Source: Planctomycetes bacterium syqfu | Lineage (GTDB): Bacteria; Planctomycetota; Phycisphaerae; Phycisphaerales; Phycisphaeraceae | Reading direction: 5' to 3' | Assembly: GCA_020974905.1 (NCBI GenBank) | Contig: CP087563.1 | Location: forward strand, 6,014,001 to 6,078,000 | Length of the DNA: 64,000 bases | Part shown: piece after piece, positions 1-64,000 of the stretch | Layout of the letters: each line of letters opens with the position of its first letter | How positions within the stretch are numbered: the stretch's first letter is position 1 | Program-made: the position numbers and the translations under genes | The notes under the pieces: generated by a model | Databases searched by the model: none | What the model was told of the DNA's origin: nothing | What the model saw: the letters and a program-made list of their open reading frames with translations, nothing else

Positions 1-1
1 C

Positions 2-595
2 AAGGAAGTCATGGTCAAAACACCCGGCGGATTCTATCTCGTCCCCGGCGCTTCAGGCTTGGCCAATATCGCGGACATGTCAGCTGATGCGCGCAAGCGA
101 CTCGTTGATCAGATCTACGAACTTGAAGCCATGGTCGATGTCATCATCATCGACACCGGTGCAGGTGTTTCGTCGAACGTGCTTGGCTTTGCGTTAAGTG
201 CGGATCAGATTCTTGTGGTGACCACGCCCGAGCCCACTGCCATGACCGACGCCTATGCTGTGATCAAATCACTGGTTTCCGAGCGTCAGGATTTGGACGT
301 ACGCCTGCTGGTGAACATGGCCAGCGATGTCACCGAAGGTCGTGAGATTTACCATCGACTCAACGCAGTCTGTCGGCAGTTTCTCTCGATCAACATCCTC
401 TATGCCGGTCACGTGATTTTCGACCCCGCGGTGCGAAAAGCTGTTCGCGCACAGGAACCGTTTTTACTGGCATCCCCCAAGTCCCAGGCCACGCAATGCA
501 TTCGCAGCCTAGCTACCCGCGTGGACCGACTCGCGCAGATTCCCAGTGGTCCAGGCCTCATGGGTCGCATGACCCAATGGTTCAAACGCAAGTAA
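2..595 (+). CDS. MinD/FlhG-type ParA ATPase, C-terminal part (5' truncated by window edge)
   Basis: The frame is open from the first bases, so the N-terminus with the Walker A loop lies outside the window. What remains is about 197 residues. It carries the ParA/MinD switch II strand DVIIIDTGAGVS and the segment TTPEPTAMTDAYAVIK, which is typical of MinD and FlhG (the flagellar-number ATPase). These proteins are cytoplasmic, dimerise on ATP and bind the membrane or partner proteins. The C-terminus (MGRMTQWFKRK) is amphipathic and basic, which could serve as a membrane-targeting helix. FlhG is preferred to MinD because of the divergent C-terminal half, but upstream neighbours (for example flhF) would decide it. 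Confidence 0.8.
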   Translation, partial: KEVMVKTPGGFYLVPGASGLANIADMSADARKRLVDQIYELEAMVDVIIIDTGAGVSSNVLGFALSADQILVVTTPEPTAMTDAYAVIKSLVSERQDLDVRLLVNMASDVTEGREIYHRLNAVCRQFLSINILYAGHVIFDPAVRKAVRAQEPFLLASPKSQATQCIRSLATRVDRLAQIPSGPGLMGRMTQWFKRK

Positions 596-738
596 ACTCA
601 GGCGAGCCGCGTCGTGTCGACGCGGGATTGAGCGCAGCTCAACACGACATTCACAACCATCTTCGAAATAAATCCAATCCCCTCGCGGTTATCTCGTATT
701 ATACGCTCATCACGAACGATCACGATTGGACACACCGC

Positions 739-1173
739 ATGAACTTCACCTGGATCAACACACAGGACAACCTCGATTGGCAGGAACTCTCCGACCTCTA
801 CCGCATCGCGCCGTTAGGCAACAAATCCCCGGACTTCCTGCGGACGGTCTTTACCAACAGTCTTTTTAAATGGTTCGTCTATCACGAAGGTAAACTCGTG
901 GCAGTCGGTCGCGCACTGGCAGACGGTGCGGACTGCTCCTACATCGGTGATGTTGCGGTACATCCAGAGTATCAAGGCATGAAACTCGGCAAGCAGATCA
1001 TCGAAAAACTCATCGAAGATTCCAAAGACCATCGCAAAGTCATCCTCTATGCCAACGTGGGTAAAGAAGGTTTTTACACCAAACTCGGCTTCCATCCGAT
1101 GAACACCGCGATGGCTATTTTCAAAGATCAGCAATGGGCCTTGGATGCTGGCGTGACGCGCCTGCCTGACTGA
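739..1173 (+). CDS. GNAT family N-acetyltransferase
   Basis: A 144-residue single-domain GNAT enzyme, expected to move the acetyl group of acetyl-CoA to an amine; the substrate is unknown. The acetyl-CoA pyrophosphate loop is visible as VHPEYQGMKLGKQII (Q-x-x-x-L-G version of the R/Q-x-x-G-x-G/A signature) after the strand YIGDVAV. The start at 739 (MNFTWINTQ) is chosen because the domain begins there. The longer open frame from 496 overlaps the preceding gene in another frame and has no domain support. No clear Shine-Dalgarno precedes it, and a possible -10-like ATTATA lies about 40 bases upstream. It appears to be monocistronic. Confidence 0.85.
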   Translation: MNFTWINTQDNLDWQELSDLYRIAPLGNKSPDFLRTVFTNSLFKWFVYHEGKLVAVGRALADGADCSYIGDVAVHPEYQGMKLGKQIIEKLIEDSKDHRKVILYANVGKEGFYTKLGFHPMNTAMAIFKDQQWALDAGVTRLPD

Positions 1174-1207
1174 TGAGTCGTCACGTTCTAGATTTATGTT
1201 TGACAGT

Positions 1208-1328
1208 ATCAAGGACCCGCAGGAATCTTTCGGCTTCCAGCGGCTTTACTGTGTATATTGCGACATGATTCCGGTGTCACCCCAAAGTTGCAGGAAGTGA
1301 CGAAGTCAATTCCTGCGGGTGTCTTGAT
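1208..1328. repeat. Imperfect inverted repeat pair downstream of the GNAT gene
   Basis: ATCAAGGACCCGCAGGAAT at about 1208-1226 is answered by ATTCCTGCGGGTGTCTTGAT at about 1309-1328; the arms match except for a one-base indel and a mismatch. The 82 bases between contain no ORF. Like the other paired repeats in this window, it could be a remnant mobile repeat or could fold as a long RNA hairpin in the 3' region of the GNAT transcript. Confidence 0.5.
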
Positions 1329-1351
1329 GGTTCCAACTTCACACACAAAAA

Positions 1352-1397
1352 AACACGGTCGCAAATGAAATGACTCATTGACGACCGCGTTGATTTT
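1352..1397. terminator. Bidirectional intrinsic terminator
   Basis: The stem AACACGGTCG / CGACCGCGTT (1352-1361 with 1382-1391) holds an inner stem AATGA/TCATT. A T-run follows on the plus strand, and an A-run precedes it that reads as T on the minus strand. It sits 36 bases past the symporter stop on the minus strand and can also end the GNAT transcript. Confidence 0.75.
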
Positions 1398-1426
1398 TTG
1401 TCAGGAATTTTGAGCGTGTTTTGAAG

Positions 1427-3595
1427 TTACGCGGTTTGTTCCGGGTTCTTTTTCTGGGTCATCAATGAAACGACAATGAGCGTGATAAAGCTCAATGGGA
1501 TCGACACAATGCCCGGACTCTTGAGGGGGATGGGGGCCGTAGCTGCATCCAGACCGTAAAGCTGGTACATCACCGGCGAGAAGATGATTAAGCCGACCGC
1601 TGAGGCAATGCCGATGATGATTGATGCCACGATGCCGTGTGCCGTGGTCTTTTTCCAGAACAGCAGCATCAGAATCGAAGGCAAGTTGGCGCTGGCTGCC
1701 ACGGCAAAGGCAAGACCGACAAGGAAGGTTACGTTCACTCCTTTGAATGTGATCCCAAGGATGATGGCGACCAGCCCCACCGCGATGGCAGCGAGTTTGC
1801 CCACGCCGACTTTCTGTTTTTCGGTCATGTTCATGCCACAGTACCGGTCGAGTAAGTCATGGGCGACGGCACCGGATGAGGCGACGATCAAACCGCTGAC
1901 GGTACCGAGTACGGTGGCAAAGGCGACGGCGGAGATGATCGCAAAGATCACCGTACCGAAGCTGCGAGCCAGTAGCGGGGCGGACATGTTGCTTGATTCG
2001 AGATTCAACACATTGTTGATTGCAGCACCCAGCCCCAGGTACATGGTCAACACATAGAAAAAGCCGATGGCAGCGATGGCCACAATCGTGGACTTACGAG
2101 CAGCAGCTGGGCTGGGGACCGTGTAGTAACGAATCAGAATATGCGGTAATGCTGCGGTACCGAAGAACAATGCCAGCATCAGTGAGATGAAGTCGATTTT
2201 CTGGATCGGCGTCTTGACCTTGAAGTACTGGCCGGGGGTCATCACCTCCGGGCCGGCTTTCTGCATCGGATAGTACACGACCAGCGTGTTGTCTTCGTCA
2301 CTGAGGTTCATGTTTTTCCAGGTGACAAACGTGGTGTCCGGTTGACTGAGGTCAGCCAGAAATTCAAACGCACCCACGGACTTTTGTTTGGGGGCAGTTT
2401 CACCTTTGATTTGTGACAGGCTACCGACCGGTAAGAGTTGGTTTTGATCGGACGCCGGGATGCCGTTAATCATCACAGCACCATTGACGCGCGTGAGTTT
2501 GGATTGGGCTTCGGTGAGCTTGGCTTTGCCGTTTTCATCGTGGGTGAGTTTCCACCAGTTGACGATGTTGGCATAAATCGTGCCTTCATTTTCAGTAAAA
2601 CGAAGTCCGTCGAGAACCAGCGATTGCCCGTTGTACAGCACGAGAACCTGTTCGCCATTGATGTCTTTGTGAATATATTCCAGACCGTTGATGGTGATGA
2701 TCTTCTGGGCTTTCTTGTCCAGCAGACTGGTGAGTTTGGTTTGATCATCTTTTGAGAAGGTGTGTTGACGCCCCATGAATTCATAGTTGAATCTTCCCTC
2801 GTTATCCAGCTTCAAAGGCACGCTTTCAACAAGTTTAACCAGGGAAAACGAGGCATCGTCGGTCATGTTCTTACGCTGGATGAATGAGAAGCCAGCATCG
2901 CAGACCAGGCTGCCATCAGCATTTTCACTGACGTCCATGCTTCGCCATGCGTAGTATTCAATGGTGTTACCCGCATCGTCCACACCTGCTGGTGTCGTGG
3001 AAAAGCCCCGGACACAGACCGCGATGGAGATGATCAACGAAAAGAGAATCAGCAGACCACCTTTGAGAAATTGGACATAGGTGGTTGATGCCATCCCCGC
3101 GGTGGCCACGATGGTGATGACGATCGCGCCCACCATGATCACTCCCCAGTGATGCTGCATGTGAAGCAGGGGGACAACCAGCGCGCCAGCACCCACCATC
3201 TGCGGGATCAGGTAAAAGACGCTGACGATCAGTGTACTGATGGCTGCTGCCAACTGAATTCCGCGACTGTTGAACTTGGCGTCCAGGGCATCGGTGAAAG
3301 TGTATTTGCCCAGGCGCTTCATGGGCTCAGCGACGACGAATAACGCGACGATCCAGCCTGCGAGATAGCCGATGGAATAGAGGAAACCGTCATAGCCGTA
3401 GAAAGCGATCATCCCGCAGATCCCCAGGAATGATGCTGCCGAAAGGTAGTCACCCGCAAAAGCGATGCCGTTAACCGCCCAGTGAATCTGACCGCCTGCA
3501 GCAAAGTAGGCGTTGGCGGATTTGGTGCGATTACCCAGGTAAAACGACAGGCCGATGACGAAGACCACGAAACTCAGGAAGATGATAACTGCCAT
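1427..3595 (-). CDS. Sodium:solute symporter (VC_2705-like, acetate/organic acid type)
   Basis: A 722-residue inner-membrane SSS-family carrier expected to couple Na+ entry to uptake of a small organic acid. The N-terminal helices include the family segment GIAFAGDYLSAASFLGICGM, as in ActP-type acetate permeases. The core is interrupted by a large hydrophilic insertion, roughly residues 200-470, which begins after VCVRGFSTTPAG and ends before the helix FISLMLALFFGTAALPHILI. The C-terminal helices include GVGKLAAIAVGLVAIILGI. ActP proteins are about 550 residues, so the insertion accounts for the extra length. The gene starts exactly where the DUF485 stop ends, indicating one operon. The true substrate is not evident. 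Confidence 0.85.
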   Translation of the reverse strand: MAVIIFLSFVVFVIGLSFYLGNRTKSANAYFAAGGQIHWAVNGIAFAGDYLSAASFLGICGMIAFYGYDGFLYSIGYLAGWIVALFVVAEPMKRLGKYTFTDALDAKFNSRGIQLAAAISTLIVSVFYLIPQMVGAGALVVPLLHMQHHWGVIMVGAIVITIVATAGMASTTYVQFLKGGLLILFSLIISIAVCVRGFSTTPAGVDDAGNTIEYYAWRSMDVSENADGSLVCDAGFSFIQRKNMTDDASFSLVKLVESVPLKLDNEGRFNYEFMGRQHTFSKDDQTKLTSLLDKKAQKIITINGLEYIHKDINGEQVLVLYNGQSLVLDGLRFTENEGTIYANIVNWWKLTHDENGKAKLTEAQSKLTRVNGAVMINGIPASDQNQLLPVGSLSQIKGETAPKQKSVGAFEFLADLSQPDTTFVTWKNMNLSDEDNTLVVYYPMQKAGPEVMTPGQYFKVKTPIQKIDFISLMLALFFGTAALPHILIRYYTVPSPAAARKSTIVAIAAIGFFYVLTMYLGLGAAINNVLNLESSNMSAPLLARSFGTVIFAIISAVAFATVLGTVSGLIVASSGAVAHDLLDRYCGMNMTEKQKVGVGKLAAIAVGLVAIILGITFKGVNVTFLVGLAFAVAASANLPSILMLLFWKKTTAHGIVASIIIGIASAVGLIIFSPVMYQLYGLDAATAPIPLKSPGIVSIPLSFITLIVVSLMTQKKNPEQTA

Positions 3596-3889
3596 TTATT
3601 GGGCCTCCTTCGCTTCGTGTTCGGCTTGTGCCTTGTGCTCTTGCCTGGTGCATCCCCGGTTGTAAATCAACGCCAGGACCAGCGCGAAGATGATCAGGCC
3701 CACGCCATACACCACCGCCAGGTTCAACCCCAGGATGACGGTGATGGCCATGAGAGATGGCTTGATGACATTGATGGCAACAAAGCCGATGTAGATCAAA
3801 GAGTAGATAACGAACATGATGATGCCGAAGCGCGTTTTATACGCAACCGCATGATCCGGACCGCAGTCCGCCGCAGGGCCGTGAAACAT
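3596..3889 (-). CDS. DUF485 family membrane protein (YjcH-like)
   Basis: A 97-residue protein with two predicted membrane helices (GIIMFVIYSLIYIGFVAINVI and LNLAVVYGVGLIIFALVLALIY) and a charged tail. The first helix is preceded by KTRF and the layout matches DUF485, the small subunit encoded directly upstream of acetate-type SSS symporters (yjcH-actP in Escherichia coli). Here the stop codon abuts the symporter ATG with no gap, giving translational coupling. The N-terminal HGPAADCGPDHAVAYK is unremarkable. Its role is probably assembly or function of the symporter, by analogy. Confidence 0.8.
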   Translation of the reverse strand: MFHGPAADCGPDHAVAYKTRFGIIMFVIYSLIYIGFVAINVIKPSLMAITVILGLNLAVVYGVGLIIFALVLALIYNRGCTRQEHKAQAEHEAKEAQ

Positions 3890-4116
3890 TGAATTCTCCA
3901 GTCAAAATAAGTGTTACCGTCGAGCACGAACGACGTGGTTTACAAGTTGAATTCAGGTTGCCAGAGAAAGAAATGATTCTGGCGGACGATGCCGTTAACA
4001 CACTGATTGTTTTTGTTCGATAGCGTGAAATTGTTTTAATTCGTAGTTGATTGATTGAATCAGGTTTTGCTCATTTCGTGGGAGCGCCTTGGTGTATATC
4101 CCCGGTTGTATGCCAT

Positions 4117-5424
4117 TTAGAAAAGCAATTGCAGTTGCAGTCGGGTGAGAAGCTGCCCGTCTTCATCCGCAGCATCCACTTGCCATCCCTGTTTGGCGAA
4201 TGTGTTTGAAACAGGATTCAAGGCATAACCAAAGTCGCCGGAAATTTTCAATGCGTGCTTGTTGAAAAACTTGTTAAAGCCCATGCTCAGAATTTGCATG
4301 TCCTCTTCGCCGGACACATCCGAATCGCCCCAGGCATAGCTGGCGGTCAGTTCAAAATCAGGTGTCAGAAACACGCCTGCCTGAATCATCATGCCAAGTT
4401 GATTCAGGGCTGCGGTGGTCTGGTCGATTTTCCTGCCGACCACGGCTGCAAGAATGTTCCAGCCTCCAAACTCCGCCTGAATGTCTGCAGTCCATTGCAG
4501 CTTGCGGGCTTCGTCGGTCGTGGTCCCGTATTCGCCAACCTGGTGATGGATCGCACCACCCAAGGCAATCATGACCGGTTCGTCCACCCAACTTTCGGCA
4601 TCTTTGGTTTGCTTCCAGGTTCCGGTCAACAGGTAGTCAGCACGTGCGGTCACTGCAAACGCTTCGGTTTCTTCATCGGTGAATGGGGTGACGCGTTGGT
4701 TTAAACCATCGGTCAGTGAGAGGACGGCTTTGAAGTTGTCATTACCGTAAAGAAGATTGATGCCCTCGGTGTAGCTTCCCCCAAAGACACTGGTCAACGG
4801 GGAGCGTTCAACCATCTGTTGACAGGTTTCAGAGATCAGCCATTCCTTGAAGAACTGAACTTTAAACGCGCCTGCCTGTACCGCCCAACCGTTGCCCAGG
4901 TCACGTTTGACCCAGATATCCAAAGGCAGGTAGGTACCGCTTGAACTGTGCCCGGTCCAGATGAAGAATTGATTTTTGGGATCAAAGACATGGCCCTTGA
5001 ACCCCAATCGTGTGCGACACATTTCAAAGCCGCTTTCGTCATCGTCTTGACCGCTGTTGTTTCGAGACGAGTAAATGTGACGAAACTCGATCATGCCCAG
5101 CACGCGGAGTTTGAAATTACCATCTTCCGATGCAAGGAAAAAGCCGTTGTTGTATCCGGCAGTCATACCGCTTTCCAGTAAACTCGCACGTGTGTCTGCA
5201 TCTGCGAGCACTTCTTTGACCAGCGTTTTGACTTCTTCCACGCGGCGCTCATCAAGCCATGTCTTGTTCTGAGCTGCGCGCAGTTGTCGGACTTCCTGCG
5301 TCAGAGATTTGACCTGCTGGCTGAGTGATTCCAGGGTGGGTTGCGGTTCGACGGCAATGGCTGTTTTCGACACACCAGGTGATGCAAAAAGGGCCATCAA
5401 CAACATGAGATATTTAATTTTCAT
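4117..5424 (-). CDS. Outer-membrane porin, OprO/OprP-like
   Basis: A 435-residue exported protein. Residues 1-24 form a signal peptide (basic start, hydrophobic core LMLLMALFASPGVS, then AIAVE). A coiled-coil segment follows (LESLSQQVKSLTQEVRQLRAA), a common periplasmic N-terminal stalk in planctomycete porins. The remainder alternates polar and hydrophobic residues like a beta-barrel and ends in LQLQLLF, a terminal phenylalanine typical of outer-membrane barrels. The stretch GNFKLRVLGMIEFRHIY resembles phosphate-selective porins O and P. It lies upstream of and on the same strand as DUF485 and the symporter (227-bp gap), so it may supply the outer-membrane step of the same uptake route. Substrate is unknown. 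Confidence 0.7.
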   Translation of the reverse strand: MKIKYLMLLMALFASPGVSKTAIAVEPQPTLESLSQQVKSLTQEVRQLRAAQNKTWLDERRVEEVKTLVKEVLADADTRASLLESGMTAGYNNGFFLASEDGNFKLRVLGMIEFRHIYSSRNNSGQDDDESGFEMCRTRLGFKGHVFDPKNQFFIWTGHSSSGTYLPLDIWVKRDLGNGWAVQAGAFKVQFFKEWLISETCQQMVERSPLTSVFGGSYTEGINLLYGNDNFKAVLSLTDGLNQRVTPFTDEETEAFAVTARADYLLTGTWKQTKDAESWVDEPVMIALGGAIHHQVGEYGTTTDEARKLQWTADIQAEFGGWNILAAVVGRKIDQTTAALNQLGMMIQAGVFLTPDFELTASYAWGDSDVSGEEDMQILSMGFNKFFNKHALKISGDFGYALNPVSNTFAKQGWQVDAADEDGQLLTRLQLQLLF

Positions 5425-5714
5425 TTATCTGCCACTCGTTTAGGACTACGAAATCAATGTGTTTGTGAATGACCAACAAAGCGGTGGTCGATCCGTTAGC
5501 GATCCAATGAGGTGTTGAGTAATCGGAGTCAGAAACAAATGACTTGGACTCTTACGAATGGCGGGTGACAAAAGATAGTCAAATCTTCCGTTCATTGCAA
5601 CATATTTGTAGGCCTGCCTTTTTTGTGGGCATCATCCACCAGGGATATGATGCCGACTTGTCGGCGAAAATTTTGATACAATGTTCTGCTTTGATCAGGA
5701 TGATGGATTACCCC

Positions 5715-6074
5715 ATGGAGCTTTTCAAGCAATTTAGCTTTGACGCCTCTCACGCGCTACCGATGGTTCCCGAAGGCCACAAGTGTAAGCGGTTGCATGG
5801 CCATACCTACATCGTGGAAGTAATCACCGAAGGGTCGGTCGATCCGAAAATGGGTTGGGTCCACGACCTGGCGGACATCAAAAAGTTTATGGACCCGATC
5901 CTCAAACAACTGGATCATTATCACTTAAACGATATCGAGGGTTTGGAGAATCCCACCGCTGAGAACATTGCCAAGTGGATCTGGGCAAGACTCAAGCCGG
6001 AGTTGCCTGAACTTTCTGCATTAAAAATCTGGGAAACCCGGACAAGTGGTTGCATCTATCGCGGCGATGAGTAA
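5715..6074 (+). CDS. queD: 6-carboxy-5,6,7,8-tetrahydropterin synthase
   Basis: A 119-residue cytoplasmic enzyme of queuosine biosynthesis that converts 7,8-dihydroneopterin triphosphate to 6-carboxytetrahydropterin (6-pyruvoyltetrahydropterin synthase family). Zinc ligands His13, His28 and His30 (SHALP and HGH) and the catalytic Cys24 in CKRLHGH are present, as is LDHYHLND. Length matches the E. coli enzyme (about 120 residues). The start at 5715 (MELFKQFSF) is chosen because the family begins there; in-frame ATGs at 5700 and 5703 are alternatives and the AGGA at 5697 fits 5715 only loosely. It appears to be a single-gene unit. Confidence 0.9.
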   Translation: MELFKQFSFDASHALPMVPEGHKCKRLHGHTYIVEVITEGSVDPKMGWVHDLADIKKFMDPILKQLDHYHLNDIEGLENPTAENIAKWIWARLKPELPELSALKIWETRTSGCIYRGDE

Positions 6075-6110
6075 TCTGGTCTCTCCGGTGGTTCTTTTAT
6101 TTTATGTCGC

Positions 6111-6126
6111 ATACAAACGTTTGTAT
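6111..6126. promoter_or_regulatory. Perfect 16-bp palindrome, LacI-type operator candidate
   Basis: ATACAAACGTTTGTAT is a perfect palindrome with a central CG, the usual form of LacI/GalR-family operators. It lies 33 bases upstream of the Gfo/Idh/MocA gene at 6160. A related but incomplete copy (ATACAAACGTTACAAG) occurs at 22921. Confidence 0.6.
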
Positions 6127-6159
6127 TTAACTTGCAACAACGCATCAGGAAATTAAAAC

Positions 6160-7155
6160 ATGTCCACGCAAATTGCATTCGTCGGCTGCTCACACATTCA
6201 CGTGCAGGGCTTTACCAACATGGTCAAACAGGTCCAAGACATCAACGTCAAGTATGCATGGGACCCGGAGATTGAACGTGCCCAGAAGTGGGGCGCCGAG
6301 GTTGGGGCAGAGGTTGTGACGGACCTGAAAGTCATTGCCAAGGACCCGGATATCAAGGCGGTCGTCATCACTTCCAAGACCGTTGAACATGCCGAGCTTG
6401 TGAAAATGTTCGCCAAAGCCGGCAAGCACATGTTCGTCGAAAAGCCGTTGGGCATGAGTGCCGAAGATGCCAAGAAGCAGGCCAAGCAGATCAACAAGGC
6501 TGGCGTGCTCTTCTCCACCGGATACTTCATGCGCAGCTTCCCCATGAACCTTTACGCACGTGAGGCGATCCAATCCGGCAAGCTCGGCAAGGTCACACGC
6601 ATCAGCCTCAGCAACTGTCACTCCGGTTCGCTGGGCGGTTGGTTCGACACCGAATGGCGCTGGATGACCGATCCCAAGGAATCAGGTTGCGGTGCATTCG
6701 GCGATCTGGGCACGCACATCCTCGACATCCTCTTGTGGTTCATGGAAGGTGACAAGGTCAAGAAGGTCACCGGTGCGGTGGACTCGGCAACAGGTCGCTA
6801 TGGCAAAGTCGATGAGTATGGTCAAGGCCTGCTCAAGTTCAAGTCCGGTGCGGTTGCCAACATCGCTGCCGGCTGGGTCTCCAATGCCGACCCGTACAAA
6901 ATGAACATCTCCGGCACCGAAGGTGAACTCTACGTCGAAGGCAACAAGCTTTTTATCAAGACCAAGGAGATGGACAAGGCCGAGGAAGTCACCGACCTCC
7001 CCGACGCCATGCCGCACGCGTTTATGATTTTCATCGAACGCATCGCAGGCATCTCCGAGTTGCCGATTGTGACCGCTGATGAAGCTGCACTTCGCAACAT
7101 GGTGATGGAAAAGATTTACGAAGGTGCCAAGGAAAACACCTGGATCAAATGCTAA
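6160..7155 (+). CDS. Gfo/Idh/MocA family NAD(P)-dependent oxidoreductase
   Basis: A 331-residue sugar or inositol dehydrogenase-like protein. An N-terminal Rossmann strand (QIAFVGCSHIHVQGF) binds the nucleotide although the classic GxGxxG is replaced by GCSHIH. The family signature EKP (FVEKPLGMS, near residue 90) is intact, and the C-terminal domain contains SGCGAFGDLGTHILDI with the usual GD-x-G-x-H dyad. The start has a good ribosome site (AGGAAA). A palindromic LacI-type operator lies just upstream and a strong terminator just downstream, so this is a separately regulated gene. The substrate cannot be read from the sequence; planctomycetes carry many paralogues. Confidence 0.85.
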   Translation: MSTQIAFVGCSHIHVQGFTNMVKQVQDINVKYAWDPEIERAQKWGAEVGAEVVTDLKVIAKDPDIKAVVITSKTVEHAELVKMFAKAGKHMFVEKPLGMSAEDAKKQAKQINKAGVLFSTGYFMRSFPMNLYAREAIQSGKLGKVTRISLSNCHSGSLGGWFDTEWRWMTDPKESGCGAFGDLGTHILDILLWFMEGDKVKKVTGAVDSATGRYGKVDEYGQGLLKFKSGAVANIAAGWVSNADPYKMNISGTEGELYVEGNKLFIKTKEMDKAEEVTDLPDAMPHAFMIFIERIAGISELPIVTADEAALRNMVMEKIYEGAKENTWIKC

Positions 7156-7190
7156 TTACGCTTTGACCAAAGAACGAATCAAATAAAAAA

Positions 7191-7219
7191 CGCACACGAT
7201 TGAATCGTGTGCGTTTTTT
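7191..7219 (+). terminator. Intrinsic terminator
   Basis: CGCACACGATT and AATCGTGTGCG (7191-7201, 7203-7213) form an 11-bp stem followed by TTTTTT, 35 bases after the oxidoreductase stop. Confidence 0.9.
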
Positions 7220-7388
7220 ATTGATGTGTTCGTTTTGATGTTGTCAACACTCATAAACTGCGATGCAGTTTCAGCGACACGTGGTGTCGCATCGATTGAA
7301 TCAACATACTCTAGATTCACATGTCACAATAGCTGCGTTGCGACGCGACGCTGCATCGCGAAGCGATAAGCAAGCTGTGAAATCAACT

Positions 7389-8978
7389 TCATGCTGATTT
7401 TACAGTGTGTTTTGCATCTTTACTTCGTTGTGCAGCAGCTTTATCCGCTGCCATGACAGAGGCTTGTTTGTCTTTGCGCAGTTGGGTGACGGATTTAACT
7501 TTGACACGTGCAGCGCCTTGCCATGCTTTGGTTTTGACAGTCGGGTTGGCAAGCCGTTTTTTCGCTGCATTGATGTCGGCTTTGCGATAGTTAGGTAGCC
7601 ACTGACTTTGAGCGACGAGCATCTCGTCGGTCATCTGCCAGATCTCCTCGGGGTTGAGCATGGCAGCAACCAACGGATCATGAAGCATCGCTTGTTTGAG
7701 TAATGTCACATCACCTGTGACTGCTGCATCCTTACTCATGCGCTGCACACTCACTGAGGCATTACAGGTTGCAGCACAGGCTTGAGGGAGTGTGATCCCT
7801 GCCTGCATGTTCATGCCGGTGGCATCGATGTAGCCGGGCGCTTCGACAATGCAGTCGTTGGGCAGGTTGGTGATGATGCCGTTGTTACGGACATTGAAGT
7901 GGCCGCGATACATGCGGTTGGTTTCCAGGGATTCGATGATGTAGCTGCCATGTTCCGAGGAACGGTGATACTCGGACAGGGGTTTACCTGCTTCGGATAG
8001 CCACTTGGGGAAGTCGGTTTTAAACCAGTTGCGACCTTCGGTGCAGACGCGCAGGTAGCCGCCGGTTTCCCCGTTGATCCAACAGGATAAGTCGATCCAC
8101 TTCTTGATTTCCTTAGCCCGTTTGCGATACCAGGGCACGTATTCTGAGAGATGACCGTTGGACTCCGTGGAGTAGTAACCAAAGCGCTTGAGTACATCAA
8201 TGCGGACTTTCTCGGTTTTGGAAAATTGGGGATGTGCTTCGAAGGCTTTGAGTAACGTTTCTGCGTCGATCATCTTGCCTTTGTAACAGACATGCGTGTA
8301 CCAGGTCTGGTGGTTGATGCCTGCACAGATGATTTGGGTGCGATCGTTGAGTGCTGCATGATCGTGACCTTCGATCTGCTCATCACCAAATAGGTTTGCT
8401 AGCACACTATCAATCTGTTTCCAGCCCCCTTCAACACCATGGCAAAGTCCGACGGTGTTGATGCCTTGGCCCTGGTCATAGGCATCGAGTGCCGCCCACG
8501 TATTCATGGCCATGGGGTTGGCATAATTCAGGAACAAAGCCTGCCCATGATCGTTGTCACAGAGTTCGACCATGTCCTTCTGGAATGCCAGTATTTGTGG
8601 GATATTTCGCTGGCCGTACATGATCCCACCTGCGCAGAGCGTATCACCGACACATTGATCCACACCATATTTCAGAGGGATATCAATGTCAGTTGCAAAG
8701 GCTTCAAGTCCGCCGATGCGTGTGCAGTTGATGACGTAGCGGGCGCCCTCGAGTGCGCGTCGACGCTGCGTGGTCGCGGTGATCTTGCAAGGCAGTTTGT
8801 TGGCCTTGGCATCCTTGAGCAGAATCTGCTGAATCATCGCGAGATTGGCCTTGGAGATATCGTGCAGTGCAATTTCAATCTTGCTGCCTGCAAACTCAGG
8901 CACTTTCCACAAGTCACGTGTGAGTGTCCGCGTAAAGCCAACCGAGCCGGCACCGATGAATGCGATTTTAAAGGACAT
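7389..8978 (-). CDS. Glycoside hydrolase family 4 (alpha-galactosidase/alpha-glucosidase type)
   Basis: A 529-residue NAD+- and metal-dependent glycosidase. GH4 enzymes hydrolyse by oxidation-elimination instead of the usual retaining or inverting mechanisms. Visible are the NAD loop GAGSVGFT (residues 9-16), Asn154-Pro155 in LNYANP, and the Mn2+ ligands Cys179 (GLCHGVEGG) and His223 (AGINHQTW). The start at 8978 (MSFKIAF) has an AGGAG nine bases upstream; the open frame runs further but that part lies in an intergenic repeat. At 529 residues it exceeds MelA (about 450) by a basic, Lys/Ala-rich C-terminal tail. It is divergent from an AraC regulator, a probable activator. Confidence 0.88.
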   Translation of the reverse strand: MSFKIAFIGAGSVGFTRTLTRDLWKVPEFAGSKIEIALHDISKANLAMIQQILLKDAKANKLPCKITATTQRRRALEGARYVINCTRIGGLEAFATDIDIPLKYGVDQCVGDTLCAGGIMYGQRNIPQILAFQKDMVELCDNDHGQALFLNYANPMAMNTWAALDAYDQGQGINTVGLCHGVEGGWKQIDSVLANLFGDEQIEGHDHAALNDRTQIICAGINHQTWYTHVCYKGKMIDAETLLKAFEAHPQFSKTEKVRIDVLKRFGYYSTESNGHLSEYVPWYRKRAKEIKKWIDLSCWINGETGGYLRVCTEGRNWFKTDFPKWLSEAGKPLSEYHRSSEHGSYIIESLETNRMYRGHFNVRNNGIITNLPNDCIVEAPGYIDATGMNMQAGITLPQACAATCNASVSVQRMSKDAAVTGDVTLLKQAMLHDPLVAAMLNPEEIWQMTDEMLVAQSQWLPNYRKADINAAKKRLANPTVKTKAWQGAARVKVKSVTQLRKDKQASVMAADKAAAQRSKDAKHTVKSA

Positions 8979-9008
8979 GTTTTGAGTCTCCTGTGATTCG
9001 TTTTTTCT

Positions 9009-9194
9009 ACCGCCAAGACGCCAAGAACGCCAAGATAAGAGAGAAAGGCAACAAGATGTTTTTCTAACCACGGAGTTGCAAAGGTACTGAGAAAACAAAA
9101 CTATTTTTCATGTCTTTTATCAGGCTCTGTGTTTCTGTGGTTAATCATGATTTTCATTGCCTTGAAAACTTGGCGTTCATGGCGTCTTGGCGGT
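9009..9194. repeat. Inverted repeat of the CGCCAAG family
   Basis: The left arm (9009-9034, ACCGCCAAGACGCCAAG...) and right arm (9169-9194) are reverse complements at 25 of 26 positions. A weaker inner pair (AACCACGGAG against CTGTGGTT) is nested inside. The element fills most of the promoter region between the GH4 gene and the AraC gene. A second copy of the family is at 18229-18391. Confidence 0.8.
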
Positions 9195-9286
9195 TTAATA
9201 AAATTTAAGATCAGTGCTAAGAGTTTATGTGCTAAAATAGAATTGAAAATAAGGTCTTGTGTCAGACTTTTAAGGATTCGTGCGGT

Positions 9287-10192
9287 ATGGCCAAAGCAAT
9301 GTCAAATCAACTGGGACTCAGGCAAAGAACGTTTGGCATGACGTATGTCCGGACCTGGCAGACGCATCGGTTTGATCTGGCTGGTATCGGTTATGAGACA
9401 TGCAAGGCAGGGGGCGGGTATGACTGGCCGTGTGGCAATCGCCCTCAAGGGGTTTTGTTCCAATACACCTTGGCGGGGCGGGGATGTCTGCAGGTGGGTG
9501 ATGGGGCGGTGCAATCCGTGGGAGTCGGGCAGGCGATGTTGATCCCCATGCCTTCAGCGACACGTTACTTCATCGGCCGGGATTCGGATTGGGAGTTTAT
9601 CTGGATGATCCTTTCCGGTGATGGGGTGATGGAACTCAACGAGCAGTTGGTTGGGCAACTTGGGATGCGATTGAATTTGCCGTTGCACTCGCCGCCGGTG
9701 CAGCAGTGCGTGGACTTTTACCGACGCTTGATACAACGCAAAAAGTCGGACCAGCGATTGGATGAGTATGCGATCAATCAGTTTGTCCATCACTGGTGTT
9801 TATCGCTTCGGCAGTTCATACTCCAACCGGTTCGCCGGATACCCGAGCAGATTGCGCTGGTCCAACATTGGATGGCCGATCAGATGTCTGACTCGCAGAT
9901 GCGCGTGGAATCACTCGCCGAGGCTGCGGGTTATTCACGGTTTCACTTCAGCCGGATCTTTCGGGATGCGGTGGGCATGTCGCCTTACCAATATCTGATG
10001 CAGCTTCGGATGCGCCGTGCGCTGGAGTTGTTGACCACGACGGACCTGCCGATCAAGCAGATTGCTGGCGATGTCGGATTTGAGGAAGTCAGTTGGTTTA
10101 CCACCACGTTCAAAAAGCACATCGGTCAGACTCCCGGCGGGGTGCGCAAGGAGCAACGCGACATGGGTTGGAGTGAAGCGGTGCGACTGTGA
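9287..10192 (+). CDS. AraC family transcriptional regulator
   Basis: A 301-residue sugar-type activator: an N-terminal cupin-like sensing domain (about residues 15-150, with GRGCLQVGDGAVQSVGVGQA) and a C-terminal pair of helix-turn-helix motifs (ESLAEAAGYSRFHFSRIFRDA and IKQIAGDVGFEEVSWFTTTF). The start at 9287 is preceded by AAGGA at ten bases; a TTG at 9257 would be in frame but has no ribosome site. It is transcribed away from the GH4 gene across a 308-bp shared intergenic region, so control of that glycosidase is the natural inference. Confidence 0.88.
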   Translation: MAKAMSNQLGLRQRTFGMTYVRTWQTHRFDLAGIGYETCKAGGGYDWPCGNRPQGVLFQYTLAGRGCLQVGDGAVQSVGVGQAMLIPMPSATRYFIGRDSDWEFIWMILSGDGVMELNEQLVGQLGMRLNLPLHSPPVQQCVDFYRRLIQRKKSDQRLDEYAINQFVHHWCLSLRQFILQPVRRIPEQIALVQHWMADQMSDSQMRVESLAEAAGYSRFHFSRIFRDAVGMSPYQYLMQLRMRRALELLTTTDLPIKQIAGDVGFEEVSWFTTTFKKHIGQTPGGVRKEQRDMGWSEAVRL

Positions 10193-10368
10193 GTTGATTG
10201 TTCGTTGTGTTGAAGGTCGCGCTAAACCGCAAGCGGTTTTACAATTCGGACGAAATCCGACACCAAAGGTACTGCGAAGCACAATCCAAAATCCCAAATT
10301 CGAAATCCCAAATCGCTTTCGCTACAATGTTTCGTCCGAAACAGACTTTAACTCCCCGGAGCTCCATC

Positions 10369-10833
10369 ATGCCCAAGGTCATTGAAGGCAACATGCTCGC
10401 AGACGGTGCCAAGGTCGGCATTGTCGTCGCCCGTTTCAACGAATTTCTCACCGGCAAGCTCATTGACGGTGCTGTCGATGCGTTTAAGCGTCACGGCGGA
10501 GATGATGCCAACCTCACACAGGTCTGGGTGCCCGGCAGCTTTGAGCTTCCCGGCACGGCCCTGAAGATGGCTCAAAGCGGTAAGTACGATGCCATCATCT
10601 GTTTAGGTTGCGTAATCCGTGGCTCCACTGGACATTATGACTTTGTCGCTGCCGAAGCTGCCAAGGGGATCGGCCAGGCCGGGATGCAGTCGGGCGTTCC
10701 CGTGGTATTCGGCGTGATCACCGCGGATACACTTGAGCAGGCCATCGACCGATCCGGTGCCAAGCAGGGCAACAACGGTGGTAAAGCGATGCTCACCGCC
10801 ATTGAGATGATTAATCTTTACAAGCAGTTGTAA
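10369..10833 (+). CDS. ribH: 6,7-dimethyl-8-ribityllumazine synthase
   Basis: A 154-residue enzyme catalysing the penultimate step of riboflavin synthesis: condensation of 5-amino-6-ribitylaminouracil with 3,4-dihydroxy-2-butanone 4-phosphate. Signature segments are visible: ARFNEFLTGKL, WVPGSFELPGTALKMA, LGCVIRGSTGHYDFVA (with the catalytic His) and PVVFGVITADTLEQAIDRSG. Length fits the icosahedral RibH family. The ATG at 10369 has GGAG seven bases upstream. It heads the order ribH-nusB-ftsY, of which ribH-nusB is widely conserved. An AT-rich CCCAAAT-type repeat lies at about 10283-10316 just upstream. Confidence 0.95.
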   Translation: MPKVIEGNMLADGAKVGIVVARFNEFLTGKLIDGAVDAFKRHGGDDANLTQVWVPGSFELPGTALKMAQSGKYDAIICLGCVIRGSTGHYDFVAAEAAKGIGQAGMQSGVPVVFGVITADTLEQAIDRSGAKQGNNGGKAMLTAIEMINLYKQL

Positions 10834-10836
10834 GAC

Positions 10837-10943
10837 AGGGATTAGTGATTAGCCAATAGGGACTAGGACAAGGCATCCCAATGCGGTTGCGCTTGGTCCT
10901 ATTTGTCTTTTGCCTCATCCCCAATCCCCAATCCCTAATCCCT
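10837..10943. repeat. Inverted repeat between ribH and nusB
   Basis: AGGGATTAG at 10837 is mirrored by CTAATCCCT at 10935-10943, with a further imperfect pair inside (AATAGGGACTAGGACAA against TTGGTCCTATTT). The right arm contains tandem CCCCAATC units. No ORF is present. It separates ribH from nusB, so the latter probably has its own promoter. Confidence 0.6.
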
Positions 10944-10972
10944 CTTTAAAATCCTTGCTATACTACCCGTCT

Positions 10973-11476
10973 ATGCCAAAGCGACGTGAAATCCGAAGAT
11001 GTGCCATGCAGTTGCTTTACCAGATGGATGTGACGGGTGAGATTGAGCCCGATGTCCTTGCTGAATCGCTGGATGATGATTTTGATGATGCCCATACGCA
11101 GGATCAGGCAGTGAAGCTGTCGGTTGCCGCGTGGGCCAATCATGAGAAGGCCGATGAACTGGTTTGTGAACTGGCACCCAAGTGGCCGACCAATCGTCAG
11201 CCGCCGGTGGATCGCGCGTTGTTGCGTTTGGCATACCACGAGATGATCACCGGCTATGCCCCTGCTCGGGTTGCCATCAACGAAGCCATCGAGTTGGCCA
11301 AGCAGTATTGTGCGGAGCAAAGCCCCAGTTTCATCAACGGCGTACTCGACAAGGTTTTCAAAGACCTTCAAGAGAAGCAGCTCATCCCCAAGACGCCACA
11401 GACGCCGGTTTCAGATGATGACTGGCTGACGGATGCGGTGGAACCTGATTCGTCCGACACCCAAGCACGCGATTAA
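10973..11476 (+). CDS. nusB: Transcription antitermination factor NusB
   Basis: A 167-residue RNA-binding protein that joins NusE (ribosomal protein S10) at boxA in antitermination and rRNA transcription. The all-helical fold is seen from MPKRREIRRCAMQLLYQMDV through PPVDRALLRLAYHEMI, INEAIELAKQYC and FINGVLDKVFKDL. A roughly 30-residue acidic C-terminal tail (PVSDDDWLTDAVEPDSS) follows the domain. The ATG at 10973 has no Shine-Dalgarno, but a TATACT hexamer ends eight bases before it, suggesting a leaderless or very short-leader transcript. ftsY follows after 27 bases. Confidence 0.93.
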   Translation: MPKRREIRRCAMQLLYQMDVTGEIEPDVLAESLDDDFDDAHTQDQAVKLSVAAWANHEKADELVCELAPKWPTNRQPPVDRALLRLAYHEMITGYAPARVAINEAIELAKQYCAEQSPSFINGVLDKVFKDLQEKQLIPKTPQTPVSDDDWLTDAVEPDSSDTQARD

Positions 11477-11503
11477 TTGACACCCCCAAAACCAAAGAGA
11501 GCC

Positions 11504-12427
11504 ATGGGACTTTTCAAATCAGCATTCAATAAGATCAAGCAAGGCTTGGACAAGACGCGCTCCGTCTTTGTCAATGAAGTCCGCACCATCCTTTCGGGTA
11601 AACCGCTCTCCAAGGAACTGCTCAAGCAACTCGAAGCCCGCATGATCCAGTCGGACTTCGGCGTTAAGACCTCCCGCGAGCTCGTAGCAGACATCGAAGC
11701 AGCATGGGAACGTGACGAAATCTCCACCGGTGATCACGCACTGGCTTTCCTCAAGGATCAGCTTAACGCCTACTGGCCAGCCGAAGATCGATCCTTACAT
11801 TTTGCTGACAGCGGCCCGACCATCATTCTCGTTGCAGGCATCAATGGCGCAGGCAAGACCACCAGCATCGCCAAGATCGCCAAATCACTCCGAGACCAAA
11901 ACAAGAAAGTCATGCTCGCTGCATGCGACACCTTCCGCGCTGCAGCCGTCCAACAACTGGAAATCTGGTCCGAGCGTTTGGGTGTCGAAGTCATCAAGGG
12001 GCAGCAGGGCGGTGATCCGGCAGCGGTCGCGTTTGATGCCTGCGAAGCAGCGTTGTCACGTGGCGTGGATGTCCTGCTCATTGACACGGCTGGTCGTCTG
12101 CATACCCAAAAGCATTTGATGGATCAGCTTTCCAAAATCAAACGCGTGATCCAGAAGAAATTCCCCGAAGCACCGCATGAAGTGATTCTCGTGCTCGATG
12201 CGACCACCGGTCAAAACGCCGTGAACCAGGCCTCGGTCTTTGCTCAGTCGATTGATGTCAGTGGCATTTTCCTTGCCAAGCTCGACGGCACGGCACGCGG
12301 CGGGATCGTCGTTGCCATCCGCGAAGTCCTGGGTATCCCCGTCAAGTTCATCGGCGTTGGCGAAACCCCCGATGACGTCGAACCCTTCGTCCCCGACAAA
12401 TTCGTCGAGGCGATGTTCAGCGCCTAA
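11504..12427 (+). CDS. ftsY: Signal recognition particle receptor FtsY
   Basis: A 307-residue SRP GTPase that docks ribosome-SRP complexes at the inner membrane. It has the N domain (helical, to about residue 95) and G domain with GINGAGKTTSIAKIAK (P-loop), DTFRAAAVQQL, DTAGRLHTQKHLMDQL, TKLDGTARGG-type G4 (AKLDGTARGG) and IPVKFIGVGETPDDVEPF. The acidic A domain of enterobacterial FtsY is absent; only a short amphipathic start (MGLFKSAFNKIKQGLDKTR) remains for lipid contact. The start at 11504 is chosen over 11477 because the N domain starts at MGLF and AGAGAG precedes it. Confidence 0.95.
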   Translation: MGLFKSAFNKIKQGLDKTRSVFVNEVRTILSGKPLSKELLKQLEARMIQSDFGVKTSRELVADIEAAWERDEISTGDHALAFLKDQLNAYWPAEDRSLHFADSGPTIILVAGINGAGKTTSIAKIAKSLRDQNKKVMLAACDTFRAAAVQQLEIWSERLGVEVIKGQQGGDPAAVAFDACEAALSRGVDVLLIDTAGRLHTQKHLMDQLSKIKRVIQKKFPEAPHEVILVLDATTGQNAVNQASVFAQSIDVSGIFLAKLDGTARGGIVVAIREVLGIPVKFIGVGETPDDVEPFVPDKFVEAMFSA

Positions 12428-12566
12428 GTTTTTTTCAATGCATTCAGTGCTCCGATGCCATGATGTCTGATAATCATGGGGATAATGCTGCGCCGGTCAT
12501 GCATGTCTGAGAACCTGCGACGTTGTCGATAATCCAATAGGTTTTATCCAACCGTCGGAGTTTGTG

Positions 12567-13706
12567 ATGCGACATGGCGTCAGACATTTTCCTGCGCTCG
12601 ATGCACTGCGTGGTGTTGCTGCTGTGCTGATTGTGCTCCATCATTTCCGCATTCTCAGCGTGCTGGATAACAATCTCATCGTGCACAGTCGGTTGATGGT
12701 GGATCTGTTTTTCGTGATCTCCGGCTTTGTCATCGCTTATCAATATCAGCGTCGACTCACGTCCCCGCGAGATATCATCGGTTTTCAAAAGCGTCGGTTC
12801 TGGCGGTTGTATCCGTTGCATTTGCTGATGCTCGGTGTGTTCGTTGGGATCGAGACACTCAAATATCTGGCGTTTCACGTCGGCCACGTTCAGAGTATCG
12901 AGCCGGGCTTTACCAGCAATCCGCCGATGGCAATTCTGAGTAACTTGCTTCTGGTTCATTCGCTTGGTGTGCATGAGATGACGACGTTTAACTTCCCAAG
13001 CTGGTCGATCAGTGTGGAGTTTTATACGTATTTGATCTTCGCGGTGATGACGGTGCTGACACCTGGGCGCTTGCGTGTATGGTGTTATGCGGGGATGGCG
13101 TTGGTGGGTGCGATACTGCTCAAAACGTTTGGCACGCACTTTACCCATGCCCAGGATTTGGGTTTGTTCCGCTGTCTGTTCTCGTTTTTTGTTGGGTGTG
13201 TGACCGCCAACATTTTTACCCATCTGCATACCAAGGCGTGGCAGAGCCGATCATGGGTCGCATGGGGGTTGATGTTGCTCGCAGGGGGCATGGTTTATGG
13301 GCGGGTTGGTTTGTATGCCTTACCGATCGTGTTTGGGGCGATGATTCTTTCACTGGTTGGTTTGCCTGAGAAGTCCGCGTTAAGCAGTTTGATGCGACAC
13401 CGGTTTTTGCAGTACATGGGGCGAATCAGTTACTCGGTTTACATGACCCATGCTGCGGTGATCTGGGGTGTGAAATTGGTTCTGATCAAGGTGATGGGCA
13501 TCCCGATGGCAGGGGGGTATCTGCAGGTCGGTCTGTTGGGTTCAGTGATTTTGACGTCAGTGTTGCTTGCCATGGTTTGGTGTATTTCGCATCTGACATG
13601 GCGGTGGGTGGAAGAACCGTTCCGCATCAAGACGCCGAAAACTGAGCCATTTGGCGATTGGCAACACGATCAACAGCCACAACAAGCAAGACTTCAAGCA
13701 GCCTGA
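12567..13706 (+). CDS. Acyltransferase 3 family membrane protein (OafA/YrhL-like)
   Basis: A 379-residue integral membrane protein with about ten hydrophobic helices that is expected to transfer an acyl (often acetyl) group to surface carbohydrate. The hallmark start FPALDALRGVAAVLIVLHH contains the R-G motif and the catalytic His. VDLFFVISGFVIAYQYQRR follows, and SWSISVEFYTYLIF carries the S-x-E-x-x-x-Y signature. The C-terminus ends in a short cytoplasmic tail. GGAG lies six bases before the ATG at 12567. No glycan genes are next to it, so the acceptor is unknown. Confidence 0.9.
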   Translation: MRHGVRHFPALDALRGVAAVLIVLHHFRILSVLDNNLIVHSRLMVDLFFVISGFVIAYQYQRRLTSPRDIIGFQKRRFWRLYPLHLLMLGVFVGIETLKYLAFHVGHVQSIEPGFTSNPPMAILSNLLLVHSLGVHEMTTFNFPSWSISVEFYTYLIFAVMTVLTPGRLRVWCYAGMALVGAILLKTFGTHFTHAQDLGLFRCLFSFFVGCVTANIFTHLHTKAWQSRSWVAWGLMLLAGGMVYGRVGLYALPIVFGAMILSLVGLPEKSALSSLMRHRFLQYMGRISYSVYMTHAAVIWGVKLVLIKVMGIPMAGGYLQVGLLGSVILTSVLLAMVWCISHLTWRWVEEPFRIKTPKTEPFGDWQHDQQPQQARLQAA

Positions 13707-13845
13707 GTCTGAAGCGGATGCGTTTGCATTAAGATCGGTTCAGATATTTGCCAAGCATAGATAGCCAGGATTCCCATCGGTAGCACCGTTATCCCTCTGG
13801 CCATCATCGGGGCATACGCCAATCAACACATGTTATGATGTAGCC

Positions 13846-14265
13846 ATGACCCGCCGCCATGCTATCGTGATATTCGATGGGGAATGTAGCTTCTGCTCCA
13901 GCAGCGTGCAGTTCATCATTCGCCATGATCCCGAAGGATACTTCAAGTTCTGCCCATCCCAATCGGAGACGGCTGAGCTAATCCGCCGGGCCTATGACGT
14001 CGCCAACGTCACCGGCACGATGATTCTCATTCAGCACGGTCTTGCCTACACGCACAGTGATGCTGTCCTGCGCATCGCCAGCCGACTCAATGCACCGTGG
14101 AAATTCGCCAAGGTGTTTTTGATCGTCCCCAGCTGCATCCGCAACACGATGTACCGCTTCGTCTCCGCCAACCGCAAACGCCTGCCGGGTAAGAAGCAAG
14201 CCTGCATGATGCCCACCGATGACGTGCGCCAGCGGTTTGAGATTGCTGATGAGGATTGGCGTTAA
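13846..14265 (+). CDS. DUF393 family thiol-disulfide oxidoreductase-like protein
   Basis: A 139-residue protein of the DUF393 (YuxK) family: IVIFDGECSFCSSSVQFI gives the family start with the redox-like pair Cys14/Cys17, and CPSQSETAELIR follows. Family members are predicted thioredoxin-fold proteins with no settled substrate. There is no Shine-Dalgarno; TATGAT at 13834-13839 ends six bases before the ATG, so the message may be leaderless. The 3' end overlaps the converging toxin gene by four bases. Confidence 0.85.
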   Translation: MTRRHAIVIFDGECSFCSSSVQFIIRHDPEGYFKFCPSQSETAELIRRAYDVANVTGTMILIQHGLAYTHSDAVLRIASRLNAPWKFAKVFLIVPSCIRNTMYRFVSANRKRLPGKKQACMMPTDDVRQRFEIADEDWR

Positions 14266-14660
14266 TCGGTAAACAGTCGGATATCAAGATGCGCTTGGTA
14301 GTGGGTGAAGTCTTTGTCCGATGTGTAGAGTTGCATCGACTCCATCACGCTGACTGCGCAGATCAGAAAATCAGTATGCGAGCCCTGAATGCCTTTAGAT
14401 CGGCAGATATTGAAGAAGCTGGCAGCAGCTTCGTAGTGCGCAGTGGTGATTGGGAAATCGGTGAATGCAGCCAGGTGATTTTTGAGTAGTTCAAATTGTT
14501 TGAGGTCCGCGACACCACTTAGAATTTCCTGACGGATGGGCCCGAGCATGACAACCTGGTTATTGGTGATTAACCCCGTGAGTTTGGCTGCGATGTGTTG
14601 ATCCGACTTTTTGCGGCGAAGGGCAGATGACCAGACACACGTGTCGACAATCACGCTCAT
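14262..14660 (-). CDS. PIN-domain ribonuclease toxin (VapC-like)
   Basis: A 132-residue PIN domain. The first acidic residue is in VIVDTCVWSSAL (Asp6), followed by GPIRQEILSGV (Glu near 45) and GSHTDFLICAVSV with the third acidic position. Length is standard for VapC toxins, which cleave RNA using a Mg2+ centre. The start overlaps the antitoxin gene by four bases (ATGA), the usual type II toxin-antitoxin order with the antitoxin first. Its stop overlaps the end of the DUF393 gene on the other strand by four bases. Confidence 0.88.
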   Translation of the reverse strand: MSVIVDTCVWSSALRRKKSDQHIAAKLTGLITNNQVVMLGPIRQEILSGVADLKQFELLKNHLAAFTDFPITTAHYEAAASFFNICRSKGIQGSHTDFLICAVSVMESMQLYTSDKDFTHYQAHLDIRLFTD

Positions 14661-14854
14661 CGCTTGCGTCCCTTTTTGTAGTTGTACTTGGGATCGAAAT
14701 CCACCTGGCCGAAAAGACTGACCATTTCCATCTGCTTGAGATGTTGAATGTAAGTTGTCAGGGCAGTAGTCACCGCTTCCTTCTTGGTCTTGTGCTTACC
14801 AATTCGTACAGCTTCCAGAATTAATGAATCGTCAATGGCGAGATTTGTCGGCAT
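14657..14854 (-). CDS. VapB-like antitoxin
   Basis: A 65-residue protein. The N-terminal half (MPTNLAIDDSLILEAVRIG, then KTKKEAVTTALTTYIQ) has the ribbon-helix-helix pattern of VapB/DUF2191 antitoxins; the C-terminal half (LFGQVDFDPKYNYKKGRKR) fits the toxin-wrapping tail. AAGGAGG lies six bases before the ATG, the best ribosome site in this stretch. It is expected to neutralise the overlapping PIN toxin and to repress its own promoter. Confidence 0.85.
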   Translation of the reverse strand: MPTNLAIDDSLILEAVRIGKHKTKKEAVTTALTTYIQHLKQMEMVSLFGQVDFDPKYNYKKGRKR

Positions 14855-14883
14855 GGTCTACCTCCTTGGATCACACATTATTT

Positions 14884-14901
14884 TACACATCAACTTGTGT
14901 A
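14884..14901. promoter_or_regulatory. Inverted repeat TACACA-N6-TGTGTA, candidate antitoxin operator
   Basis: A perfect 6-6-6 inverted repeat lies 29 bases upstream of the VapB-like start. Ribbon-helix-helix antitoxins usually bind such repeats in their own promoter. Binding is inferred only from position. Confidence 0.5.
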
Positions 14902-14932
14902 GCAGCAATAGAAACTGTCGCATGAGTTACTC

Positions 14933-15376
14933 TCAGTATTGCAACTTCTTAAACAACACCGACTGAAACTCCCCACATTCCGGGCATTGATTGTCATGCA
15001 CCCGTAAATCGTATTGACACTTGATACACAGGCCTTTTTTGATCGGTCGCAGTCGCCACCATGTTAGGACTTCACCGATGATGGCACCAATGATCCAGGC
15101 GATGATATAGGCACCAATCGTAATCTGAGAAACATCGCCCAGCAGCATCCAATAAACTACTGATGGCTCAAAGACTCCGTTCTCACGCATGATCGGATGA
15201 TGGCCGAAAGTATTTGACAGCAATTCAAACATTGGTAGCCGTTGGTGATGCCAGACAAAATGAAACGCAATGCTTTGAAATGCAATGTGTGGCATGGCTA
15301 GCCAGAAAGTCCATTTCTTGCGATAACGTTTGGTTATGGCTTTCTTTTCAGCTTCAGTTGGTGATTCATATGACAT
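14933..15376 (-). CDS. Membrane protein with C-terminal zinc ribbon
   Basis: A 147-residue protein of unknown function. Two hydrophobic stretches (WLAMPHIAFQSIAFHFVW and ITIGAYIIAWIIGAIIGEVL) precede a C-terminal CIKCQYDLRVHDNQCPECG, a four-cysteine zinc ribbon with the YDLR core. This ribbon recurs in many planctomycete membrane proteins; another copy is at 41115, there with the ribbon first. The N-terminal part is charged and probably cytoplasmic. There is no clear ribosome site. It lies between the toxin-antitoxin pair and another small membrane gene on the same strand. Confidence 0.65.
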   Translation of the reverse strand: MSYESPTEAEKKAITKRYRKKWTFWLAMPHIAFQSIAFHFVWHHQRLPMFELLSNTFGHHPIMRENGVFEPSVVYWMLLGDVSQITIGAYIIAWIIGAIIGEVLTWWRLRPIKKGLCIKCQYDLRVHDNQCPECGEFQSVLFKKLQY

Positions 15377-15394
15377 GGTTAATCACGCTTGAAA

Positions 15395-15754
15395 TCAAAA
15401 CGTCTTACTCTGCGGGTAATGGTGTTTGATCAGATACCAACGCAGGTAAATGATGATTGCCAGATTCACACCCTTGGCAAGGATCAGCCAGGACTGCACA
15501 ACATACGCTTCGCGGAAGTCCGACAGGCCGAAGGTCAGGAAGGCCAACGCGTAGAGTAACTCCAAAGATGTCCGTCGGTGTTTGGCAAAACGGATGAGCA
15601 CCGCCACGGTGAAACCCACCCAGAAACAGCCCTCAACGAGATTGATCCAGTGATAGGGTTGGAGATACCAGTCTTCTGATGGTCCCCCGGACGTGTTACC
15701 CGGCGTGTATGTCCACCATGTGTGAAACCACAGATAATCAATGAGTCCCCGCAT
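15395..15754 (-). CDS. Hypothetical membrane protein
   Basis: A 119-residue protein not recognised. Three hydrophobic segments are visible (LVEGCFWVGFTVAVLIRF, LLYALAFLTFGLSDF, LILAKGVNLAIIIYLRWYLI), with an aromatic-rich N-terminus (LWFHTWWTYTPG). No Shine-Dalgarno exists, but a perfect TATAAT (15761-15766, minus strand) ends six bases before the ATG, which supports a leaderless transcript and supports the ORF being real. Confidence 0.55.
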   Translation of the reverse strand: MRGLIDYLWFHTWWTYTPGNTSGGPSEDWYLQPYHWINLVEGCFWVGFTVAVLIRFAKHRRTSLELLYALAFLTFGLSDFREAYVVQSWLILAKGVNLAIIIYLRWYLIKHHYPQSKTF

Positions 15755-15760
15755 GGTAAA

Positions 15761-15766
15761 ATTATA
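15761..15766 (-). promoter_or_regulatory. TATAAT -10 box immediately before an ATG
   Basis: A perfect -10 hexamer on the minus strand is separated by six bases (TTTACC) from the ATG at 15754. Transcription would start at or next to the start codon. No convincing -35 is seen. Confidence 0.45.
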
Positions 15767-15817
15767 CCTGCGGATGCGTGTTTGAGATCAGCAAGGTCAC
15801 GATGTTTTTGACCTGCG

Positions 15818-16225
15818 GTTAAACCCCGCGTCGACACGACTTTCTCTGATACACATCTTCAACCGGTTTGGTCTTAGCTGTAGCATCGGTTCATGGGGGG
15901 CGATCACAGACTTTTTCGTGTCAATCTTCACATGCGCCATCGGCAGTTACTGGCTCGATTTGCTTTGAGCAACGCCGTCCACTCACCGGTTGCTTGAACG
16001 AGACCAGCACGCCTCCAAAATTCAGGAATATGAAATGAGCTTCCGAGGCGTACGAGTCTGTTGCAAAAAACAGGTGAGTGGCCGGCGTTGCTGCATGTAG
16101 CTTAGCGCGTGTATCGTGCATGGCGACAGAGTAGCCAATTTTCACAGGGATGTGACGCAACATCCTTGAACCGATGCCTTGGCTGGTTGTGTATAAGGGA
16201 ATGTTGTGTCACGCGGGGTTCACCT
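15818..16225. repeat. Giant imperfect palindrome of about 400 bp
   Basis: The two halves are diverged reverse complements about a centre near 16030. Outer arms: AACCCCGCGT...GACAC near 15822-15838 against GTGTCACGCGGGGTT near 16207-16221. Middle: AGCATCGGTTCA (15882) against TGAACCGATGC (16167-16177). Inner: GCAACGCCGTCCACTCACC (15969-15987) against a single-mismatch partner at 16073-16091, then ACGCCTC (near 16010) against GAGGCGT (near 16045). From 15882 inward the alignment needs no gaps. The 80-codon minus-strand ORF inside (15921-16163) looks like a by-product. A MITE-like element or a large structured RNA are the main options. Confidence 0.8.
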
Positions 16226-16233
16226 AAAAAAAG

Positions 16234-16554
16234 TCACAGATGCAACAGTGAAGCAATCCCGCAGTAACAGACGAATATGATAAGCAGCATTTCTACAGTC
16301 AATGTGCAAAGTGCCAGTAAACGTACTTTACGATTACCATGGGCATAGGGTTTGATTGCAAGTCCGACACTTATTGCTATGGGGATAATCCACTGGACAA
16401 TGAAGCTTAGTGGATCAATGCGATATAGGTGGGTTATTGATGCTGTGACCAAAAGGCACCATATACAGCAAGCCAATGAAACTGCCAGGCGTACTGTTAG
16501 CGATTGCAAATAAGCTGCATCAGTTGATCGTGATCTTGGTTGTTCCCCAGGCAT
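16234..16554 (-). CDS. Hypothetical small membrane protein
   Basis: A 106-residue protein not recognised. Three hydrophobic segments (VRLAVSLACCIWCLLVTASI, FIVQWIIPIAISVGLAI, LLALCTLTVEMLLIIFVCYC) follow a polar start. It ends just outside the giant palindrome and begins 18 bases after the lexA stop, on the same strand, so it could be read from the lexA transcript. No ribosome site is obvious. Function is unknown. Confidence 0.5.
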   Translation of the reverse strand: MPGEQPRSRSTDAAYLQSLTVRLAVSLACCIWCLLVTASITHLYRIDPLSFIVQWIIPIAISVGLAIKPYAHGNRKVRLLALCTLTVEMLLIIFVCYCGIASLLHL

Positions 16555-16572
16555 TTACAGGCCCAAGCATGA

Positions 16573-17202
16573 TCAATACGTTCGGATCACGCCGATGACG
16601 ATGCCTTGGATTTTGACGTCGTCGACGATGATGGGTTCGTACTTGTCGTTGGCAGGTTGGAGGCGGAACTTGCCGTTCTTTTCTTTGTAGAACTTTTTCA
16701 AAGTTGCTTCGCCGGTGTCCAGCAGGGCGACGACGGTTTGGCCGTTGTAAGCGGTGTTGGTTTTGCGGATGACGACCATGTCACCGGTGCGGATTTGTTC
16801 GTCGATCATGGAATCGCCACGGACTTCCAGGACGTAGGTGTCCTTGCCGTTGCGGACATCGAAGAGGTCTTCGAGGTCGAGGTATTCCTTGTCTTCGATG
16901 GCTTCGATGGGGTTACCGGCTGCGATCGTGCCAACCAGGGGCAGGCGGGTGTTGCGTTCTTCGTCGGGCGGCTGGAAGTCTGCATTAACTTCCAAAGAGC
17001 GAGCCTTGTTGGGTTGGCGAATAAGGACGCCTTTTTTGATGAGCGCTTCGACGTGTTCGAATACGGTAACCTTGCTGACGCTGAGTGCATCGGCCAGCTC
17101 CTGCATCGTCGGCGAATAGCCCCTTGCTCGGCGAGACTGGTGAATGCGACGGACGATGTCCAGTTGCTTGGGCGTCAGATTCGGTGAGTGTGGGGCTTTC
17201 AT
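16573..17202 (-). CDS. lexA: LexA repressor (SOS response)
   Basis: A 209-residue repressor-protease. The N-terminal winged helix (residues 8-72, QLDIVRRIHQSRRARGYSPT) binds SOS boxes. The self-cleavage site is Ala95-Gly96 in GTIAAGNP, and the S24 dyad is Ser131 (GDSMID) and Lys169 (EATLKKF). RecA filaments trigger cleavage after DNA damage. GGAGGTGA precedes the ATG, a strong ribosome site. An upstream ORF in another frame runs 218 bases into this gene. No SOS box of a known type was found, but planctomycete boxes are poorly defined. Confidence 0.95.
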   Translation of the reverse strand: MKAPHSPNLTPKQLDIVRRIHQSRRARGYSPTMQELADALSVSKVTVFEHVEALIKKGVLIRQPNKARSLEVNADFQPPDEERNTRLPLVGTIAAGNPIEAIEDKEYLDLEDLFDVRNGKDTYVLEVRGDSMIDEQIRTGDMVVIRKTNTAYNGQTVVALLDTGEATLKKFYKEKNGKFRLQPANDKYEPIIVDDVKIQGIVIGVIRTY

Positions 17203-17812
17203 AAGTCACCTCCGGGGTGGATGAGGGATGAGTGGACGAAGTCGAGTTGGTGAGATTGCGCAGGTGACGCAGGTCCTCGAGCACATGCGCGATGGCGCGC
17301 TGACGTTCGGTGTCCTGGATGGTTTGGATCGGGGCGTCCGTGACGTCCGAAGCTGCCGGCTCCAAAACTTGCGTGTCGGCCAAAGCTTCCATGTTGCTCT
17401 GAGCCTGCGGTACTTCTGAGGTTTCCGGGGCCGGGGTCGGGGCCAAAGCGTTGCCAAGCATGTTCAGGACTTGCTTCTGCTGAGCGGGATCCAGTTGCAT
17501 CAACTGATCGATCATGGTCTTGGGCGAAGCGGTCTTGTGCATGACAGGGCGGCTGTAGGTCCCCGCGTGGATCGGCTGCTGCGAAGGCTGATAGCTGTCT
17601 GCCTGTCTGGAGACCGTGGGTTCGGGGTGCACCGAGATGGTCTGCGGCGGACGCTTGCGGGGTTGCTGACGTTTTCTGGCGAACTGACCGGCGGAGCGAT
17701 CCTCGCTGGTCGATTCGTTGGTGGGAGCCACCGAAGTCAGATTGCCATCCTTGGCATGATATTGAGTCGTGTAGTCGCCGCCGGGACCAAGTTGCAGGAC
17801 TGGGATGGCCAT
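16985..17812 (-). CDS. Hypothetical Pro/Gln/Thr-rich protein overlapping lexA
   Basis: A 275-residue frame not recognised. Residues 1-30 (MAIPVLQLGPGGDYTTQYH) and a helical middle (TMIDQLMQLDPAQQKQVLNM; later RAIAHVLEDLRHLRNLTN) look like genuine protein, and codon third positions are GC-rich in this frame. GGAGG lies ten bases before the ATG. The last 70 or so residues lie inside lexA in a different frame and read like a shadow. A competing frame, starting at 17906 after AAGGG, stays open to 17199 and its TGA overlaps the lexA ATG, so a frameshift or sequencing error in the real gene is possible. The true C-terminus is uncertain. Confidence 0.45.
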   Translation of the reverse strand: MAIPVLQLGPGGDYTTQYHAKDGNLTSVAPTNESTSEDRSAGQFARKRQQPRKRPPQTISVHPEPTVSRQADSYQPSQQPIHAGTYSRPVMHKTASPKTMIDQLMQLDPAQQKQVLNMLGNALAPTPAPETSEVPQAQSNMEALADTQVLEPAASDVTDAPIQTIQDTERQRAIAHVLEDLRHLRNLTNSTSSTHPSSTPEVTYESPTLTESDAQATGHRPSHSPVSPSKGLFADDAGAGRCTQRQQGYRIRTRRSAHQKRRPYSPTQQGSLFGS

Positions 17813-18228
17813 GATGATTTCGCCTCCAGGCAAAGTGCTCAGACAGATGGGCCCTGAACATCAGGACTTCGTTCATCTGACGCGACTTTGGATCGACGAT
17901 TTTCATGGTTACCCTTGAACTTTTTACAGCGGTCTGTTCGGTATACGTTAACCTTATTTTCCCCAAACGTCAATAGCCTCATGCAAACAAAGTCAAAATC
18001 GCCACTTACGGGTTATCTGACTGAGATTTTGGCGCTTTGTAAGGGTTTATATTATCGGTCATTACCACATCTAGGGGGTGTTCAAGAGAGTAAAACAATT
18101 TTTAGCGGCAGGGTTGGGATAGCCCTCATTTTTGTAAGGGTTTGCGTTGAGTTGAACAATAAGTTTCATTTGCTGTGTTATGCGGACCATGGGGTGATTC
18201 AAGCACAATTTAAGCCATTTGTTTGAAT
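17813..18228. other. Long non-coding stretch upstream of the lexA region
   Basis: About 400 AT-richer bases with no convincing gene. The plus-strand 112-codon frame (17888-18226) has no ribosome site and no protein-like pattern. On the minus strand, the leader of the lexA-linked ORF includes a start-like ATG at 17906. Promoters for lexA are expected here, but I see no clear -10/-35 pair. Confidence 0.5.
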
Positions 18229-18391
18229 CGCCAAGATACCAAGTTAAGAAAGAGTTGGATCAATGCAATTTAGCCGCATCACTTGTGGTGCGTTATTTGG
18301 GCACAGGTGTGGATCAACACGCGCATCACAAGTGATGCGGCTAAATGTGGCCACGGATAATTTCATCTCGCTTAACTTGGCAATCTTGGCG
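18229..18391. repeat. Nested composite of two inverted-repeat families
   Basis: Outer arms: CGCCAAGATACCAAGTTAAG (18229-18248) and CTTAACTTGGCAATCTTGGCG (18371-18391), one indel apart, of the CGCCAAG family seen at 9009. Inner arms: ATTTAGCCGCATCACTTGTG (18268-18287) and its perfect 20-bp complement (18327-18346), of the TTTAGCCGC family seen again at 41483. Each inner arm also forms its own small hairpin (GCATCAC-AA-GTGATGC). One element seems to have landed inside the other. Confidence 0.85.
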
Positions 18392-18540
18392 TCTTGTCGG
18401 TTCAAAACTCTCATGCCCGAAAAACCATCATTACTCTTTAATTATGTCCACTAGCCATGGAATCAATTAGTCTCTACCATGGTTGATTCGACATGACTCT
18501 ACAATTTTGACACGCTTTTTTTAGTGAAACGAGCTACCTC

Positions 18541-20382
18541 ATGGCTAAAGCGAAACAACCCGAGCCGTTACTCCGTACACCTGAAGATCAGATGGGCGGT
18601 GTTGAACAATTCAAGCTGGAATCCAACGGTGCGGTCGGCAATCTCCATGCTGACCTGCGCGACGTCTCTATGGATGATGTCGTCGAAGCCACCGAACAGA
18701 TTGCCAAGAGCCACGGCATTTACCTGGAATACAACCGCGCGACCACCGGCAAGGAAAAAGACTGGATGTACATGATCCGCATCTCCGTCCCCGGCGGTGG
18801 TGGATTCGACTTACGCCAGTGGCAGGTCATCGACGAAATTGCCAACAAGTACACCACCAATCCCGATGGTGCAACCTCCATCCGTCTGACCACCCGTCAG
18901 AACATTCAGTTCCATTGGGTCAAAAAGAAAGACATCATCAACCTCGTCCAGGACGTGGCACACAGCGGCTACTTCACGCTCAACGGTTGTGGTGACAATG
19001 CCCGTAACGTCATGGGCTGCCCGCTGTCGAAGTTCTCAAACGTGTTCGATGCCAACGCATTGGCGCACGAATTCGGCGCGTACTTCCGACTCCCGGCTGA
19101 AGCGCACATCCAGATTTTCGAAATCGACACCAGCTTGATCTCAACGCCTGAGAAACACTTCAGCTACGGCAAGCGACTGCTCAACCGTAAATTTAAAATC
19201 GGTATCGGTGCGGTTCACCAAAATGAAAACGGTGACTGGTACAACGACAATTGTGTCGAAATGCGCACCAACGATGTGGGCATCGCACCCATCGTCGAGA
19301 ACGGCAAAGTCGATCACATGATGCTCTACATCGGTGGCGGACAAGGTGAAAAACTCGGCAAGCCCACCATGGCCTGTCTGGGTAAGCCGCTGGGCGTTGT
19401 CCATAAAGATGAAGTCCTCAAGGCTACCGATGCGATCATGGCAACCCACCAGGAGTGGGGCGACCGCAAAAACCGTCACTGGGCACGCCTCAAGTACGTC
19501 GTCCAGGCGCAAGGTGTCGCATGGTGGCAGCAACAGGTCAAGGCTGCAGGCGTCAACCTCGCGGACCCCATCGAAAATTTCTATCCCGGCGAACGTTGCA
19601 TGCATCACGGCTGGGCGCATCAGCCGTCCAATGATCTGTGGAGTTACGGTGCTTACATTGAAAGTGGTCGCTTGATGGATGGTCATGAAAATGGCGATCT
19701 CAAGTCCATGGTCACCGGCACGCTGGAAGCCTTCGAAGGTGTCGAAGCGTTGATCACGCCGAATCAGGATCTGGTCTTTGCCAACATCCCCGCTGAGGCG
19801 AAGCAAGATTTTGTTGCCAAGCTCGAATCCTATGGACACGGCAAACGCAACGGCAAAGCTTACTCCAAACTCCGCGTGCTCTCGGGCGCCTGCGTTGGTC
19901 TTCCCACCTGTCGTTTGGCCACCGCGGACTCCGAACGCTACGAACCCACGCTCATCGATCAACTCGAAGAACTCGGCTACGGCGACACCTGCGAATCCAT
20001 CGGCATCACCGGCTGCGAACGTCAGTGCTTCCGTCCTGCAACCAAGTCCATCGGACTCCTCGGCCAGGGCCCCGGTCGTTACTCCATCAAACTCGGTGGC
20101 AGCGAAGACGGCTCCACGCAAGGCCAATACATCAGTGATGGTGAGAAGTGGTATTTGGCACAGGTGACGGATGATGTCCTGCCACAGGTGCTTGGTTTGA
20201 TCATTGACCACTACAAGGAAAACCGCAAGGACGAAGCTGAAGGCATGGGCGCCTTCCATCAACGCATCGGCATGAAGGCCATGATCGAGATGTTCAAAGC
20301 CAACGAACTGACCGCACCGCTGATGGAGAAAACCCGTCCCGCGCCGTATGCCCCGGTCGAGGCCGCGGACGTGTTGCATTAA
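18541..20382 (+). CDS. Siroheme- and 4Fe-4S-dependent sulfite/nitrite reductase
   Basis: A 613-residue assimilatory-type reductase performing a six-electron reduction of sulfite to sulfide or nitrite to ammonia, probably ferredoxin-fed. Two parachute-like half domains are seen. Substrate arginines lie in RLTTRQNIQFHWV, followed by GCGDNARNVMGCP. The cluster/siroheme cysteines are C-x5-C in SGACVGLPTCRLA and C-x3-C in GITGCERQCFRP. ACVGLPTC resembles the ferredoxin-sulfite reductase form more than NirA, so sulfite is slightly preferred. The start MAKAKQPEPL has no strong ribosome site; a TACAAT at 18500 could be the -10. It is flanked by repeats on both sides. Confidence 0.88.
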   Translation: MAKAKQPEPLLRTPEDQMGGVEQFKLESNGAVGNLHADLRDVSMDDVVEATEQIAKSHGIYLEYNRATTGKEKDWMYMIRISVPGGGGFDLRQWQVIDEIANKYTTNPDGATSIRLTTRQNIQFHWVKKKDIINLVQDVAHSGYFTLNGCGDNARNVMGCPLSKFSNVFDANALAHEFGAYFRLPAEAHIQIFEIDTSLISTPEKHFSYGKRLLNRKFKIGIGAVHQNENGDWYNDNCVEMRTNDVGIAPIVENGKVDHMMLYIGGGQGEKLGKPTMACLGKPLGVVHKDEVLKATDAIMATHQEWGDRKNRHWARLKYVVQAQGVAWWQQQVKAAGVNLADPIENFYPGERCMHHGWAHQPSNDLWSYGAYIESGRLMDGHENGDLKSMVTGTLEAFEGVEALITPNQDLVFANIPAEAKQDFVAKLESYGHGKRNGKAYSKLRVLSGACVGLPTCRLATADSERYEPTLIDQLEELGYGDTCESIGITGCERQCFRPATKSIGLLGQGPGRYSIKLGGSEDGSTQGQYISDGEKWYLAQVTDDVLPQVLGLIIDHYKENRKDEAEGMGAFHQRIGMKAMIEMFKANELTAPLMEKTRPAPYAPVEAADVLH

Positions 20383-20407
20383 CACACTTGTTTTCAAGAC
20401 ATTTTTT

Positions 20408-20500
20408 ACCGCAGAGACGCAGAGTTCGCAGAGATCAAACAGGTGAAATCAAAATGATTCCGATCCTGTTTTAACTCAGCGTCCTCTGCGTCTCTGCGGT
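20408..20500. repeat. Inverted repeat of the CGCAGAG family
   Basis: The left arm (20408-20433, ACCGCAGAGACGCAGAG...) and right arm (20475-20500, ...CTCTGCGTCTCTGCGGT) are reverse complements over most of 26 bases. The pair lies directly after the sulfite reductase gene. A related left arm is at 40917. Confidence 0.8.
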
Positions 20501-20515
20501 TTTATTTTTTTAGCC

Positions 20516-20521
20516 TATAAT
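20516..20521 (+). promoter_or_regulatory. TATAAT -10 box immediately before an ATG
   Basis: A perfect TATAAT is followed by TCTCACC and the ATG at 20529. With normal spacing, transcription would begin within one or two bases of the start codon, and no Shine-Dalgarno exists. Confidence 0.5.
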
Positions 20522-20528
20522 TCTCACC

Positions 20529-21422
20529 ATGACCGACACCACTGCCAAAGGTAAACCGCGTCCCGCACTGTTTCGTGCGTTGGGCAAGAACGAACCGCCG
20601 ACTGAAATCACAGCCGATGGGCAGCGGTATGTACAGGTTAAAATCCTCAAACATGACTCATGGGCTGCGACGGGCTTGTATATCGGTGCTGATGATTCGG
20701 AAGTGGCAGGGCAGAAAATCATTGCCAAGTTTAATCGTCAGCAGTCCATTCTCGGTTTCCCGATGAAGTGGTTGGGGTTCATCCTTGCCAGCGGGGAACA
20801 CACCATCATGAAAGCGATGGATGATGAACCGACGATCGCGCACAGCTTCGATGTGATTGAAGTGGATGGCAAGCCGGTGTATCACGTGGCTGCACACAAG
20901 TACATTGATGGTCACCCGATGACACCGGCAGATCGTGAACATTTGACGGACGAATTTTTCCCGACGCTCAAAGCGGTGTTGGAGAAATTGCATTCTCGTG
21001 GCATTGCGTATGTGGACATGAACAAGGCCGAGAACGTCATCGTTGGTGATGATGGTTTGCCCCACTTGATCGATTACCAGATCAGTTTCATGCTCCCCAA
21101 ATGGTGGCCGGGAAATTGGTTTGGGACAAAGGTCTTGCTTTGGGTGTTGCAGCAGTCGGACATGTATCATTTGATGAAGCATTGGATTCGTTACCGCCCG
21201 GATCAGTTGCCCGAGGATCAACGTGATATCAACAAACATCGCCCGATCTGGATTCGCGGTTGGCGATGTCTGGCAACCCCGTTCCGTGAGACGCGTCGTC
21301 GGTTGCTGGTGCTCGTGGGCATTCGCAAGGGCAAAGGTAAGTCCGTCACCGAGCATGCCCCCGAGGATGCCGTGCAACGCCAGATGAGTCAGACAAACAC
21401 GTCAGAAAACACATCCGCCTAA
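20529..21422 (+). CDS. Protein kinase-like protein (RIO/LPS-kinase type fold)
   Basis: A 297-residue protein with kinase-like motifs. A candidate ATP lysine is in KIIAKFNRQ. A catalytic-loop equivalent YVDMNKAENVIV (Asp and Asn in D-x-x-x-x-E-N) follows GIAYV, and LIDYQISF replaces the DFG segment with DYQ. This is the pattern of atypical kinases such as the Kdo/WaaP or RIO group; the substrate may be a lipid-linked sugar or a protein. The C-terminal 80 residues are basic (ETRRRLLVLVGIRKGKGK). Translation seems leaderless. An STAS protein follows 48 bases downstream. Confidence 0.65.
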   Translation: MTDTTAKGKPRPALFRALGKNEPPTEITADGQRYVQVKILKHDSWAATGLYIGADDSEVAGQKIIAKFNRQQSILGFPMKWLGFILASGEHTIMKAMDDEPTIAHSFDVIEVDGKPVYHVAAHKYIDGHPMTPADREHLTDEFFPTLKAVLEKLHSRGIAYVDMNKAENVIVGDDGLPHLIDYQISFMLPKWWPGNWFGTKVLLWVLQQSDMYHLMKHWIRYRPDQLPEDQRDINKHRPIWIRGWRCLATPFRETRRRLLVLVGIRKGKGKSVTEHAPEDAVQRQMSQTNTSENTSA

Positions 21423-21469
21423 TCATTTGAAAATAACAGTCGGTTAGTCTTCGGTGGTCCATATCAATC

Positions 21470-21829
21470 ATGACCCAGGAGACTGTTGCGATGCAGATGG
21501 AAATTCTCGATGCTGGCGGTAATGTGACGCATGTGAAACTGCTTGGCACGATGGATGCCAACGGTGCATATGAAAACATCATGCGATTTGAAAACGTGGT
21601 GACTTCCGCCCGTGAACATGCGCTGGTCGATATGTCGGATTTGTCCTTTATCAGTTCCATCGGCATGAGCGCGTTTGTCGAGTCCGCCAAAGCCTTGCGC
21701 CGGACAGCACACAAGCTTGTACTCTATGCCTTGCAACCCAATGTCAAAACCGCGTTGCAGACCGCCGGTTTGGATAAGTTGATGGTATTGGCTGACGACA
21801 TGCAACAGGCGCAGGACGTTTTGGCCTGA
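21470..21829 (+). CDS. STAS-domain anti-sigma factor antagonist
   Basis: A 119-residue single STAS domain like SpoIIAA or RsbV. The strand VTHVKLLGTMDANGAYE opens the domain, and LVDMSDLSFISSIGMSAF carries the serine site phosphorylated by a partner anti-sigma kinase in this family (Ser-Ser-Ile-Gly). Such proteins act in partner switching in the cytoplasm. No anti-sigma kinase of the HATPase type is adjacent, and the upstream kinase-like gene is of another fold. There is no clear Shine-Dalgarno. Confidence 0.88.
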   Translation: MTQETVAMQMEILDAGGNVTHVKLLGTMDANGAYENIMRFENVVTSAREHALVDMSDLSFISSIGMSAFVESAKALRRTAHKLVLYALQPNVKTALQTAGLDKLMVLADDMQQAQDVLA

Positions 21830-22010
21830 TCTATCGGATATTGAATTTGTATTCCTGTGGCAGAACTTTCTAACCGAAACCTAACAATACATTGATACGA
21901 TTCTCATCTAGTTTGCATCAAACACTAAAAACCAGATGAAGTAATCATGGTGCAAATGCAGGTCATTGATCACTGGTTAAAGAATCATACCCAGACCAGG
22001 GGGTCCAAAC

Positions 22011-22050
22011 GCAAACGGGATGCGACCTTAACAGGCGCATCCCGTTTTGC
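22011..22050. terminator. Stem-loop between convergent genes
   Basis: AAACGGGATGCG and CGCATCCCGTTT (22013-22024, 22036-22047) form a perfect 12-bp stem with an 11-base loop. The following T-run is short. It sits between the STAS gene and the PEP-CTERM gene that converge here. Confidence 0.65.
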
Positions 22051-22108
22051 ATTGATGGCCAGGTGGGACATCTCAGTCACACCCGCGTTTTACTTTTCGT
22101 TTTCAGGA

Positions 22109-22801
22109 TCAGGCAACACGCTTGCGCTTCGGACGCATGCCGATCATCAAAGCGCCAAAAGCAAGTAGACTTGCCGACGCCGGTTCGGGGACGACGGTCA
22201 CGGATGTCAGTGCACCGGAACCTGCGAAGTGGACCTTGATCTGATCGAAGAGGGCAGCACCGCGTGTGAGATCGCTGTAGCCGTTATCACCATTAGGTGC
22301 GACACTGAAGCCTGCCTGCAACACACCGTCGAGCAGGAAGCTGATACTGCCACCGGATTCTTCGATATCCAGGAAGCCGAACGTCACGTCACCGCTTTGG
22401 TCCGCATCAAAGTCGAATTGGATATAGCCGGGGAATGAACCCGCCTGGTCGTTGGGATCGTCGACATAGCCGTCGTTGTTGTTGTCAGCGATGGTGGTCG
22501 GGATGATCAGGACGTTATCCAGATCAACACTGTTGTTATAGCCGGGCGTCTCCAGATCGGGATCGTTGCCGGTGGGATTGGCGGTGTCAAAAGTGATGGC
22601 AAAGTCCGGGCCGTACTGGTTGTAGGCCGAGATGTTGATGCCCCAGTTGGCGTATTCATTATCAATGAACTGGCCGGCCTGGATGGCGTTGCCATAGCTG
22701 TCGGTGTCGAAATCCAGAACGAGTGCTGCCTGTGATTTCTGGCTGATCATGGCGATGGTCAGCAGTGCGATGAACATGGTAAGAAGTTTGGTTGTTTTCA
22801 T
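22109..22801 (-). CDS. PEP-CTERM sorting domain protein
   Basis: A 230-residue secreted protein. A signal peptide (LLTMFIALLTIAMISQKSQA) is followed by a beta-rich body with an acidic, possibly calcium-binding loop (NNNDGYVDDPND). It ends with VPEPASASLLAFGALMIGM and a basic RPKRKR tail, the PEP-CTERM signal recognised by exosortase at the inner membrane. No exosortase is in the window. AGGGG precedes the ATG. Its leader contains a CCCTG-T5-CAGGG hairpin (22889-22903) and a half-conserved copy of the LacI-type palindrome at 22921. Confidence 0.92.
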   Translation of the reverse strand: MKTTKLLTMFIALLTIAMISQKSQAALVLDFDTDSYGNAIQAGQFIDNEYANWGINISAYNQYGPDFAITFDTANPTGNDPDLETPGYNNSVDLDNVLIIPTTIADNNNDGYVDDPNDQAGSFPGYIQFDFDADQSGDVTFGFLDIEESGGSISFLLDGVLQAGFSVAPNGDNGYSDLTRGAALFDQIKVHFAGSGALTSVTVVPEPASASLLAFGALMIGMRPKRKRVA

Positions 22802-22920
22802 GAGAGACCCCTTTGTGTTTGAGTTGTGAGAAAGGGACCTCAGAAACGAGACGATGTCGGATGACTTTAGTTATGGTTGTGATTTTATCCCTGTTTTTCA
22901 GGGGGATATGTGCATGATTG

Positions 22921-22936
22921 ATACAAACGTTACAAG
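22921..22936. promoter_or_regulatory. Incomplete copy of the ATACAAACGTTTGTAT palindrome
   Basis: ATACAAACGTTACAAG shares its first eleven bases with the perfect palindrome at 6111. It lies 120 bases upstream of the PEP-CTERM gene. It may be a weak site for the same LacI-type regulator or chance. Confidence 0.3.
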
Positions 22937-22983
22937 CTGAAGTTAATGCCAAACGCGAAATTGTGATCCTGCAATCAGCGCAT

Positions 22984-23014
22984 AAAAAAGCGTGATGCCT
23001 TTTACATCACGCTT
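22984..23014 (-). terminator. Intrinsic terminator for the lipoprotein gene
   Basis: Read on the minus strand, AAGCGTGAT and ATCACGCTT (22988-22996, 23006-23014) form a 9-bp stem followed by a run of T. It lies 89 bases past the stop at 23103. Confidence 0.85.
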
Positions 23015-23102
23015 GCCTGATCGCAGACTGTTTGAGCATGTCGCGTACTGTTTCCCCTGACGCAGACATGCCCTGGGTTGGCAGTCCGTTACTGATTTGT
23101 TT

Positions 23103-23408
23103 TTATCGCCACTGGTATTCGCTGTAGTCAGGTTGACCGTTGACGCATTCCAGGCAGTCGCGTTTGACCACGACCGGAGCCGGTGCCGGAGCAGGTGTCG
23201 GTGCGACGTAGGCGACCTTCTTCTGCTCACAGGGCAGGCAGTTGGATGCAGGCTTCACAGCGACCGGTGTCGGTGCGGGTGCACAATCCACGGGTTTGGC
23301 GTTCTCGCAGGGCAAGCAACGCAGTGATGTTTTCTGGGTGCAGGTACAACCGGTAATGAACACGAGCCCCAGGACCCCAAAGACGGTAAGGATGAGTTTT
23401 GCTTTCAT
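23103..23408 (-). CDS. Lipoprotein with three Cys-x-x-Cys repeats
   Basis: A 101-residue protein not recognised. The signal ends in the lipobox VFITGC, so Cys21 would be lipidated. The mature part has three evenly spaced C-L-[PE]-C units (CLPCENAK at 31, CLPCEQKK at 57, CLECVNGQ at 85) separated by Pro/Ala/Val linkers (APAPTPVAVKP, APTPAPAPAPVVVK). The linkers suggest an extended rod, the cysteine pairs a metal- or redox-binding role; neither is proven. The start at 23408 is used because MKAKLILTVF is a normal signal start. A terminator follows the gene. Confidence 0.7.
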   Translation of the reverse strand: MKAKLILTVFGVLGLVFITGCTCTQKTSLRCLPCENAKPVDCAPAPTPVAVKPASNCLPCEQKKVAYVAPTPAPAPAPVVVKRDCLECVNGQPDYSEYQWR

Positions 23409-23505
23409 AGTGATCAAGCTTTATCCCATGGTTTGAGATCATGCGGAATCAAAATGAAATTTTTTGTTTGATGCCAACGCAGAGTTGTCGGTTGTGCAGG
23501 CTGTA

Positions 23506-24072
23506 TCAATTGGCAGGTGTTGATGGCGTTGCTTTGGGGCTGGCAGCGAGCGTCTGGCGTTGGAGCATGGTCTGCAGATCAGACAAGGCGCGTTCGACCC
23601 ACTGTAAATTGCCGGTGAGTTGGCGGTGCATGGCTGGGGACAGGGATGCATCGGTCTTGGCCAAAGGCAATTGCTTGAGTACCTGCGAAAGGGCGATTGT
23701 CTCCGTTGCCCAATCCGGGATGTTGATCATGCGCTCGATGCGTTCCTGACCGTAAAGCTCAACGAGTTGCTTGTGCATGCCCTTGGCCAGCGTGTCCAGT
23801 TCCGTGAGGTGATAATTCAGTTGGACCACAGCTTCCTGCGGGATCGTGGACAGGTCCAGCATCGCCTGGGCGTTGATCATCTCCGCTTCCACACTCGCTG
23901 CCTGACGCGATAGCGATTGGAGCGTGGGCATGACATCCACGGTCGTCTGATCATAAAGCCCCGCAGCCGTCCGGGCATGCAAGGCATATTCGGGCATCGG
24001 ACGCAACGTATAAATGATCACACCAATGGCCAAAGCAGCAGCAATTTTGATTAGACGTTGTCTGTTAACCAT
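23506..24072 (-). CDS. Hypothetical protein with N-terminal membrane anchor
   Basis: A 188-residue protein not recognised. A basic start and one hydrophobic helix (LIKIAAALAIGVIIYTL) anchor it; the rest is helical and probably periplasmic (MPTLQSLSRQAASVEAEMI, LNYHLTELDTLAKGMHKQLV), ending in a Ala/Pro/Thr tail. The start at 24072 is preceded by GAGAGA. A near-perfect palindrome at 24119-24141 lies in its upstream region. No function can be assigned. Confidence 0.6.
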   Translation of the reverse strand: MVNRQRLIKIAAALAIGVIIYTLRPMPEYALHARTAAGLYDQTTVDVMPTLQSLSRQAASVEAEMINAQAMLDLSTIPQEAVVQLNYHLTELDTLAKGMHKQLVELYGQERIERMINIPDWATETIALSQVLKQLPLAKTDASLSPAMHRQLTGNLQWVERALSDLQTMLQRQTLAASPKATPSTPAN

Positions 24073-24118
24073 GTCTCTCTCGTTTCCCTGGATCATTGAC
24101 AGACTCGTTATCGACCAA

Positions 24119-24141
24119 TTGACTTGATCGATCAAGGTCAA
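24119..24141. promoter_or_regulatory. 23-bp near-perfect palindrome
   Basis: TTGAC-TTGATCGATCAA-G-GTCAA: the 12-bp core is perfectly palindromic and the flanking TTGAC/GTCAA pair extends it. It lies 47 bases upstream of the minus-strand anchor protein and 112 bases upstream of the plus-strand oxidoreductase, a place for a dimeric repressor or activator. Confidence 0.5.
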
Positions 24142-24252
24142 TTAACGGTTATAACGGAAAAAACGCCTGTAATCATTGCATACTTATCGGTCATCAAATA
24201 CAGGGTGTGATAAGATGCGTATCTGCAATTCACAGCAATAAAGGATTGGATC

Positions 24253-25287
24253 ATGACCGAACGTTTGCGATGGGGCATCATGGGGACCGGCAATATTGCC
24301 AATCAATTCGCCCAGGGACTCGCCGGATCATCACGCGGGCAATTAACCGCTGCTGCATCACGCACGCAGGCTTCCGCATCAACCTTCACCGACAAGCACG
24401 ACGCCAAGGCCCATGCCTTTGAAGGCTACGAGCGATTATTGGACTGTGCTGATGTGGATGCGATTTACCTGGCACTCCCCAATCACATGCACATGGCGTG
24501 GACACTCAAAGCACTGCAGGCTGGCAAGCACGTTCTCTGTGAAAAACCGATTGCCAACAATGCCGACCAGGCCGCAGCGATGTTTGAGCAAGCTAAGGCG
24601 TCAGGCAAAGTGTTGGTCGAAGCCTTCATGTATCGCAGTCACCCGCTGCATCATGCCATCGCCCAGCAAATCGCAGAAGGCGCTATCGGCAAGATTCAGG
24701 CCATCCGCACCAGCTTCTGTTTCAAGGTCGCCAAACCTGAGGGGAACATCCGATTCAGTCGCGCTTGTGCCGGTGGGGCATTGATGGACATTGGCTGTTA
24801 CTGCGTGAACTTCTCACGTCACTACATCGGCTCAGAACCCCAGGCCGTCCATGCAACGTCACGTCTCAACGACGACGGTGTGGACATTCTCACCAGTGGG
24901 ACCATGCACTTTGCCGACGACATCCTCGCCAGCTTCACCTGTGGCATGACACTGCACGCGGACAACGCCGCCTACATCTGTGGCGATGAAGGCTACATCA
25001 CCATCCCCATTCCCTGGAAGCCACCCGCCGAGAAGGCGACCTATACGCTTAACCGTGGCACGCCGCCGCGCATGGACAAAGGTGCTGCCGCCGCCGGCCC
25101 CATGTCCAAGCAAGTCGCCGTCGATGCCGGGCGCCCGTTGTATGGTTTGGAGGCCGACGACTTCGCTGCCGTGGTGATGGATGGTGCAACACCGACCATC
25201 ACCGCCCAGGACACCATCGCCAACATGCAGACGCTTGATGCGCTGCGTGAATCTGCAGGTGTGATTTTTGACGGAGAACAAGCATGA
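24253..25287 (+). CDS. Gfo/Idh/MocA family oxidoreductase (dihydrodiol dehydrogenase-like)
   Basis: A 344-residue NAD(P)-dependent dehydrogenase. RWGIMGTGNIANQFAQGL gives the Rossmann GxGxIA loop, CEKPIANN the family EKP with the catalytic Lys, and GGALMDIGCYCVNFSRHY the C-terminal D-x-G-x-Y segment characteristic of the xylose/dihydrodiol dehydrogenase subgroup. The weak ribosome site AAAGGA precedes the ATG. Its last four bases overlap rpiB, so the two are co-translated and may serve one sugar pathway. Confidence 0.85.
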   Translation: MTERLRWGIMGTGNIANQFAQGLAGSSRGQLTAAASRTQASASTFTDKHDAKAHAFEGYERLLDCADVDAIYLALPNHMHMAWTLKALQAGKHVLCEKPIANNADQAAAMFEQAKASGKVLVEAFMYRSHPLHHAIAQQIAEGAIGKIQAIRTSFCFKVAKPEGNIRFSRACAGGALMDIGCYCVNFSRHYIGSEPQAVHATSRLNDDGVDILTSGTMHFADDILASFTCGMTLHADNAAYICGDEGYITIPIPWKPPAEKATYTLNRGTPPRMDKGAAAAGPMSKQVAVDAGRPLYGLEADDFAAVVMDGATPTITAQDTIANMQTLDALRESAGVIFDGEQA

Positions 25288-25748
25288 GTCTGAAAGTTGC
25301 ATTGGCCTGTGATCATGCCGGCTTTGGTTTACGCCAGCAAGTCTTGACGCAATTGGCTGACCTCGGCGTTGAGGTCTTGGATTTGGGCGCCTGTGAATAC
25401 GATGCCAAAGACGATTATCCTGACATCGGTAAACGCATCGCCACCGCCATTGCCTCCAAACACGCAGACCGGGGCATTATGCTCTGTGGCACGGGTGTCG
25501 GGGCGGTCATCGTTGCCAACAAGTTCAAGGGCGTTTATGCCTGCCTCTGTCATGATCCATACACCGCAGCCCAGGGGGTGATCAACAACGACATGAATCT
25601 GCTTTGCATCGGTTCGTTGACAATCGGTAAGGCAATTCTCGGGCAGGTTGTCCAGGCGTATGTCACCGCTCAGTGGGGTGAGATTCCCCGCCATGCCAAG
25701 CGTCTTGAAATGATTCACGAACTCGAAGATCAGAACTTTGCGTCATGA
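25284..25748 (+). CDS. rpiB: Ribose-5-phosphate isomerase B / LacAB-type sugar-phosphate isomerase
   Basis: A 154-residue isomerase interconverting ribose 5-phosphate and ribulose 5-phosphate (or related aldose/ketose phosphates). Active-site segments: CDHAGFGLR (Asp10, His11), DDYPDIGK, MLCGTGVGAVIVANK (Cys68) and CLCHDPYTA. Residues GVINNDMNLLCIGS match the N-D-x-N-x-L-x-x-G motif of RpiB. Overlap with the oxidoreductase (ATGA) shows one operon. Activity on other sugars such as allose phosphate cannot be excluded. Confidence 0.9.
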   Translation: MSLKVALACDHAGFGLRQQVLTQLADLGVEVLDLGACEYDAKDDYPDIGKRIATAIASKHADRGIMLCGTGVGAVIVANKFKGVYACLCHDPYTAAQGVINNDMNLLCIGSLTIGKAILGQVVQAYVTAQWGEIPRHAKRLEMIHELEDQNFAS

Positions 25749-25859
25749 GAACCGCTGCATCAAGACATGTTAAGCATCACCCATGAAAGTTTAGCGCACC
25801 TCAACTTGGCGGTATCATAGATAGCCCACACCAACCGCATCCTCACCGAAGAAAAACAC

Positions 25860-27188
25860 ATGTCCGACCAAGACAAAATCAATAAGCCATTGGCCATCAT
25901 CACGCGTACTGTTATCGGTTTGCTGACACTGTTACTTGCCTTTGGTATCGCAGGCTATCTCACCAACACCGCGCCCGAAATTGAGCAGACCCCGCAGGAT
26001 CAACACCTGCCCCAGGTTCAGGTCATCAAGGCAGCACCGGTTGCAGTCCGCCTCCAATGGTCAGGCTACGGCAATGCCATTGCCATGGATCGCTCCGATG
26101 TCCCATCCCGCGTCAACAGCACCGTCCAGTTCATCCCTGAAAATCTCCAGGCCGGGGTCTCTGTCAAGGCTGGTGATCTGCTGGTCAAACTGGATGACAG
26201 TGACTTTCTCCAGCAGCAGCAAATCGCTCAGCAGAACATTACGCAGATCAAAGCCAATCTCGCCAAGATCGACACCGAGGAAAGTTTCCTGCGTGAACAG
26301 AAGCTTTTGGATGAAGCTGATGTCGATTTAGCCAAGCGTGAATGGGATCGCGTTAAAGATCTCTTTGACCGCAAGGCAGGCACGCAACAGGATCTGGATC
26401 GATCGCATCAATCCTATCTCACTCGACAACGTGCCTTGCTTGTTACCACGCAAAAGCTTGATCAATTGGCTAACCGCCGCAACGAGTTGGAAGCCCAGCA
26501 TCAGGCGCAGCAGGCGGCACTCAAACGCGCCAAGCTCGACGTTGAACGCTGTGAAATCACCAGCCCCATCACCGGCAAAGTCCAGATGCTCGATGTCGAT
26601 CAAGGCGAAATCGTCTCACCCGGTAAACGCATCGCACGCATCGTCAGTCTGGATCGAATTGAAGTCGCCCTGCAATTACCGGCTTCTGCACGCAACGCCA
26701 TCTCCGTCGGTGATCGCGTGGAACTTTCCCCCGTCGGATCGCAGAAAACCACATGGCCGAACACCATCACGCGCATCGCTCCCGAAGATGATCCGACCAC
26801 GCGAACGTTCACCGTTTATATTCAGTTCGACCAAGCCAACGAACACACCCGTGATCTGTCGCCCGGTCGCTACGTTCAGGGCATTGTCTATTCGCACGCT
26901 GTCGAAAAACACTGGCTTGCGCCCGCGCGAAGTGTCCAGGCGGATCAGATCATGATCGTCCGTGATGGGCGCGTGGTGACACTGGCTGCGGACATCAAGC
27001 ATCTGATCAAAAAACAGTTTGACCAACTCGGTCTTGATGACGAAAGCTGGGCGATTCTCGGTGCCCAGTTACAGCAAGGCGATGGCATTATCATCACCCC
27101 GTCGCGATTGGTCTCCGATGGTAAGCAGGTCCAGCCGGTGGTGGCTGCTGATCAAACGCAATTGGATCAAGCAGGAGTATTGCCATGA
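25860..27188 (+). CDS. RND efflux periplasmic adaptor (HlyD/AcrA family)
   Basis: A 442-residue membrane-fusion subunit. One N-terminal membrane helix (VIGLLTLLLAFGIAGYL) is followed by the first lipoyl half (VPSRVNSTVQFIPENLQAGVSVKAGDLLVKLD), a coiled-coil hairpin (about residues 120-215, rich in Gln/Arg/Leu) and the second lipoyl half (CEITSPITGKVQMLDVDQGEIVSPGKRIARI). Beta-barrel and membrane-proximal domains follow. It bridges the inner-membrane pump and an outer-membrane channel; no TolC-like gene is nearby. Its end overlaps the pump gene by four bases. Confidence 0.9.
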   Translation: MSDQDKINKPLAIITRTVIGLLTLLLAFGIAGYLTNTAPEIEQTPQDQHLPQVQVIKAAPVAVRLQWSGYGNAIAMDRSDVPSRVNSTVQFIPENLQAGVSVKAGDLLVKLDDSDFLQQQQIAQQNITQIKANLAKIDTEESFLREQKLLDEADVDLAKREWDRVKDLFDRKAGTQQDLDRSHQSYLTRQRALLVTTQKLDQLANRRNELEAQHQAQQAALKRAKLDVERCEITSPITGKVQMLDVDQGEIVSPGKRIARIVSLDRIEVALQLPASARNAISVGDRVELSPVGSQKTTWPNTITRIAPEDDPTTRTFTVYIQFDQANEHTRDLSPGRYVQGIVYSHAVEKHWLAPARSVQADQIMIVRDGRVVTLAADIKHLIKKQFDQLGLDDESWAILGAQLQQGDGIIITPSRLVSDGKQVQPVVAADQTQLDQAGVLP

Positions 27189-30100
27189 GTTTACCGGGCT
27201 TTGGCCTGCGAAAACCTGTGCCGGTGAACCTGTTGATGGTCAGCATCATCATCGCGGGGGTGATCACCGCCATGACCATGCGCCGTGAGTTTTTCCCGGA
27301 GACCGACCCGGATATGGCGACGATCTCGCTGGTGTATCCCGGCGCATCACCTGAAGAAATCGAAGAGACCATGGCACGCAAAGTCGAAGACGCGGTCGTG
27401 GACATCAAGAACATCGACAAACTCCGAACGACACTCGCTGAAGGTGGCGGGGGGATTGTCGTGGAGTTTGATGAAAACACACATGACACGCAGGAGGTCA
27501 TCGACGACCTGGAACGTGCGATCGATGCGCTTCAGGATTTACCCGATGAAGCGGAGCGTATCACCGTTGCTGAAGTCGAGCCACTGATCCCGGTGACGCG
27601 GTTAAGCGTCTTTGGTGAGGTGGATGAGAAGATTCTCAAGAAGCTCATCAAAGAAGTTCGCGATGAACTCAAAACCCTGCCGGGCATGGGTAAGGCGATG
27701 TACTCGGGGATGAAGCAGGACGAATTGCGCGTGGACATTCACCGCCAGAAAATGCTCGCCCATGGCTTGAGTCTGCCACTGGTTTCCCAGGCCATCTCCA
27801 ACTGGATGGCAGAGATTCCCGGCGGCACCGTTCGCGGCAAAGACGGTAACGTCAAAATTCGTACCATGGGGGTCGAGGAACGCGCCACCGCCATCCGGCA
27901 GATCGTTGTCGCCAGTTCACCCGACGGCCAGGTCATCACCGTCGGAGACATCGGCACGGTCCGCGAGACCTTTGCTGACCGCGACATTGTCACCCGCTTT
28001 CAAGGCAAACCCTCCGTCGGACTCACCATTCTCAAGGAAGGCGATCAGGACATCGTCATCATGGCAGATATGGTCCAGGCCTATGTCGCGGCACGTCGCG
28101 GTGATCCCTTCGTCCGGACCTGGCAGGATAAAGTCTACGCACTGCTTAATCACGGCAAGCCCGCAGAACAGCAACTCAAAACAAAGCGTCGCATGGCCTA
28201 CGATCTGGCGTTGCGATCACCGATGCCCATGCCCCCGGGCGTGCAGATTCAAACCAGTTCCAACTACTCGCGATTCGTCACCGGACGTCTGGAACTACTC
28301 TCACGCAACGCGCTGCAAGGTGCGGTGCTCGTCTTCGGGACACTGCTGTTTTTCCTGAACTGGCGTGCTGCCATGTGGGTGTTCATCGGGTTGGTCACCG
28401 CGCTCTGTGGCACGTTGGTACTCATGTGGATGCTGGACCTGACGCTCAACCTGCTGACGATGTTCGGGTTGATCGTGGTCATTGGTTTGCTTGTCGATGA
28501 CGGGATCGTGGTTGCTGAGAATATTCAGAAACGTCATGACCGTGGCGAGCCTGCGCTGGTGGCTGCTGAGCAGGGGGCGGTGCGTGTGTTCTGGCCGGTG
28601 GTGGCCACGGTGTTAACCAGTATCGTCGCCTTCTTGCCATTGAGTTTTATCAAGGGACGCATGGGCGATTTGTTGGGCGCTTTCCCGTGGGTGGTCGGTT
28701 GTGCACTGTTTATGTCACTGGTCGAGTCGCTGCTGATTCTGCCCAGTCACATGGGACACAGCCTTGCCAAGCGCGATAAGAAAAATGAACACAAACCCGA
28801 GTCCGGCTTCCTGCATCGCTTTGAGACCAAACGCGATCAAGTCATCTTCAACAAAATCGTCCCGGCTTATGGCAAGTTCCTGGAAGGGTGTCTGCGACGA
28901 CGTTACCTGACGTTGACCATCTCCTTTGCTGTGCTCATCATCTCCATCGGTATGGTTACCGGCAAACGCGTTGGTTATGTCTATTTACCATCCAGCGACA
29001 CAGAAGTGCTCATCGTCGATATCCGCATGCCCATCGGGACACCGGTGCAGAACACCACCGCCATTGCGGACCTGATTGCAGATGCGTCACTCAAACAACC
29101 GCAGGTCCAGTCGATTGACTCCGTCGTCGGGCAACGTTCCAACTTCGATGACGGGGCGACCACCGATTCGAGCGCGCCACACATCGCCCAGATTTTTATC
29201 GAGCTTGTCCCCGTCGAAGAACGCGATGTCAGTTCCGACATCATCGCCCAGAACATTCGTGATGAACTGGCTGGCAAACTCGTCGGCGTGGACTCCGTCC
29301 GCTTCTCCGGCATCGAAGGGGGACCCGGTGGCACGGACATCACCATCGAAGTCTCCGGCACGCAGATGCATCGCATGGACCTTGCTGTCGAACAGATCAA
29401 AGCCCAACTCAAACGCTACGCCGGCGTCCACGATATCAGTGATGACAACGAGCTTGGCCAACGTGAACTCCAACTGAGTCTCAAACCCGGTGCTGCAGCG
29501 TTGGGCTTTAACACCGCCAACCTTGCCCAGCAGATTCGCGGTTCACTCTATGGCATTGATGCCCATGTCTACACCGCACGCAGCGAAGACATCGACGTGC
29601 GCGTCCGACTGGATGATCAAACCCGTGATGACCTGCAGGAAGTTCAGCAACTCTGGGTGATCAGTCCCGCAGGTAAACCCGTGCCCCTGTCGGAGATCGC
29701 AGACATCCGTGATGGTCTGACCTATTCGACGATCAAACGCCTGGATCGCAAACGCACCATCACCGTCCTGGCAGACTGCTCGCCGGGCGTGAGTCCCGAA
29801 GATGTCTCCGCCAAGTTTGAACGTGAGTTCATGCCCGACTTTAGAAAACGCTTTGCGGATTTGACGATCCACATGGGCGGACGCCAGGAACGTCAAGCCC
29901 GTTCCGTGGCATCGATGCCCTATGGCATGCTAGCAGCCTGTGTGATGGTCTATGTCATTCTCGCGTGGCTGTTCTCCAGTTATCTCCAACCGCTGGTGGT
30001 CATGCTTGCCATCCCGTTCAGTTTGGTCGGTGTGATCTGGGGACATTGGCTACTTGGCTTTGATTTGACGTTTTTGAGTATCATCGGCTTCGTCGCACTG

Positions 30101-30463
30101 TCGGGGATTGTCGTCAACGATTCACTGATTCTCGTGGAGTTCTACAACGGACACCGCGAGAAGGGCCATGACATGCTTGAGAGTCTGGTCGAAGCGGGTA
30201 AGGCAAGGTTGCGCCCGATCATGCTCACGTCCATGACCACCGTGCTGGGGTTAACACCGTTGATGTTGGAACGATCATTCCAGGCCCATTTCCTGATCCC
30301 CATGGCCATCGCACTGGCCTGCGGCTTGGCGACGGCAACGTTGCTGATCCTGATGGTCCTGCCCTGTGTGATGATGATTTTCGATGACATCAAGAAGATT
30401 TGTTATTACTGCTGGTTCGGCAAGGCCCGCATGCTCAAATCCACCCCTGAACACCATGTCTGA
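27185..30463 (+). CDS. RND efflux permease (AcrB/TriC-type)
   Basis: A 1092-residue proton-driven inner-membrane transporter. The first helix (VPVNLLMVSIIIAGVITAMTM) leads into a large periplasmic domain, then helices including VVIGLLVDDGIVVAENI (TM4 with the proton-relay Asp pair), a second periplasmic loop, and IGFVALSGIVVNDSLILVEFYN in place of the Lys-bearing TM10 of AcrB. That last form is seen in the TriC-like subgroup. It is slightly longer than AcrB. With the overlapping adaptor it makes a two-gene pump; substrates are unknown. Confidence 0.92.
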   Translation: MSLPGFGLRKPVPVNLLMVSIIIAGVITAMTMRREFFPETDPDMATISLVYPGASPEEIEETMARKVEDAVVDIKNIDKLRTTLAEGGGGIVVEFDENTHDTQEVIDDLERAIDALQDLPDEAERITVAEVEPLIPVTRLSVFGEVDEKILKKLIKEVRDELKTLPGMGKAMYSGMKQDELRVDIHRQKMLAHGLSLPLVSQAISNWMAEIPGGTVRGKDGNVKIRTMGVEERATAIRQIVVASSPDGQVITVGDIGTVRETFADRDIVTRFQGKPSVGLTILKEGDQDIVIMADMVQAYVAARRGDPFVRTWQDKVYALLNHGKPAEQQLKTKRRMAYDLALRSPMPMPPGVQIQTSSNYSRFVTGRLELLSRNALQGAVLVFGTLLFFLNWRAAMWVFIGLVTALCGTLVLMWMLDLTLNLLTMFGLIVVIGLLVDDGIVVAENIQKRHDRGEPALVAAEQGAVRVFWPVVATVLTSIVAFLPLSFIKGRMGDLLGAFPWVVGCALFMSLVESLLILPSHMGHSLAKRDKKNEHKPESGFLHRFETKRDQVIFNKIVPAYGKFLEGCLRRRYLTLTISFAVLIISIGMVTGKRVGYVYLPSSDTEVLIVDIRMPIGTPVQNTTAIADLIADASLKQPQVQSIDSVVGQRSNFDDGATTDSSAPHIAQIFIELVPVEERDVSSDIIAQNIRDELAGKLVGVDSVRFSGIEGGPGGTDITIEVSGTQMHRMDLAVEQIKAQLKRYAGVHDISDDNELGQRELQLSLKPGAAALGFNTANLAQQIRGSLYGIDAHVYTARSEDIDVRVRLDDQTRDDLQEVQQLWVISPAGKPVPLSEIADIRDGLTYSTIKRLDRKRTITVLADCSPGVSPEDVSAKFEREFMPDFRKRFADLTIHMGGRQERQARSVASMPYGMLAACVMVYVILAWLFSSYLQPLVVMLAIPFSLVGVIWGHWLLGFDLTFLSIIGFVALSGIVVNDSLILVEFYNGHREKGHDMLESLVEAGKARLRPIMLTSMTTVLGLTPLMLERSFQAHFLIPMAIALACGLATATLLILMVLPCVMMIFDDIKKICYYCWFGKARMLKSTPEHHV

Positions 30464-30563
30464 TCCGACGATTTTCGATACTCCGCTTCACGTCCGCTCC
30501 GCTCAAGACACCAAGCGAAGACAAGCGTGTTTGAGCCGTTCAATCCATTAACCCTCACCTTTT

Positions 30564-30653
30564 GTCACTCCCGCGCCCCCGGAAATTGGGTGTCCAGTGG
30601 AGCATGCAAGTGCGTAGAGAATGCCACTGGATTCCCGCCTTCCCAGGAAGGAC
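30564..30653. repeat. Inverted repeat of the CCCGC/CCAGTGG family
   Basis: GTCACTCCCGCG...GTCCAGTGG (30564-30600) faces CCACTGGATTCCCGCC... (30624-30653). It is a degraded copy of the sharper element at 41613-41694. It lies between the RND gene and the IS110 element. Confidence 0.7.
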
Positions 30654-30738
30654 AGAATAAAAGACAATCTGGCAGTCATTTTTTGTATGACTCGTTCTTC
30701 GCGCCTTGTAAGTTGTTTTTCCAGCGATTGGTTGTTGA

Positions 30739-31863
<1,125 letters not shown>

Positions 31864-31986
31864 GGCAATAGCCTTGACAAACAACACAGCCGCTTTGCGG
31901 ACTTGCGTGAGGTTATGTCTTCAGATCATCGCGTCACCCAAAATAAATCACATCCGACACATTGACTTGGCCAGAATGCTGTATAA

Positions 31987-32002
31987 ACTGAAACGTATCA
32001 GT
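31987..32002. promoter_or_regulatory. LacI-type operator candidate upstream of the LacI gene
   Basis: ACTGAAACGTATCAGT is an inverted repeat with a central CG (TGAAACG-TATCA core), the form bound by LacI/GalR regulators. It ends 14 bases before the ATG at 32017, so binding would block the regulator's own expression. Confidence 0.6.
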
Positions 32003-32016
32003 AAAGGAAATCAGGG

Positions 32017-33069
32017 ATGAAATCGGCAAGAACCGTCACCGTCAAAGATGTCGCCAAGGCAGCAGGGGTTTCCCAGGCTGCCGTGTCGATGGCGTTGCGC
32101 GGTTCGTCGGAGATCAGTGCCAAACGCATTGAACAAATCCAGGCCGTCGCCCGGAAACTCAATTATTACCCCCAGGCAGCAGGGCAGTTGCTCCGATCCA
32201 AGCGCAAGAATCAGATTGGCCTGATAGTGGCAGCAACCGACACCGATGCCATGACCCACAGTGGTTTTCAGGCACCATTACTGGGGGTGTTGGCAGAAAT
32301 CTGTTACAAGCAGCAGATCGCCTATCAACTGGAGTTGCATCACGGGGACATGGCCAGTCAATCGGGCTTGCCGCACCAGATTGCAGCCAACATGGTCGAT
32401 GGTGCGATTCTCATCGGGGATGTCGGTCAGGATGTCTATGCGGCTTTGGATCAGCGTCCCGATTTCCCGTGGGTGAGTATCAATGAGCCAGCCAGCTACT
32501 CGGTCATCATGGATATTGCCGATGTGACCGAGCAGTTGCTTGAGCATATTCGCTCGTTGGGTCACAGTCGCGTTGCGTATTGCGGCGGGCCGGAGCGTTA
32601 TCTTGAGCATCGCCTGGCTTTGGAAACGTTTGAAAAACTCAGCCAACAGTACGGCTGGTCGAAGCATCAGTCATCGGATTGGATCAAGCTCTCAGACGGT
32701 GTTGAGGATTCGACCCGCATTACTGAAATTTATCATTGGGCGCATCAATTATTTGAATCTCCGAAGCGGCCAACCGCTGTGATCTGTCACGGCGATCCCA
32801 TGGCCAGAACAGTTGCTCACGCCGCTGCCCAGAACGGATTGGTTGTGGGGCGGGATGTGAGTATCACCACATGGGGGTCAAAGTTTGATGCCATCAAAAC
32901 CTGGCCGATCATGACCGGGGTGGTGTACGACCATCAGCAAATGGCTCAGGCGGCATTGACGATGTTGCGCCAGCGAATGGAACGTCCCGCATTGGTCAAA
33001 CCGCAAAAGCAAGTTGTCAAAGCGTCACTGCACATGGGCCAATCGGTCGGCCCGTGCCCGAAGACTTGA
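32017..33069 (+). CDS. LacI family transcriptional regulator
   Basis: A 350-residue repressor. The helix-turn-helix is VTVKDVAKAAGVSQAAVSMAL (residues 6-26) with hinge RKLNYYPQAAGQLLRSKR. The C-terminal periplasmic-binding-protein-like domain (from NQIGLIVAATDTDA) would bind a sugar effector. AAAGGAAATCAGGG precedes the ATG. A candidate autoregulatory operator lies just upstream. It is followed by a pseudopilin gene and a secreted GH71-like enzyme on the same strand, the probable targets. Confidence 0.92.
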   Translation: MKSARTVTVKDVAKAAGVSQAAVSMALRGSSEISAKRIEQIQAVARKLNYYPQAAGQLLRSKRKNQIGLIVAATDTDAMTHSGFQAPLLGVLAEICYKQQIAYQLELHHGDMASQSGLPHQIAANMVDGAILIGDVGQDVYAALDQRPDFPWVSINEPASYSVIMDIADVTEQLLEHIRSLGHSRVAYCGGPERYLEHRLALETFEKLSQQYGWSKHQSSDWIKLSDGVEDSTRITEIYHWAHQLFESPKRPTAVICHGDPMARTVAHAAAQNGLVVGRDVSITTWGSKFDAIKTWPIMTGVVYDHQQMAQAALTMLRQRMERPALVKPQKQVVKASLHMGQSVGPCPKT

Positions 33070-33195
33070 TATCGGTGTCAACGTCTGCTTGTTGAAAGAT
33101 AGATGCCGAAAAGTGTTTGCATACAAGTATCTGAAACGATTAAGGAATCGCTTGCGTTGGCCCGGTCTCGCATGCAATCAACCAGGAGTCAGAAC

Positions 33196-33843
33196 ATGAC
33201 ACGGATTGGATTTAAACGTACATCGCCATGTGATACCGGTTTTACGCTCATCGAATTGCTGGTGGTGATTTCGATTATCAGTCTGTTGATTTCCATTCTG
33301 TTGCCTGCGTTGGGGGCAGCACGCAAGTCCGCGCGGGCAGCACAGTGTCTTGCGAATCAGAAATCCATTGGCATGATCGTGAGTATCTATGCTAACGACA
33401 ACAAGGAATACATCCCATATGTCTATGACCACGGGTATGCCTGGAGCATCAACAGCGAGAGTTGGCTGTTTACCTATGGTGGTTCGGATATGAAAAAAAT
33501 GGACTGCCCGGATTACAAGCTGCTCTACGCAAGTGGTCACACCAACTACGGCATGAGTCAGCATGTGGCGGCGGCACCGGTCTGGGGGTTTGTCTACCAT
33601 CGTGTCAGTTCCATCCTCAAACCTTCCAAGGTCGTGATCGTCGCAGATGTCATGTACGAAGGAACCAACATCTATTCCACCTCACAGTTTGTGATTGCTG
33701 ATTTCATGTCTCCTGAAGGTGGATGGGGGACACCCAATCTTGGCTATCGACATCAGGGGGCATGCAACATGCTTTGGATTGACGGGCACGCTTCCGCCAA
33801 TAAAGAGATTCTGCCTTACAACAGCGAAGCGTGGAATAAGTAA
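33196..33843 (+). CDS. Prepilin-type (type II secretion G-like) protein with H-X9-DG motif
   Basis: A 215-residue pseudopilin-like protein. After a short basic leader, [20 protein letters not shown] gives the prepilin peptidase site (G before FTLIE) and the N-methylated hydrophobic helix. The C-terminal domain ends with [16 protein letters not shown], the H-X9-DG signature abundant in planctomycetes. AGGAG lies eight bases before the ATG. Such proteins are membrane-anchored and face the periplasm; their role is unknown. It sits between the LacI regulator and the GH71-like enzyme. Confidence 0.9.
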
Positions 33844-33946
33844 ACCCTCTCTAAACGTTCATCGCTCTGAGCAACTCAGAACCAATCTGATTTTTTTTCA
33901 GTCCAATTCAGATCGGGTTGTACCTCGGTCAAAGGAAAGAACCGCA

Positions 33947-36900
33947 ATGCGTATTTCAGGATTCATGTTGTTACTCACGATGCTCAACGCGGCTTTGACA
34001 TCCGCTGCGGATCAGTGGCCGCCCAAGCCGTTGGAGGCTTACACGGATTCGCCTGTGGTCATCTGGGCGCACTACATGCCACAGGTCCCGATGGGGCGGA
34101 TTCATAATTCGTTTGAACATCACGATGATCTCTGGCCGTTGATTACCCAGCAGGGCAGTGAAACGCAGCAGATGGAACGCAACATTGAGTCTGCTTTGGA
34201 TAGCGGTGTCAATGGATTCATGTGCCTGACCGTGGTCCCCGATCACTTTCTCAAAGCCGCGGAAAATGTCTACAAACGCACCGGCAGAATGTTCTACATG
34301 AACCCGCAGTGGTGTGACCTCGGTGAAGATCAGGCCAAAGCCTTTGGCAAGATCAAAGCGTTTATCGAGAAGACCAAAGACAACCCGCATGTCTACCGAC
34401 TGCATGGCAAGCAGATGCATTTTTCCTATGGCAGTCGACATCAATGGGCCTATCGCAGTCAACAGGATGACCCGTTACCTGAGAATGCTTACCTGTATTC
34501 GGAAGGTTATCTCACGCTCAAAAAGTATCTCGGAGACCTGGGTGATGAGATTGTGTTTGTCCCTGCCATCGGTGGTTCGGATCGCGTGTTTTTAGGACGT
34601 GGGACCAACGAATGGCGATACCGCAATTGGCCGAATTGGGAAAACATTACGCCCGATTTGAGTTGGTTTAAGAACACGCACTGGGACGGCCTGACCGATC
34701 TTAACGGCAGCACCTATTGGCCTGACCACATCCGTCAACATATCGTCAAAGCCATCAAGGAGCATCGGCCGGACTTCATTTATGTCCCGAGTATCAACTT
34801 TGCCTACGACTCATCCAACCGCCCGTTCCAGGCAATTTACCTTGCCTCCCATGGCTTTGTCCGACTGCGCACGCAAGTCCGTGAGAGTTTTCTCAATGGG
34901 TTTAAGCAACTGAATCTTTCGACCTGGAATGACATCAACGAAACGATGCTCATGCCTTCAACGCGGAACATGTATGGCTACAACGTCCTGCTCAACTACT
35001 ATCACCAGTTGGCGCAGACCGGCATGAGTCCGTACGAAAATGCGAAAATGCTCATCGCTGCTCAACCGCAGGTGATGCGCGGCGAGCAACTGGAAATCCA
35101 GGCCCTTGCCATCCCCGCCAGGGACAGCATCAGCTTTGATTACATCGTCACCGTGCGGCTGGAAGACATTCATGGTAGGGAAGTGATCACGCTTGCAGAT
35201 CGCCTCTATGTCGAAAATCAACAGTCCGATGCCTTGGCTGCGATGCGCTGGGACACGAGTATGTTGCCTGCGGATGTGAACGTCGTCGTGCCGTTTGTCA
35301 CTGTCCGACAGGTCGCCCGTGATTCGCAGCATTCGCGTGAGATTTACAAGGACAAGCAGCTTCAGCCCATTGAAGTCCGTTACAACAAACTCCAGTTTGC
35401 CAGCTTCCAGACATGGGACTTGGACCGCGTGGACAACGTGCAGATGTCCCTGCAATTAGCGGGTCAAAATGGTCCCGAAGTGACCTGCAACAGTCGCAGC
35501 CTCGTCGATCTCGTCGCCAAGGTGAAGGGCAATAAAGACTGGCGCCGCCTGGCGATCGTGCAAGCCAATACGCAGTTGGCAGGTTTCAGGCCCGATGATC
35601 AAGTCGATCAGAAACACAAGGTTTACTACCTGGCTTTGCGTCTGCCTGCGACCGTTGGCTGCAAGGTGTCGGTCACCGATGGCAAGTTGGATTACCGTTA
35701 CAAGCCGCATTGGCTCGAACACAAAATGCTCTACACCGACGCGAAGGATTTGCAGCAGGTCGGTGCGGACGCACGACGTCATCAGCGTTGGGCCTATCGC
35801 GTCATCGGGTCGGAAAAGACACAACTGACATTCACCGCAACCGACAGCAAAGGTGATGCTCAAGGTCAGCCGATGACGACGACCATTGGCCAATTGGCAG
35901 AAAACGCGCAGTACATCGTCCTTGGGGAAGATGGCCTTAAAGCCGTGAGTGTCCAGTTAACTGTCGATGGCACGGACCCGAATCTCGATTTACCGCTGCC
36001 ACGCTCCGGTGAATATGTCCGCACATTACGCGTTGATCCGCAGCAGCAGGCTCGGCGGTGTTTCTACATCGTGGGCATCACCGAAGAAAGCACCATCGCC
36101 TACTCCCGCCCGATCTCGTTGGTGCGCACCCGAGCAGCCTCTGCCAATCAGGTGGTGATTGATGATGTGAATACGATGCTTGATGTGCCTGTGATTCGCA
36201 CGCATGGTTCGTTTGATGACTTTATCAATGACTCGACGGCACGTTGTGCTAATCCGTTTGATGCTGAGGATGTCTACACGATGAAGTTGCCCGCAGCCGA
36301 TGTCCCGTACTATCTGCTGGACATGGAAGAGGGAGCGGGGACGATGCTTAATGACTGTGCGATGGGACACAACCTCGGCCGCGCCTGGATCAGGGGTAAA
36401 GCCCAATGGGTGTCCAACGGCTTTAAAGGCAGTGCGCTGAAGTTTGAAGACGGCACGATTCACTATCGCTCCAAGACCTTCCCGCATGGCGCGGTCACTG
36501 TTTCCATGCGTGTGCAGATGCAACCTGCTGACAAGCCGCAAATCCTCATGGCAGACGGCGGATACTGGCAACAGGCCCGTTTTGGCATGATCGATCTGAG
36601 TGTCCAGGCGGATGGGAAAATCCGCGCATCGCGGCATCACATCCATGGCAGTGATACCGTCCAAAGTGACACTGCCATCGGCACCGGTTGGCAACACATT
36701 GCCCTGGTCTATGACCTGACCGCCATGACGCTGTATCTCAACGGCAAAGAGGTCGGGCGCATCGACCATCTCCGCCCAACCTATCAGCGAACCCACTCCG
36801 TCCCAGTGATCGGTTTCTCAGATATCGCCCGTGGACTCAAAGAAGAAGTCGCACCGTTCACCGGCATGGTCGATCAAGTGGAGATCATCGGTACGTCATT

Positions 36901-36955
36901 GACTGCCCAACAAATCGAGCAACTCTACCAACGCGGTCAATGGATCGCCCGTTAA
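33947..36955 (+). CDS. Secreted glycoside hydrolase, GH71-like, with C-terminal LamG domain
   Basis: A 1002-residue exported protein. The signal peptide is MRISGFMLLLTMLNAALTSA. Residues about 30-400 resemble GH71/GH99-type enzymes: VVIWAHYMPQVPMG, SALDSGVNGFMCLTVV and LNLSTWNDINETMLMPSTRN with an acidic pair. GH71 members act on alpha-1,3-glucan, but the substrate here is not established. A middle beta-sandwich region is followed by a concanavalin-like LamG domain (about 790-1000; YYLLDMEEGAG and GWQHIALVYDLTAMTLYLNG). The ATG at 33947 has AAAGGAAAG upstream. It probably belongs to the LacI-regulated unit. Confidence 0.7.
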   Translation: MRISGFMLLLTMLNAALTSAADQWPPKPLEAYTDSPVVIWAHYMPQVPMGRIHNSFEHHDDLWPLITQQGSETQQMERNIESALDSGVNGFMCLTVVPDHFLKAAENVYKRTGRMFYMNPQWCDLGEDQAKAFGKIKAFIEKTKDNPHVYRLHGKQMHFSYGSRHQWAYRSQQDDPLPENAYLYSEGYLTLKKYLGDLGDEIVFVPAIGGSDRVFLGRGTNEWRYRNWPNWENITPDLSWFKNTHWDGLTDLNGSTYWPDHIRQHIVKAIKEHRPDFIYVPSINFAYDSSNRPFQAIYLASHGFVRLRTQVRESFLNGFKQLNLSTWNDINETMLMPSTRNMYGYNVLLNYYHQLAQTGMSPYENAKMLIAAQPQVMRGEQLEIQALAIPARDSISFDYIVTVRLEDIHGREVITLADRLYVENQQSDALAAMRWDTSMLPADVNVVVPFVTVRQVARDSQHSREIYKDKQLQPIEVRYNKLQFASFQTWDLDRVDNVQMSLQLAGQNGPEVTCNSRSLVDLVAKVKGNKDWRRLAIVQANTQLAGFRPDDQVDQKHKVYYLALRLPATVGCKVSVTDGKLDYRYKPHWLEHKMLYTDAKDLQQVGADARRHQRWAYRVIGSEKTQLTFTATDSKGDAQGQPMTTTIGQLAENAQYIVLGEDGLKAVSVQLTVDGTDPNLDLPLPRSGEYVRTLRVDPQQQARRCFYIVGITEESTIAYSRPISLVRTRAASANQVVIDDVNTMLDVPVIRTHGSFDDFINDSTARCANPFDAEDVYTMKLPAADVPYYLLDMEEGAGTMLNDCAMGHNLGRAWIRGKAQWVSNGFKGSALKFEDGTIHYRSKTFPHGAVTVSMRVQMQPADKPQILMADGGYWQQARFGMIDLSVQADGKIRASRHHIHGSDTVQSDTAIGTGWQHIALVYDLTAMTLYLNGKEVGRIDHLRPTYQRTHSVPVIGFSDIARGLKEEVAPFTGMVDQVEIIGTSLTAQQIEQLYQRGQWIAR

Positions 36956-36978
36956 GCAAACCATTCACACACTCTGGC

Positions 36979-37137
36979 TAGAGCGTTCCCAATCCATCTG
37001 TAACGTTTTGTCTTGCTGCATGGATCCTTGCCTTTGTCGATTTGCATCGACGATGCTCGCATCGTCTGCTTCAATCTCCTAGGCAATGATCCATTCGCTA
37101 GCGCCAAAGCCGCTACACTTGGATTGGGAACGCTCTA
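36979..37137. repeat. Perfect 18-bp inverted repeat pair
   Basis: TAGAGCGTTCCCAATCCA (36979-36996) and TGGATTGGGAACGCTCTA (37120-37137) are exact reverse complements 123 bases apart, between two convergent genes. No ORF lies between. The size and arrangement resemble the other paired elements in the window. Confidence 0.8.
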
Positions 37138-37151
37138 ACGGCCAAACCAAT

Positions 37152-37177
37152 CGCGGTCCAAGGATCGCGTTTTTTTT
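37152..37177 (+). terminator. Intrinsic terminator
   Basis: CGCGGTCC and GGATCGCG (37152-37169) form a short GC-rich stem followed by eight T. It is oriented for the GH71-like gene, although 197 bases past its stop. Confidence 0.7.
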
Positions 37178-37198
37178 GTCAAGGCTATCCAGTAAACA

Positions 37199-38110
37199 TC
37201 ATCTGGATGATGCTTTGCGATATTGGGTTGGCGTTTGTGTCATCGTGCGTTTGAAAAGTTTGCTGAAGGAAAAGGTGTCGGGGAAGCCTGTGAGGGATGC
37301 AATTTTGCCAATGGGCAAATCTGTGGTCTGCAACAGGTATTGGGCGCGGCTTATTCGTTCGTTGAGAACCAACTCTTCAAAGCTGCTGCCAAAGATTTCC
37401 TTGACCACGTGGCTGGTTCGCGAGACCGAGATGCCCAACTGCTTGGCCAGGTCTTTGAGTTTGGGTTTGGTGGCTGCGTGTTGCCTGATGAAATGCTTGA
37501 TCAGATTCCTGCGGTTTTCGTGACTGCTGCTGGGTAGCGTCAGGTCGGTCAGTGTTCCGACAATGCCCTTGGCCACCAGTGTCAAAGCGCGGCCAATTTG
37601 ATGAGCGTGACGTGGGTTGAGTTCATCGAGTTTGGCGTAGGCCCGCTCAATGCTCGGTGGGAGTGATTCAATCTGCTGGGGTTTGTCGGAACCGGGAATC
37701 CGCCAAATGCCTGCATACAAAACACCATACAAAATATCCGACTGTCTCAACGGGACGACGACTTCCGTCAACCCTTTCCAGCATTCATGGATGAAATAAT
37801 CCTTGGTACTGGATTGGGCTTCTTCCAGGACTTCAAAACGACAATGCCCCACACAGCGTTTGTAGCAAAAGCCGAGCTTGCAGACCTCATTTTTTTGATG
37901 CGTGATCCGCCGATGTGGTAATACGGAATGATCCCCGGGGTCGTGAAAGACACCATGATGATCGATGAGTGTGATACTGATGTTCATCTGTTTTTCCAGC
38001 GAACGCAGGCTTTTTTCGATGGTCTGAAAGGGATTCATGGGTATTGGGCCAGTCAGGGATGTGTTTTGCTTTTTAGCATAATAATACAAAAAATCAGCAA
38101 GTTGTTGCAT
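37199..38110 (-). CDS. AraC family regulator with PocR sensor domain
   Basis: A 303-residue regulator. The N-terminal part (about residues 25-175) is a PocR domain with its cysteine cluster (CKLGFCYKRCVGHC and HECWKGLTEVVVPL), thought to bind small hydrocarbon-derived ligands or a metal. The C-terminal AraC double helix-turn-helix is LKDLAKQLGISVSRTSHVV and IGKIASLTGFPDTFSFSKLF. The start at 38110 has weak GGAT; an internal ATG at 38038 (MNPFQTIEKSL) is an alternative. It is divergent from the pseudopilin gene at 38283 across 172 bases and may control it. Confidence 0.85.
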   Translation of the reverse strand: MQQLADFLYYYAKKQNTSLTGPIPMNPFQTIEKSLRSLEKQMNISITLIDHHGVFHDPGDHSVLPHRRITHQKNEVCKLGFCYKRCVGHCRFEVLEEAQSSTKDYFIHECWKGLTEVVVPLRQSDILYGVLYAGIWRIPGSDKPQQIESLPPSIERAYAKLDELNPRHAHQIGRALTLVAKGIVGTLTDLTLPSSSHENRRNLIKHFIRQHAATKPKLKDLAKQLGISVSRTSHVVKEIFGSSFEELVLNERISRAQYLLQTTDLPIGKIASLTGFPDTFSFSKLFKRTMTQTPTQYRKASSR

Positions 38111-38282
38111 GTTTATCCAGCATGCCCGGTCATAAAATGTGGTATCGAATCAAATGCAATCCGGGGTGACGCCCCGTTGATGATTCACAATTTGACGGCA
38201 TGCTTGTCAGGCATGGCGGTCATGATCTGATCGCTCAAATCAAAATCGCAGGTTCCGTTGAATCCTGCTTGAAAGGTATGGT

Positions 38283-39008
38283 ATGCACATTTCAAATCAC
38301 CGACGTGCTTTTACGCTCATCGAATTACTCGTGGTGATATCCATTATTGCGCTGTTGATCGGGATTCTTCTGCCGGCATTACAAAGTGCACGCGGGGCAG
38401 CCAGGACCACGCAATGCCTCAATGCCCAGCGACAGGTCGCTATCACCACCAACGTTTACCTTGGTGATTACAAGAACCAATTCCCTATCGCCAATGGTGA
38501 TGTCTACTGGCAGGATGCTCTGGCGGTACAGTATCGCATGGGACATCAAATCCTTTACTGCCCGGAGGATTACCTGCGCAAGGTCACCGACTGGGACACT
38601 GATACACGGTATATCAGCTATGCCTACAATGCCCTGGGACTCGGCGCTCAAGGCACAGGCACAACACACACCAACCCCTTCACCGGTGCATCAGTGACTT
38701 CAGGCAAAACCTTCAGCGCCCGCCTGGACCAAATCCACAAGCCCGGCAACACGCTGCTGGTCATGGACTCCTATCGCCCCGAATCAGCAACCAGTGCCGT
38801 GTTACGCAACAAGGGCTATTACATGGCGGTTCCAGCCAAACCGTTGTGGACCGACTTCTATCCGCGTGATCGACATAAGCAAACCGTCGTGGTCGCTTTT
38901 GTCGATGGTCATGCCAATCGGCAACTGCTTGAGGACATGGTTCAGGAAGACCGCCCAACTGAACCCATCGGCATCAACAAGTACTCCCTGTGGAGTCCAC
39001 TTTATTAA
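38283..39008 (+). CDS. Prepilin-type protein with H-X9-DG motif
   Basis: A 241-residue pseudopilin-like protein: [20 protein letters not shown] gives the cleavage site and hydrophobic helix, and [19 protein letters not shown] the H-X9-DG motif near the C-terminus. The middle is a mixed alpha/beta sensor-like region with no enzyme motif. GAAAGG precedes the ATG. It stands alone, ended by a strong terminator, and is divergent from the PocR-AraC regulator. Confidence 0.9.
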
Positions 39009-39050
39009 ATTTGAATCGCAACAACATGCACATCCGAGGATGCATCCATC

Positions 39051-39083
39051 AAAAAACCGCGATCGTTTGACCGCGGTTTTTTT
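39051..39083 (+). terminator. Intrinsic terminator
   Basis: AAAAAACCGCG and CGCGGTTTTTT flank a short loop, 43 bases past the pseudopilin stop. The A-run and T-run make it usable from both strands. Confidence 0.9.
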
Positions 39084-39119
39084 GTGTCTTTAATTATCGT
39101 CGAAAGCTTCCAATTGCCC

Positions 39120-39157
39120 GGGGTGAATTCCGGGGGCTTCCGGGGGGCTCCGGGGGG
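39120..39157 (+). other. G-quadruplex-prone tract abutting the gpmI stop codon
   Basis: Four G-runs of 4, 5, 6 and 6 bases (39120-39123, 39132-39136, 39142-39147, 39152-39157) are separated by loops of 8, 5 and 4 bases, ending at the base before the gpmI stop (on the opposite strand). The unit TCCGGGGG(G) repeats three times. The G-rich strand is the template for gpmI; its mRNA would carry the C-runs. Confidence 0.75.
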
Positions 39158-40810
39158 TTAGACGCAGCTGGCAGCGATCAGGCTCTTGCCGGTCATTTCG
39201 TTGGGGACTTCCAGGCCCATCATGTCCAAAGCGGTGGGCATGACGTCAGCCAAACGACCGTTGTCACGCAGGGCGTCGGACATCTTATCGGGATTGCCGG
39301 TAGCCACGTTCTTGAGTGCTTCATCGACGAGGATGCATTCGACCTTGTACGTGGTGTGAGCCGTGTGCGGGCTGTTGGTTTCGGGGTTCCAGGTTTGCTC
39401 CGCGTTGCCGTGGTCAGCGGTGACGATGAGCTTACCACCACGAGCCAAAGTCGCGCGGGCGATCTTGCCGACACATTCGTCGACGGTTTGGACGGCTTTG
39501 ACGACCGCATCAAGCTTGCCGGTGTGACCGACCATGTCGCCGTTAGCAAAGTTCACCAGGATGAAGTTTTCACAGTCATCTGCTGCAAGACGATCGAGAA
39601 TGATGTCGCAGATTTCATACGCGCTCATCTCGGGTTTGAGGTCATAGGTTGCAACCTGCGGTGACTGAGCCATGCCGCGACTTTCACCGGGGAACGGCTC
39701 TTCGCGGTAGTCATTGAAGAAGAAAGTCACGTGCGGGAACTTCTCGGTTTCAGCACTGCGGAACTGGGTCAGACCCTGATCACTGATGTATTGTCCGCCG
39801 ATGTTAGCCATTTTGGGGGGCTTGGGGAACGCGACTTGAACCATGTCACCGAAGCTCGCGTCATACGCCGTCATGGTGACGTAGGCCAGATCGAGTTTAT
39901 CGCCACGGTCAAAGCCTTTTTCGCCGGAGTCCGGTGAAGCGGGGACCTGGCCGTAGAACTCATCCATGCGGAAAGCACGGGTTAGTTCACGCGGGCGGTC
40001 ACCACGGAAGTTCACAAAGATCACGCTGTCACCATCGCTGATGCGGGTTGAAGCGGGATCGCTACCCACCGTGCAGGGCATGACGAATTCATCGCCGGTC
40101 TGCGAGTCGTTGGTGGGGTTGTCGTAGTAGTGTTGCATCGCGGTCGGTGCATCGGGATAGTTGGGCACATCGGTCTTGCGGCCGGTCATCAGGTCATACG
40201 CCATGCGGACACGTTCCCAGCGGTTGTCGCGGTCCATGGCGTAGTAGCGACCGATGATCGAACCCACCTGGCCGACACCGATTTCCTTGCACTTGGCTTC
40301 GACATCGGTGAGGAAACCCTTGCCGGTGAACGGGCCGGTATCGCGACCGTCGGTAAAGGCATGGATGACGACCTTGTCGCCGCCTTGCTTCTTGCAGAGT
40401 TCCAGGCAGCCGTAAAGGTGTTCGAGCAGGGCGTGCACACCGGCGTTGGAAGTCAGCGCCAGCAGGTGAACGGTCTTGCCGTTGTCCTTGGCACGGTTGA
40501 CGGCATTAAGCAGCACTTGGTTTTCGAAGAACTTGCCTTCACGGATGGCGATGGAGATCGCCACCGAGTCCTGGTACACCACGCGGCCGGCGCCGATGTT
40601 CTGGTGACCGACTTCACTGTTACCCATCGTGCCGTCGGGCAGACCCACGTCTTCGCCGGAGGTGTCGATCAGCGTCCAGGGGTAATCACAAAGCAGCTTG
40701 TCGCAGACCGGCGTCTTGGCGATCTTCACAGCGTTGTAGGCATCATGCTCAGGGTTGGGATTGCGTCCCCAACCGTCACGTACGATCAGAACCACGGGTT
40801 TGGTGCTCAT
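39158..40810 (-). CDS. gpmI: 2,3-bisphosphoglycerate-independent phosphoglycerate mutase
   Basis: A 550-residue cytoplasmic glycolytic enzyme that interconverts 3- and 2-phosphoglycerate using a phosphoserine intermediate and Mn2+. LIVRDGWGRNP opens the phosphatase domain; the catalytic serine is in GNSEVGHQNIGAGR; metal ligands recur in VNFANGDMVGHTG and VTADHGNAEQ. Length is slightly above the usual 510-520. The start at 40810 (MSTKPVVLI) is preceded by GGAG at nine bases, better than 40825. A G-quadruplex-prone tract follows the stop directly. A CGCAGAG repeat lies upstream. Confidence 0.95.
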   Translation of the reverse strand: MSTKPVVLIVRDGWGRNPNPEHDAYNAVKIAKTPVCDKLLCDYPWTLIDTSGEDVGLPDGTMGNSEVGHQNIGAGRVVYQDSVAISIAIREGKFFENQVLLNAVNRAKDNGKTVHLLALTSNAGVHALLEHLYGCLELCKKQGGDKVVIHAFTDGRDTGPFTGKGFLTDVEAKCKEIGVGQVGSIIGRYYAMDRDNRWERVRMAYDLMTGRKTDVPNYPDAPTAMQHYYDNPTNDSQTGDEFVMPCTVGSDPASTRISDGDSVIFVNFRGDRPRELTRAFRMDEFYGQVPASPDSGEKGFDRGDKLDLAYVTMTAYDASFGDMVQVAFPKPPKMANIGGQYISDQGLTQFRSAETEKFPHVTFFFNDYREEPFPGESRGMAQSPQVATYDLKPEMSAYEICDIILDRLAADDCENFILVNFANGDMVGHTGKLDAVVKAVQTVDECVGKIARATLARGGKLIVTADHGNAEQTWNPETNSPHTAHTTYKVECILVDEALKNVATGNPDKMSDALRDNGRLADVMPTALDMMGLEVPNEMTGKSLIAASCV

Positions 40811-40916
40811 GGGAAAAAACTCCATTGCTTGTTATGTCTAAGGTGTGCGGGAAAACACAAGACTACCATTGTAGCGTCATCAGCCAATTTTGCCTCTTTA
40901 GCCCTTGCAAGACAGT

Positions 40917-41033
40917 TTTTACGCAGAGGCGCAGAGAGCGCAGAGTTTCGCAGAGAAGAATAATTCGTTATTGATAAGTGATACAGTTTGTGTTGAAAAC
41001 TGGTTTTCTACCCGTCTTATCTCTGCGGTGAAA
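40917..41033. repeat. CGCAGAG-family repeat, partial pair
   Basis: TTTTACGCAGAGGCGCAGAG... (40917-40945, with a further GCAGAG unit after it) is answered by only a short right arm, TTATCTCTGCGG, at 41018-41029. It is related to the fuller pair at 20408-20500. No gene lies in this 300-bp region. Confidence 0.7.
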
Positions 41034-41114
41034 AAATAAAAAACCATGAAACGTTCGGCACACGTCTCCGTCTGACTGATGGAAGAGTTCAGGGGAAATG
41101 GGTATAACATCCGT

Positions 41115-41456
41115 ATGAGGCCAATGATCTGTGAAAAATGTGGTTACGATCTTCGGGGACTGCCTGATCGCGGGGGGTGTCCGGAGTGTGGTAACACGTA
41201 TGACAAAGACAATTTCGCAGGCATTGCCAAGCCGGACAACATTTATCGCAAGTCTGAAACCATCGCCTTCTGGCTCAAGATCATGGCTTTGGTCTTCGGC
41301 GGGATCGTGATCATGGGCTGCTCGGGCGTGCTGTCGTTTTTTGCCAAGACCCCCGAAAAACCGCTGATCACCGGTGGCGTGATTTGCGGGATGATGATCC
41401 TCATCGCCATCGCCATGATCCTGCTCAAACACCTTGAGGAAAAAGAGCAGGATTGA
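41115..41456 (+). CDS. Small membrane protein with N-terminal zinc ribbon
   Basis: A 113-residue protein of unknown function. The N-terminal CEKCGYDLRGLPDRGGCPECG is a four-cysteine zinc ribbon with the YDLRG core typical of planctomycetes. Two hydrophobic helices follow (WLKIMALVFGGIVIMGCSGV and GGVICGMMILIAIAMILL) and a short charged tail. The start at 41115 is chosen because the ribbon begins at once; 41079 and 41124 are alternatives with equally poor ribosome sites. Domain order is the reverse of the similar protein at 14933. Confidence 0.75.
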   Translation: MRPMICEKCGYDLRGLPDRGGCPECGNTYDKDNFAGIAKPDNIYRKSETIAFWLKIMALVFGGIVIMGCSGVLSFFAKTPEKPLITGGVICGMMILIAIAMILLKHLEEKEQD

Positions 41457-41482
41457 GACTTGGGACATGCATGTCGTGCGAA

Positions 41483-41558
41483 GCGCATCGCAAGCGATGC
41501 GGCTAAATGAAAACACGGTTTGATTCGTGACGATTTAGCCGCCTTGCTCGCAAGGCGC
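41483..41558. repeat. TTTAGCCGC-family paired hairpins
   Basis: Left unit GCGCATCGC-AA-GCGATGCGGCTAAAT (41483-41508) and right unit ATTTAGCCGCCTTGC-TC-GCAAGGCGC (41533-41558). The outer CGGCTAAAT/ATTTAGCCG arms pair, and each unit is also a hairpin in itself. The family is shared with the inner repeat at 18268-18346, with different stem sequences. Confidence 0.8.
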
Positions 41559-41612
41559 TTGTACCACACACAATAGAGCGCTACAAAAAAATACTTGGCG
41601 TCATTCATTTTG

Positions 41613-41694
41613 TCATTCCCGCGCAGGCGGGAATCAAGTGGCATGCAGTTGACGCTTGCAGGTCCCACTGGACTCCCGCCTGCGCGGGAGTGAC
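41613..41694. repeat. Inverted repeat of the CCCGC/CCAGTGG family
   Basis: GTCATTCCCGCGCAGGCGGGAATC...GTGG (41613-41641) and CCCACTGGACTCCCGCCTGCGCGGGAGTGAC (41664-41694) are near-exact reverse complements; each arm also contains a CCCGC...GCGGG hairpin. It lies past the subtilase gene's stop. A degraded copy is at 30564-30653. Confidence 0.85.
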
Positions 41695-41778
41695 GAAAGC
41701 TGAAAGTTCATTTTTTACAGCAATCAGCTGGCGACGTCACTGCCTGATACCGATTCCGTCATCACCAACATTCAGCAA

Positions 41779-44700
41779 TCAGGCAAACACTTCATACGGG
41801 TTGGCCGTCAACGCGATGTAAGACTCGATCTGCTTGGCAGTCAACGTGGGGTTGGCAGCCTTGAGTAGCGCCGCCACGCCGGTGACCAGTGGGGTGGCAA
41901 AGCTCGAAGCACTCAGTGATGCAAAGCTGCCGCCGAGTCCCGTGGTGTAAATGTTCGTACCGGGTACAACCACGAAGTCCTTGGTTGCAGAGCCTGCCCG
42001 ATTGGACCAACTCGTCAGCGAACCCGATGCATTGATTGCGCCGACTGCGATGCCAGTGCTCGTTGCATACTGAGCTGGATACGCTGGTTCAGATGTGCCA
42101 TCGTTCCCTGCAGCCATCACCACGACCACACCGCGATCCTGAGCATACTTTAATGCATTCTGCAGGTACGGGTGTCCGCCGTTAAAGGTCAGACTCAGGT
42201 TGATCACATCCGCGCCGTTGTTCACTGCGTAGTAAATTCCGTCAAGCACGGAGTAGAAGTCGCCACCACCATAACCATCGAGCACGCGGACAACCATAAT
42301 CTGAGCATCGTAGGCAACACCAATCGCACCCGTGCCGTTGTTCTCTGCTGCGACGACGCCTGCCACATGTGTGCCGTGACCGTTGGTGTCGGTGACGTTG
42401 CTATTGTCATTGACGAAGTTGTAACCGTACACGTCATCGACATAACCATTGCCGTCGTTGTCGATCCCGTCGCCTGCGATTTCGCCGGAGTTAATCCAGA
42501 TGTTGTCGTTCAGATCTGTATGGGTGATGTCCACGCCGGTGTCGATGATGGCAACGACGACACCTTCGCCGGTGACGCCTGCTGACCAGGCATCGGGGAC
42601 GTTGAGCGTGTTCAGCGCGGATTGATTCCCGCCACCGTAATAGGGTTGGGCGGTCAACTCACCGACACCCAAGGCATCGGCAACCGCGGCATTGGCGTCG
42701 ACCAATCCATAACCATATTGACTGTTGTAGGTCGACGTGAAGTCTGATGGGATGTCATCGTAAAGCGTCACGTTCGCGTAATACACATCGGCGTTGGCGC
42801 CGGGGATGTCATGATCGTTGGCAAAGACGATATTGGCAGAATACCCCTGGAAATACTGGCCGACGGGGATGACATAATGCGTCCAGCCGTCCGCGGTGGT
42901 GTAGGTTGCAAAGTCTTCAATGCCGTACTGCTGAGTGCCGAAGACCTGGAAGAACCAATCCGCATCCCCGGCTTCAAGGGAGGTGTCATTGGTGTCAAAA
43001 CCGACGCCTGCGATTTCGCCTTCGATCTTGCCGAAGAAATCAAACTCAAGCACGGTGTACTGGTTGACGTTGTGAGGCAGGGCGACCTTCTGCCATGTAT
43101 TTCCCAGCAGATGCAGTGTCGAACCGTCATACTCGGACGTGGCAACACCATTGCCTTGCTGCTTCGAATCGTATGCGGTGAGATCCGCCGTTGAGAAGTC
43201 AATGGTGTCGACTGCTGCATCCACGGTGGGTGGGTCGGTGACTTGGATGGGGTTGGCATCATACAGTGCGACGTTGGCAAAGTAGCTTTCGCTGACAGGG
43301 ATCGTCACGTCGTTATCCATACCGAATGTCAGGTACGTCACCAAGCCGGTGAAGTACGTGCCGACGGGGATGGCATAATGCACCCAACCGTCATCGCCTT
43401 CTGCGTAGTTATAGTCATCGACGATGTATTGGCCCCAGCTTTGTGTGCCGAAGACCTGGAAGAACATCTCGCTTGAGATCAGATTGTCCGTGTCAAAACC
43501 AATGCCGTGAACTTCACCTTCCGCGGCGGAACGGAAGTCAAATTCGAGCATGGTCGATTCGGTGATGCTGTAACCCAGTTCGATTTTCTTCCAACCATTG
43601 CCAGCGATGTAAAGCGTTTGGCCGTTGTCCATGACCCATTTGACGGAGGTGATGTCCTGGGCCGGATCGTAGGACGTGATGTTCACCGCATCAAAATCGA
43701 TGGTGGTCAGACCCGTCGGGGCAGCCGGGGCGTCGATGGCAACACCGGGTGTGCCTTCGTTGCCACCCCCGCCGGCGTTGGGATTCACATCATAAAGCTG
43801 GATGTTGGCAAAGTAGCTGTTGCCGGTCGGCGTGGCGACGTCATGGTCCATGCCCAGCACCATGTACTGTGTTTGACCGGAGAAGAATCCGCCGATGGCA
43901 ATGGTGACATGCGTCCAGCCGTCTGCGGTGGTGTAGCTGTGATAGTCCTGGATGCCGAAGGTTTGCGTGCCGAAGACCTGGAAGAAGTTTTCGCTGCTCA
44001 GGTAACTGTCATTGTCAAAGCCGATGCCGTGGACTTCACCTTCCGAGTCGGAATAGAAGTCAAACTCCAGCAGGGTGTAGGCGGTGACGTTGTAGTTGAT
44101 ATTGAGTTGTTTCCAGGTGTTGCCTTCAAGAGCGATGACCTGCCCATCTTCCATGACGGTGGCTGTGCCGTTGATGTCCTGCTGCAAGGCGTCATAGCCT
44201 GCAAGGGTGACGGTGTTGAAATCGATGATGGGATAGTCGGTCGGTTCGGTCGGGACGGTGGGCAGGGTCGTGCCTGTGTCGCCTCCGGTGTCTCCTCCGG
44301 TATCGCCACCCGTGTCGCCGCCGGTATCACCGCTACCGGGTTGTATGATCTGGAGATTGCTGAAGTAGCTGATGGCTGTTGGATTGTTGACATCGTGATC
44401 ATTGCCGAAGACAAGGTATTGGTAATTGCCTTCGGGGATTTCGTCGAGTGTGATGGTGTAGTGTTTCCAACCGTCACCGATCGCGTAGTTGTCATACGTG
44501 TCGATGCCCCAATTCTGCGTGCCAAGCAGTTCGTAGATCAATTCGGCGCTGGAGGTTTGGTCGTTGTCAAAACCCAGGCCATGCACTTCGCCTTGCGAAT
44601 TGGAATAGAAGTCAAACGCGATGACGGTGTCAGCCGTCACATCGGTGGGGAGGGTGATGTAACGCCAGACATTGCCGGTGAGTTTGAGCGTGTTGCCTGA

Positions 44701-46008
44701 GTCCAGAACGGTGGATGTGCCGGCATTGACCTGCTTGATGGGATCGAACGCGGAGATGGTGTAGTTGTTGAAGTTGATGTCGGTGGTGGTGGTGTCACTC
44801 CCGGTATCTCCGCCTGTATCTCCGCCGGTGTCGCCACCCGTATCACCCGTTGACGGTTCATAGAGTTGGACATTGCTGAAGGCTGCTGCAGCAGTGGGGT
44901 TGTTCACATCGTGATCATTGCCGAAGACCATGTACTGGATGTAGCCGGTGAAGTATTGGCCGACATGGATGGTGTAATGCTTGGTGCCTTGGGTGGTGGT
45001 GTAGTTGTCGAAGTCCTGAATGCCCCAGTTTTGCGTGCCGAAGACTTTGAAGAACTTGTCGCCACTGAGTCCCAGGTCGTTGTCAAAGCCGATGCCCTGC
45101 ACTTCGCCTTCAGCGGTTGAGGTGAAGTCGAATTCGAGGATGGTGTCCGCGGTGACGTTGTGATTGATGAGCACCTGTTTCCAGGTATTGCCGGAGACCG
45201 AGAGTTGGGCGCCACTGTTGGTGACCGCATAGCTTTGAGTGATGTCCTGGTTGGGGTCGTAGCTGTTGACGGTGTAGTCGTTGAAGTTGATCGAACCGTC
45301 GTCCGTATCATTGCCGGAGTCTCCACCGGTATCACCGCCGGTGTCAGTCGTGTCTTCATAGATGGTGACGTTGGCAAAATAGTTGTTGCCGTTCGCGCCA
45401 TAGACATCGTGGTCCATGCCGAAGGTCAGGTAGTTGAATTGACCGGTGAAGAAATCGCCGACGTTGATGGTGTAGTGTTTCCAGTTGCTGCCGCTGGCGT
45501 CGTATTGGTCGACGCTGGAGATGCCCCAGTCATTTTGTGTGCCGTAGAGTTGGAAGAAGGTTTCAGGGCTGAGAGTGTCGTCGGTGTCGAAGCCGATGCC
45601 GTGGATTTCGCCTTGTTGGGTGGACTTGAAGTCGAATTCAATGACGGTGTTGGCGGTAATGTTGTAATTGAACGCGGTTTTTTTCCAATTGTTACCAAAT
45701 TGGTACAACGTTTGGCCTAAATCCTGCGATTGGGTGTCGCCCGAGACATCTTGATGCGATCCGTTGTAGGAAGTGATGCTTGTCGAATCGAAGTCGACGA
45801 CGATGGCATTGGCAGCGAGTGTGGATTCGGGTGTGACGCTGCTCAGGAGTTGACGGTTCTCCAGGCCATCGACCCACATGTTGCGTCGTGCCGCCAGGTA
45901 GCTGGTTTGCTGCCGGTGTCTGCGTGCCTTGGCGACGGACTTACAGATACGCCGCAATTTGGGCGACACGCGTGTGCGCCAATGATGCCAAAAAAGGTTC
46001 CAGTTCAA
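41779..46008 (-). CDS. Giant secreted subtilase (S8) with six N-terminal beta-repeat modules
   Basis: A 1409-residue extracellular protein. A basic N-terminus carries VDGLENRQLLSSV, a planctomycete surface-protein motif. Six repeats of about 150 residues follow; each has G-N-x-W-K, LEFDF...GEVHGIGFD, a FGTQ-WGI segment, GW-H-Y and FG-DHDV. Linkers are DTGGDTGG-type. The C-terminal peptidase S8 domain has Asp in VAIIDTGVDITHTDLN, His in DTNGHGTHVAG and Ser1369 in SASSFATPLVTG, where GTSMA is the norm. The modules probably bind a polymer or surface; I recall similar modules on marine polysaccharide-degrading enzymes but could not check. The DTGGDT linkers are encoded by tandem DNA at about 44280-44340. 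Confidence 0.88.
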   Translation of the reverse strand: MNWNLFWHHWRTRVSPKLRRICKSVAKARRHRQQTSYLAARRNMWVDGLENRQLLSSVTPESTLAANAIVVDFDSTSITSYNGSHQDVSGDTQSQDLGQTLYQFGNNWKKTAFNYNITANTVIEFDFKSTQQGEIHGIGFDTDDTLSPETFFQLYGTQNDWGISSVDQYDASGSNWKHYTINVGDFFTGQFNYLTFGMDHDVYGANGNNYFANVTIYEDTTDTGGDTGGDSGNDTDDGSINFNDYTVNSYDPNQDITQSYAVTNSGAQLSVSGNTWKQVLINHNVTADTILEFDFTSTAEGEVQGIGFDNDLGLSGDKFFKVFGTQNWGIQDFDNYTTTQGTKHYTIHVGQYFTGYIQYMVFGNDHDVNNPTAAAAFSNVQLYEPSTGDTGGDTGGDTGGDTGSDTTTTDINFNNYTISAFDPIKQVNAGTSTVLDSGNTLKLTGNVWRYITLPTDVTADTVIAFDFYSNSQGEVHGLGFDNDQTSSAELIYELLGTQNWGIDTYDNYAIGDGWKHYTITLDEIPEGNYQYLVFGNDHDVNNPTAISYFSNLQIIQPGSGDTGGDTGGDTGGDTGGDTGTTLPTVPTEPTDYPIIDFNTVTLAGYDALQQDINGTATVMEDGQVIALEGNTWKQLNINYNVTAYTLLEFDFYSDSEGEVHGIGFDNDSYLSSENFFQVFGTQTFGIQDYHSYTTADGWTHVTIAIGGFFSGQTQYMVLGMDHDVATPTGNSYFANIQLYDVNPNAGGGGNEGTPGVAIDAPAAPTGLTTIDFDAVNITSYDPAQDITSVKWVMDNGQTLYIAGNGWKKIELGYSITESTMLEFDFRSAAEGEVHGIGFDTDNLISSEMFFQVFGTQSWGQYIVDDYNYAEGDDGWVHYAIPVGTYFTGLVTYLTFGMDNDVTIPVSESYFANVALYDANPIQVTDPPTVDAAVDTIDFSTADLTAYDSKQQGNGVATSEYDGSTLHLLGNTWQKVALPHNVNQYTVLEFDFFGKIEGEIAGVGFDTNDTSLEAGDADWFFQVFGTQQYGIEDFATYTTADGWTHYVIPVGQYFQGYSANIVFANDHDIPGANADVYYANVTLYDDIPSDFTSTYNSQYGYGLVDANAAVADALGVGELTAQPYYGGGNQSALNTLNVPDAWSAGVTGEGVVVAIIDTGVDITHTDLNDNIWINSGEIAGDGIDNDGNGYVDDVYGYNFVNDNSNVTDTNGHGTHVAGVVAAENNGTGAIGVAYDAQIMVVRVLDGYGGGDFYSVLDGIYYAVNNGADVINLSLTFNGGHPYLQNALKYAQDRGVVVVMAAGNDGTSEPAYPAQYATSTGIAVGAINASGSLTSWSNRAGSATKDFVVVPGTNIYTTGLGGSFASLSASSFATPLVTGVAALLKAANPTLTAKQIESYIALTANPYEVFA

Positions 46009-46304
46009 GCGTCTTCCTCCGATCCCCTCGATCAGAAGCCTTTCGTCCCCTCAGACGGTTAGCTTCGCGTCAGCCGTAGTGCATGCTGATAACAGGATGC
46101 AATCCTACTGAGTATGTCTGCTCCGATCAGGTCAAACAAGAGCAAACTGCCCTAAACAGAGGAGTTACAGTGATCAAAGGTGGGGTTGTAACGATTAACT
46201 GGATGCAATAAACGGTTTGGCTCAGACGTTATGCCAAATGTGTCGACCTCGGTCCGAAATGAAACCGACATTTGGATGTGTGAGCAAATGTTGAAAAGAC
46301 ACAT
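46009..46304. other. Intergenic leader region of the subtilase gene
   Basis: About 300 bases with no gene. A hairpin CCAAATGT...ACATTTGG (near 46232-46275) is the only clear structure; its strand and role are unclear. The region should hold the minus-strand promoter of the subtilase. Confidence 0.4.
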
Positions 46305-46354
46305 TGTTAAAAACACGGAAAACTGTTTTTTAACAGAAATCTGACCGATATAAT
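46305..46354 (+). promoter_or_regulatory. Promoter with hairpin for the small exported protein
   Basis: A perfect TATAAT lies at 46349-46354. Just upstream TGTTAAAAACA (46305-46315) and TGTTTTTTAACA (46324-46335) form an almost perfect inverted repeat overlapping the -35 position, a likely protein-binding site. The ATG at 46413 follows 58 bases after the -10. Confidence 0.5.
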
Positions 46355-46412
46355 ACAGAACGGCATGTGGCTCGCACGGTCATCGTATGCCGATTTGTGA
46401 AAGGAAGCTGCC

Positions 46413-46631
46413 ATGTCCACACAGCAGTGGCGTAAGACGCTGATTTTCATGTCACTGTTTTTGGCGGTGGCCTGGTCGGTGATGGGTTTTGCCCCCAATC
46501 AATCGCTCGCAGATCAATATGAAATCGACTATTTTCCCGCTCCCACCAAGCAGGAAATTCAGGACCGCTTGCGCATAGTCAATCAAAGACGCGCAGAGTT
46601 ACAGCAACAAAAGGAACTTACGGGTTCCTGA
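46413..46631 (+). CDS. Small exported or membrane-anchored protein
   Basis: A 72-residue protein not recognised. A hydrophobic segment (TLIFMSLFLAVAWSVMGFA) after a basic start can act as signal or anchor, followed by a charged helical tail (QEIQDRLRIVNQRRAELQQQ). AAGGAAG lies six bases before the ATG and a good -10 lies upstream, which supports a real gene. It ends 141 bases before tRNA-Lys. Confidence 0.65.
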   Translation: MSTQQWRKTLIFMSLFLAVAWSVMGFAPNQSLADQYEIDYFPAPTKQEIQDRLRIVNQRRAELQQQKELTGS

Positions 46632-46772
46632 AGGGATGTCAATCGTCCATTATTCTTCTGAAGTCACGTAAAATCAGCAAGAATCGCACATCAGATTGTT
46701 ACTGAGTTGACAGAGCATCCTGAATTATTATCATATGGGCCGCGCGTTGGTTAACGACCGCCAAACAATTTA

Positions 46773-46845
<73 letters not shown>

Positions 46846-47255
46846 TTTAAGCAAGGCTTCGCATTGTCTTGCAAATCTTCGCATTTCTCTTGATTTACCA
46901 AAGAGTTACGAACGATGCTTTCCGAGTTTTCATCCTGCGAATCGTCGCAGGATGTCGCACCGGATTGCACTGTTTCGCGCGCCAACTGCTGCGGAATGAA
47001 CAGAAGATCAAAGTGAGCTTGAAACAGCAATAAATCGTCTTGAGCTTGATCGTCGGGCTTTATCCGTGACGCTATTTTGCATGCTTGTGATCTCAAACGG
47101 CCAATACACTGCAAAATCAAAACACACACCGTACATCCTAAACGCGATGACTGGTAGGAAATTATGGTTTTTCAGGGATGACGAATTACTATTTCGCTTG
47201 GCAGTTTCAACAGCGGTTTCCTTGCTGCTCATCTTGTATCCCTGTCGGCTTCATC
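46846..47255. other. Gene-poor stretch between tRNA-Lys and the nrfD-like gene
   Basis: About 410 bases. A minus-strand 74-codon frame (47008-47232, MSSKETAVETAKRNS...) has a GGGAT upstream and could be a small gene past the NrfD-like gene, but shows no recognisable domain. The base composition is lower in GC than the flanks. No integrase fragment or duplicated tRNA end was found. A short hairpin ATCCTGCGA-ATCG-TCGCAGGAT occurs near 46930-46952. Confidence 0.4.
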
Positions 47256-48566
47256 TTACAGCTTCACGTCTTGAGGCGATGCATTGGGCGATTGGTTGGA
47301 TACGCGTCCGCGAATGATGGCGACGGTGGTTTTGAGTGATGCTGAATAAGCAAGCAAACCAAACGCCCATATACCCGCGGTGATTTTCCATTCGGTAATG
47401 GTGGGGGTGTATTCGACGACTTCGTGGAGTGTGCTGGGGATAAAACCGGGAATGATCAGGCCCATGCCTTTTTCGATCCAGACAGCAATGAACACCATCA
47501 CACACGCAGCCTTGATCCAGTTGGCCCGTTTGGAGAGTCCGGGAGAAAGCAGCACGATGGCAGCGATGATGTTCAGCGCGACAGCGGTCCAGATCCATGG
47601 GACCAGGGCATCTTTGCCATGGAGTCCGAAATACAGGTATCTCGCCGAAGCGGTGTGCGCGGTACCCGAGTAAAACTCGGTGAACATTTCACTGATGACC
47701 ATCAGCAGGTTGATGCAGATGGTGACACGCAGAATCTGCAGCAGGGTCTTGATTGCCTTTTCACTGACCGGCAGGTCGGTTAATCGTCGGAGTATGTAAA
47801 GCGTGAGAATGATGAATGCCGGCCCGGAGACGAATGCCGAAGCCAGGAAGCGCGGAGCAAGCAAGGCCGAGTTCCAAAGCGGACGACCACCCAGACCACA
47901 ATACAAAAACGCGGTGACGGTGTGAATGGATATCGCCCAGAAGACGGAGATGAACACGACAGGGATATAAAACCGCGCTTCGGGTTTGCGGCCCTGAAAC
48001 CGCGTGTATAGCAGGTATCCGCAGATATGCAGGTTAATCAGCAGGTATCCGTTAAGCACGATCACGTCCCAAGTGAGCATGGAGATCGGGAAGTTAAATC
48101 GCCCGATAAACGGCATGAGATGCCAGAAGCGTTCGGGATGCCCCAGGTCCACGGTGACAAAGAGCAGGCACATGATGATTGATGCGATCGCCAGTAACTC
48201 ACCGACGATCACCACGTCGTGCATATCGCGATCATGATAGAGATAGGCCGGGATCACCATCATCACACCGCCTGCTGCCAGTCCGACGATGAAGGTGAAG
48301 TTGGCAATGTACATGCCCCAACTCACGTGGTCACTCATGCCGGTGACCGCCATGCCATTGGTGATTTGATGACTCCAGGCTGATAAACCCACGAGTGTGA
48401 CGGCAGTGAGAAAAATCATCCAGGCATAAAACAGGGGACCGCCGTCGGTGGCAGCGCAAAAACATTTCCAGAGAAACTTGGGATAGGTCACCAGGTGACG
48501 GTGCTGGCTGTGTTCCAGTTCATGACCGGCACTGGGATGCGTTGGAGTGGTGGGTGTTTGGGACAT
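47256..48566 (-). CDS. NrfD/PsrC-like quinone-interacting membrane subunit
   Basis: A 436-residue polytopic protein with about ten helices (for example GPLFYAWMIFLTAVTLVGLS, SWGMYIANFTFIVGLAAGGV, VDLGHPERFWHLM). The V-D-L-G-H-P-x-R segment is typical of the NrfD/PsrC family, which exchanges electrons with the membrane quinone pool. It follows an iron-sulfur protein and a tetraheme cytochrome in one minus-strand operon, forming a module like NrfBCD or QrcACD. The start at 48566 has AGGA upstream. I infer menaquinol oxidation feeding the divergent Nap enzyme. Confidence 0.88.
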   Translation of the reverse strand: MSQTPTTPTHPSAGHELEHSQHRHLVTYPKFLWKCFCAATDGGPLFYAWMIFLTAVTLVGLSAWSHQITNGMAVTGMSDHVSWGMYIANFTFIVGLAAGGVMMVIPAYLYHDRDMHDVVIVGELLAIASIIMCLLFVTVDLGHPERFWHLMPFIGRFNFPISMLTWDVIVLNGYLLINLHICGYLLYTRFQGRKPEARFYIPVVFISVFWAISIHTVTAFLYCGLGGRPLWNSALLAPRFLASAFVSGPAFIILTLYILRRLTDLPVSEKAIKTLLQILRVTICINLLMVISEMFTEFYSGTAHTASARYLYFGLHGKDALVPWIWTAVALNIIAAIVLLSPGLSKRANWIKAACVMVFIAVWIEKGMGLIIPGFIPSTLHEVVEYTPTITEWKITAGIWAFGLLAYSASLKTTVAIIRGRVSNQSPNASPQDVKL

Positions 48567-48632
48567 GAGAAATCCTGTTTGGCTTTGAAAGCGATGATGC
48601 ACTGCTAAACCGCAAGCGGTTTTCAAGGGTGA

Positions 48633-49601
48633 TCATTCGTCAAAGTAGTAAAAGAAACTCGGTTGCGTGCCCAACTCTTCCTTGAGCATGAACACGCGCT
48701 TGTTGGCCAGAACCCAGCGGATTTCACTATCCGGGTCCAGCAAATTGCCGAACACGCGGGCACCGGTCGGGCAGGCTTCCAGACAGGCGGGCAGGCGACC
48801 ATCACGCACGCGATGCAGACAGAAGGTGCATTTTTCCATGACACCTGCCGGACGCATGCGGTTGGAGAGATAGCCTTGATCGGGGTTGATTTGATCATCG
48901 GGGACCGTGGGCGCTTTCCAGTTGAATCGACGGGCGTGATACGGGCAGGCCGCTTCACAGTAGCGACAACCGATGCACCAGTTGTAGTCCACGACGACAA
49001 TGCCATCCTTTTCTTTCCAGGTTGCTTCGACGGGGCAGACGTCAACGCAAGGCGGATTATCGCATTGCTGACACTGCACCGGCATGTAGAACTTGTCGTC
49101 ATCAGGAACCGGGTGTGTGTAGGTGGTCGAGCCTTTTTCCATGTCCATCGAACCGCGCTTCATCTCCAGCACGCGGATGTAGGACTGGTTACTTTCGCGG
49201 TCGTGATTGTTTTCCTTGTGACAGGCACGCATACATTCACCGTTGCCATTACATACAGACAGGTTGATTGCATAGCCGTACTTGACACCATCAAGGGGTG
49301 GCAGGTCGCGGATGGTCACATCCACGCCGTGCTTGGCTTTGGTTTCGTCTTGCAGGCGATTGATGACGGCAGCACGTTCGTCGCTGTCCAGTTCTTTGTA
49401 ATGTCGCTGAAGCATTTCTTCGGGTGACATCGATGCGTACTTATCGATCATCGGTTTGGCAGCAGTGCCGAAGGCAGCGATGCCCAGTGTCGCGCCGAAA
49501 GCTTTGAGTGCCGTGCGACGTGAGATATGGCCGATCACCGGCAGGGAGACGGTCTTGCCTGCCGTGTCTTGCGTATTGTTGTCTTGAACTTCCGGGGGCA
49601 T
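48633..49601 (-). CDS. Tat-exported 4x Fe-S electron-transfer subunit (HybA/NrfC-like)
   Basis: A 322-residue periplasmic ferredoxin-type subunit. A Tat motif ISRRTALKAFG (residues 26-36) precedes the hydrophobic core. Four cluster motifs: Cys117/(Asn120)/Cys123/Cys127, Cys177/180/185/189, Cys209/212/215/219 and Cys258/261/273/277. The second ligand of the first motif is Asn120 instead of Cys, so that site may hold a 3Fe-4S cluster. It is translationally coupled (TAATG) to the cytochrome upstream and precedes the NrfD-like gene, consistent with carrying electrons from quinol toward heme. Confidence 0.9.
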   Translation of the reverse strand: MPPEVQDNNTQDTAGKTVSLPVIGHISRRTALKAFGATLGIAAFGTAAKPMIDKYASMSPEEMLQRHYKELDSDERAAVINRLQDETKAKHGVDVTIRDLPPLDGVKYGYAINLSVCNGNGECMRACHKENNHDRESNQSYIRVLEMKRGSMDMEKGSTTYTHPVPDDDKFYMPVQCQQCDNPPCVDVCPVEATWKEKDGIVVVDYNWCIGCRYCEAACPYHARRFNWKAPTVPDDQINPDQGYLSNRMRPAGVMEKCTFCLHRVRDGRLPACLEACPTGARVFGNLLDPDSEIRWVLANKRVFMLKEELGTQPSFFYYFDE

Positions 49602-50305
49602 TAGTGGCTCGCTTCCGTTTGATGGTCGCTTGGATGAGGTGTGTCCATGAAGCGGTCGAGTGGTTTGAATTGAGGGAGCATTTTCGGCATTGCCGGACTG
49701 TGCGGGTCATGGCAATCGATGCACGCTTTGCGTTGGCGGGGCCCCTTGGACAGGTCCCAGTGACCGGTCATTCCACCGTGAGCACCATGCTGATAATCGT
49801 TGTACCGACTTTGGTGACACTGGGCACAAAGCTGCATGACATTGGGATAACTGACTGCCGAACCGTCCGCCTTTTTGAGCGTGTCATAGTCCTTGGGATT
49901 GTGGCAACTCAGACACGACAGGTCGCCGTGCGCCATGGACAGATTCTGATGAAATTCATCGAGATCGTCCGAGGTGACGTTTTTGTAATCAGGTTCGCGG
50001 GTGGCATGACAGGTGGTACATGACACCTCAATGGCATGGCCCGAACCATTGGGATCGGCAACCAGTACTTTGGGCGGACCCTCGGGCACGCTGATGGTTA
50101 CCGGATGCTGTTGATTGACTTGTTTTACCGTCAATTCGGTTGGCGATGGATCATGCTCATTACCATAACTGATGGGTGATGGTCCACGTACAACTGTGAC
50201 CATGAGCCAGGCTAAGAGCAGGATAATCAGAATGATCACGCCAATGGCAGGTCCCCAGGAACCTCTGTGGCGTGACACCTTCGGCGGGTGTGGATCAGAA
50301 GACAT
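49601..50305 (-). CDS. Membrane-anchored tetraheme cytochrome c
   Basis: A 234-residue protein. A single N-terminal helix (AIGVIILIILLLAWLMVTVV) anchors it, followed by a periplasmic domain with four CxxCH sites: Cys96-His100, Cys131-His135, Cys160-His164, Cys195-His199. It is not a NapC/NirT by sequence pattern (those have the heme cluster right after the anchor); here about 50 residues intervene. It is the first gene of the cytochrome/Fe-S/NrfD operon and divergent from napD. It is the probable electron exit to the Nap heme subunit. The ATG at 50305 is used over TTG 50311. Confidence 0.88.
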   Translation of the reverse strand: MSSDPHPPKVSRHRGSWGPAIGVIILIILLLAWLMVTVVRGPSPISYGNEHDPSPTELTVKQVNQQHPVTISVPEGPPKVLVADPNGSGHAIEVSCTTCHATREPDYKNVTSDDLDEFHQNLSMAHGDLSCLSCHNPKDYDTLKKADGSAVSYPNVMQLCAQCHQSRYNDYQHGAHGGMTGHWDLSKGPRQRKACIDCHDPHSPAMPKMLPQFKPLDRFMDTPHPSDHQTEASH

Positions 50306-50339
50306 ATTCAATTCTCGGAGTCATGAGGTGTTGCAATAC

Positions 50340-50369
50340 TGGATAAAATATAATAAAATTTTTTTATCC
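50340..50369. promoter_or_regulatory. Palindromic site in the divergent nap promoter
   Basis: GGATAAAA (50341-50348) and TTTTATCC (50362-50369) form an exact inverted repeat. The left part, TGGATAAAATAT, closely matches TGGATATAAATAT in the perfect palindrome at 57606 beside the NO reductase gene, pointing to one regulator for both. Confidence 0.5.
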
Positions 50370-50378
50370 TGTAAAGGT

Positions 50379-50397
50379 TTGCCTTGAAAATAGGCAA
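50379..50397. promoter_or_regulatory. Inverted repeat TTGCCT-N7-AGGCAA in the nap promoter
   Basis: An exact 6-7-6 repeat, 51 bases upstream of the napD ATG and 73 bases from the divergent cytochrome start. It is placed to act as an activator or repressor site. It does not match the FNR consensus (TTGAT-N4-ATCAA). Confidence 0.45.
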
Positions 50398-50448
50398 TAT
50401 TAAAAGTCCACCGCCACCGCCAACAACGACTGCAGATTGGAACACCTC

Positions 50449-50754
50449 ATGCCAATTAGCGGACTGATTCTTACATTGTGTAGCGACTCAAAGGCTGCTC
50501 AATCCGCCATTCTCAAATGTCATGAAGATCCCCGGATCGAGGTCGGCGAATTCGTCGGCCTGCGTCGTTGTCCGATCACATTGACCACGCAAAGCCAGGA
50601 AGAAGACAAGGCCTGTTGGCAGGCGCTGCAAGCTGATCCCGGCATTGATCATGTCGATGTGGCATGTGTGTTTTTTGATGATGACCAGGCTGATGACTCC
50701 CCGAAGCAGGCAACTGTCGATGACTCGGACAGCACGCTTGCCCAAGCCCAATGA
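50449..50754 (+). CDS. napD: Nap chaperone NapD
   Basis: A 101-residue cytoplasmic chaperone that binds the Tat signal of NapA during cofactor insertion. The ferredoxin-like fold is seen in ISGLILTLCSDSKAAQSAIL, PRIEVGEFVG and IDHVDVACVFFDDD, with an acidic C-terminal tail. The start at 50449 (MPISGLIL) aligns with the family. napA follows after 16 bases, the usual napDA order. Confidence 0.85.
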   Translation: MPISGLILTLCSDSKAAQSAILKCHEDPRIEVGEFVGLRRCPITLTTQSQEEDKACWQALQADPGIDHVDVACVFFDDDQADDSPKQATVDDSDSTLAQAQ

Positions 50755-50770
50755 TCTGGAGATTTCCTTT

Positions 50771-53245
50771 ATGTCCACGCTCCAATTGGACCGCCGCCGT
50801 TTTCTCAAGAGCGTTGCCATGGCCACCGCCACCGCCGCTGCTCACGAGAGTTTTGCCGCCACAAGCAACAACGTACCGTTACCACTGCTCGATCCGCAGG
50901 TCTCCGACCCGCCGTCAATCGATGGTGTGACTTGGGACAAAGCACCTTGTCGATTCTGTGGCACGGGTTGTCATGTCATGGTCGGCACCAAAGACAACCG
51001 TGTCGTCGCAGTAGCAGGCGATCGGCATGCCCCTGTCAACAAAGGCCTGCTTTGTGTCAAAGGCTACCACGTCGGTTCGATTCTCTACGGCAAAGATCGT
51101 CTGACCAAGCCGCTACTCAAAACCGACACCGGTTATAAAGCCATCAGTTGGGACGAAGCGATCCAGGTCATTGCCAAACGCGTTACACGCAATCCCAAGG
51201 GTTTTGCGATTTACGGTTCAGGTCAATGGACCATCCCCGAAGGCTATGCCTGTCAGAAGTTCATCAAGGGTGGATTGTCCAACAATCACATCGATCCCAA
51301 TGCACGCCTGTGTATGGCTTCTGCGGTCACCGGTTTCATCGGCACCTATGGCGTGGATGAGCCTGCTGGTTGCTATGACGATCTGGATGTTGCGGATGTG
51401 ATCATCACTTGGGGCAACAATCCTGCTGAGATGCACCCGGTGCTTTTCAGTCGCTTCATCGACCGCCGCAGTCGCGGTGAAAAAGTCACCCTCATCGACA
51501 TCGGCACACGTCGGACCCGCACCACCGAACTGGCCAACGAGTATCTCTGCTTCAAGCCGCACACCGACCTGGCCATTGCCAACGGCATCATGCATCAACT
51601 CATTGTCAATGAGACCTACGACAAACAATTCATTGAAAAACACTGTAATTTCCGCAAACAAGTCGATCCGCACAAGCCGACGCTTAAAGGCGCTCCCAGT
51701 ACGTTTGAGGATTTCAAACAAGCCGTTGCTGAGTACACACCCGAAAAAGTCGAAGAAATCTCCGGTGTCCCTGCGGAAAAAATCGTCCTGCTGGGCAAGC
51801 TCTTCGGACAACGCGATCTGCGCATCACCAGTCTCTGGTGCATGGGTATGAACCAGCACTCGGCAGGCACGATGATCAACAACCTCGTCCACTCCGTGCA
51901 CCTTCTCTCCGGTCACTTCGGTAAACCCGGTGATGCGCCCACCTCACTGACCGGCCAACCTTCAGCTTGCGGCACGGCCCGTGAAGTCGGGACGTTGGCG
52001 CATGCGTTACCCGGTGGCCGACTTGTTGCCAAGGACGCACATCGTCATGAAACTGAAGACCTATGGAACCTGCCACGCGGCCGCATGAATCCCAAGCCCG
52101 GTTATCACACCGTCAAAATGTGGGAGTCGATCTGCACACCCACCCATGAACCCGGCGGCGAAGTCGATACCATCTGGGTCCAGGTCACCAACCCCGGTCA
52201 GACCCTGCCCAACCTGCACAAGCTCTTTGACCGCAAGGACGATCTCAAGGACAAATTCCTCATCGTCTCCGATGTCTATCCCACCGCGACCACGCAACTG
52301 GCGGACCTGATTCTGCCCTCTGCCATGTGGGTTGAAAAGAACGGCATTTTCGGTAACTCCGAACGCCGCACCCAGCAATGGTTCCGTCAGGTCACACCAC
52401 CCGGCGATGCCCGCGATGACTGCTGGCAGGTTATTGCTGTTGCCCGTGCACTATTTGACATGGGTTTTGAAGGCATGAAAGACAAGGACGGCAAGTTCCT
52501 TTTTCATCCCCAATCGCTTGATGAAAACGGCAATGAAATCCCCATCTGGCAGTGGGAGCATTACTACGGCAAGGTCAATGTCGATAAAACCATCTTCGAG
52601 GAATACCGCCAGTTTTCCCGACTTAAACACAAAGACCTCGCACCTTATGACGAATACGTCAAAGCACGTGGTCTGCGTTGGCCGGTCGTCGAACAACCCG
52701 ATGGTACCTGGCGCGAGACCGGCTTCCGATTCTCCGGCTTTGATGATCCTTACGTCCGCAAGGGACCTGATGGCAAACCCATGGATATCGATTTCTATCA
52801 CTCGACCACCAGTGACGGCAGGGCACAGGTCTGGCATTACCCATACATTGATCCGCCGGAGATGCCCGATGACCAGTATCCGTTCTGGCTTTGCACCGGG
52901 CGCGTGCTCGAACATTGGCATTCGGGCACGATGACGCGGCGCGTCCCGCAACTGGCCCGGGCCGTCCCACGCAGCTATGTCGAGATTCATCCCGATGACG
53001 CACGAGCAGCCAACATCGGTAACGGCAGGTTGGTCAAAATCGAATCCCGGCGTGGCAGCATCGTTTTACCAGCTCGAATTAACGGGCGTGGTCAACCGCC
53101 ACGCGGCTCCATCTTCGTCCCGTTTTTCGATGAGACCAAACTGATTAACAATGTCACACTCGATGTCACCTGCCCCATCTCCAAGGAGCCGGATTACAAG
53201 AAGTGTGCTGTGCGAATCAGTGTCGCATCCAGTAGCAGGGGGTGA
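50771..53245 (+). CDS. napA: Periplasmic nitrate reductase, large subunit NapA
   Basis: An 824-residue molybdoenzyme reducing nitrate to nitrite in the periplasm. Tat signal DRRRFLKSVA (residues 7-16); one 4Fe-4S cluster by Cys60, Cys63, Cys67 and Cys95; molybdenum ligand Cys181 in ARLCMASAVTGFIGTYGVDE, which is diagnostic of NapA. Bis-MGD domains follow, including VTNPGQTLPNL and WLCTGRVLEHWHSGTMT. GGAG lies nine bases before the ATG. Length matches the family. The heme subunit follows after three bases. Confidence 0.96.
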   Translation: MSTLQLDRRRFLKSVAMATATAAAHESFAATSNNVPLPLLDPQVSDPPSIDGVTWDKAPCRFCGTGCHVMVGTKDNRVVAVAGDRHAPVNKGLLCVKGYHVGSILYGKDRLTKPLLKTDTGYKAISWDEAIQVIAKRVTRNPKGFAIYGSGQWTIPEGYACQKFIKGGLSNNHIDPNARLCMASAVTGFIGTYGVDEPAGCYDDLDVADVIITWGNNPAEMHPVLFSRFIDRRSRGEKVTLIDIGTRRTRTTELANEYLCFKPHTDLAIANGIMHQLIVNETYDKQFIEKHCNFRKQVDPHKPTLKGAPSTFEDFKQAVAEYTPEKVEEISGVPAEKIVLLGKLFGQRDLRITSLWCMGMNQHSAGTMINNLVHSVHLLSGHFGKPGDAPTSLTGQPSACGTAREVGTLAHALPGGRLVAKDAHRHETEDLWNLPRGRMNPKPGYHTVKMWESICTPTHEPGGEVDTIWVQVTNPGQTLPNLHKLFDRKDDLKDKFLIVSDVYPTATTQLADLILPSAMWVEKNGIFGNSERRTQQWFRQVTPPGDARDDCWQVIAVARALFDMGFEGMKDKDGKFLFHPQSLDENGNEIPIWQWEHYYGKVNVDKTIFEEYRQFSRLKHKDLAPYDEYVKARGLRWPVVEQPDGTWRETGFRFSGFDDPYVRKGPDGKPMDIDFYHSTTSDGRAQVWHYPYIDPPEMPDDQYPFWLCTGRVLEHWHSGTMTRRVPQLARAVPRSYVEIHPDDARAANIGNGRLVKIESRRGSIVLPARINGRGQPPRGSIFVPFFDETKLINNVTLDVTCPISKEPDYKKCAVRISVASSSRG

Positions 53246-53248
53246 TCC

Positions 53249-54097
53249 ATGAGTGAGAAAAGCCCTGAAAATAAAGATGCAAATCAGCCCGTCGTCAGTT
53301 CAAATGCTGCAACGGTGATTTTGTTCATCGTCATTGCCATTGGCGCGGTCGGTTATCTGGTTGGTATCCGTCATGCTTCTCGCGTTCAACAAACCGAGCA
53401 TCCGGTTCATCTTGCCATGCAGGAAACCAGGCAGCAAAATCAGGTTGACCAGGTTCAACTTGCGATGATGTACAAGCAAATTCGCGATGGTAACCTCGGC
53501 CCCAATGTGAATTGGAAAACGGTTGTTGAACCTCATTTGATTGCCTCGCCTCAAATCACGCCGACAAGCACTCCGGAGTATGGCGGAGATAAGACGCAGG
53601 CGTTGGCCAAGCGTGATGCGCGGCGCGCCTACAACGGAGCACCGCCAACCATTCCCCATGCGATTCCTTCAACTTCGGTTCAGGCATGTAGTGTCTGTCA
53701 TGGTGAAAACGGCCAATCACTTCGTATTGGTAACCAGGTGATCGCGCCTCCAATCCCCCATGAAAAGTACACCAATTGCACGCAGTGTCACGTGCCACAA
53801 AATCCAGTGACCGACGACGAGCAGCATTGGCTTGATAATAGCTTTGCCGGTGTTCAAACGCCAAAGCAAGGTGAACGTGCTTATACCGGTGCGCCGCCGA
53901 CCATCCCACATTCGGTGTGGATGCGCGAGAGTTGTATGAGCTGTCATGGCCCCAATGGTCAGTCGGCATTACGATCCGGTCACGTTTGGCGGACGAATTG
54001 CTTACAATGTCATGGACAGTCGGCCACGTTAAACCAGTTTGCCGGCGAGAATCAGTTTATTGAACCCAACTTCAAACTCCCTGCCGCCGATGAGTGA
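53249..54097 (+). CDS. Tetraheme NapB-like cytochrome (tandem duplicated diheme module)
   Basis: A 282-residue electron-transfer subunit for NapA. NapB normally has two c-hemes and about 150 residues. Here a membrane helix (residues 21-40) and an extra region precede two NapB-like units, each starting RAY-x-GAPPTIPH: unit 1 with Cys147-His151 and Cys177-His181, unit 2 with Cys229-His233 and Cys251-His255. The strong similarity of the units points to internal duplication. The anchor is an uncleaved signal or true tether. Overlap of eight bases with the next gene shows tight coupling. Confidence 0.85.
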   Translation: MSEKSPENKDANQPVVSSNAATVILFIVIAIGAVGYLVGIRHASRVQQTEHPVHLAMQETRQQNQVDQVQLAMMYKQIRDGNLGPNVNWKTVVEPHLIASPQITPTSTPEYGGDKTQALAKRDARRAYNGAPPTIPHAIPSTSVQACSVCHGENGQSLRIGNQVIAPPIPHEKYTNCTQCHVPQNPVTDDEQHWLDNSFAGVQTPKQGERAYTGAPPTIPHSVWMRESCMSCHGPNGQSALRSGHVWRTNCLQCHGQSATLNQFAGENQFIEPNFKLPAADE

Positions 54098-54800
54098 GAA
54101 GCCAGACCAATTCAGTCGCCGCGATTTTCTGCGTGGCAAGATCCTTGGACGATTTGTCGATGTGAGTACGCGCGGACTTCAATCCAAGGGTGAACAGATC
54201 GCCAAAGCCGCTGCCCACTACGCAGCACCTGCGCATGCAATCGAACCAGCCAGAGAAACACCACGTCAGCAGCGCACGCGGTCGTTCCCGGTGATTCGCC
54301 CTCCGGGGGCGGTGGATGAAGCAACCTTTCTGGAAAAATGCACCCGTTGTGGAGACTGCATTACCGCTTGCCCACATGATGCGATCACGTTGGCTCCAGC
54401 CAGTTTTCGCAATGCGGCAGGCAGTCCCATGATCAACGCTGCCGATGCGCCCTGCCTGATGTGCGAGGATTTTCCGTGCATTGATGTGTGTCCTGAGGAT
54501 GTGCTTTTACCCCTTGAAACAGGGCATAAACACAAGATTGCCGATGCGCGGATACTTGATTACAACTGTCTGAATCGACACGGGCACGCTGCAGAGCATT
54601 GCACGATTTGTATCGAACAATGTCCTGAGGAAGGTGCACTGATCGTTGAGGATGGTATGCCCCGTGTGGACAATGACAGATGTACTGGCTGCGGGATTTG
54701 TCACTATGCCTGCCCAGCCCCAACCAATGCTGTTGCAATGATGCCGTTGCAGCAGCGCCCCATTGTCTTGACGATCGGAGAGACGCCCGATGACGGATGA
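54090..54800 (+). CDS. NapF/NapG-like ferredoxin-type protein
   Basis: A 236-residue protein with four Fe-S motifs: CTRCGDCITACPHDA (Cys84/87/90/94), CLMCEDFPCIDVCPED, HCTICIEQCPEEG and CTGCGICHYACPAP. The N-terminus has FSRRDFLRGK, a Tat-like pair but with a weakly hydrophobic core, so either cytoplasmic (NapF, NapA maturation) or exported (NapG, quinol electron flow). NapH is absent, which favours a NapF-type role. It overlaps the cytochrome upstream by eight bases and the next gene by eleven. Confidence 0.8.
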   Translation: MSEKPDQFSRRDFLRGKILGRFVDVSTRGLQSKGEQIAKAAAHYAAPAHAIEPARETPRQQRTRSFPVIRPPGAVDEATFLEKCTRCGDCITACPHDAITLAPASFRNAAGSPMINAADAPCLMCEDFPCIDVCPEDVLLPLETGHKHKIADARILDYNCLNRHGHAAEHCTICIEQCPEEGALIVEDGMPRVDNDRCTGCGICHYACPAPTNAVAMMPLQQRPIVLTIGETPDDG

Positions 54801-55116
54801 TTCGCAGCAAGAGCCCCTGGAAACCATGACCGCGATGATTGATCACGGTGAGTTGGTGTCACTGTTTCGTGATGTGGCTGCGTTGGCCAAGGTCATCGGT
54901 GTGAACGTCAAGGGGCCTGCCATGTCACCCAATGCCGATGCGTATCGTGCGGACTTGCCCGAAGCATTGCAACTGCTCGAATCCGGCAGGGCACGTGGTG
55001 TGCAATTACGCTATCAACACAATGACAGTCTCTGGATGGATACACTCAGTCCCACCACGCATGAAGATCAATGGCAGTTGGTACGCATTCAACATCGTCT
55101 CGATGACGGAGGCTGA
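54790..55116 (+). CDS. Hypothetical protein at the end of the nap operon
   Basis: A 108-residue cytoplasmic-looking protein not recognised. It has an acidic start (MTDDSQQEPLETM), a helical part (VSLFRDVAALAKVIGVNVKG, PEALQLLESGRARGVQLRY) and no cysteines or signal. It overlaps the NapF/G-like gene by eleven bases and is followed by a terminator, so it is the last gene of the nap transcript and probably a Nap accessory. Function cannot be stated. Confidence 0.65.
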   Translation: MTDDSQQEPLETMTAMIDHGELVSLFRDVAALAKVIGVNVKGPAMSPNADAYRADLPEALQLLESGRARGVQLRYQHNDSLWMDTLSPTTHEDQWQLVRIQHRLDDGG

Positions 55117-55149
55117 CTGATCCGTATTTGAAATTTTCTCCAAAGAAAC

Positions 55150-55179
55150 AAGCCGCCAGGTGAATATTTCTGGCGGCTT
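55150..55179. terminator. Bidirectional terminator between nap and nnrS
   Basis: AAGCCGCCAG and CTGGCGGCTT (55150-55159, 55170-55179) form a perfect 10-bp stem between converging genes. T-rich sequence follows on the minus-strand side. Confidence 0.8.
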
Positions 55180-55207
55180 ATTAATTGGTTGGGGACTGTG
55201 TTATGCG

Positions 55208-57031
55208 TTAATCATGTTCATGGTCATCACAATCCTGGCAATGTCCGCTGCAAGCATGAGTGTGTTCATGCGATTCATCTATCGTCATGGAGACGAGCCG
55301 TAATTCCATGAGCATCATGTCCAAGGGGACACGTTTGATGGCTGAGGCTTGGGCCAATGTGGTATGACGGGCAAGCGTCCGACGCAGGATGGGGTTGCGC
55401 AGCAGGTCGAAACCCAAAGCATCAAACACGCGTGCTGTGTTGGGGAACCATGCCAACACATCAGCTACCTTGTGATACGGTTGAATGAGTTGAGGCTTGG
55501 ATGCCTGTGTTGCTTCGTCCGACTGTTCATTGCGTTTACCTTGTCGCATCAAACCCAGCAGGTGACAACCCCACCAGGCAAGTCCGGAGAGTTCAAGTAG
55601 ACCACTGATGCCGACGAGAGCAAAAAACAGCGGATGCCAATCGGTGAGCGTTTGCAGACTCACGCGCAAGGTGCAGCCGAGGTTGACGAGGATGAAAGGT
55701 CCCCATAAAGCGGAGAGTGTTTTGTGATCAATGCCGTTAAGTGTGGGGACGGCTTTGGCAGCAACGCCCATGATCATCAGTGAAATAAAGCCCACCGTGA
55801 TCGCGTGACGGATACTGCCATAGTACGCATGACTGAACGGAATACCACTGACGATTTGATACACCGGCAGCATCAGCAACATTAGCATTGAGATAGCAAG
55901 CCATGCAAAAGCCATGCGAATGAACTTGCTGCTGCGATCTGCGACGGGTAACGGACGCCAGAGTTTCCATGCAATTGGAATGATCAGACTGCCCACGGTG
56001 AGCATCAACCACGGGACCAGCAAGAACGCTGCCCACACATGATTATGCGTGAAGCGATAAGTCAGGAACAAAACGACTTCGCCAATGATCGCCATGAGAA
56101 TCAACGTAAACGCGGTGACACATTTTTTCCGACCAATCTCCGGCAGGGCGAAAATGCCCGGCAGTAATCGCAAACTCACCCCCAGAATCATGCACACCGC
56201 TAACCCATGAATCTGCACATCACGTAATACTGCTTGGTACGTTGCGACATACCAAACCAATTCGTCACGCGTGGTTGCGGTCATGGTGTTGTATGTATGC
56301 CAAACACTCATCGCACCTTGGATGAGAAAGAAGGCTAGTGCTGCAAAGACGAAAAGCATGTAAGGCTCAAACGTCGCGTCACTGCGTTTAAAGGTCAGAA
56401 CCAATTGCCAGAGGAAGACAAACACTGCAGCGATTTCCAGGAAACCGCCGAACATGGCAGCGGTGAGTGCCCATGATTCAGTGTGAAACGTCATGCCCGT
56501 GGTACGGACGATGATGCCGATGAGCATGGCAATAAATGTTGTGACCGCCAGTTCGGGGATTGCCAATGTGGTATGCCAGAATCGTGGGAAGGCCTGGTAG
56601 GCAAAGCCCATGATAAACAGGCCGACCCAACCGAAAATCTGGGCATGACCGTGGGCGTTGACATCCAGCACGGACACCCCTGTAAACGATCCGGCAAAGC
56701 CGATCTGCCAAAGCAGCCATGCACCCCAGCCAGCTCCGACGGTGAGGATGACTGCGATACCTGCCAGGAAATAGCGACGGTAGATGCTGTCAGCGACACT
56801 GGGTTGATAGGCATCTTCGGCATCGGGTGTCGTGCCGAGAACAGCAATGATTTCACTGAGCAATCGGGATTCGGCCACGCCGTGCATGCGAGCAAAAAAG
56901 CCCAGCGACTCCTGCGGGCCGTGCTTGCCGCCACAACCATGCAGGCCGTAGCGGTCCAGGACCGGGCGGGTTTCGGGGTGTTGTTTGAGCAGGTCGGGGA
57001 CCATCATGTCCAGGGAAAGGGGGGCGAGCAT
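55208..57031 (-). CDS. nnrS: NnrS family heme-copper membrane protein with extra terminal domains
   Basis: A 607-residue protein with about twelve helices. NnrS proteins protect against nitrosative stress or support denitrification. The core (about residues 85-490) includes NAHGHAQIFGWVGLFIMGFAYQ, typical of the family. Residues 1-60 form a small helical domain (DLLKQHPETRPVLDRYGLHGCGG) like DUF1858/ScdA-N, and residues about 510-580 another DUF1858-like domain (KVADVLAWFPNTARVFDALG). The tail is rich in His, Cys and Asp and may bind metal. GGAG precedes the ATG at 57031. The Rrf2 regulator lies 35 bases upstream on the same strand. Confidence 0.85.
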   Translation of the reverse strand: MLAPLSLDMMVPDLLKQHPETRPVLDRYGLHGCGGKHGPQESLGFFARMHGVAESRLLSEIIAVLGTTPDAEDAYQPSVADSIYRRYFLAGIAVILTVGAGWGAWLLWQIGFAGSFTGVSVLDVNAHGHAQIFGWVGLFIMGFAYQAFPRFWHTTLAIPELAVTTFIAMLIGIIVRTTGMTFHTESWALTAAMFGGFLEIAAVFVFLWQLVLTFKRSDATFEPYMLFVFAALAFFLIQGAMSVWHTYNTMTATTRDELVWYVATYQAVLRDVQIHGLAVCMILGVSLRLLPGIFALPEIGRKKCVTAFTLILMAIIGEVVLFLTYRFTHNHVWAAFLLVPWLMLTVGSLIIPIAWKLWRPLPVADRSSKFIRMAFAWLAISMLMLLMLPVYQIVSGIPFSHAYYGSIRHAITVGFISLMIMGVAAKAVPTLNGIDHKTLSALWGPFILVNLGCTLRVSLQTLTDWHPLFFALVGISGLLELSGLAWWGCHLLGLMRQGKRNEQSDEATQASKPQLIQPYHKVADVLAWFPNTARVFDALGFDLLRNPILRRTLARHTTLAQASAIKRVPLDMMLMELRLVSMTIDESHEHTHACSGHCQDCDDHEHD

Positions 57032-57066
57032 GAGGAGGCTCCTTGAACAAATTGGGGTTGTAGTGA

Positions 57067-57513
57067 TCAGGCTTTCTTGCCACCGACAGTGACTTCGCAC
57101 AGTGGCTTGATCTTGCTGTTGGAGTTAACAAGGTCAGAGAGCATGGTTGTTGCGAAAGCTTCTTCCATGTCGGCCATGGCATCATCGAGCTTGCGATGCA
57201 ACGGGCAGAGTTTCTTGCCATGCGATTTGAGATTCAACGGGCAGGTATGTATCCGCTGCACCGGGTCGACCGCATTGATGATGTCCAGGACGGTCAGTTC
57301 ATCGGGGTTGTGTGTCAGCAGAAACCCGCCACCCAGGCCGCGTTGTGATTTTACCAATCCAGCGCGACCCAACGCCTGCATCACCTTGGACAGATAACCG
57401 GCCGGGACCTTGGTCACCTGGGCAATCTCCTGCGTGGTATGCGGTGTTTGGGGTGTGTCGGCTAACCACACGGCAGCACGCAGGGCGTATTCGGCAGTCT
57501 GGGATAGAAGCAT
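57067..57513 (-). CDS. Rrf2 family regulator, NsrR/IscR-like
   Basis: A 148-residue Fe-S-type repressor likely sensing NO. The winged helix is TTQEIAQVTKVPAGYLSKVM with the wing RGLGGGFLL. In the cluster loop Cys91 and Cys103 are kept and His106 follows, but the middle ligand (Cys98 in IscR, Cys99 in NsrR) is Ser97. The cluster may be coordinated differently or the protein may act as apo-form. GAGG precedes the ATG at 57513. Genes around it (nnrS, NO reductase, Ric) make NO-responsive control the best inference. Confidence 0.85.
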   Translation of the reverse strand: MLLSQTAEYALRAAVWLADTPQTPHTTQEIAQVTKVPAGYLSKVMQALGRAGLVKSQRGLGGGFLLTHNPDELTVLDIINAVDPVQRIHTCPLNLKSHGKKLCPLHRKLDDAMADMEEAFATTMLSDLVNSNSKIKPLCEVTVGGKKA

Positions 57514-57545
57514 GTTGAACCTCGTTTTCATTTTTTCATCCAAAT

Positions 57546-57577
57546 TGGATATCTGGATGTTGACATCCATTATATCC
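57546..57577. promoter_or_regulatory. Operator candidate A of the Rrf2 regulator
   Basis: TGGATG-TTGA-CATCCA (57554-57569) is an exact inverted repeat nested in GGATAT...ATATCC (outer ends 57547 and 57577). It lies 33 bases upstream of the regulator ATG. Confidence 0.6.
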
Positions 57578-57605
57578 CTGCCTAGGATGGGGTCAAGTGG
57601 ATTTA

Positions 57606-57621
57606 TGGATATAAATATCCA
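57606..57621. promoter_or_regulatory. Operator candidate B: perfect palindrome TGGATAT-AA-ATATCCA
   Basis: A perfect 7-2-7 palindrome 26 bases before the NO reductase ATG. With site A it brackets the divergent promoters of the Rrf2 gene and norB/norZ. A related half lies at 50340 in the nap promoter. Confidence 0.65.
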
Positions 57622-57646
57622 ATTTAGAAAATTCAGGAGATACCTC

Positions 57647-59986
57647 ATGCGTTATTTGAAACTCTGGGCATTATTGGCCGTGGTGATTCTCGGCTCGTTT
57701 GCTGTGCTGGGATACTACGGTGTGAAGATTTATCGCGAAGCGCCGCCCATTCCTCGACAAGTGGTGACAACCGATGGGGCGGTCATCTTCAACGAGCAGG
57801 ACATCCAGGATGGCAAGAACGTCTGGCAGTCCATCGGCGGCCAGGAAGTCGGTTCCATCTGGGGACACGGTGCCTACGTCGCGCCGGACTGGAACGGCGA
57901 CTGGCTGCACCGCGAGTGCCTGTTCCTGCTCGACCGCTGGTCCCGGGCTGAGTTTGGCAAACCCTATGACCAGGCCAGTGAAGCTCAGCAAGCTTCACTC
58001 AAGCCGCGACTCAAAAATGAACTGAGCACCAACACCTACAATCCCGACACCGGTGAACTGGTAATCTCTCAAGACCGGGCAGCAGCGTACCACGCGTTGT
58101 CTGACTACTATGCTGCACTCTTTGGTGATGCCAAAGTCTTCCCCGAGCATGTGCAGTTTCTGGCAGATGCCAACATGACCCCGGTGCAGTTGCGTGACGC
58201 CTATGCCATTGCCACCAACACCATCAAGCATGACGATCGGCAAGCACAGATGAATGCGTTTTTCTTCTGGTCCACTTGGGCAACGGCTGCACATCGCCCT
58301 GACAGTGAAATCTCCTACACCCAGGATTGGCCTGCTGAACCGCTCATCGATCACAAGCCCACAGCCTCGATCATCATGTGGTCGATGGTCAGTGTCGTGC
58401 TCTTGCTTGCAGGTGTTGGCGCTTTGTCATGGTTCTATGCAGTGCAGGAACACAAGGAAGAAGACGAGCCGGAATACCCCGGCACCGATCCCTTGCTTGC
58501 CATGCATCTCACGCCATCCATGAAAGCGACACTCAAATATTTCTGGACGGTGGTCGCATTGATCCTCGTGCAGGTCGGGCTCGGTGCAGTGACCGCGCAT
58601 TATGGCGTCGAAGGCGAAGGCTTTTACGGATTTCCTTTGGCCGAGTATCTGCCGTACTCGGTGACGCGCACCTGGCATACCCAACTTGGCATCTTCTGGA
58701 TTGCCACGGCATGGCTTGCCACCGGACTCTTCATCGCGCCTGCTGTGTCGGGTTATGAACCCAAGTTCCAGCGAGCTGGCGTGAACTTTCTCTACGTCTG
58801 CCTGCTGATCATCGTCGTCGGTTCCTGCTTCGGCACATGGTACGGCACGCGTCAGCAAATGGGCCACGACATGAATTTCTGGTTTGGGCATCAGGGGTAT
58901 GAATATGTCGACCTTGGCCGCTTCTGGCAACTGTTCCTCTTTGTCGGACTCTTCCTATGGTTAGGTTTGATGACCCGCGCGATCTGGCCGGCCTTCAAAA
59001 AGCCTGGTGAAAACAGGCATTTACTTGGACTGTTCCTGCTTTCGTCGCTTGCCATTGCCATGTTTTACGGCGCTGGATTGATGTGGGGTAAGCACACGCA
59101 CCTTGCCATGGCAGAGTACTGGCGCTGGTGGGTGGTGCACCTGTGGGTCGAAGGTTTCTTTGAAGTCTTTGCCACCGTGGTCATCGGTTTCCTGTTCACC
59201 CGCATGGGGTTGATCAAGACGGCCACCGCGACGGCATCGGTGCTCTTTGCAACCTCCATTTTCCTGGCAGGCGGAATCATCGGCACGTTCCATCATCTGT
59301 ATTTCTCCGGCACACCGACCGCGGTCCTTGCATTGGGCTCGGTATTCAGCGCCCTGGAAATCGTGCCCCTGACACTCATCGGTTTTGAAGCTTACGAAAA
59401 CCTGTCACTGTCCCGCGCCAAGCCGTGGGTCAAGGCATACCGTTGGCCGATCTACTTTTTCGTCTGCGTGGCTTTTTGGAACCTGGTGGGGGCAGGCGTG
59501 TTTGGTTTCCTGATCAACCCTCCGGTAGCGCTGTATTACATGCAGGGCATGAATACCACTCCTGTCCACGGACACACCGCGCTCTTTGGTGTCTATGGCA
59601 TGCTCGGGATCGGCCTGACGCTCTTCTGTCTCAAGGGGTTGACCATGGACAAACCCTGGCGCACCGGCAGTCTCAGTGTCGCGTTCTGGTCACTGAACAT
59701 CGGCCTGATCCTCATGGTCGTCCTCTCACTCCTGCCCGTCGGTCTCATGCAGGCCTGGGCATGCGTGGACAAAGGCATGTGGTATGCCCGTAGCGCTGAG
59801 TTCCTGCAGACGGACCTGATGGAAAATCTCCGATGGTTGCGCGTGATCGGCGACGTGGTCTTCTCCATCGGTGTTGCAGCTTTGGGCTGGTTTGTCCTGG
59901 GCCTGATCACCGGCTGGTCCATCCAAAAGCCTGCAAAAGAAGGTGTTTTAGACGCCAATACAGGTGTCGCACTCAACACGCATTAA
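57647..59986 (+). CDS. norZ: Quinol-dependent nitric oxide reductase (single subunit)
   Basis: A 779-residue integral membrane enzyme reducing two NO to N2O with electrons from quinol. It has an N-terminal helix (LWALLAVVILGSFAVLGYYG) and a periplasmic region (IGGQEVGSIWGHGAYVAPDW) fused to the 12-helix NorB core. Core landmarks are TRTWHTQLGIFWIATAWLATG, YWRWWVVHLWVEGFFEVFAT with a conserved Glu, and VHGHTALFGVYG with heme or iron-binding His. No NorC gene is present, matching the qNOR type. AGGAG lies seven bases before the ATG. Transcription starts within a palindrome-rich region next to the Rrf2 gene. Confidence 0.93.
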   Translation: MRYLKLWALLAVVILGSFAVLGYYGVKIYREAPPIPRQVVTTDGAVIFNEQDIQDGKNVWQSIGGQEVGSIWGHGAYVAPDWNGDWLHRECLFLLDRWSRAEFGKPYDQASEAQQASLKPRLKNELSTNTYNPDTGELVISQDRAAAYHALSDYYAALFGDAKVFPEHVQFLADANMTPVQLRDAYAIATNTIKHDDRQAQMNAFFFWSTWATAAHRPDSEISYTQDWPAEPLIDHKPTASIIMWSMVSVVLLLAGVGALSWFYAVQEHKEEDEPEYPGTDPLLAMHLTPSMKATLKYFWTVVALILVQVGLGAVTAHYGVEGEGFYGFPLAEYLPYSVTRTWHTQLGIFWIATAWLATGLFIAPAVSGYEPKFQRAGVNFLYVCLLIIVVGSCFGTWYGTRQQMGHDMNFWFGHQGYEYVDLGRFWQLFLFVGLFLWLGLMTRAIWPAFKKPGENRHLLGLFLLSSLAIAMFYGAGLMWGKHTHLAMAEYWRWWVVHLWVEGFFEVFATVVIGFLFTRMGLIKTATATASVLFATSIFLAGGIIGTFHHLYFSGTPTAVLALGSVFSALEIVPLTLIGFEAYENLSLSRAKPWVKAYRWPIYFFVCVAFWNLVGAGVFGFLINPPVALYYMQGMNTTPVHGHTALFGVYGMLGIGLTLFCLKGLTMDKPWRTGSLSVAFWSLNIGLILMVVLSLLPVGLMQAWACVDKGMWYARSAEFLQTDLMENLRWLRVIGDVVFSIGVAALGWFVLGLITGWSIQKPAKEGVLDANTGVALNTH

Positions 59987-60064
59987 CCCAATATCACAAC
60001 CTTCAAGCCGCCAGATGAGTCCCTTGCAAAGGGGAACGAATCTGACGGGAAAAAGGAATCAACC

Positions 60065-60670
60065 ATGACGATTTCCATCGGACAAACTCCCGACTCCGGC
60101 TTTGACCAACCACTGAAACTACTCAGTGATTGTCATCGCCGAATTGAAAAATTTCTCGACATCCTGATTCGCGTCGTCCACGATTGCCCCGGGCAAAAGC
60201 TCAATGAGGAATACCGCACCGCGCTGACTGCTGCACTGAAGTATTTCCGTAATGCAGCGCCTTGGCACACGCGTGACGAGGAGGATTCACTTTTCCCACG
60301 CATGCGTGAGCTTGAAGACCAACGTGTCGTCGATGCCATGGCACAGATTGATCAACTTCAAGACGATCACGTCCATGCTGAAAAACTGCATGCTCAAGTT
60401 GAAACCTTCGGCCAGCATTGGTTATCTCACGATCAACTACCTCAACAGGACGTCAAGCAGCTTGGCCAGTTGTTAAGTGAACTGCGCGAAAAATACCGTC
60501 GTCACATCCGTGAGGAAGACGAAGTGATTTTCCCGCTGGCAGGACAGGTACTCAACGATCGACAGCTTGAGGAAATCGGCCTGGAAATGGCTCAGCGTCG
60601 TGGCATTGATCCTGACAATTACCAACCGCGATGCAAGCATGCCAAGGCCAATCAAACACAAAATCAATAA
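60065..60670 (+). CDS. Hemerythrin-like domain protein
   Basis: A 201-residue cytoplasmic protein with a hemerythrin/HHE four-helix bundle. Candidate di-iron ligands lie in LLSDCHRRIEKFLDIL, APWHTRDEEDSLFPRM, DDHVHAEKL and RRHIREEDEVIFPLA (H-x-x-x-E/D patterns). It may bind O2 or NO or store iron. AAAGGAATCAACC precedes the ATG. It lies between the NO reductase and ric genes on the same strand, 78 and 39 bases apart, suggesting a single nitrosative-stress operon. Confidence 0.85.
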   Translation: MTISIGQTPDSGFDQPLKLLSDCHRRIEKFLDILIRVVHDCPGQKLNEEYRTALTAALKYFRNAAPWHTRDEEDSLFPRMRELEDQRVVDAMAQIDQLQDDHVHAEKLHAQVETFGQHWLSHDQLPQQDVKQLGQLLSELREKYRRHIREEDEVIFPLAGQVLNDRQLEEIGLEMAQRRGIDPDNYQPRCKHAKANQTQNQ

Positions 60671-60709
60671 CTTCCATTTTCAAACCAAACTTTAAACAGG
60701 AGACATCAC

Positions 60710-61429
60710 ATGACCGCTATCACCACATGGACCACCGTCGGAGAACTCGTTGCGGATCGTCCTTCACGCTCACGCGTCTTTCAGAAACTGGGCATCGATT
60801 TTTGCTGCGGGGGCAAGCGTCCTCTGGAAGACGTCTGTCGTGAAAAAAATCTTGATGCGCAAATGATCCTCGATGTCATGCTCAATAGCGAAGCATCTAA
60901 TAGTCATGACGGTACAGTGAATCCAGTAGCCATGTCGCTGACTGAACTCTGCGATCACATTGAACAGACACACCATGCTTATCTGCGCGAGGAGTTACCG
61001 CGCCTGGGCCACATGGCCTACCGCGTCGCCAATGCTCACGGGCAGAATCACACATGGACAATCGCGTTGAACAACACTTTTGTGAATTTTGCTGAGGAAC
61101 TGTCCAGTCACATGCAAAAGGAAGAACAGATTCTCTTCCCCGTGATCCGACGACTTGAAGCGGGGGAGCCCAATGCATTTGGACATTGCGGTGGTTCAGT
61201 GAGTAATCCCATCGCGGTCATGGAAGCTGAGCATGACCATGCTGGCAATGCTCTGGAGCAATTCCGTTCGTTGAGCAGTGACTACACCGCGCCAGAGGGG
61301 GCGTGCAATACCTTCCGTGCTTTGCTTGACGGTTTGCGTGAACTGGAAGCAGACATGCATCAGCACGTGCACAAGGAAAACAACATCCTCTTTCCCAAGG
61401 CCATTGCTTTGGAAAGTTCGCCTAAGTGA
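60710..61429 (+). CDS. ric: Iron-sulfur cluster repair di-iron protein (Ric/ScdA/YtfE)
   Basis: A 239-residue protein that repairs Fe-S clusters damaged by NO. The N-terminal ScdA domain is TVGELVADRPSRSRVFQKLG then IDFCCGG (Cys32, Cys33). The C-terminal hemerythrin domain has His/Glu ligands in THHAYLREELPRL, SSHMQKEEQILFPVI, EAEHDHAGNAL and HQHVHKENNILFP. Length matches E. coli YtfE (220) and ScdA (224). AGGAG precedes the ATG by nine bases. It is part of the run norZ-hemerythrin-ric-cupin. Confidence 0.95.
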   Translation: MTAITTWTTVGELVADRPSRSRVFQKLGIDFCCGGKRPLEDVCREKNLDAQMILDVMLNSEASNSHDGTVNPVAMSLTELCDHIEQTHHAYLREELPRLGHMAYRVANAHGQNHTWTIALNNTFVNFAEELSSHMQKEEQILFPVIRRLEAGEPNAFGHCGGSVSNPIAVMEAEHDHAGNALEQFRSLSSDYTAPEGACNTFRALLDGLRELEADMHQHVHKENNILFPKAIALESSPK

Positions 61430-61476
61430 ATCGTGTTTTATCATTTTTTGAATCTCAGTATTTTGGAGATAGAACC

Positions 61477-61842
61477 ATGCAATTAATCAATAGCCCCATT
61501 GTGATTGAAGACCTGCTCAAGCGGGTCGAACTGCCCAAAGATGGCACGTTAAGTGTCACCCTCGAACAAAGTCCACACATGAAGGTGGTGCTCTTCGGAT
61601 TTGCCCAAGGTCAGGAACTTTCCGAACACACCGCATCGGTCCCTGCGATCATGCAACAATTATCCGGCGAAGCCCATTGGCAGGTAGGCGACAAATCCAT
61701 TGATGCCAAGTCCGGCACATGGGTCTCCATGCCTGCGAAGATGCCTCACGCCATCACCGCAACAACACCATGCGTGATGCTGTTGATCATGCTTAAAGCA
61801 GCCAAAGATGAAAACGTAGAGTGTTCCTGCAATTCTCATTGA
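61477..61842 (+). CDS. Cupin-domain protein
   Basis: A 121-residue single cupin barrel. Motif 1 is GFAQGQELSEHTASVPAIMQ and motif 2 is GTWVSMPAKMPHAITA; only two histidines are placed for metal binding, fewer than in canonical dioxygenase cupins. The C-terminus carries a CSC pair (VECSCNSH). GGAG lies about nine bases before the ATG at 61477, a better start than 61426. It is the last gene of the nitrosative-stress run; role unknown, perhaps a sensor or small-molecule binder. Confidence 0.8.
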   Translation: MQLINSPIVIEDLLKRVELPKDGTLSVTLEQSPHMKVVLFGFAQGQELSEHTASVPAIMQQLSGEAHWQVGDKSIDAKSGTWVSMPAKMPHAITATTPCVMLLIMLKAAKDENVECSCNSH

Positions 61843-61936
61843 CATGCATTTTATGATTGGAAGCACCAGTCTGAAAATATCCTTCGATCGATTAAGTTTT
61901 TTTAGAGAAATGGGTTATGGCGGTATGTCGCGACTT

Positions 61937-61994
61937 GAACCAAGTTTGTTCTTATTGGTTCTTGACTCATGATGGTTTCATGTCAACAATGAAA
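61937..61994. promoter_or_regulatory. Two inverted repeats upstream of the GntR-type regulator
   Basis: GAACCAA-N11-TTGGTTC (61937-61961) and TTTCAT-N7-ATGAAA (61976-61994) are both exact. They precede the ATG at 61999 directly, so either could be the regulator's own operator. Confidence 0.5.
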
Positions 61995-61998
61995 CAAT

Positions 61999-63075
61999 AT
62001 GCCAAAATGGTCTAAAAATAAAACTCGAGTAAGCCAAGTGGCCCAATTATTGGAAAAGCGGTTGCATCACGGGGATTATTTGCTGAAAGAGATACCCGCT
62101 GAGCGTGAGTTAGCCAAGCAGGTGGGTGTCAGTCGGGAGACAGTTCGCAAAGCCGTTTCAGGTCTGATTGAGCGGGGACTGCTACGTCGTGAAGCCAATG
62201 GCCGAATTCTTGTTCAGGAATCCAAAGAAGATGTCAGGCAAGTACGTCAGATTGCATTTTTGAGTAACTCATTTCCGAGCCCATATGTGGTACGTTGGCA
62301 ACGTGCTATTCAGAAACTTACTCAGCAGCGCGGTTGGGTATGTCGTCATATCTCATTTGCCCATGAACATGATCCGTTGATTGATCAAACTATTAATAGT
62401 TTTGATGGGACTTTCATGATGCCCGGCGGTCAACTCGACACCAGCGTTGTTCGTTCACTCAAACAGTCCAAGCGTCCACTGGTCATGTTGGATAGCGATT
62501 TTTCCAAAGATGAGATTGTCAGTTTGTGGCTATCACCACCCTTGTTTATCAACAGGCTCTTTGATCATTTGCATGAGTTAGGTCATCGAAAGGTTGCCTG
62601 CTTAAACACACAGGGAATGAGCCCGGTCATCGAAACATGGATCGGGCAATGGGAACAATGGAAAAGGATCAACCGTTGTGAAGGCCAACTCATCAACGAT
62701 CCGGTTGCAGCATATGACATGCCTGAAGACTATGCCTATGAACTTGTCCATCGAATGATCAAAACAGGTCAATTGGACTGCTCTGCCATATTTTGTACGA
62801 CCGGTGTGTCTGCGATTGCAGCCATACATGCTATTGCTGAATGCGGACTGGTTGTCGGGAAGGATATATCCGTTTGTGCTGCGTCCAGTCATGCAGGATT
62901 GGCTCGCTACATCAATCCGTCTTTGACATGCATGATGGATGTCAAAGCGGATAAGTATCTCGATGTTTGCCTGGATTGGATCGAACAGGATGGCACCGAT
63001 TGGTGTGGCTCTTACCTGCTTGAACCACATGAACCCAATCTATTCATTGGGCAGTCTGTTGGCTCTGTGGTTTGA
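61999..63075 (+). CDS. GntR-type regulator with LacI-like sensor domain
   Basis: A 358-residue hybrid regulator. The N-terminal GntR winged helix is YLLKEIPAERELAKQVGVSR then ETVRKAVSGLIERGLLRREANGR (residues about 28-73). From VRQIAFLSNSF on, it has a LacI/GalR-like sugar-binding fold (LFDHLHELGHRKVACLNTQG; VVGKDISVCAASSHAGLARY). This AraR/GntR-LacI architecture usually responds to a sugar. It has no clear ribosome site and inverted repeats crowd the start. A pseudopilin gene follows after 57 bases. Confidence 0.88.
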   Translation: MPKWSKNKTRVSQVAQLLEKRLHHGDYLLKEIPAERELAKQVGVSRETVRKAVSGLIERGLLRREANGRILVQESKEDVRQVRQIAFLSNSFPSPYVVRWQRAIQKLTQQRGWVCRHISFAHEHDPLIDQTINSFDGTFMMPGGQLDTSVVRSLKQSKRPLVMLDSDFSKDEIVSLWLSPPLFINRLFDHLHELGHRKVACLNTQGMSPVIETWIGQWEQWKRINRCEGQLINDPVAAYDMPEDYAYELVHRMIKTGQLDCSAIFCTTGVSAIAAIHAIAECGLVVGKDISVCAASSHAGLARYINPSLTCMMDVKADKYLDVCLDWIEQDGTDWCGSYLLEPHEPNLFIGQSVGSVV

Positions 63076-63132
63076 CCCGTTAATCCTTCGATTCTGAATC
63101 TCTTGACATTATGAATATTCAGGAGCAATACA

Positions 63133-63936
63133 ATGAAGCCCTCAAGACATGACGCATTCACGCTCATCGAATTACTGGTCGTCATTTCGATCATCGCTTT
63201 GTTGATTGCGATTCTCCTGCCATCGTTGGCAAGTGCGCGTAAGGCGGCCCGTAAGGCTATGTGTAGTTCCAACTTCAGACAGCTTGTCGTGCTTCAGACG
63301 GTGTATCACGAGGACAATGGCGAGTTCAGTTTTGCCTACTTACCCGGTGGATCGCCGCCTACGGGTTACAGTTCATTAACATCTCCGCCCAGTCTCTGGT
63401 GGCATAAGTTCTGGATGTATTATCTGGCTAAGGATCAACCGGGCTATAACCAACCTACCAGTAATGCTACGGTTTATACTGAGTTGACCAAGAATATCTT
63501 TCATTGCCCGGGTAATCCTGCATATGACCCCAGTGACCCGCAGCCAGGCTTATCAGCAACAGGTCGCAGTTGGATGTCCTACGGCATGAACTGGCATCTT
63601 GGTGCAGAAATCAAACACAAAAACTCCGCTGGATGGCGTGAAGGAGGCGGCAATCGCACCGACCGTATCGCCATCCCATCCGCCACATTGATGTTTATCG
63701 ATCTGGTGGGGCATCCCGTGATTCAGGAACGCTTGCCATTTTTTGACAACACCCCCAATAAGGTACGTGTCGATTACCCCCACCTTGGGGCTGCCAACGT
63801 AGGTTTCGTCGATGGGCATGTTGCATCACTGGATGAAACAACTGGCCGTGCTGCTGCCTATGTGTCCTATACCAAGAGTATCGTCAGTGAAAGTCCAAAG
63901 TTGATTGTCGAAAAACCCGCGACGCTTTCCTACTAA
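63133..63936 (+). CDS. Prepilin-type protein with H-X9-DG motif
   Basis: A 267-residue pseudopilin-like protein: [20 protein letters not shown] is the cleavage site and helix; YPHLGAANVGFVDGHVAS is the H-X9-DG motif. AGGAG precedes the ATG by about seven bases. It follows the GntR/LacI-type regulator on the same strand, repeating the regulator-pseudopilin pairing seen at 32017-33843 and 37199-39008. Downstream the window ends 64 bases later with no further ORF started. Confidence 0.92.
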   Translation: MKPSRHDAFTLIELLVVISIIALLIAILLPSLASARKAARKAMCSSNFRQLVVLQTVYHEDNGEFSFAYLPGGSPPTGYSSLTSPPSLWWHKFWMYYLAKDQPGYNQPTSNATVYTELTKNIFHCPGNPAYDPSDPQPGLSATGRSWMSYGMNWHLGAEIKHKNSAGWREGGGNRTDRIAIPSATLMFIDLVGHPVIQERLPFFDNTPNKVRVDYPHLGAANVGFVDGHVASLDETTGRAAAYVSYTKSIVSESPKLIVEKPATLSY

Positions 63937-64000
63937 AACGCTTGTAGGTTTCAATCTCTATTCGGGAATATTAAAAATGACACACACCGTCATAAGCAAT

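Follow-up and report, generated by a model that had tools for sequence, protein, structure and literature searches.

Beside the periplasmic nitrate reductase (nap) genes of Planctomycetes bacterium syqfu lies a three-gene module, coding for a tetraheme cytochrome c (cytX), an Fe-S protein and an NrfD-family membrane subunit, which probably functions as the quinol dehydrogenase of this Nap, replacing NapC and NapGH. We favor this reading because the module recurs next to nap, at times in collinear runs, with NapC and NapH being absent at nap, and because this genome shows neither a match to DsrK nor a true DsrA. The module is best read as a third kind of quinol dehydrogenase for Nap, alongside NapC and NapGH.

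The window analyzed here is a stretch of 64,000 nucleotides of contig CP087563.1, and eight open reading frames were confirmed at their coordinates within 47256-55116 (Table 1), with the cytX, Fe-S and NrfD-type genes diverging from the nap genes. The frames of napD and napA open upstream of their likely starts, at 50437 and 50645, respectively; the sequence points to internal starts at ATG 50449 for napD and ATG 50771 for napA, the latter with a Tat signal. Similarly, the NrfD-type subunit is likely to begin at an internal ATG near MSQTPTT, and the start of the napG-like gene is likely internal to its frame. Genes for NO-handling (NnrS and a NorB-type reductase) come after the cluster. The palindrome in the divergent spacer, at 50341-50369, has one match in the window against 0.01 expected; genome-wide the pattern has five sites against two for the reversed control pattern, and no like palindrome was present in the other scanned divergent spacers of under 1.2 kb. 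As a candidate for a shared regulatory element of nap and the module it was dropped, being broken in the nearest relative (L002).

Table 1. Features of the nap-module locus (window coordinates).
Feature	Coordinates	Strand	Basis
NrfD-family integral membrane protein, DsrP-like, with a putative menaquinol site	47256..48626	-	Pfam, NCBIfam
Tat Fe-S protein, DsrO-like, predicted export	48633..49601	-	NCBIfam, motif
cytX, N-terminally anchored tetraheme cytochrome c	49601..50311	-	CXXCH, alignment, predicted helix
Divergent 125-bp spacer separating the module from nap	50312..50436	.	GGATAAAA..TTTTATCC palindrome inside
napD (chaperone)	50449..50754	+	Placement; tblastn matches at the corresponding spot in relatives
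napA, periplasmic nitrate reductase catalytic subunit	50771..53245	+	NapA models, phmmer
napB, internal duplication, tetraheme	53249..54097	+	Pfam NapB, CXXCH
napG-like ferredoxin, accessory, not universal	54039..54800	+	NapG model
Small conserved ORF beside nap, 108 aa, no family	54790..55116	+	tblastn in relatives

The membrane subunit matches the Pfam NrfD family (145.7 bits) and passes the NCBIfam DsrP model (433 bits; cut-off 350), a model matched by 22 of the 22 members of alignment A4 (the query alignment, which omits L003 and L044 on account of stops or a frameshift) and against which the genome's own ActC reaches only 63 bits. Its scores against QrcD (45.2 bits; cut-off 570) and the NrfD equivalog (30.8 bits; cut-off 347.6) are below the cut-offs. 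Likewise, the Fe-S protein, which matches several Fer4 families, has its top score of all NCBIfam families with DsrO (196.8 bits; cut-off 200), as against 167 bits for QrcC (cut-off 400) and 122 bits for NrfC (cut-off 377.6). Going by these NCBIfam scores, the last two proteins of the module appear closest to DsrO and DsrP of the DsrMKJOP complex, a type of module that is otherwise familiar from sulfate reducers, a placement that corrects the likeness to Nrf and Qrc components drawn in a preliminary description of the locus. The Fe-S protein bears a Tat-like SRRTALK motif, and its first cluster motif, CNGNGEC, has an Asn in place of the second Cys; in our survey of this motif among relatives, 18 of the 80 loci went unscored by the pattern. 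The Fe-S ORFs of L011 and L051, which had been assigned to the wrong frame, were disregarded in the counting of loci.

CytX displays four CXXCH motifs (residues 98, 133, 162 and 197) and four extra His (121, 128, 178 and 204) that are invariant across 28 aligned sequences, and its hemes are predicted to be bis-His-ligated. A helix is predicted at its N-terminus (residues 21-41); the AlphaFold model (mean pLDDT 77), which we used for this helix only, returned no Foldseek match at E <= 0.001 and no VIA-align match at Z >= 2, and no clear equivalent was found in NCBIfam. The idea that cytX is a NapC in disguise was rejected, as it scores 22.6 bits against PF03264, below the cut-off of 24.1 (a value that its counterpart in strain ZRK32 only just attains), and shows a pattern of its own in the alignment.

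On the nap side, NapA is just under the cut-offs of both PRK13532 (895 bits; cut-off 904) and TIGR01706 (857 bits; cut-off 930.55). It matches the solved NapA 2nya_A with a phmmer E-value of 2.4e-214 and aligns with 2nya and 3ml1, inclusive of the Cys in the CMASA motif, which we take to be the Mo ligand; judged by its sequence, it is the catalytic subunit, of the type with bis-MGD and a Cys ligand. NapB (Pfam NapB, 41 bits; four CXXCH) is not diheme: an internal duplication, visible as two copies of RAY[NT]GAPPTIPH that each have two CXXCH after them, makes it tetraheme, and four extra His (137, 171, 221 and 245) are invariant across 25 aligned sequences (its AlphaFold model is poor, with a pLDDT of 54). 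In both cytX and NapB the four CXXCH motifs are matched by exactly four extra invariant His, making for eight heme motifs and eight conserved candidate distal His. The window NapD itself has no Pfam match; two relatives encoded at the same position score 26.5 and 26.8 bits against Pfam NapD (cut-off 28). The preliminary description had included a NapF/G protein in the arrangement; a NapG-like ferredoxin is indeed present (110 bits against NapG; cut-off 269), but it lies outside the conserved core of the nap-module loci, and in several nap loci tblastn recognized no napG copy on the nap side. The 108-aa ORF has no credible family match; of the 80 loci counted, the best 80 of 267 relatives, 27 give a tblastn match to it (E up to 1e-3).

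The same description had the cytochrome, Fe-S and NrfD genes back-to-back with nap, and this arrangement is real and recurrent. We found 267 relatives and counted the best 80, taking as the close clade those whose Fe-S protein scores 390 bits or more, together with the cut loci L004 and L017. Among these best 80 of the 267, the close clade has 52 loci, drawn from Planctomycetota, Verrucomicrobiota and Myxococcota, and in 44 of them the module adjoins nap; seven of the other eight end at a contig edge upstream and one (L015) has an octaheme gene upstream. Module and nap lie on a single strand in L010, L023 and L027, and in Flammeovirga (Bacteroidota; L104) they form a collinear single-strand run, napD-napA-napB-cytX-FeS-nrfD, which passes the models for NapA (947 bits; cut-off 930.55) and DsrP (405 bits; cut-off 350). 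The pairing is thus seen in four bacterial phyla. A tblastn search of plasmids matched 15 records, those besides Flammeovirga being haloarchaeal at 25-36% identity. Across 294 planctomycete genomes, 16 of the 18 module copies of at least 710 bits adjoin napA, and one copy (L096 of G194) adjoins only napB; for 13 copies that score 625-694 bits, from 12 genomes plus a second G143 contig, reading by eye showed no NapA of at least 149 bits within reach on the contig. The consistent co-occurrence throughout Planctomycetota anticipated at the outset therefore holds for a part of the phylum: 22 of 42 napA-bearing genomes have the module, and 20 of the 42 are without it near napA.

A sister clade, occupying 31 of 93 rows of a quick tree (support 93, not starred) in which the joins of flagged long branches, including L084, L085, L088, L101 and L104, may be false, lacks nap in 20 of its 28 loci among the best 80 of 267, with 15 of these having neither nap nor an octaheme cytochrome. 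Hence, a module mostly apart from nap, which had been named beforehand as counter-evidence, is not what the close clade presents and is in part what the sister clade presents. An octaheme cytochrome adjoins the module in nine of the 28 sister-clade loci, four of them also with nap, and PF13447 was detected in all three such neighbors that were tested. This suggests a reusable electron-delivery unit, and it is possible, albeit doubtful, that the module serves more generally as a quinol:multiheme adapter, with Nap as one client among octaheme or other partners; in the close clade, however, an octaheme gene is nearby only in L015 of the 52. Such a role would complement that of Nap quinol dehydrogenase rather than contradict it.

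The absence of NapC and NapH from the window cluster, as originally noted, was borne out, and no dedicated quinol dehydrogenase other than the module was found near nap. The genome, a single contig that is 95.8% complete by tool estimate, has a sole PF03264 match (the E. coli control also matched); this protein scores 156.7 bits against the NrfH model, above the cut-off of 134.2, and its gene is followed by one for cytochrome c552/NrfA (504 bits). The NapH model gave 66 and 39.5 bits elsewhere in the genome (cut-off 213), together with a 25.7-bit match that is the window napG; it exceeded its cut-off in none of 45 genomes, and the best score among the 22 genomes with both module and napA was 74 bits, on a different contig from napA. 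The window genome gave no DsrK match and a best DsrA score of 25.9 bits (cut-off 392.85); in neither search did any of the 14 control genomes provide a positive control by exceeding the cut-off.

An alternative that we consider improbable is that electrons from quinol reach Nap over soluble cytochromes served by Alternative Complex III or some other cytochrome c reductase, leaving the module with some other job such as a nitrite or NO step. The window genome does encode Alternative Complex III subunits, to which its only other NrfD-family protein, adjoining an ActD gene, belongs; Campylobacter jejuni nitrate respiration is coupled to the menaquinol-cytochrome c reductase Qcr, as described in PMC6195509; and the NnrS and NorB-type genes follow the cluster. 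Yet the module-nap linkage is tight, recurrent and sometimes collinear, with the module and napA/napB being constant where NapG and the octaheme protein vary.

More improbable still is the proposal that Nap shares its electron donor with NrfA, namely the NrfH encoded next to NrfA at another place in the genome. It draws on analogy to Shewanella, where CymA serves several reductases, and on the four-heme NrfH that adjoins NrfA in nine of the 22 module-and-napA genomes, the window genome included. Against it, 11 of the 22, most of them drafts, have no NapC/NrfH-family match whatsoever, and 21 of 22 four-heme members from other genomes directly adjoin an NrfA-like gene (in L108 the contig end cuts off the neighbor). 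The expectation that napC would be absent from genomes with both module and napA thus stands outright for those 11, with the match in nine being NrfH by NrfA, and a napC elsewhere, the other counter-evidence named beforehand, was looked for in the close clade and did not turn up. The survey covered 32 stretches around matches; in three Myxococcota genomes (L114, L116 and L118) a NapC/NirT-family protein with three motifs sits within different multiheme clusters, and L123 (two motifs, at a contig end) was left unclassed. Set aside were weak or sub-cut-off matches (two each in G014 and G294, and one each in G305, G306, G307 and G310), those adjoining the module (G126 and G136), those that are cytX itself (G036 and G297) and the PF03264 matches of napA genomes without the module. 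Finally, a chance neighborhood of two unrelated systems, which their opposite strands in the window might suggest, is refuted by the recurrence in the close clade and in several phyla and by the collinear runs.

If the module is the Nap quinol dehydrogenase, menaquinol would be oxidized at the NrfD-type membrane subunit, and its electrons would travel by way of the Fe-S clusters, the four cytX hemes and the four hemes in the duplicated NapB, in that order, before entering NapA by its [4Fe-4S] cluster and arriving at its Mo site for the reduction of nitrate to nitrite. Here, we infer the order of transfer, the direct contacts, the quinone used and any energy conservation by the membrane subunit.

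In relation to known systems, the module shares with DsrMKJOP both the best-scoring families of its membrane and Fe-S proteins and the layout of a cytochrome, a Tat Fe-S protein and an NrfD-type subunit. It differs in that cytX has four heme motifs as against the three hemes of DsrJ (PMC8076601), in the want of a DsrK match and a true DsrA in the genome, and in having NapAB as partner; DsrJ was not among the NCBIfam matches of cytX, though NCBIfam may hold no DsrJ model. The module would occupy the same pathway position as NapC and NapGH, from quinol to NapB/NapA, but nap here has neither NapC nor NapH, and its NapG-like ferredoxin comes without NapH. As in NrfABCD, a cytochrome, an Fe-S protein and an NrfD-type subunit would supply a periplasmic N-oxide reductase; however, the NrfD and NrfC scores are below cut-off, and the reductase at the end of the chain is a Mo enzyme. 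QrcABCD too joins Fe-S and NrfD-type subunits to a multiheme cytochrome, but the QrcD and QrcC scores fall below cut-off and the expected direction of electron flow is opposite.

A similar cluster by nap has already been glimpsed in two planctomycete MAGs, OFTM8 and OFTM33, where an MHC-4Fe4S-nrfD-actD cluster is described downstream of Nap (PMC10732223, 2023). With its multiheme cytochrome, 4Fe-4S protein and NrfD next to nap it may be the same module, differing in the presence of actD, of which none was seen in the window; the passages of that source on the cluster neither mention Dsr nor tie it to the absence of NapC. The 11-gene nap clusters of Thermosulfurimonas dismutans and Dissulfuribacter thermophilus (PMC5276818) include a four-gene locus for two cytochromes, an NrfD-family protein and a 4Fe-4S protein; a part in nitrite reduction or in sulfur metabolism was suggested for it by the authors. 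By its description, on which our comparison is based, this locus likewise sets an NrfD-type membrane module, cytochrome and Fe-S protein within a nap cluster, but one with napMADGH and, thus, with NapGH. Elsewhere, cable bacteria are described as carrying nap and dsrOP apart (PMC10926707), and a Deferrivibrio nrfD operon as lowered under nitrate (PMC11896075).

As to annotation, the NCBI DsrP model labels the nap-linked subunit a sulfate-reduction protein, as is already the case in Flammeovirga, and surveys that rely on such labels could count sulfate reducers where there are none. The carriers include named isolates, among them the cultured Flammeovirga kamogawensis and Adhaeretor mobilis, which makes the role testable. 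An NrfD-type module in the Nap route could also matter for energetics, since such subunits are proposed ion translocators, with a quinone site and proton half-channels predicted for them (PMC8076601). More speculatively, the DsrOP-type module might be an energy-conserving third class that moves charge during menaquinol oxidation, sharing a common origin with the Dsr complex and acting as a cassette for Nap and octaheme nitrite reductases in at least four phyla; periplasmic nitrate respiration would then be electrogenic, unlike that by the NapC route.

ORFs and family matches in the window bear out the preliminary description in its coordinates and gene kinds. A tetraheme cytochrome c gene (cytX), an Fe–S protein gene and a gene for an NrfD-family membrane subunit form a module beside nap, and genes for NnrS, an Rrf2 regulator and a NorB-type NO reductase follow past the 108-aa ORF. 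The source genome is one contig of 7.38 Mb, and the NrfD-type protein is 96% identical to its counterpart in a Phycisphaeraceae MAG (L002), which marks the source as a planctomycete. The 108-aa ORF, which lies downstream of napG and is without a known family, has tblastn matches in 27 of the 80 relative loci examined.

Features of the window and their positions
Feature	Position	Strand or arrangement
cytX	50311-49601	minus
Fe–S protein	49601-48633	minus
NrfD-family protein	48626-47256	minus
napD, napA, napB, napG-like gene, 108-aa ORF	end at 55116	plus, divergent from module
108-aa ORF	54790-55116	plus
1409-aa protein with repeated stretches, subtilase domain at its end	41779-46008	

The preliminary description rightly had a nap-linked module with no NapC, but its view of the parts as Nrf/Qrc-like gives way to a Dsr-like identity. 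The membrane subunit scores 433 bits against NCBIfam DsrP (cut-off 350), versus poor scores of 45 for QrcD and 31 for NrfD; the DsrP model matches 22/22 aligned relatives, and ActC from the same genome reaches 63 bits against it. For the Fe–S protein the best model is DsrO (196.8 bits; cut-off 200), followed by QrcC (167) and NrfC (122). Searches of the genome, with no positive control above cut-off, gave no DsrK match and a best DsrA score of 25.9 bits against a cut-off of 392.85; hence, the Dsr-like module resides in a genome without sign of sulfate reduction. cytX matches general multiheme families alone and falls under the cut-off for NapC/NirT. Its four CXXCH motifs and exactly four other histidines are invariant across 28 aligned sequences, a number that fits four bis-His-coordinated hemes. 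In NapB, four CXXCH motifs and exactly four other histidines are likewise invariant (25 sequences), and the protein reads as the diheme NapB pattern duplicated in tandem; four motifs are present in 44 of 45 NapB ORFs, the remaining one ending at a contig edge.

The first Fe–S motif reads CNGNGxC in 22 of the 80 loci, including the window, L008, L010 and L030; the changed position is still Cys in 40, and the pattern left 18 unscored. The variant hints that, in a subgroup of planctomycetes, this cluster is [3Fe–4S] or ligated in another way. A distant DsrOP-like pair (identities of 37–38% for Fe–S, 40–41% for NrfD) occurs in two planctomycete genomes (L084, L085), with no cytochrome gene seen alongside.

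Relatives of the membrane subunit numbered 267 from one genome per species. Among the best 80, the Fe–S gene adjoins in 80/80 and cytX in 75, the other five lying at contig ends. The close clade (52 loci from Planctomycetota, Verrucomicrobiota and Myxococcota) has napA in 44: 42 at 0.3–2.9 kb and two at 4.4 and 6.8 kb (L032, L037). Seven of the other eight hit a contig end upstream, one of them (L048) keeping napD, and the eighth (L015) has an octaheme gene upstream. The sister clade (28 loci) has nap in eight, an octaheme cytochrome in nine (PF13447 in three of three tested), both in four and neither in 15, some with short flanks; its octaheme neighbors suggest an adapter pluggable into various periplasmic N-oxide reductases. 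On a 93-row tree built by a quick method, nap linkage requires 14 changes against a shuffled mean of 30.4, with 0/500 shuffles as low as 14; near-copies contribute to this clustering. Module and nap share a single strand in L010, L023, L027 and others. Plasmid p1 of the isolate Flammeovirga kamogawensis (Bacteroidota) carries, in series, napD-napA-tetraheme napB-tetraheme cytX-Fe-S-nrfD, with NapA passing NapA models (947 and 983 bits) and the NrfD-type subunit passing the DsrP model (405 bits). Judged by sequence, the module is conserved in four phyla. In L073 (3762-12721) and L100, the genes follow one another as napA-napG-napH-cytX-FeS-nrfD-octaheme, and this long array resembles a cassette for reducing nitrate to ammonium that includes quinol dehydrogenases of two kinds.

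In a sample of 294 planctomycete genomes of at least 90% completeness, 42 have napA, counted where its best piece reaches 500 bits. A module match lies nearby in 22 of these 42 (1.7–2.8 kb; that of G143 is a fragment at a contig edge). Conversely, 18 genomes have a module copy scoring 710 bits or more, and napA adjoins that copy in 16 of them. In G194, one of the two exceptions, the high-scoring copy is ~32 kb from napA and next to a solitary napB, and another copy adjoins napA; in G085, the other, the module is at a contig start. Thirteen copies at 625–694 bits are without napA nearby, and seven at 644–692 bits have it (G042, G277, G098, G126, G136, G194, G029). Sixteen of the 20 module-less genomes exceed the cut-off of the NapA model TIGR01706. 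Eight of these 20 napA loci were inspected (L089-L094, L102, L103): an octaheme gene adjoins napA in five (L089-L092, L103), and five have a four-motif NapB (L089, L091, L092, L102, L103). Octaheme, NapA and four-motif NapB together make up a second planctomycete Nap type (L089, L091, L092, L103), with NapA above the TIGR01706 cut-off in 3/4 and no adjoining match to PF03264, the NapC/NrfH-family model.

Nap is described with NapC or with NapGH. A napC elsewhere in the genome, which the preliminary description named as counter-evidence if co-expressed with nap, did not emerge: among the 22 genomes carrying module and napA together, PF03264 has no match in 11, matches a four-heme protein beside NrfA, identified as NrfH, in nine, and falls within a 7-heme protein in two (G123, G138). 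The window's own PF03264 protein passes the NrfH model. Stretches fetched from these genomes and from 18 behind other loci hold 22 four-heme ORFs of 163–350 aa; 21 adjoin an NrfA-like five-motif gene (two tested, both matching PF02335), and for the last (L108) the contig ends beside the gene. Three genomes from Myxococcota encode a NapC/NirT-family protein with 3 motifs, located in multiheme clusters of other kinds. None of 45 genomes exceeds the NapH cut-off; NapH-like scores (174 and 160 bits) occur solely in G126 and G136, which have a sister-clade module and weaker NapA. Across the 45 genomes, G231 and, with a weak match, G020 were the only ones in which a PF03264 match was seen within 2 kb of a full-size napA not of the module type.

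Nap with NapGH in place of NapC is known from Wolinella and from Nitrospirae Nbg-4 (PMC5812927). In 2023, a cluster of multiheme cytochrome, 4Fe-4S, nrfD and actD genes was noted downstream of nap in two planctomycete MAGs, its authors suggesting a role in respiratory electron transfer (PMC10732223); the portion consulted ties it neither to Dsr nor to a missing NapC. In two sulfur-disproportionating thermophiles, the nap cluster includes a locus of four genes, one of them for an NrfD-family protein, that was interpreted as possibly nitrite-related (PMC5276818). A search of open full text, judged by titles, abstract starts and passages, found no proposal of a DsrOP-type module as Nap quinol dehydrogenase; subscription literature lay mostly outside it, so the novelty of this link is not proven.

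With the genes, families, motifs and linkage to nap observed, we propose that electrons would pass from menaquinol in turn to the DsrP-like subunit, the Fe–S protein, cytX, tetraheme NapB, NapA and nitrate. Such menaquinol-to-nitrate flow through the module is most likely; we infer the transfer order, contacts, quinone type and energy coupling from the NrfD family, as treated in PMC8076601. An nrfH-nrfA pair lies elsewhere in the genome (G000:C1:6988890, in L001), and therefore nitrate can probably proceed to ammonium. Finally, NCBIfam DsrP (NF045798) labels these nap-linked NrfD-type subunits, that of the window and that of Flammeovirga (L104, 9040-10257) alike, as sulfate-reduction proteins, and the label has already reached public annotation, where the Flammeovirga protein is named 'sulfate reduction electron transfer complex DsrMKJOP subunit DsrP'.
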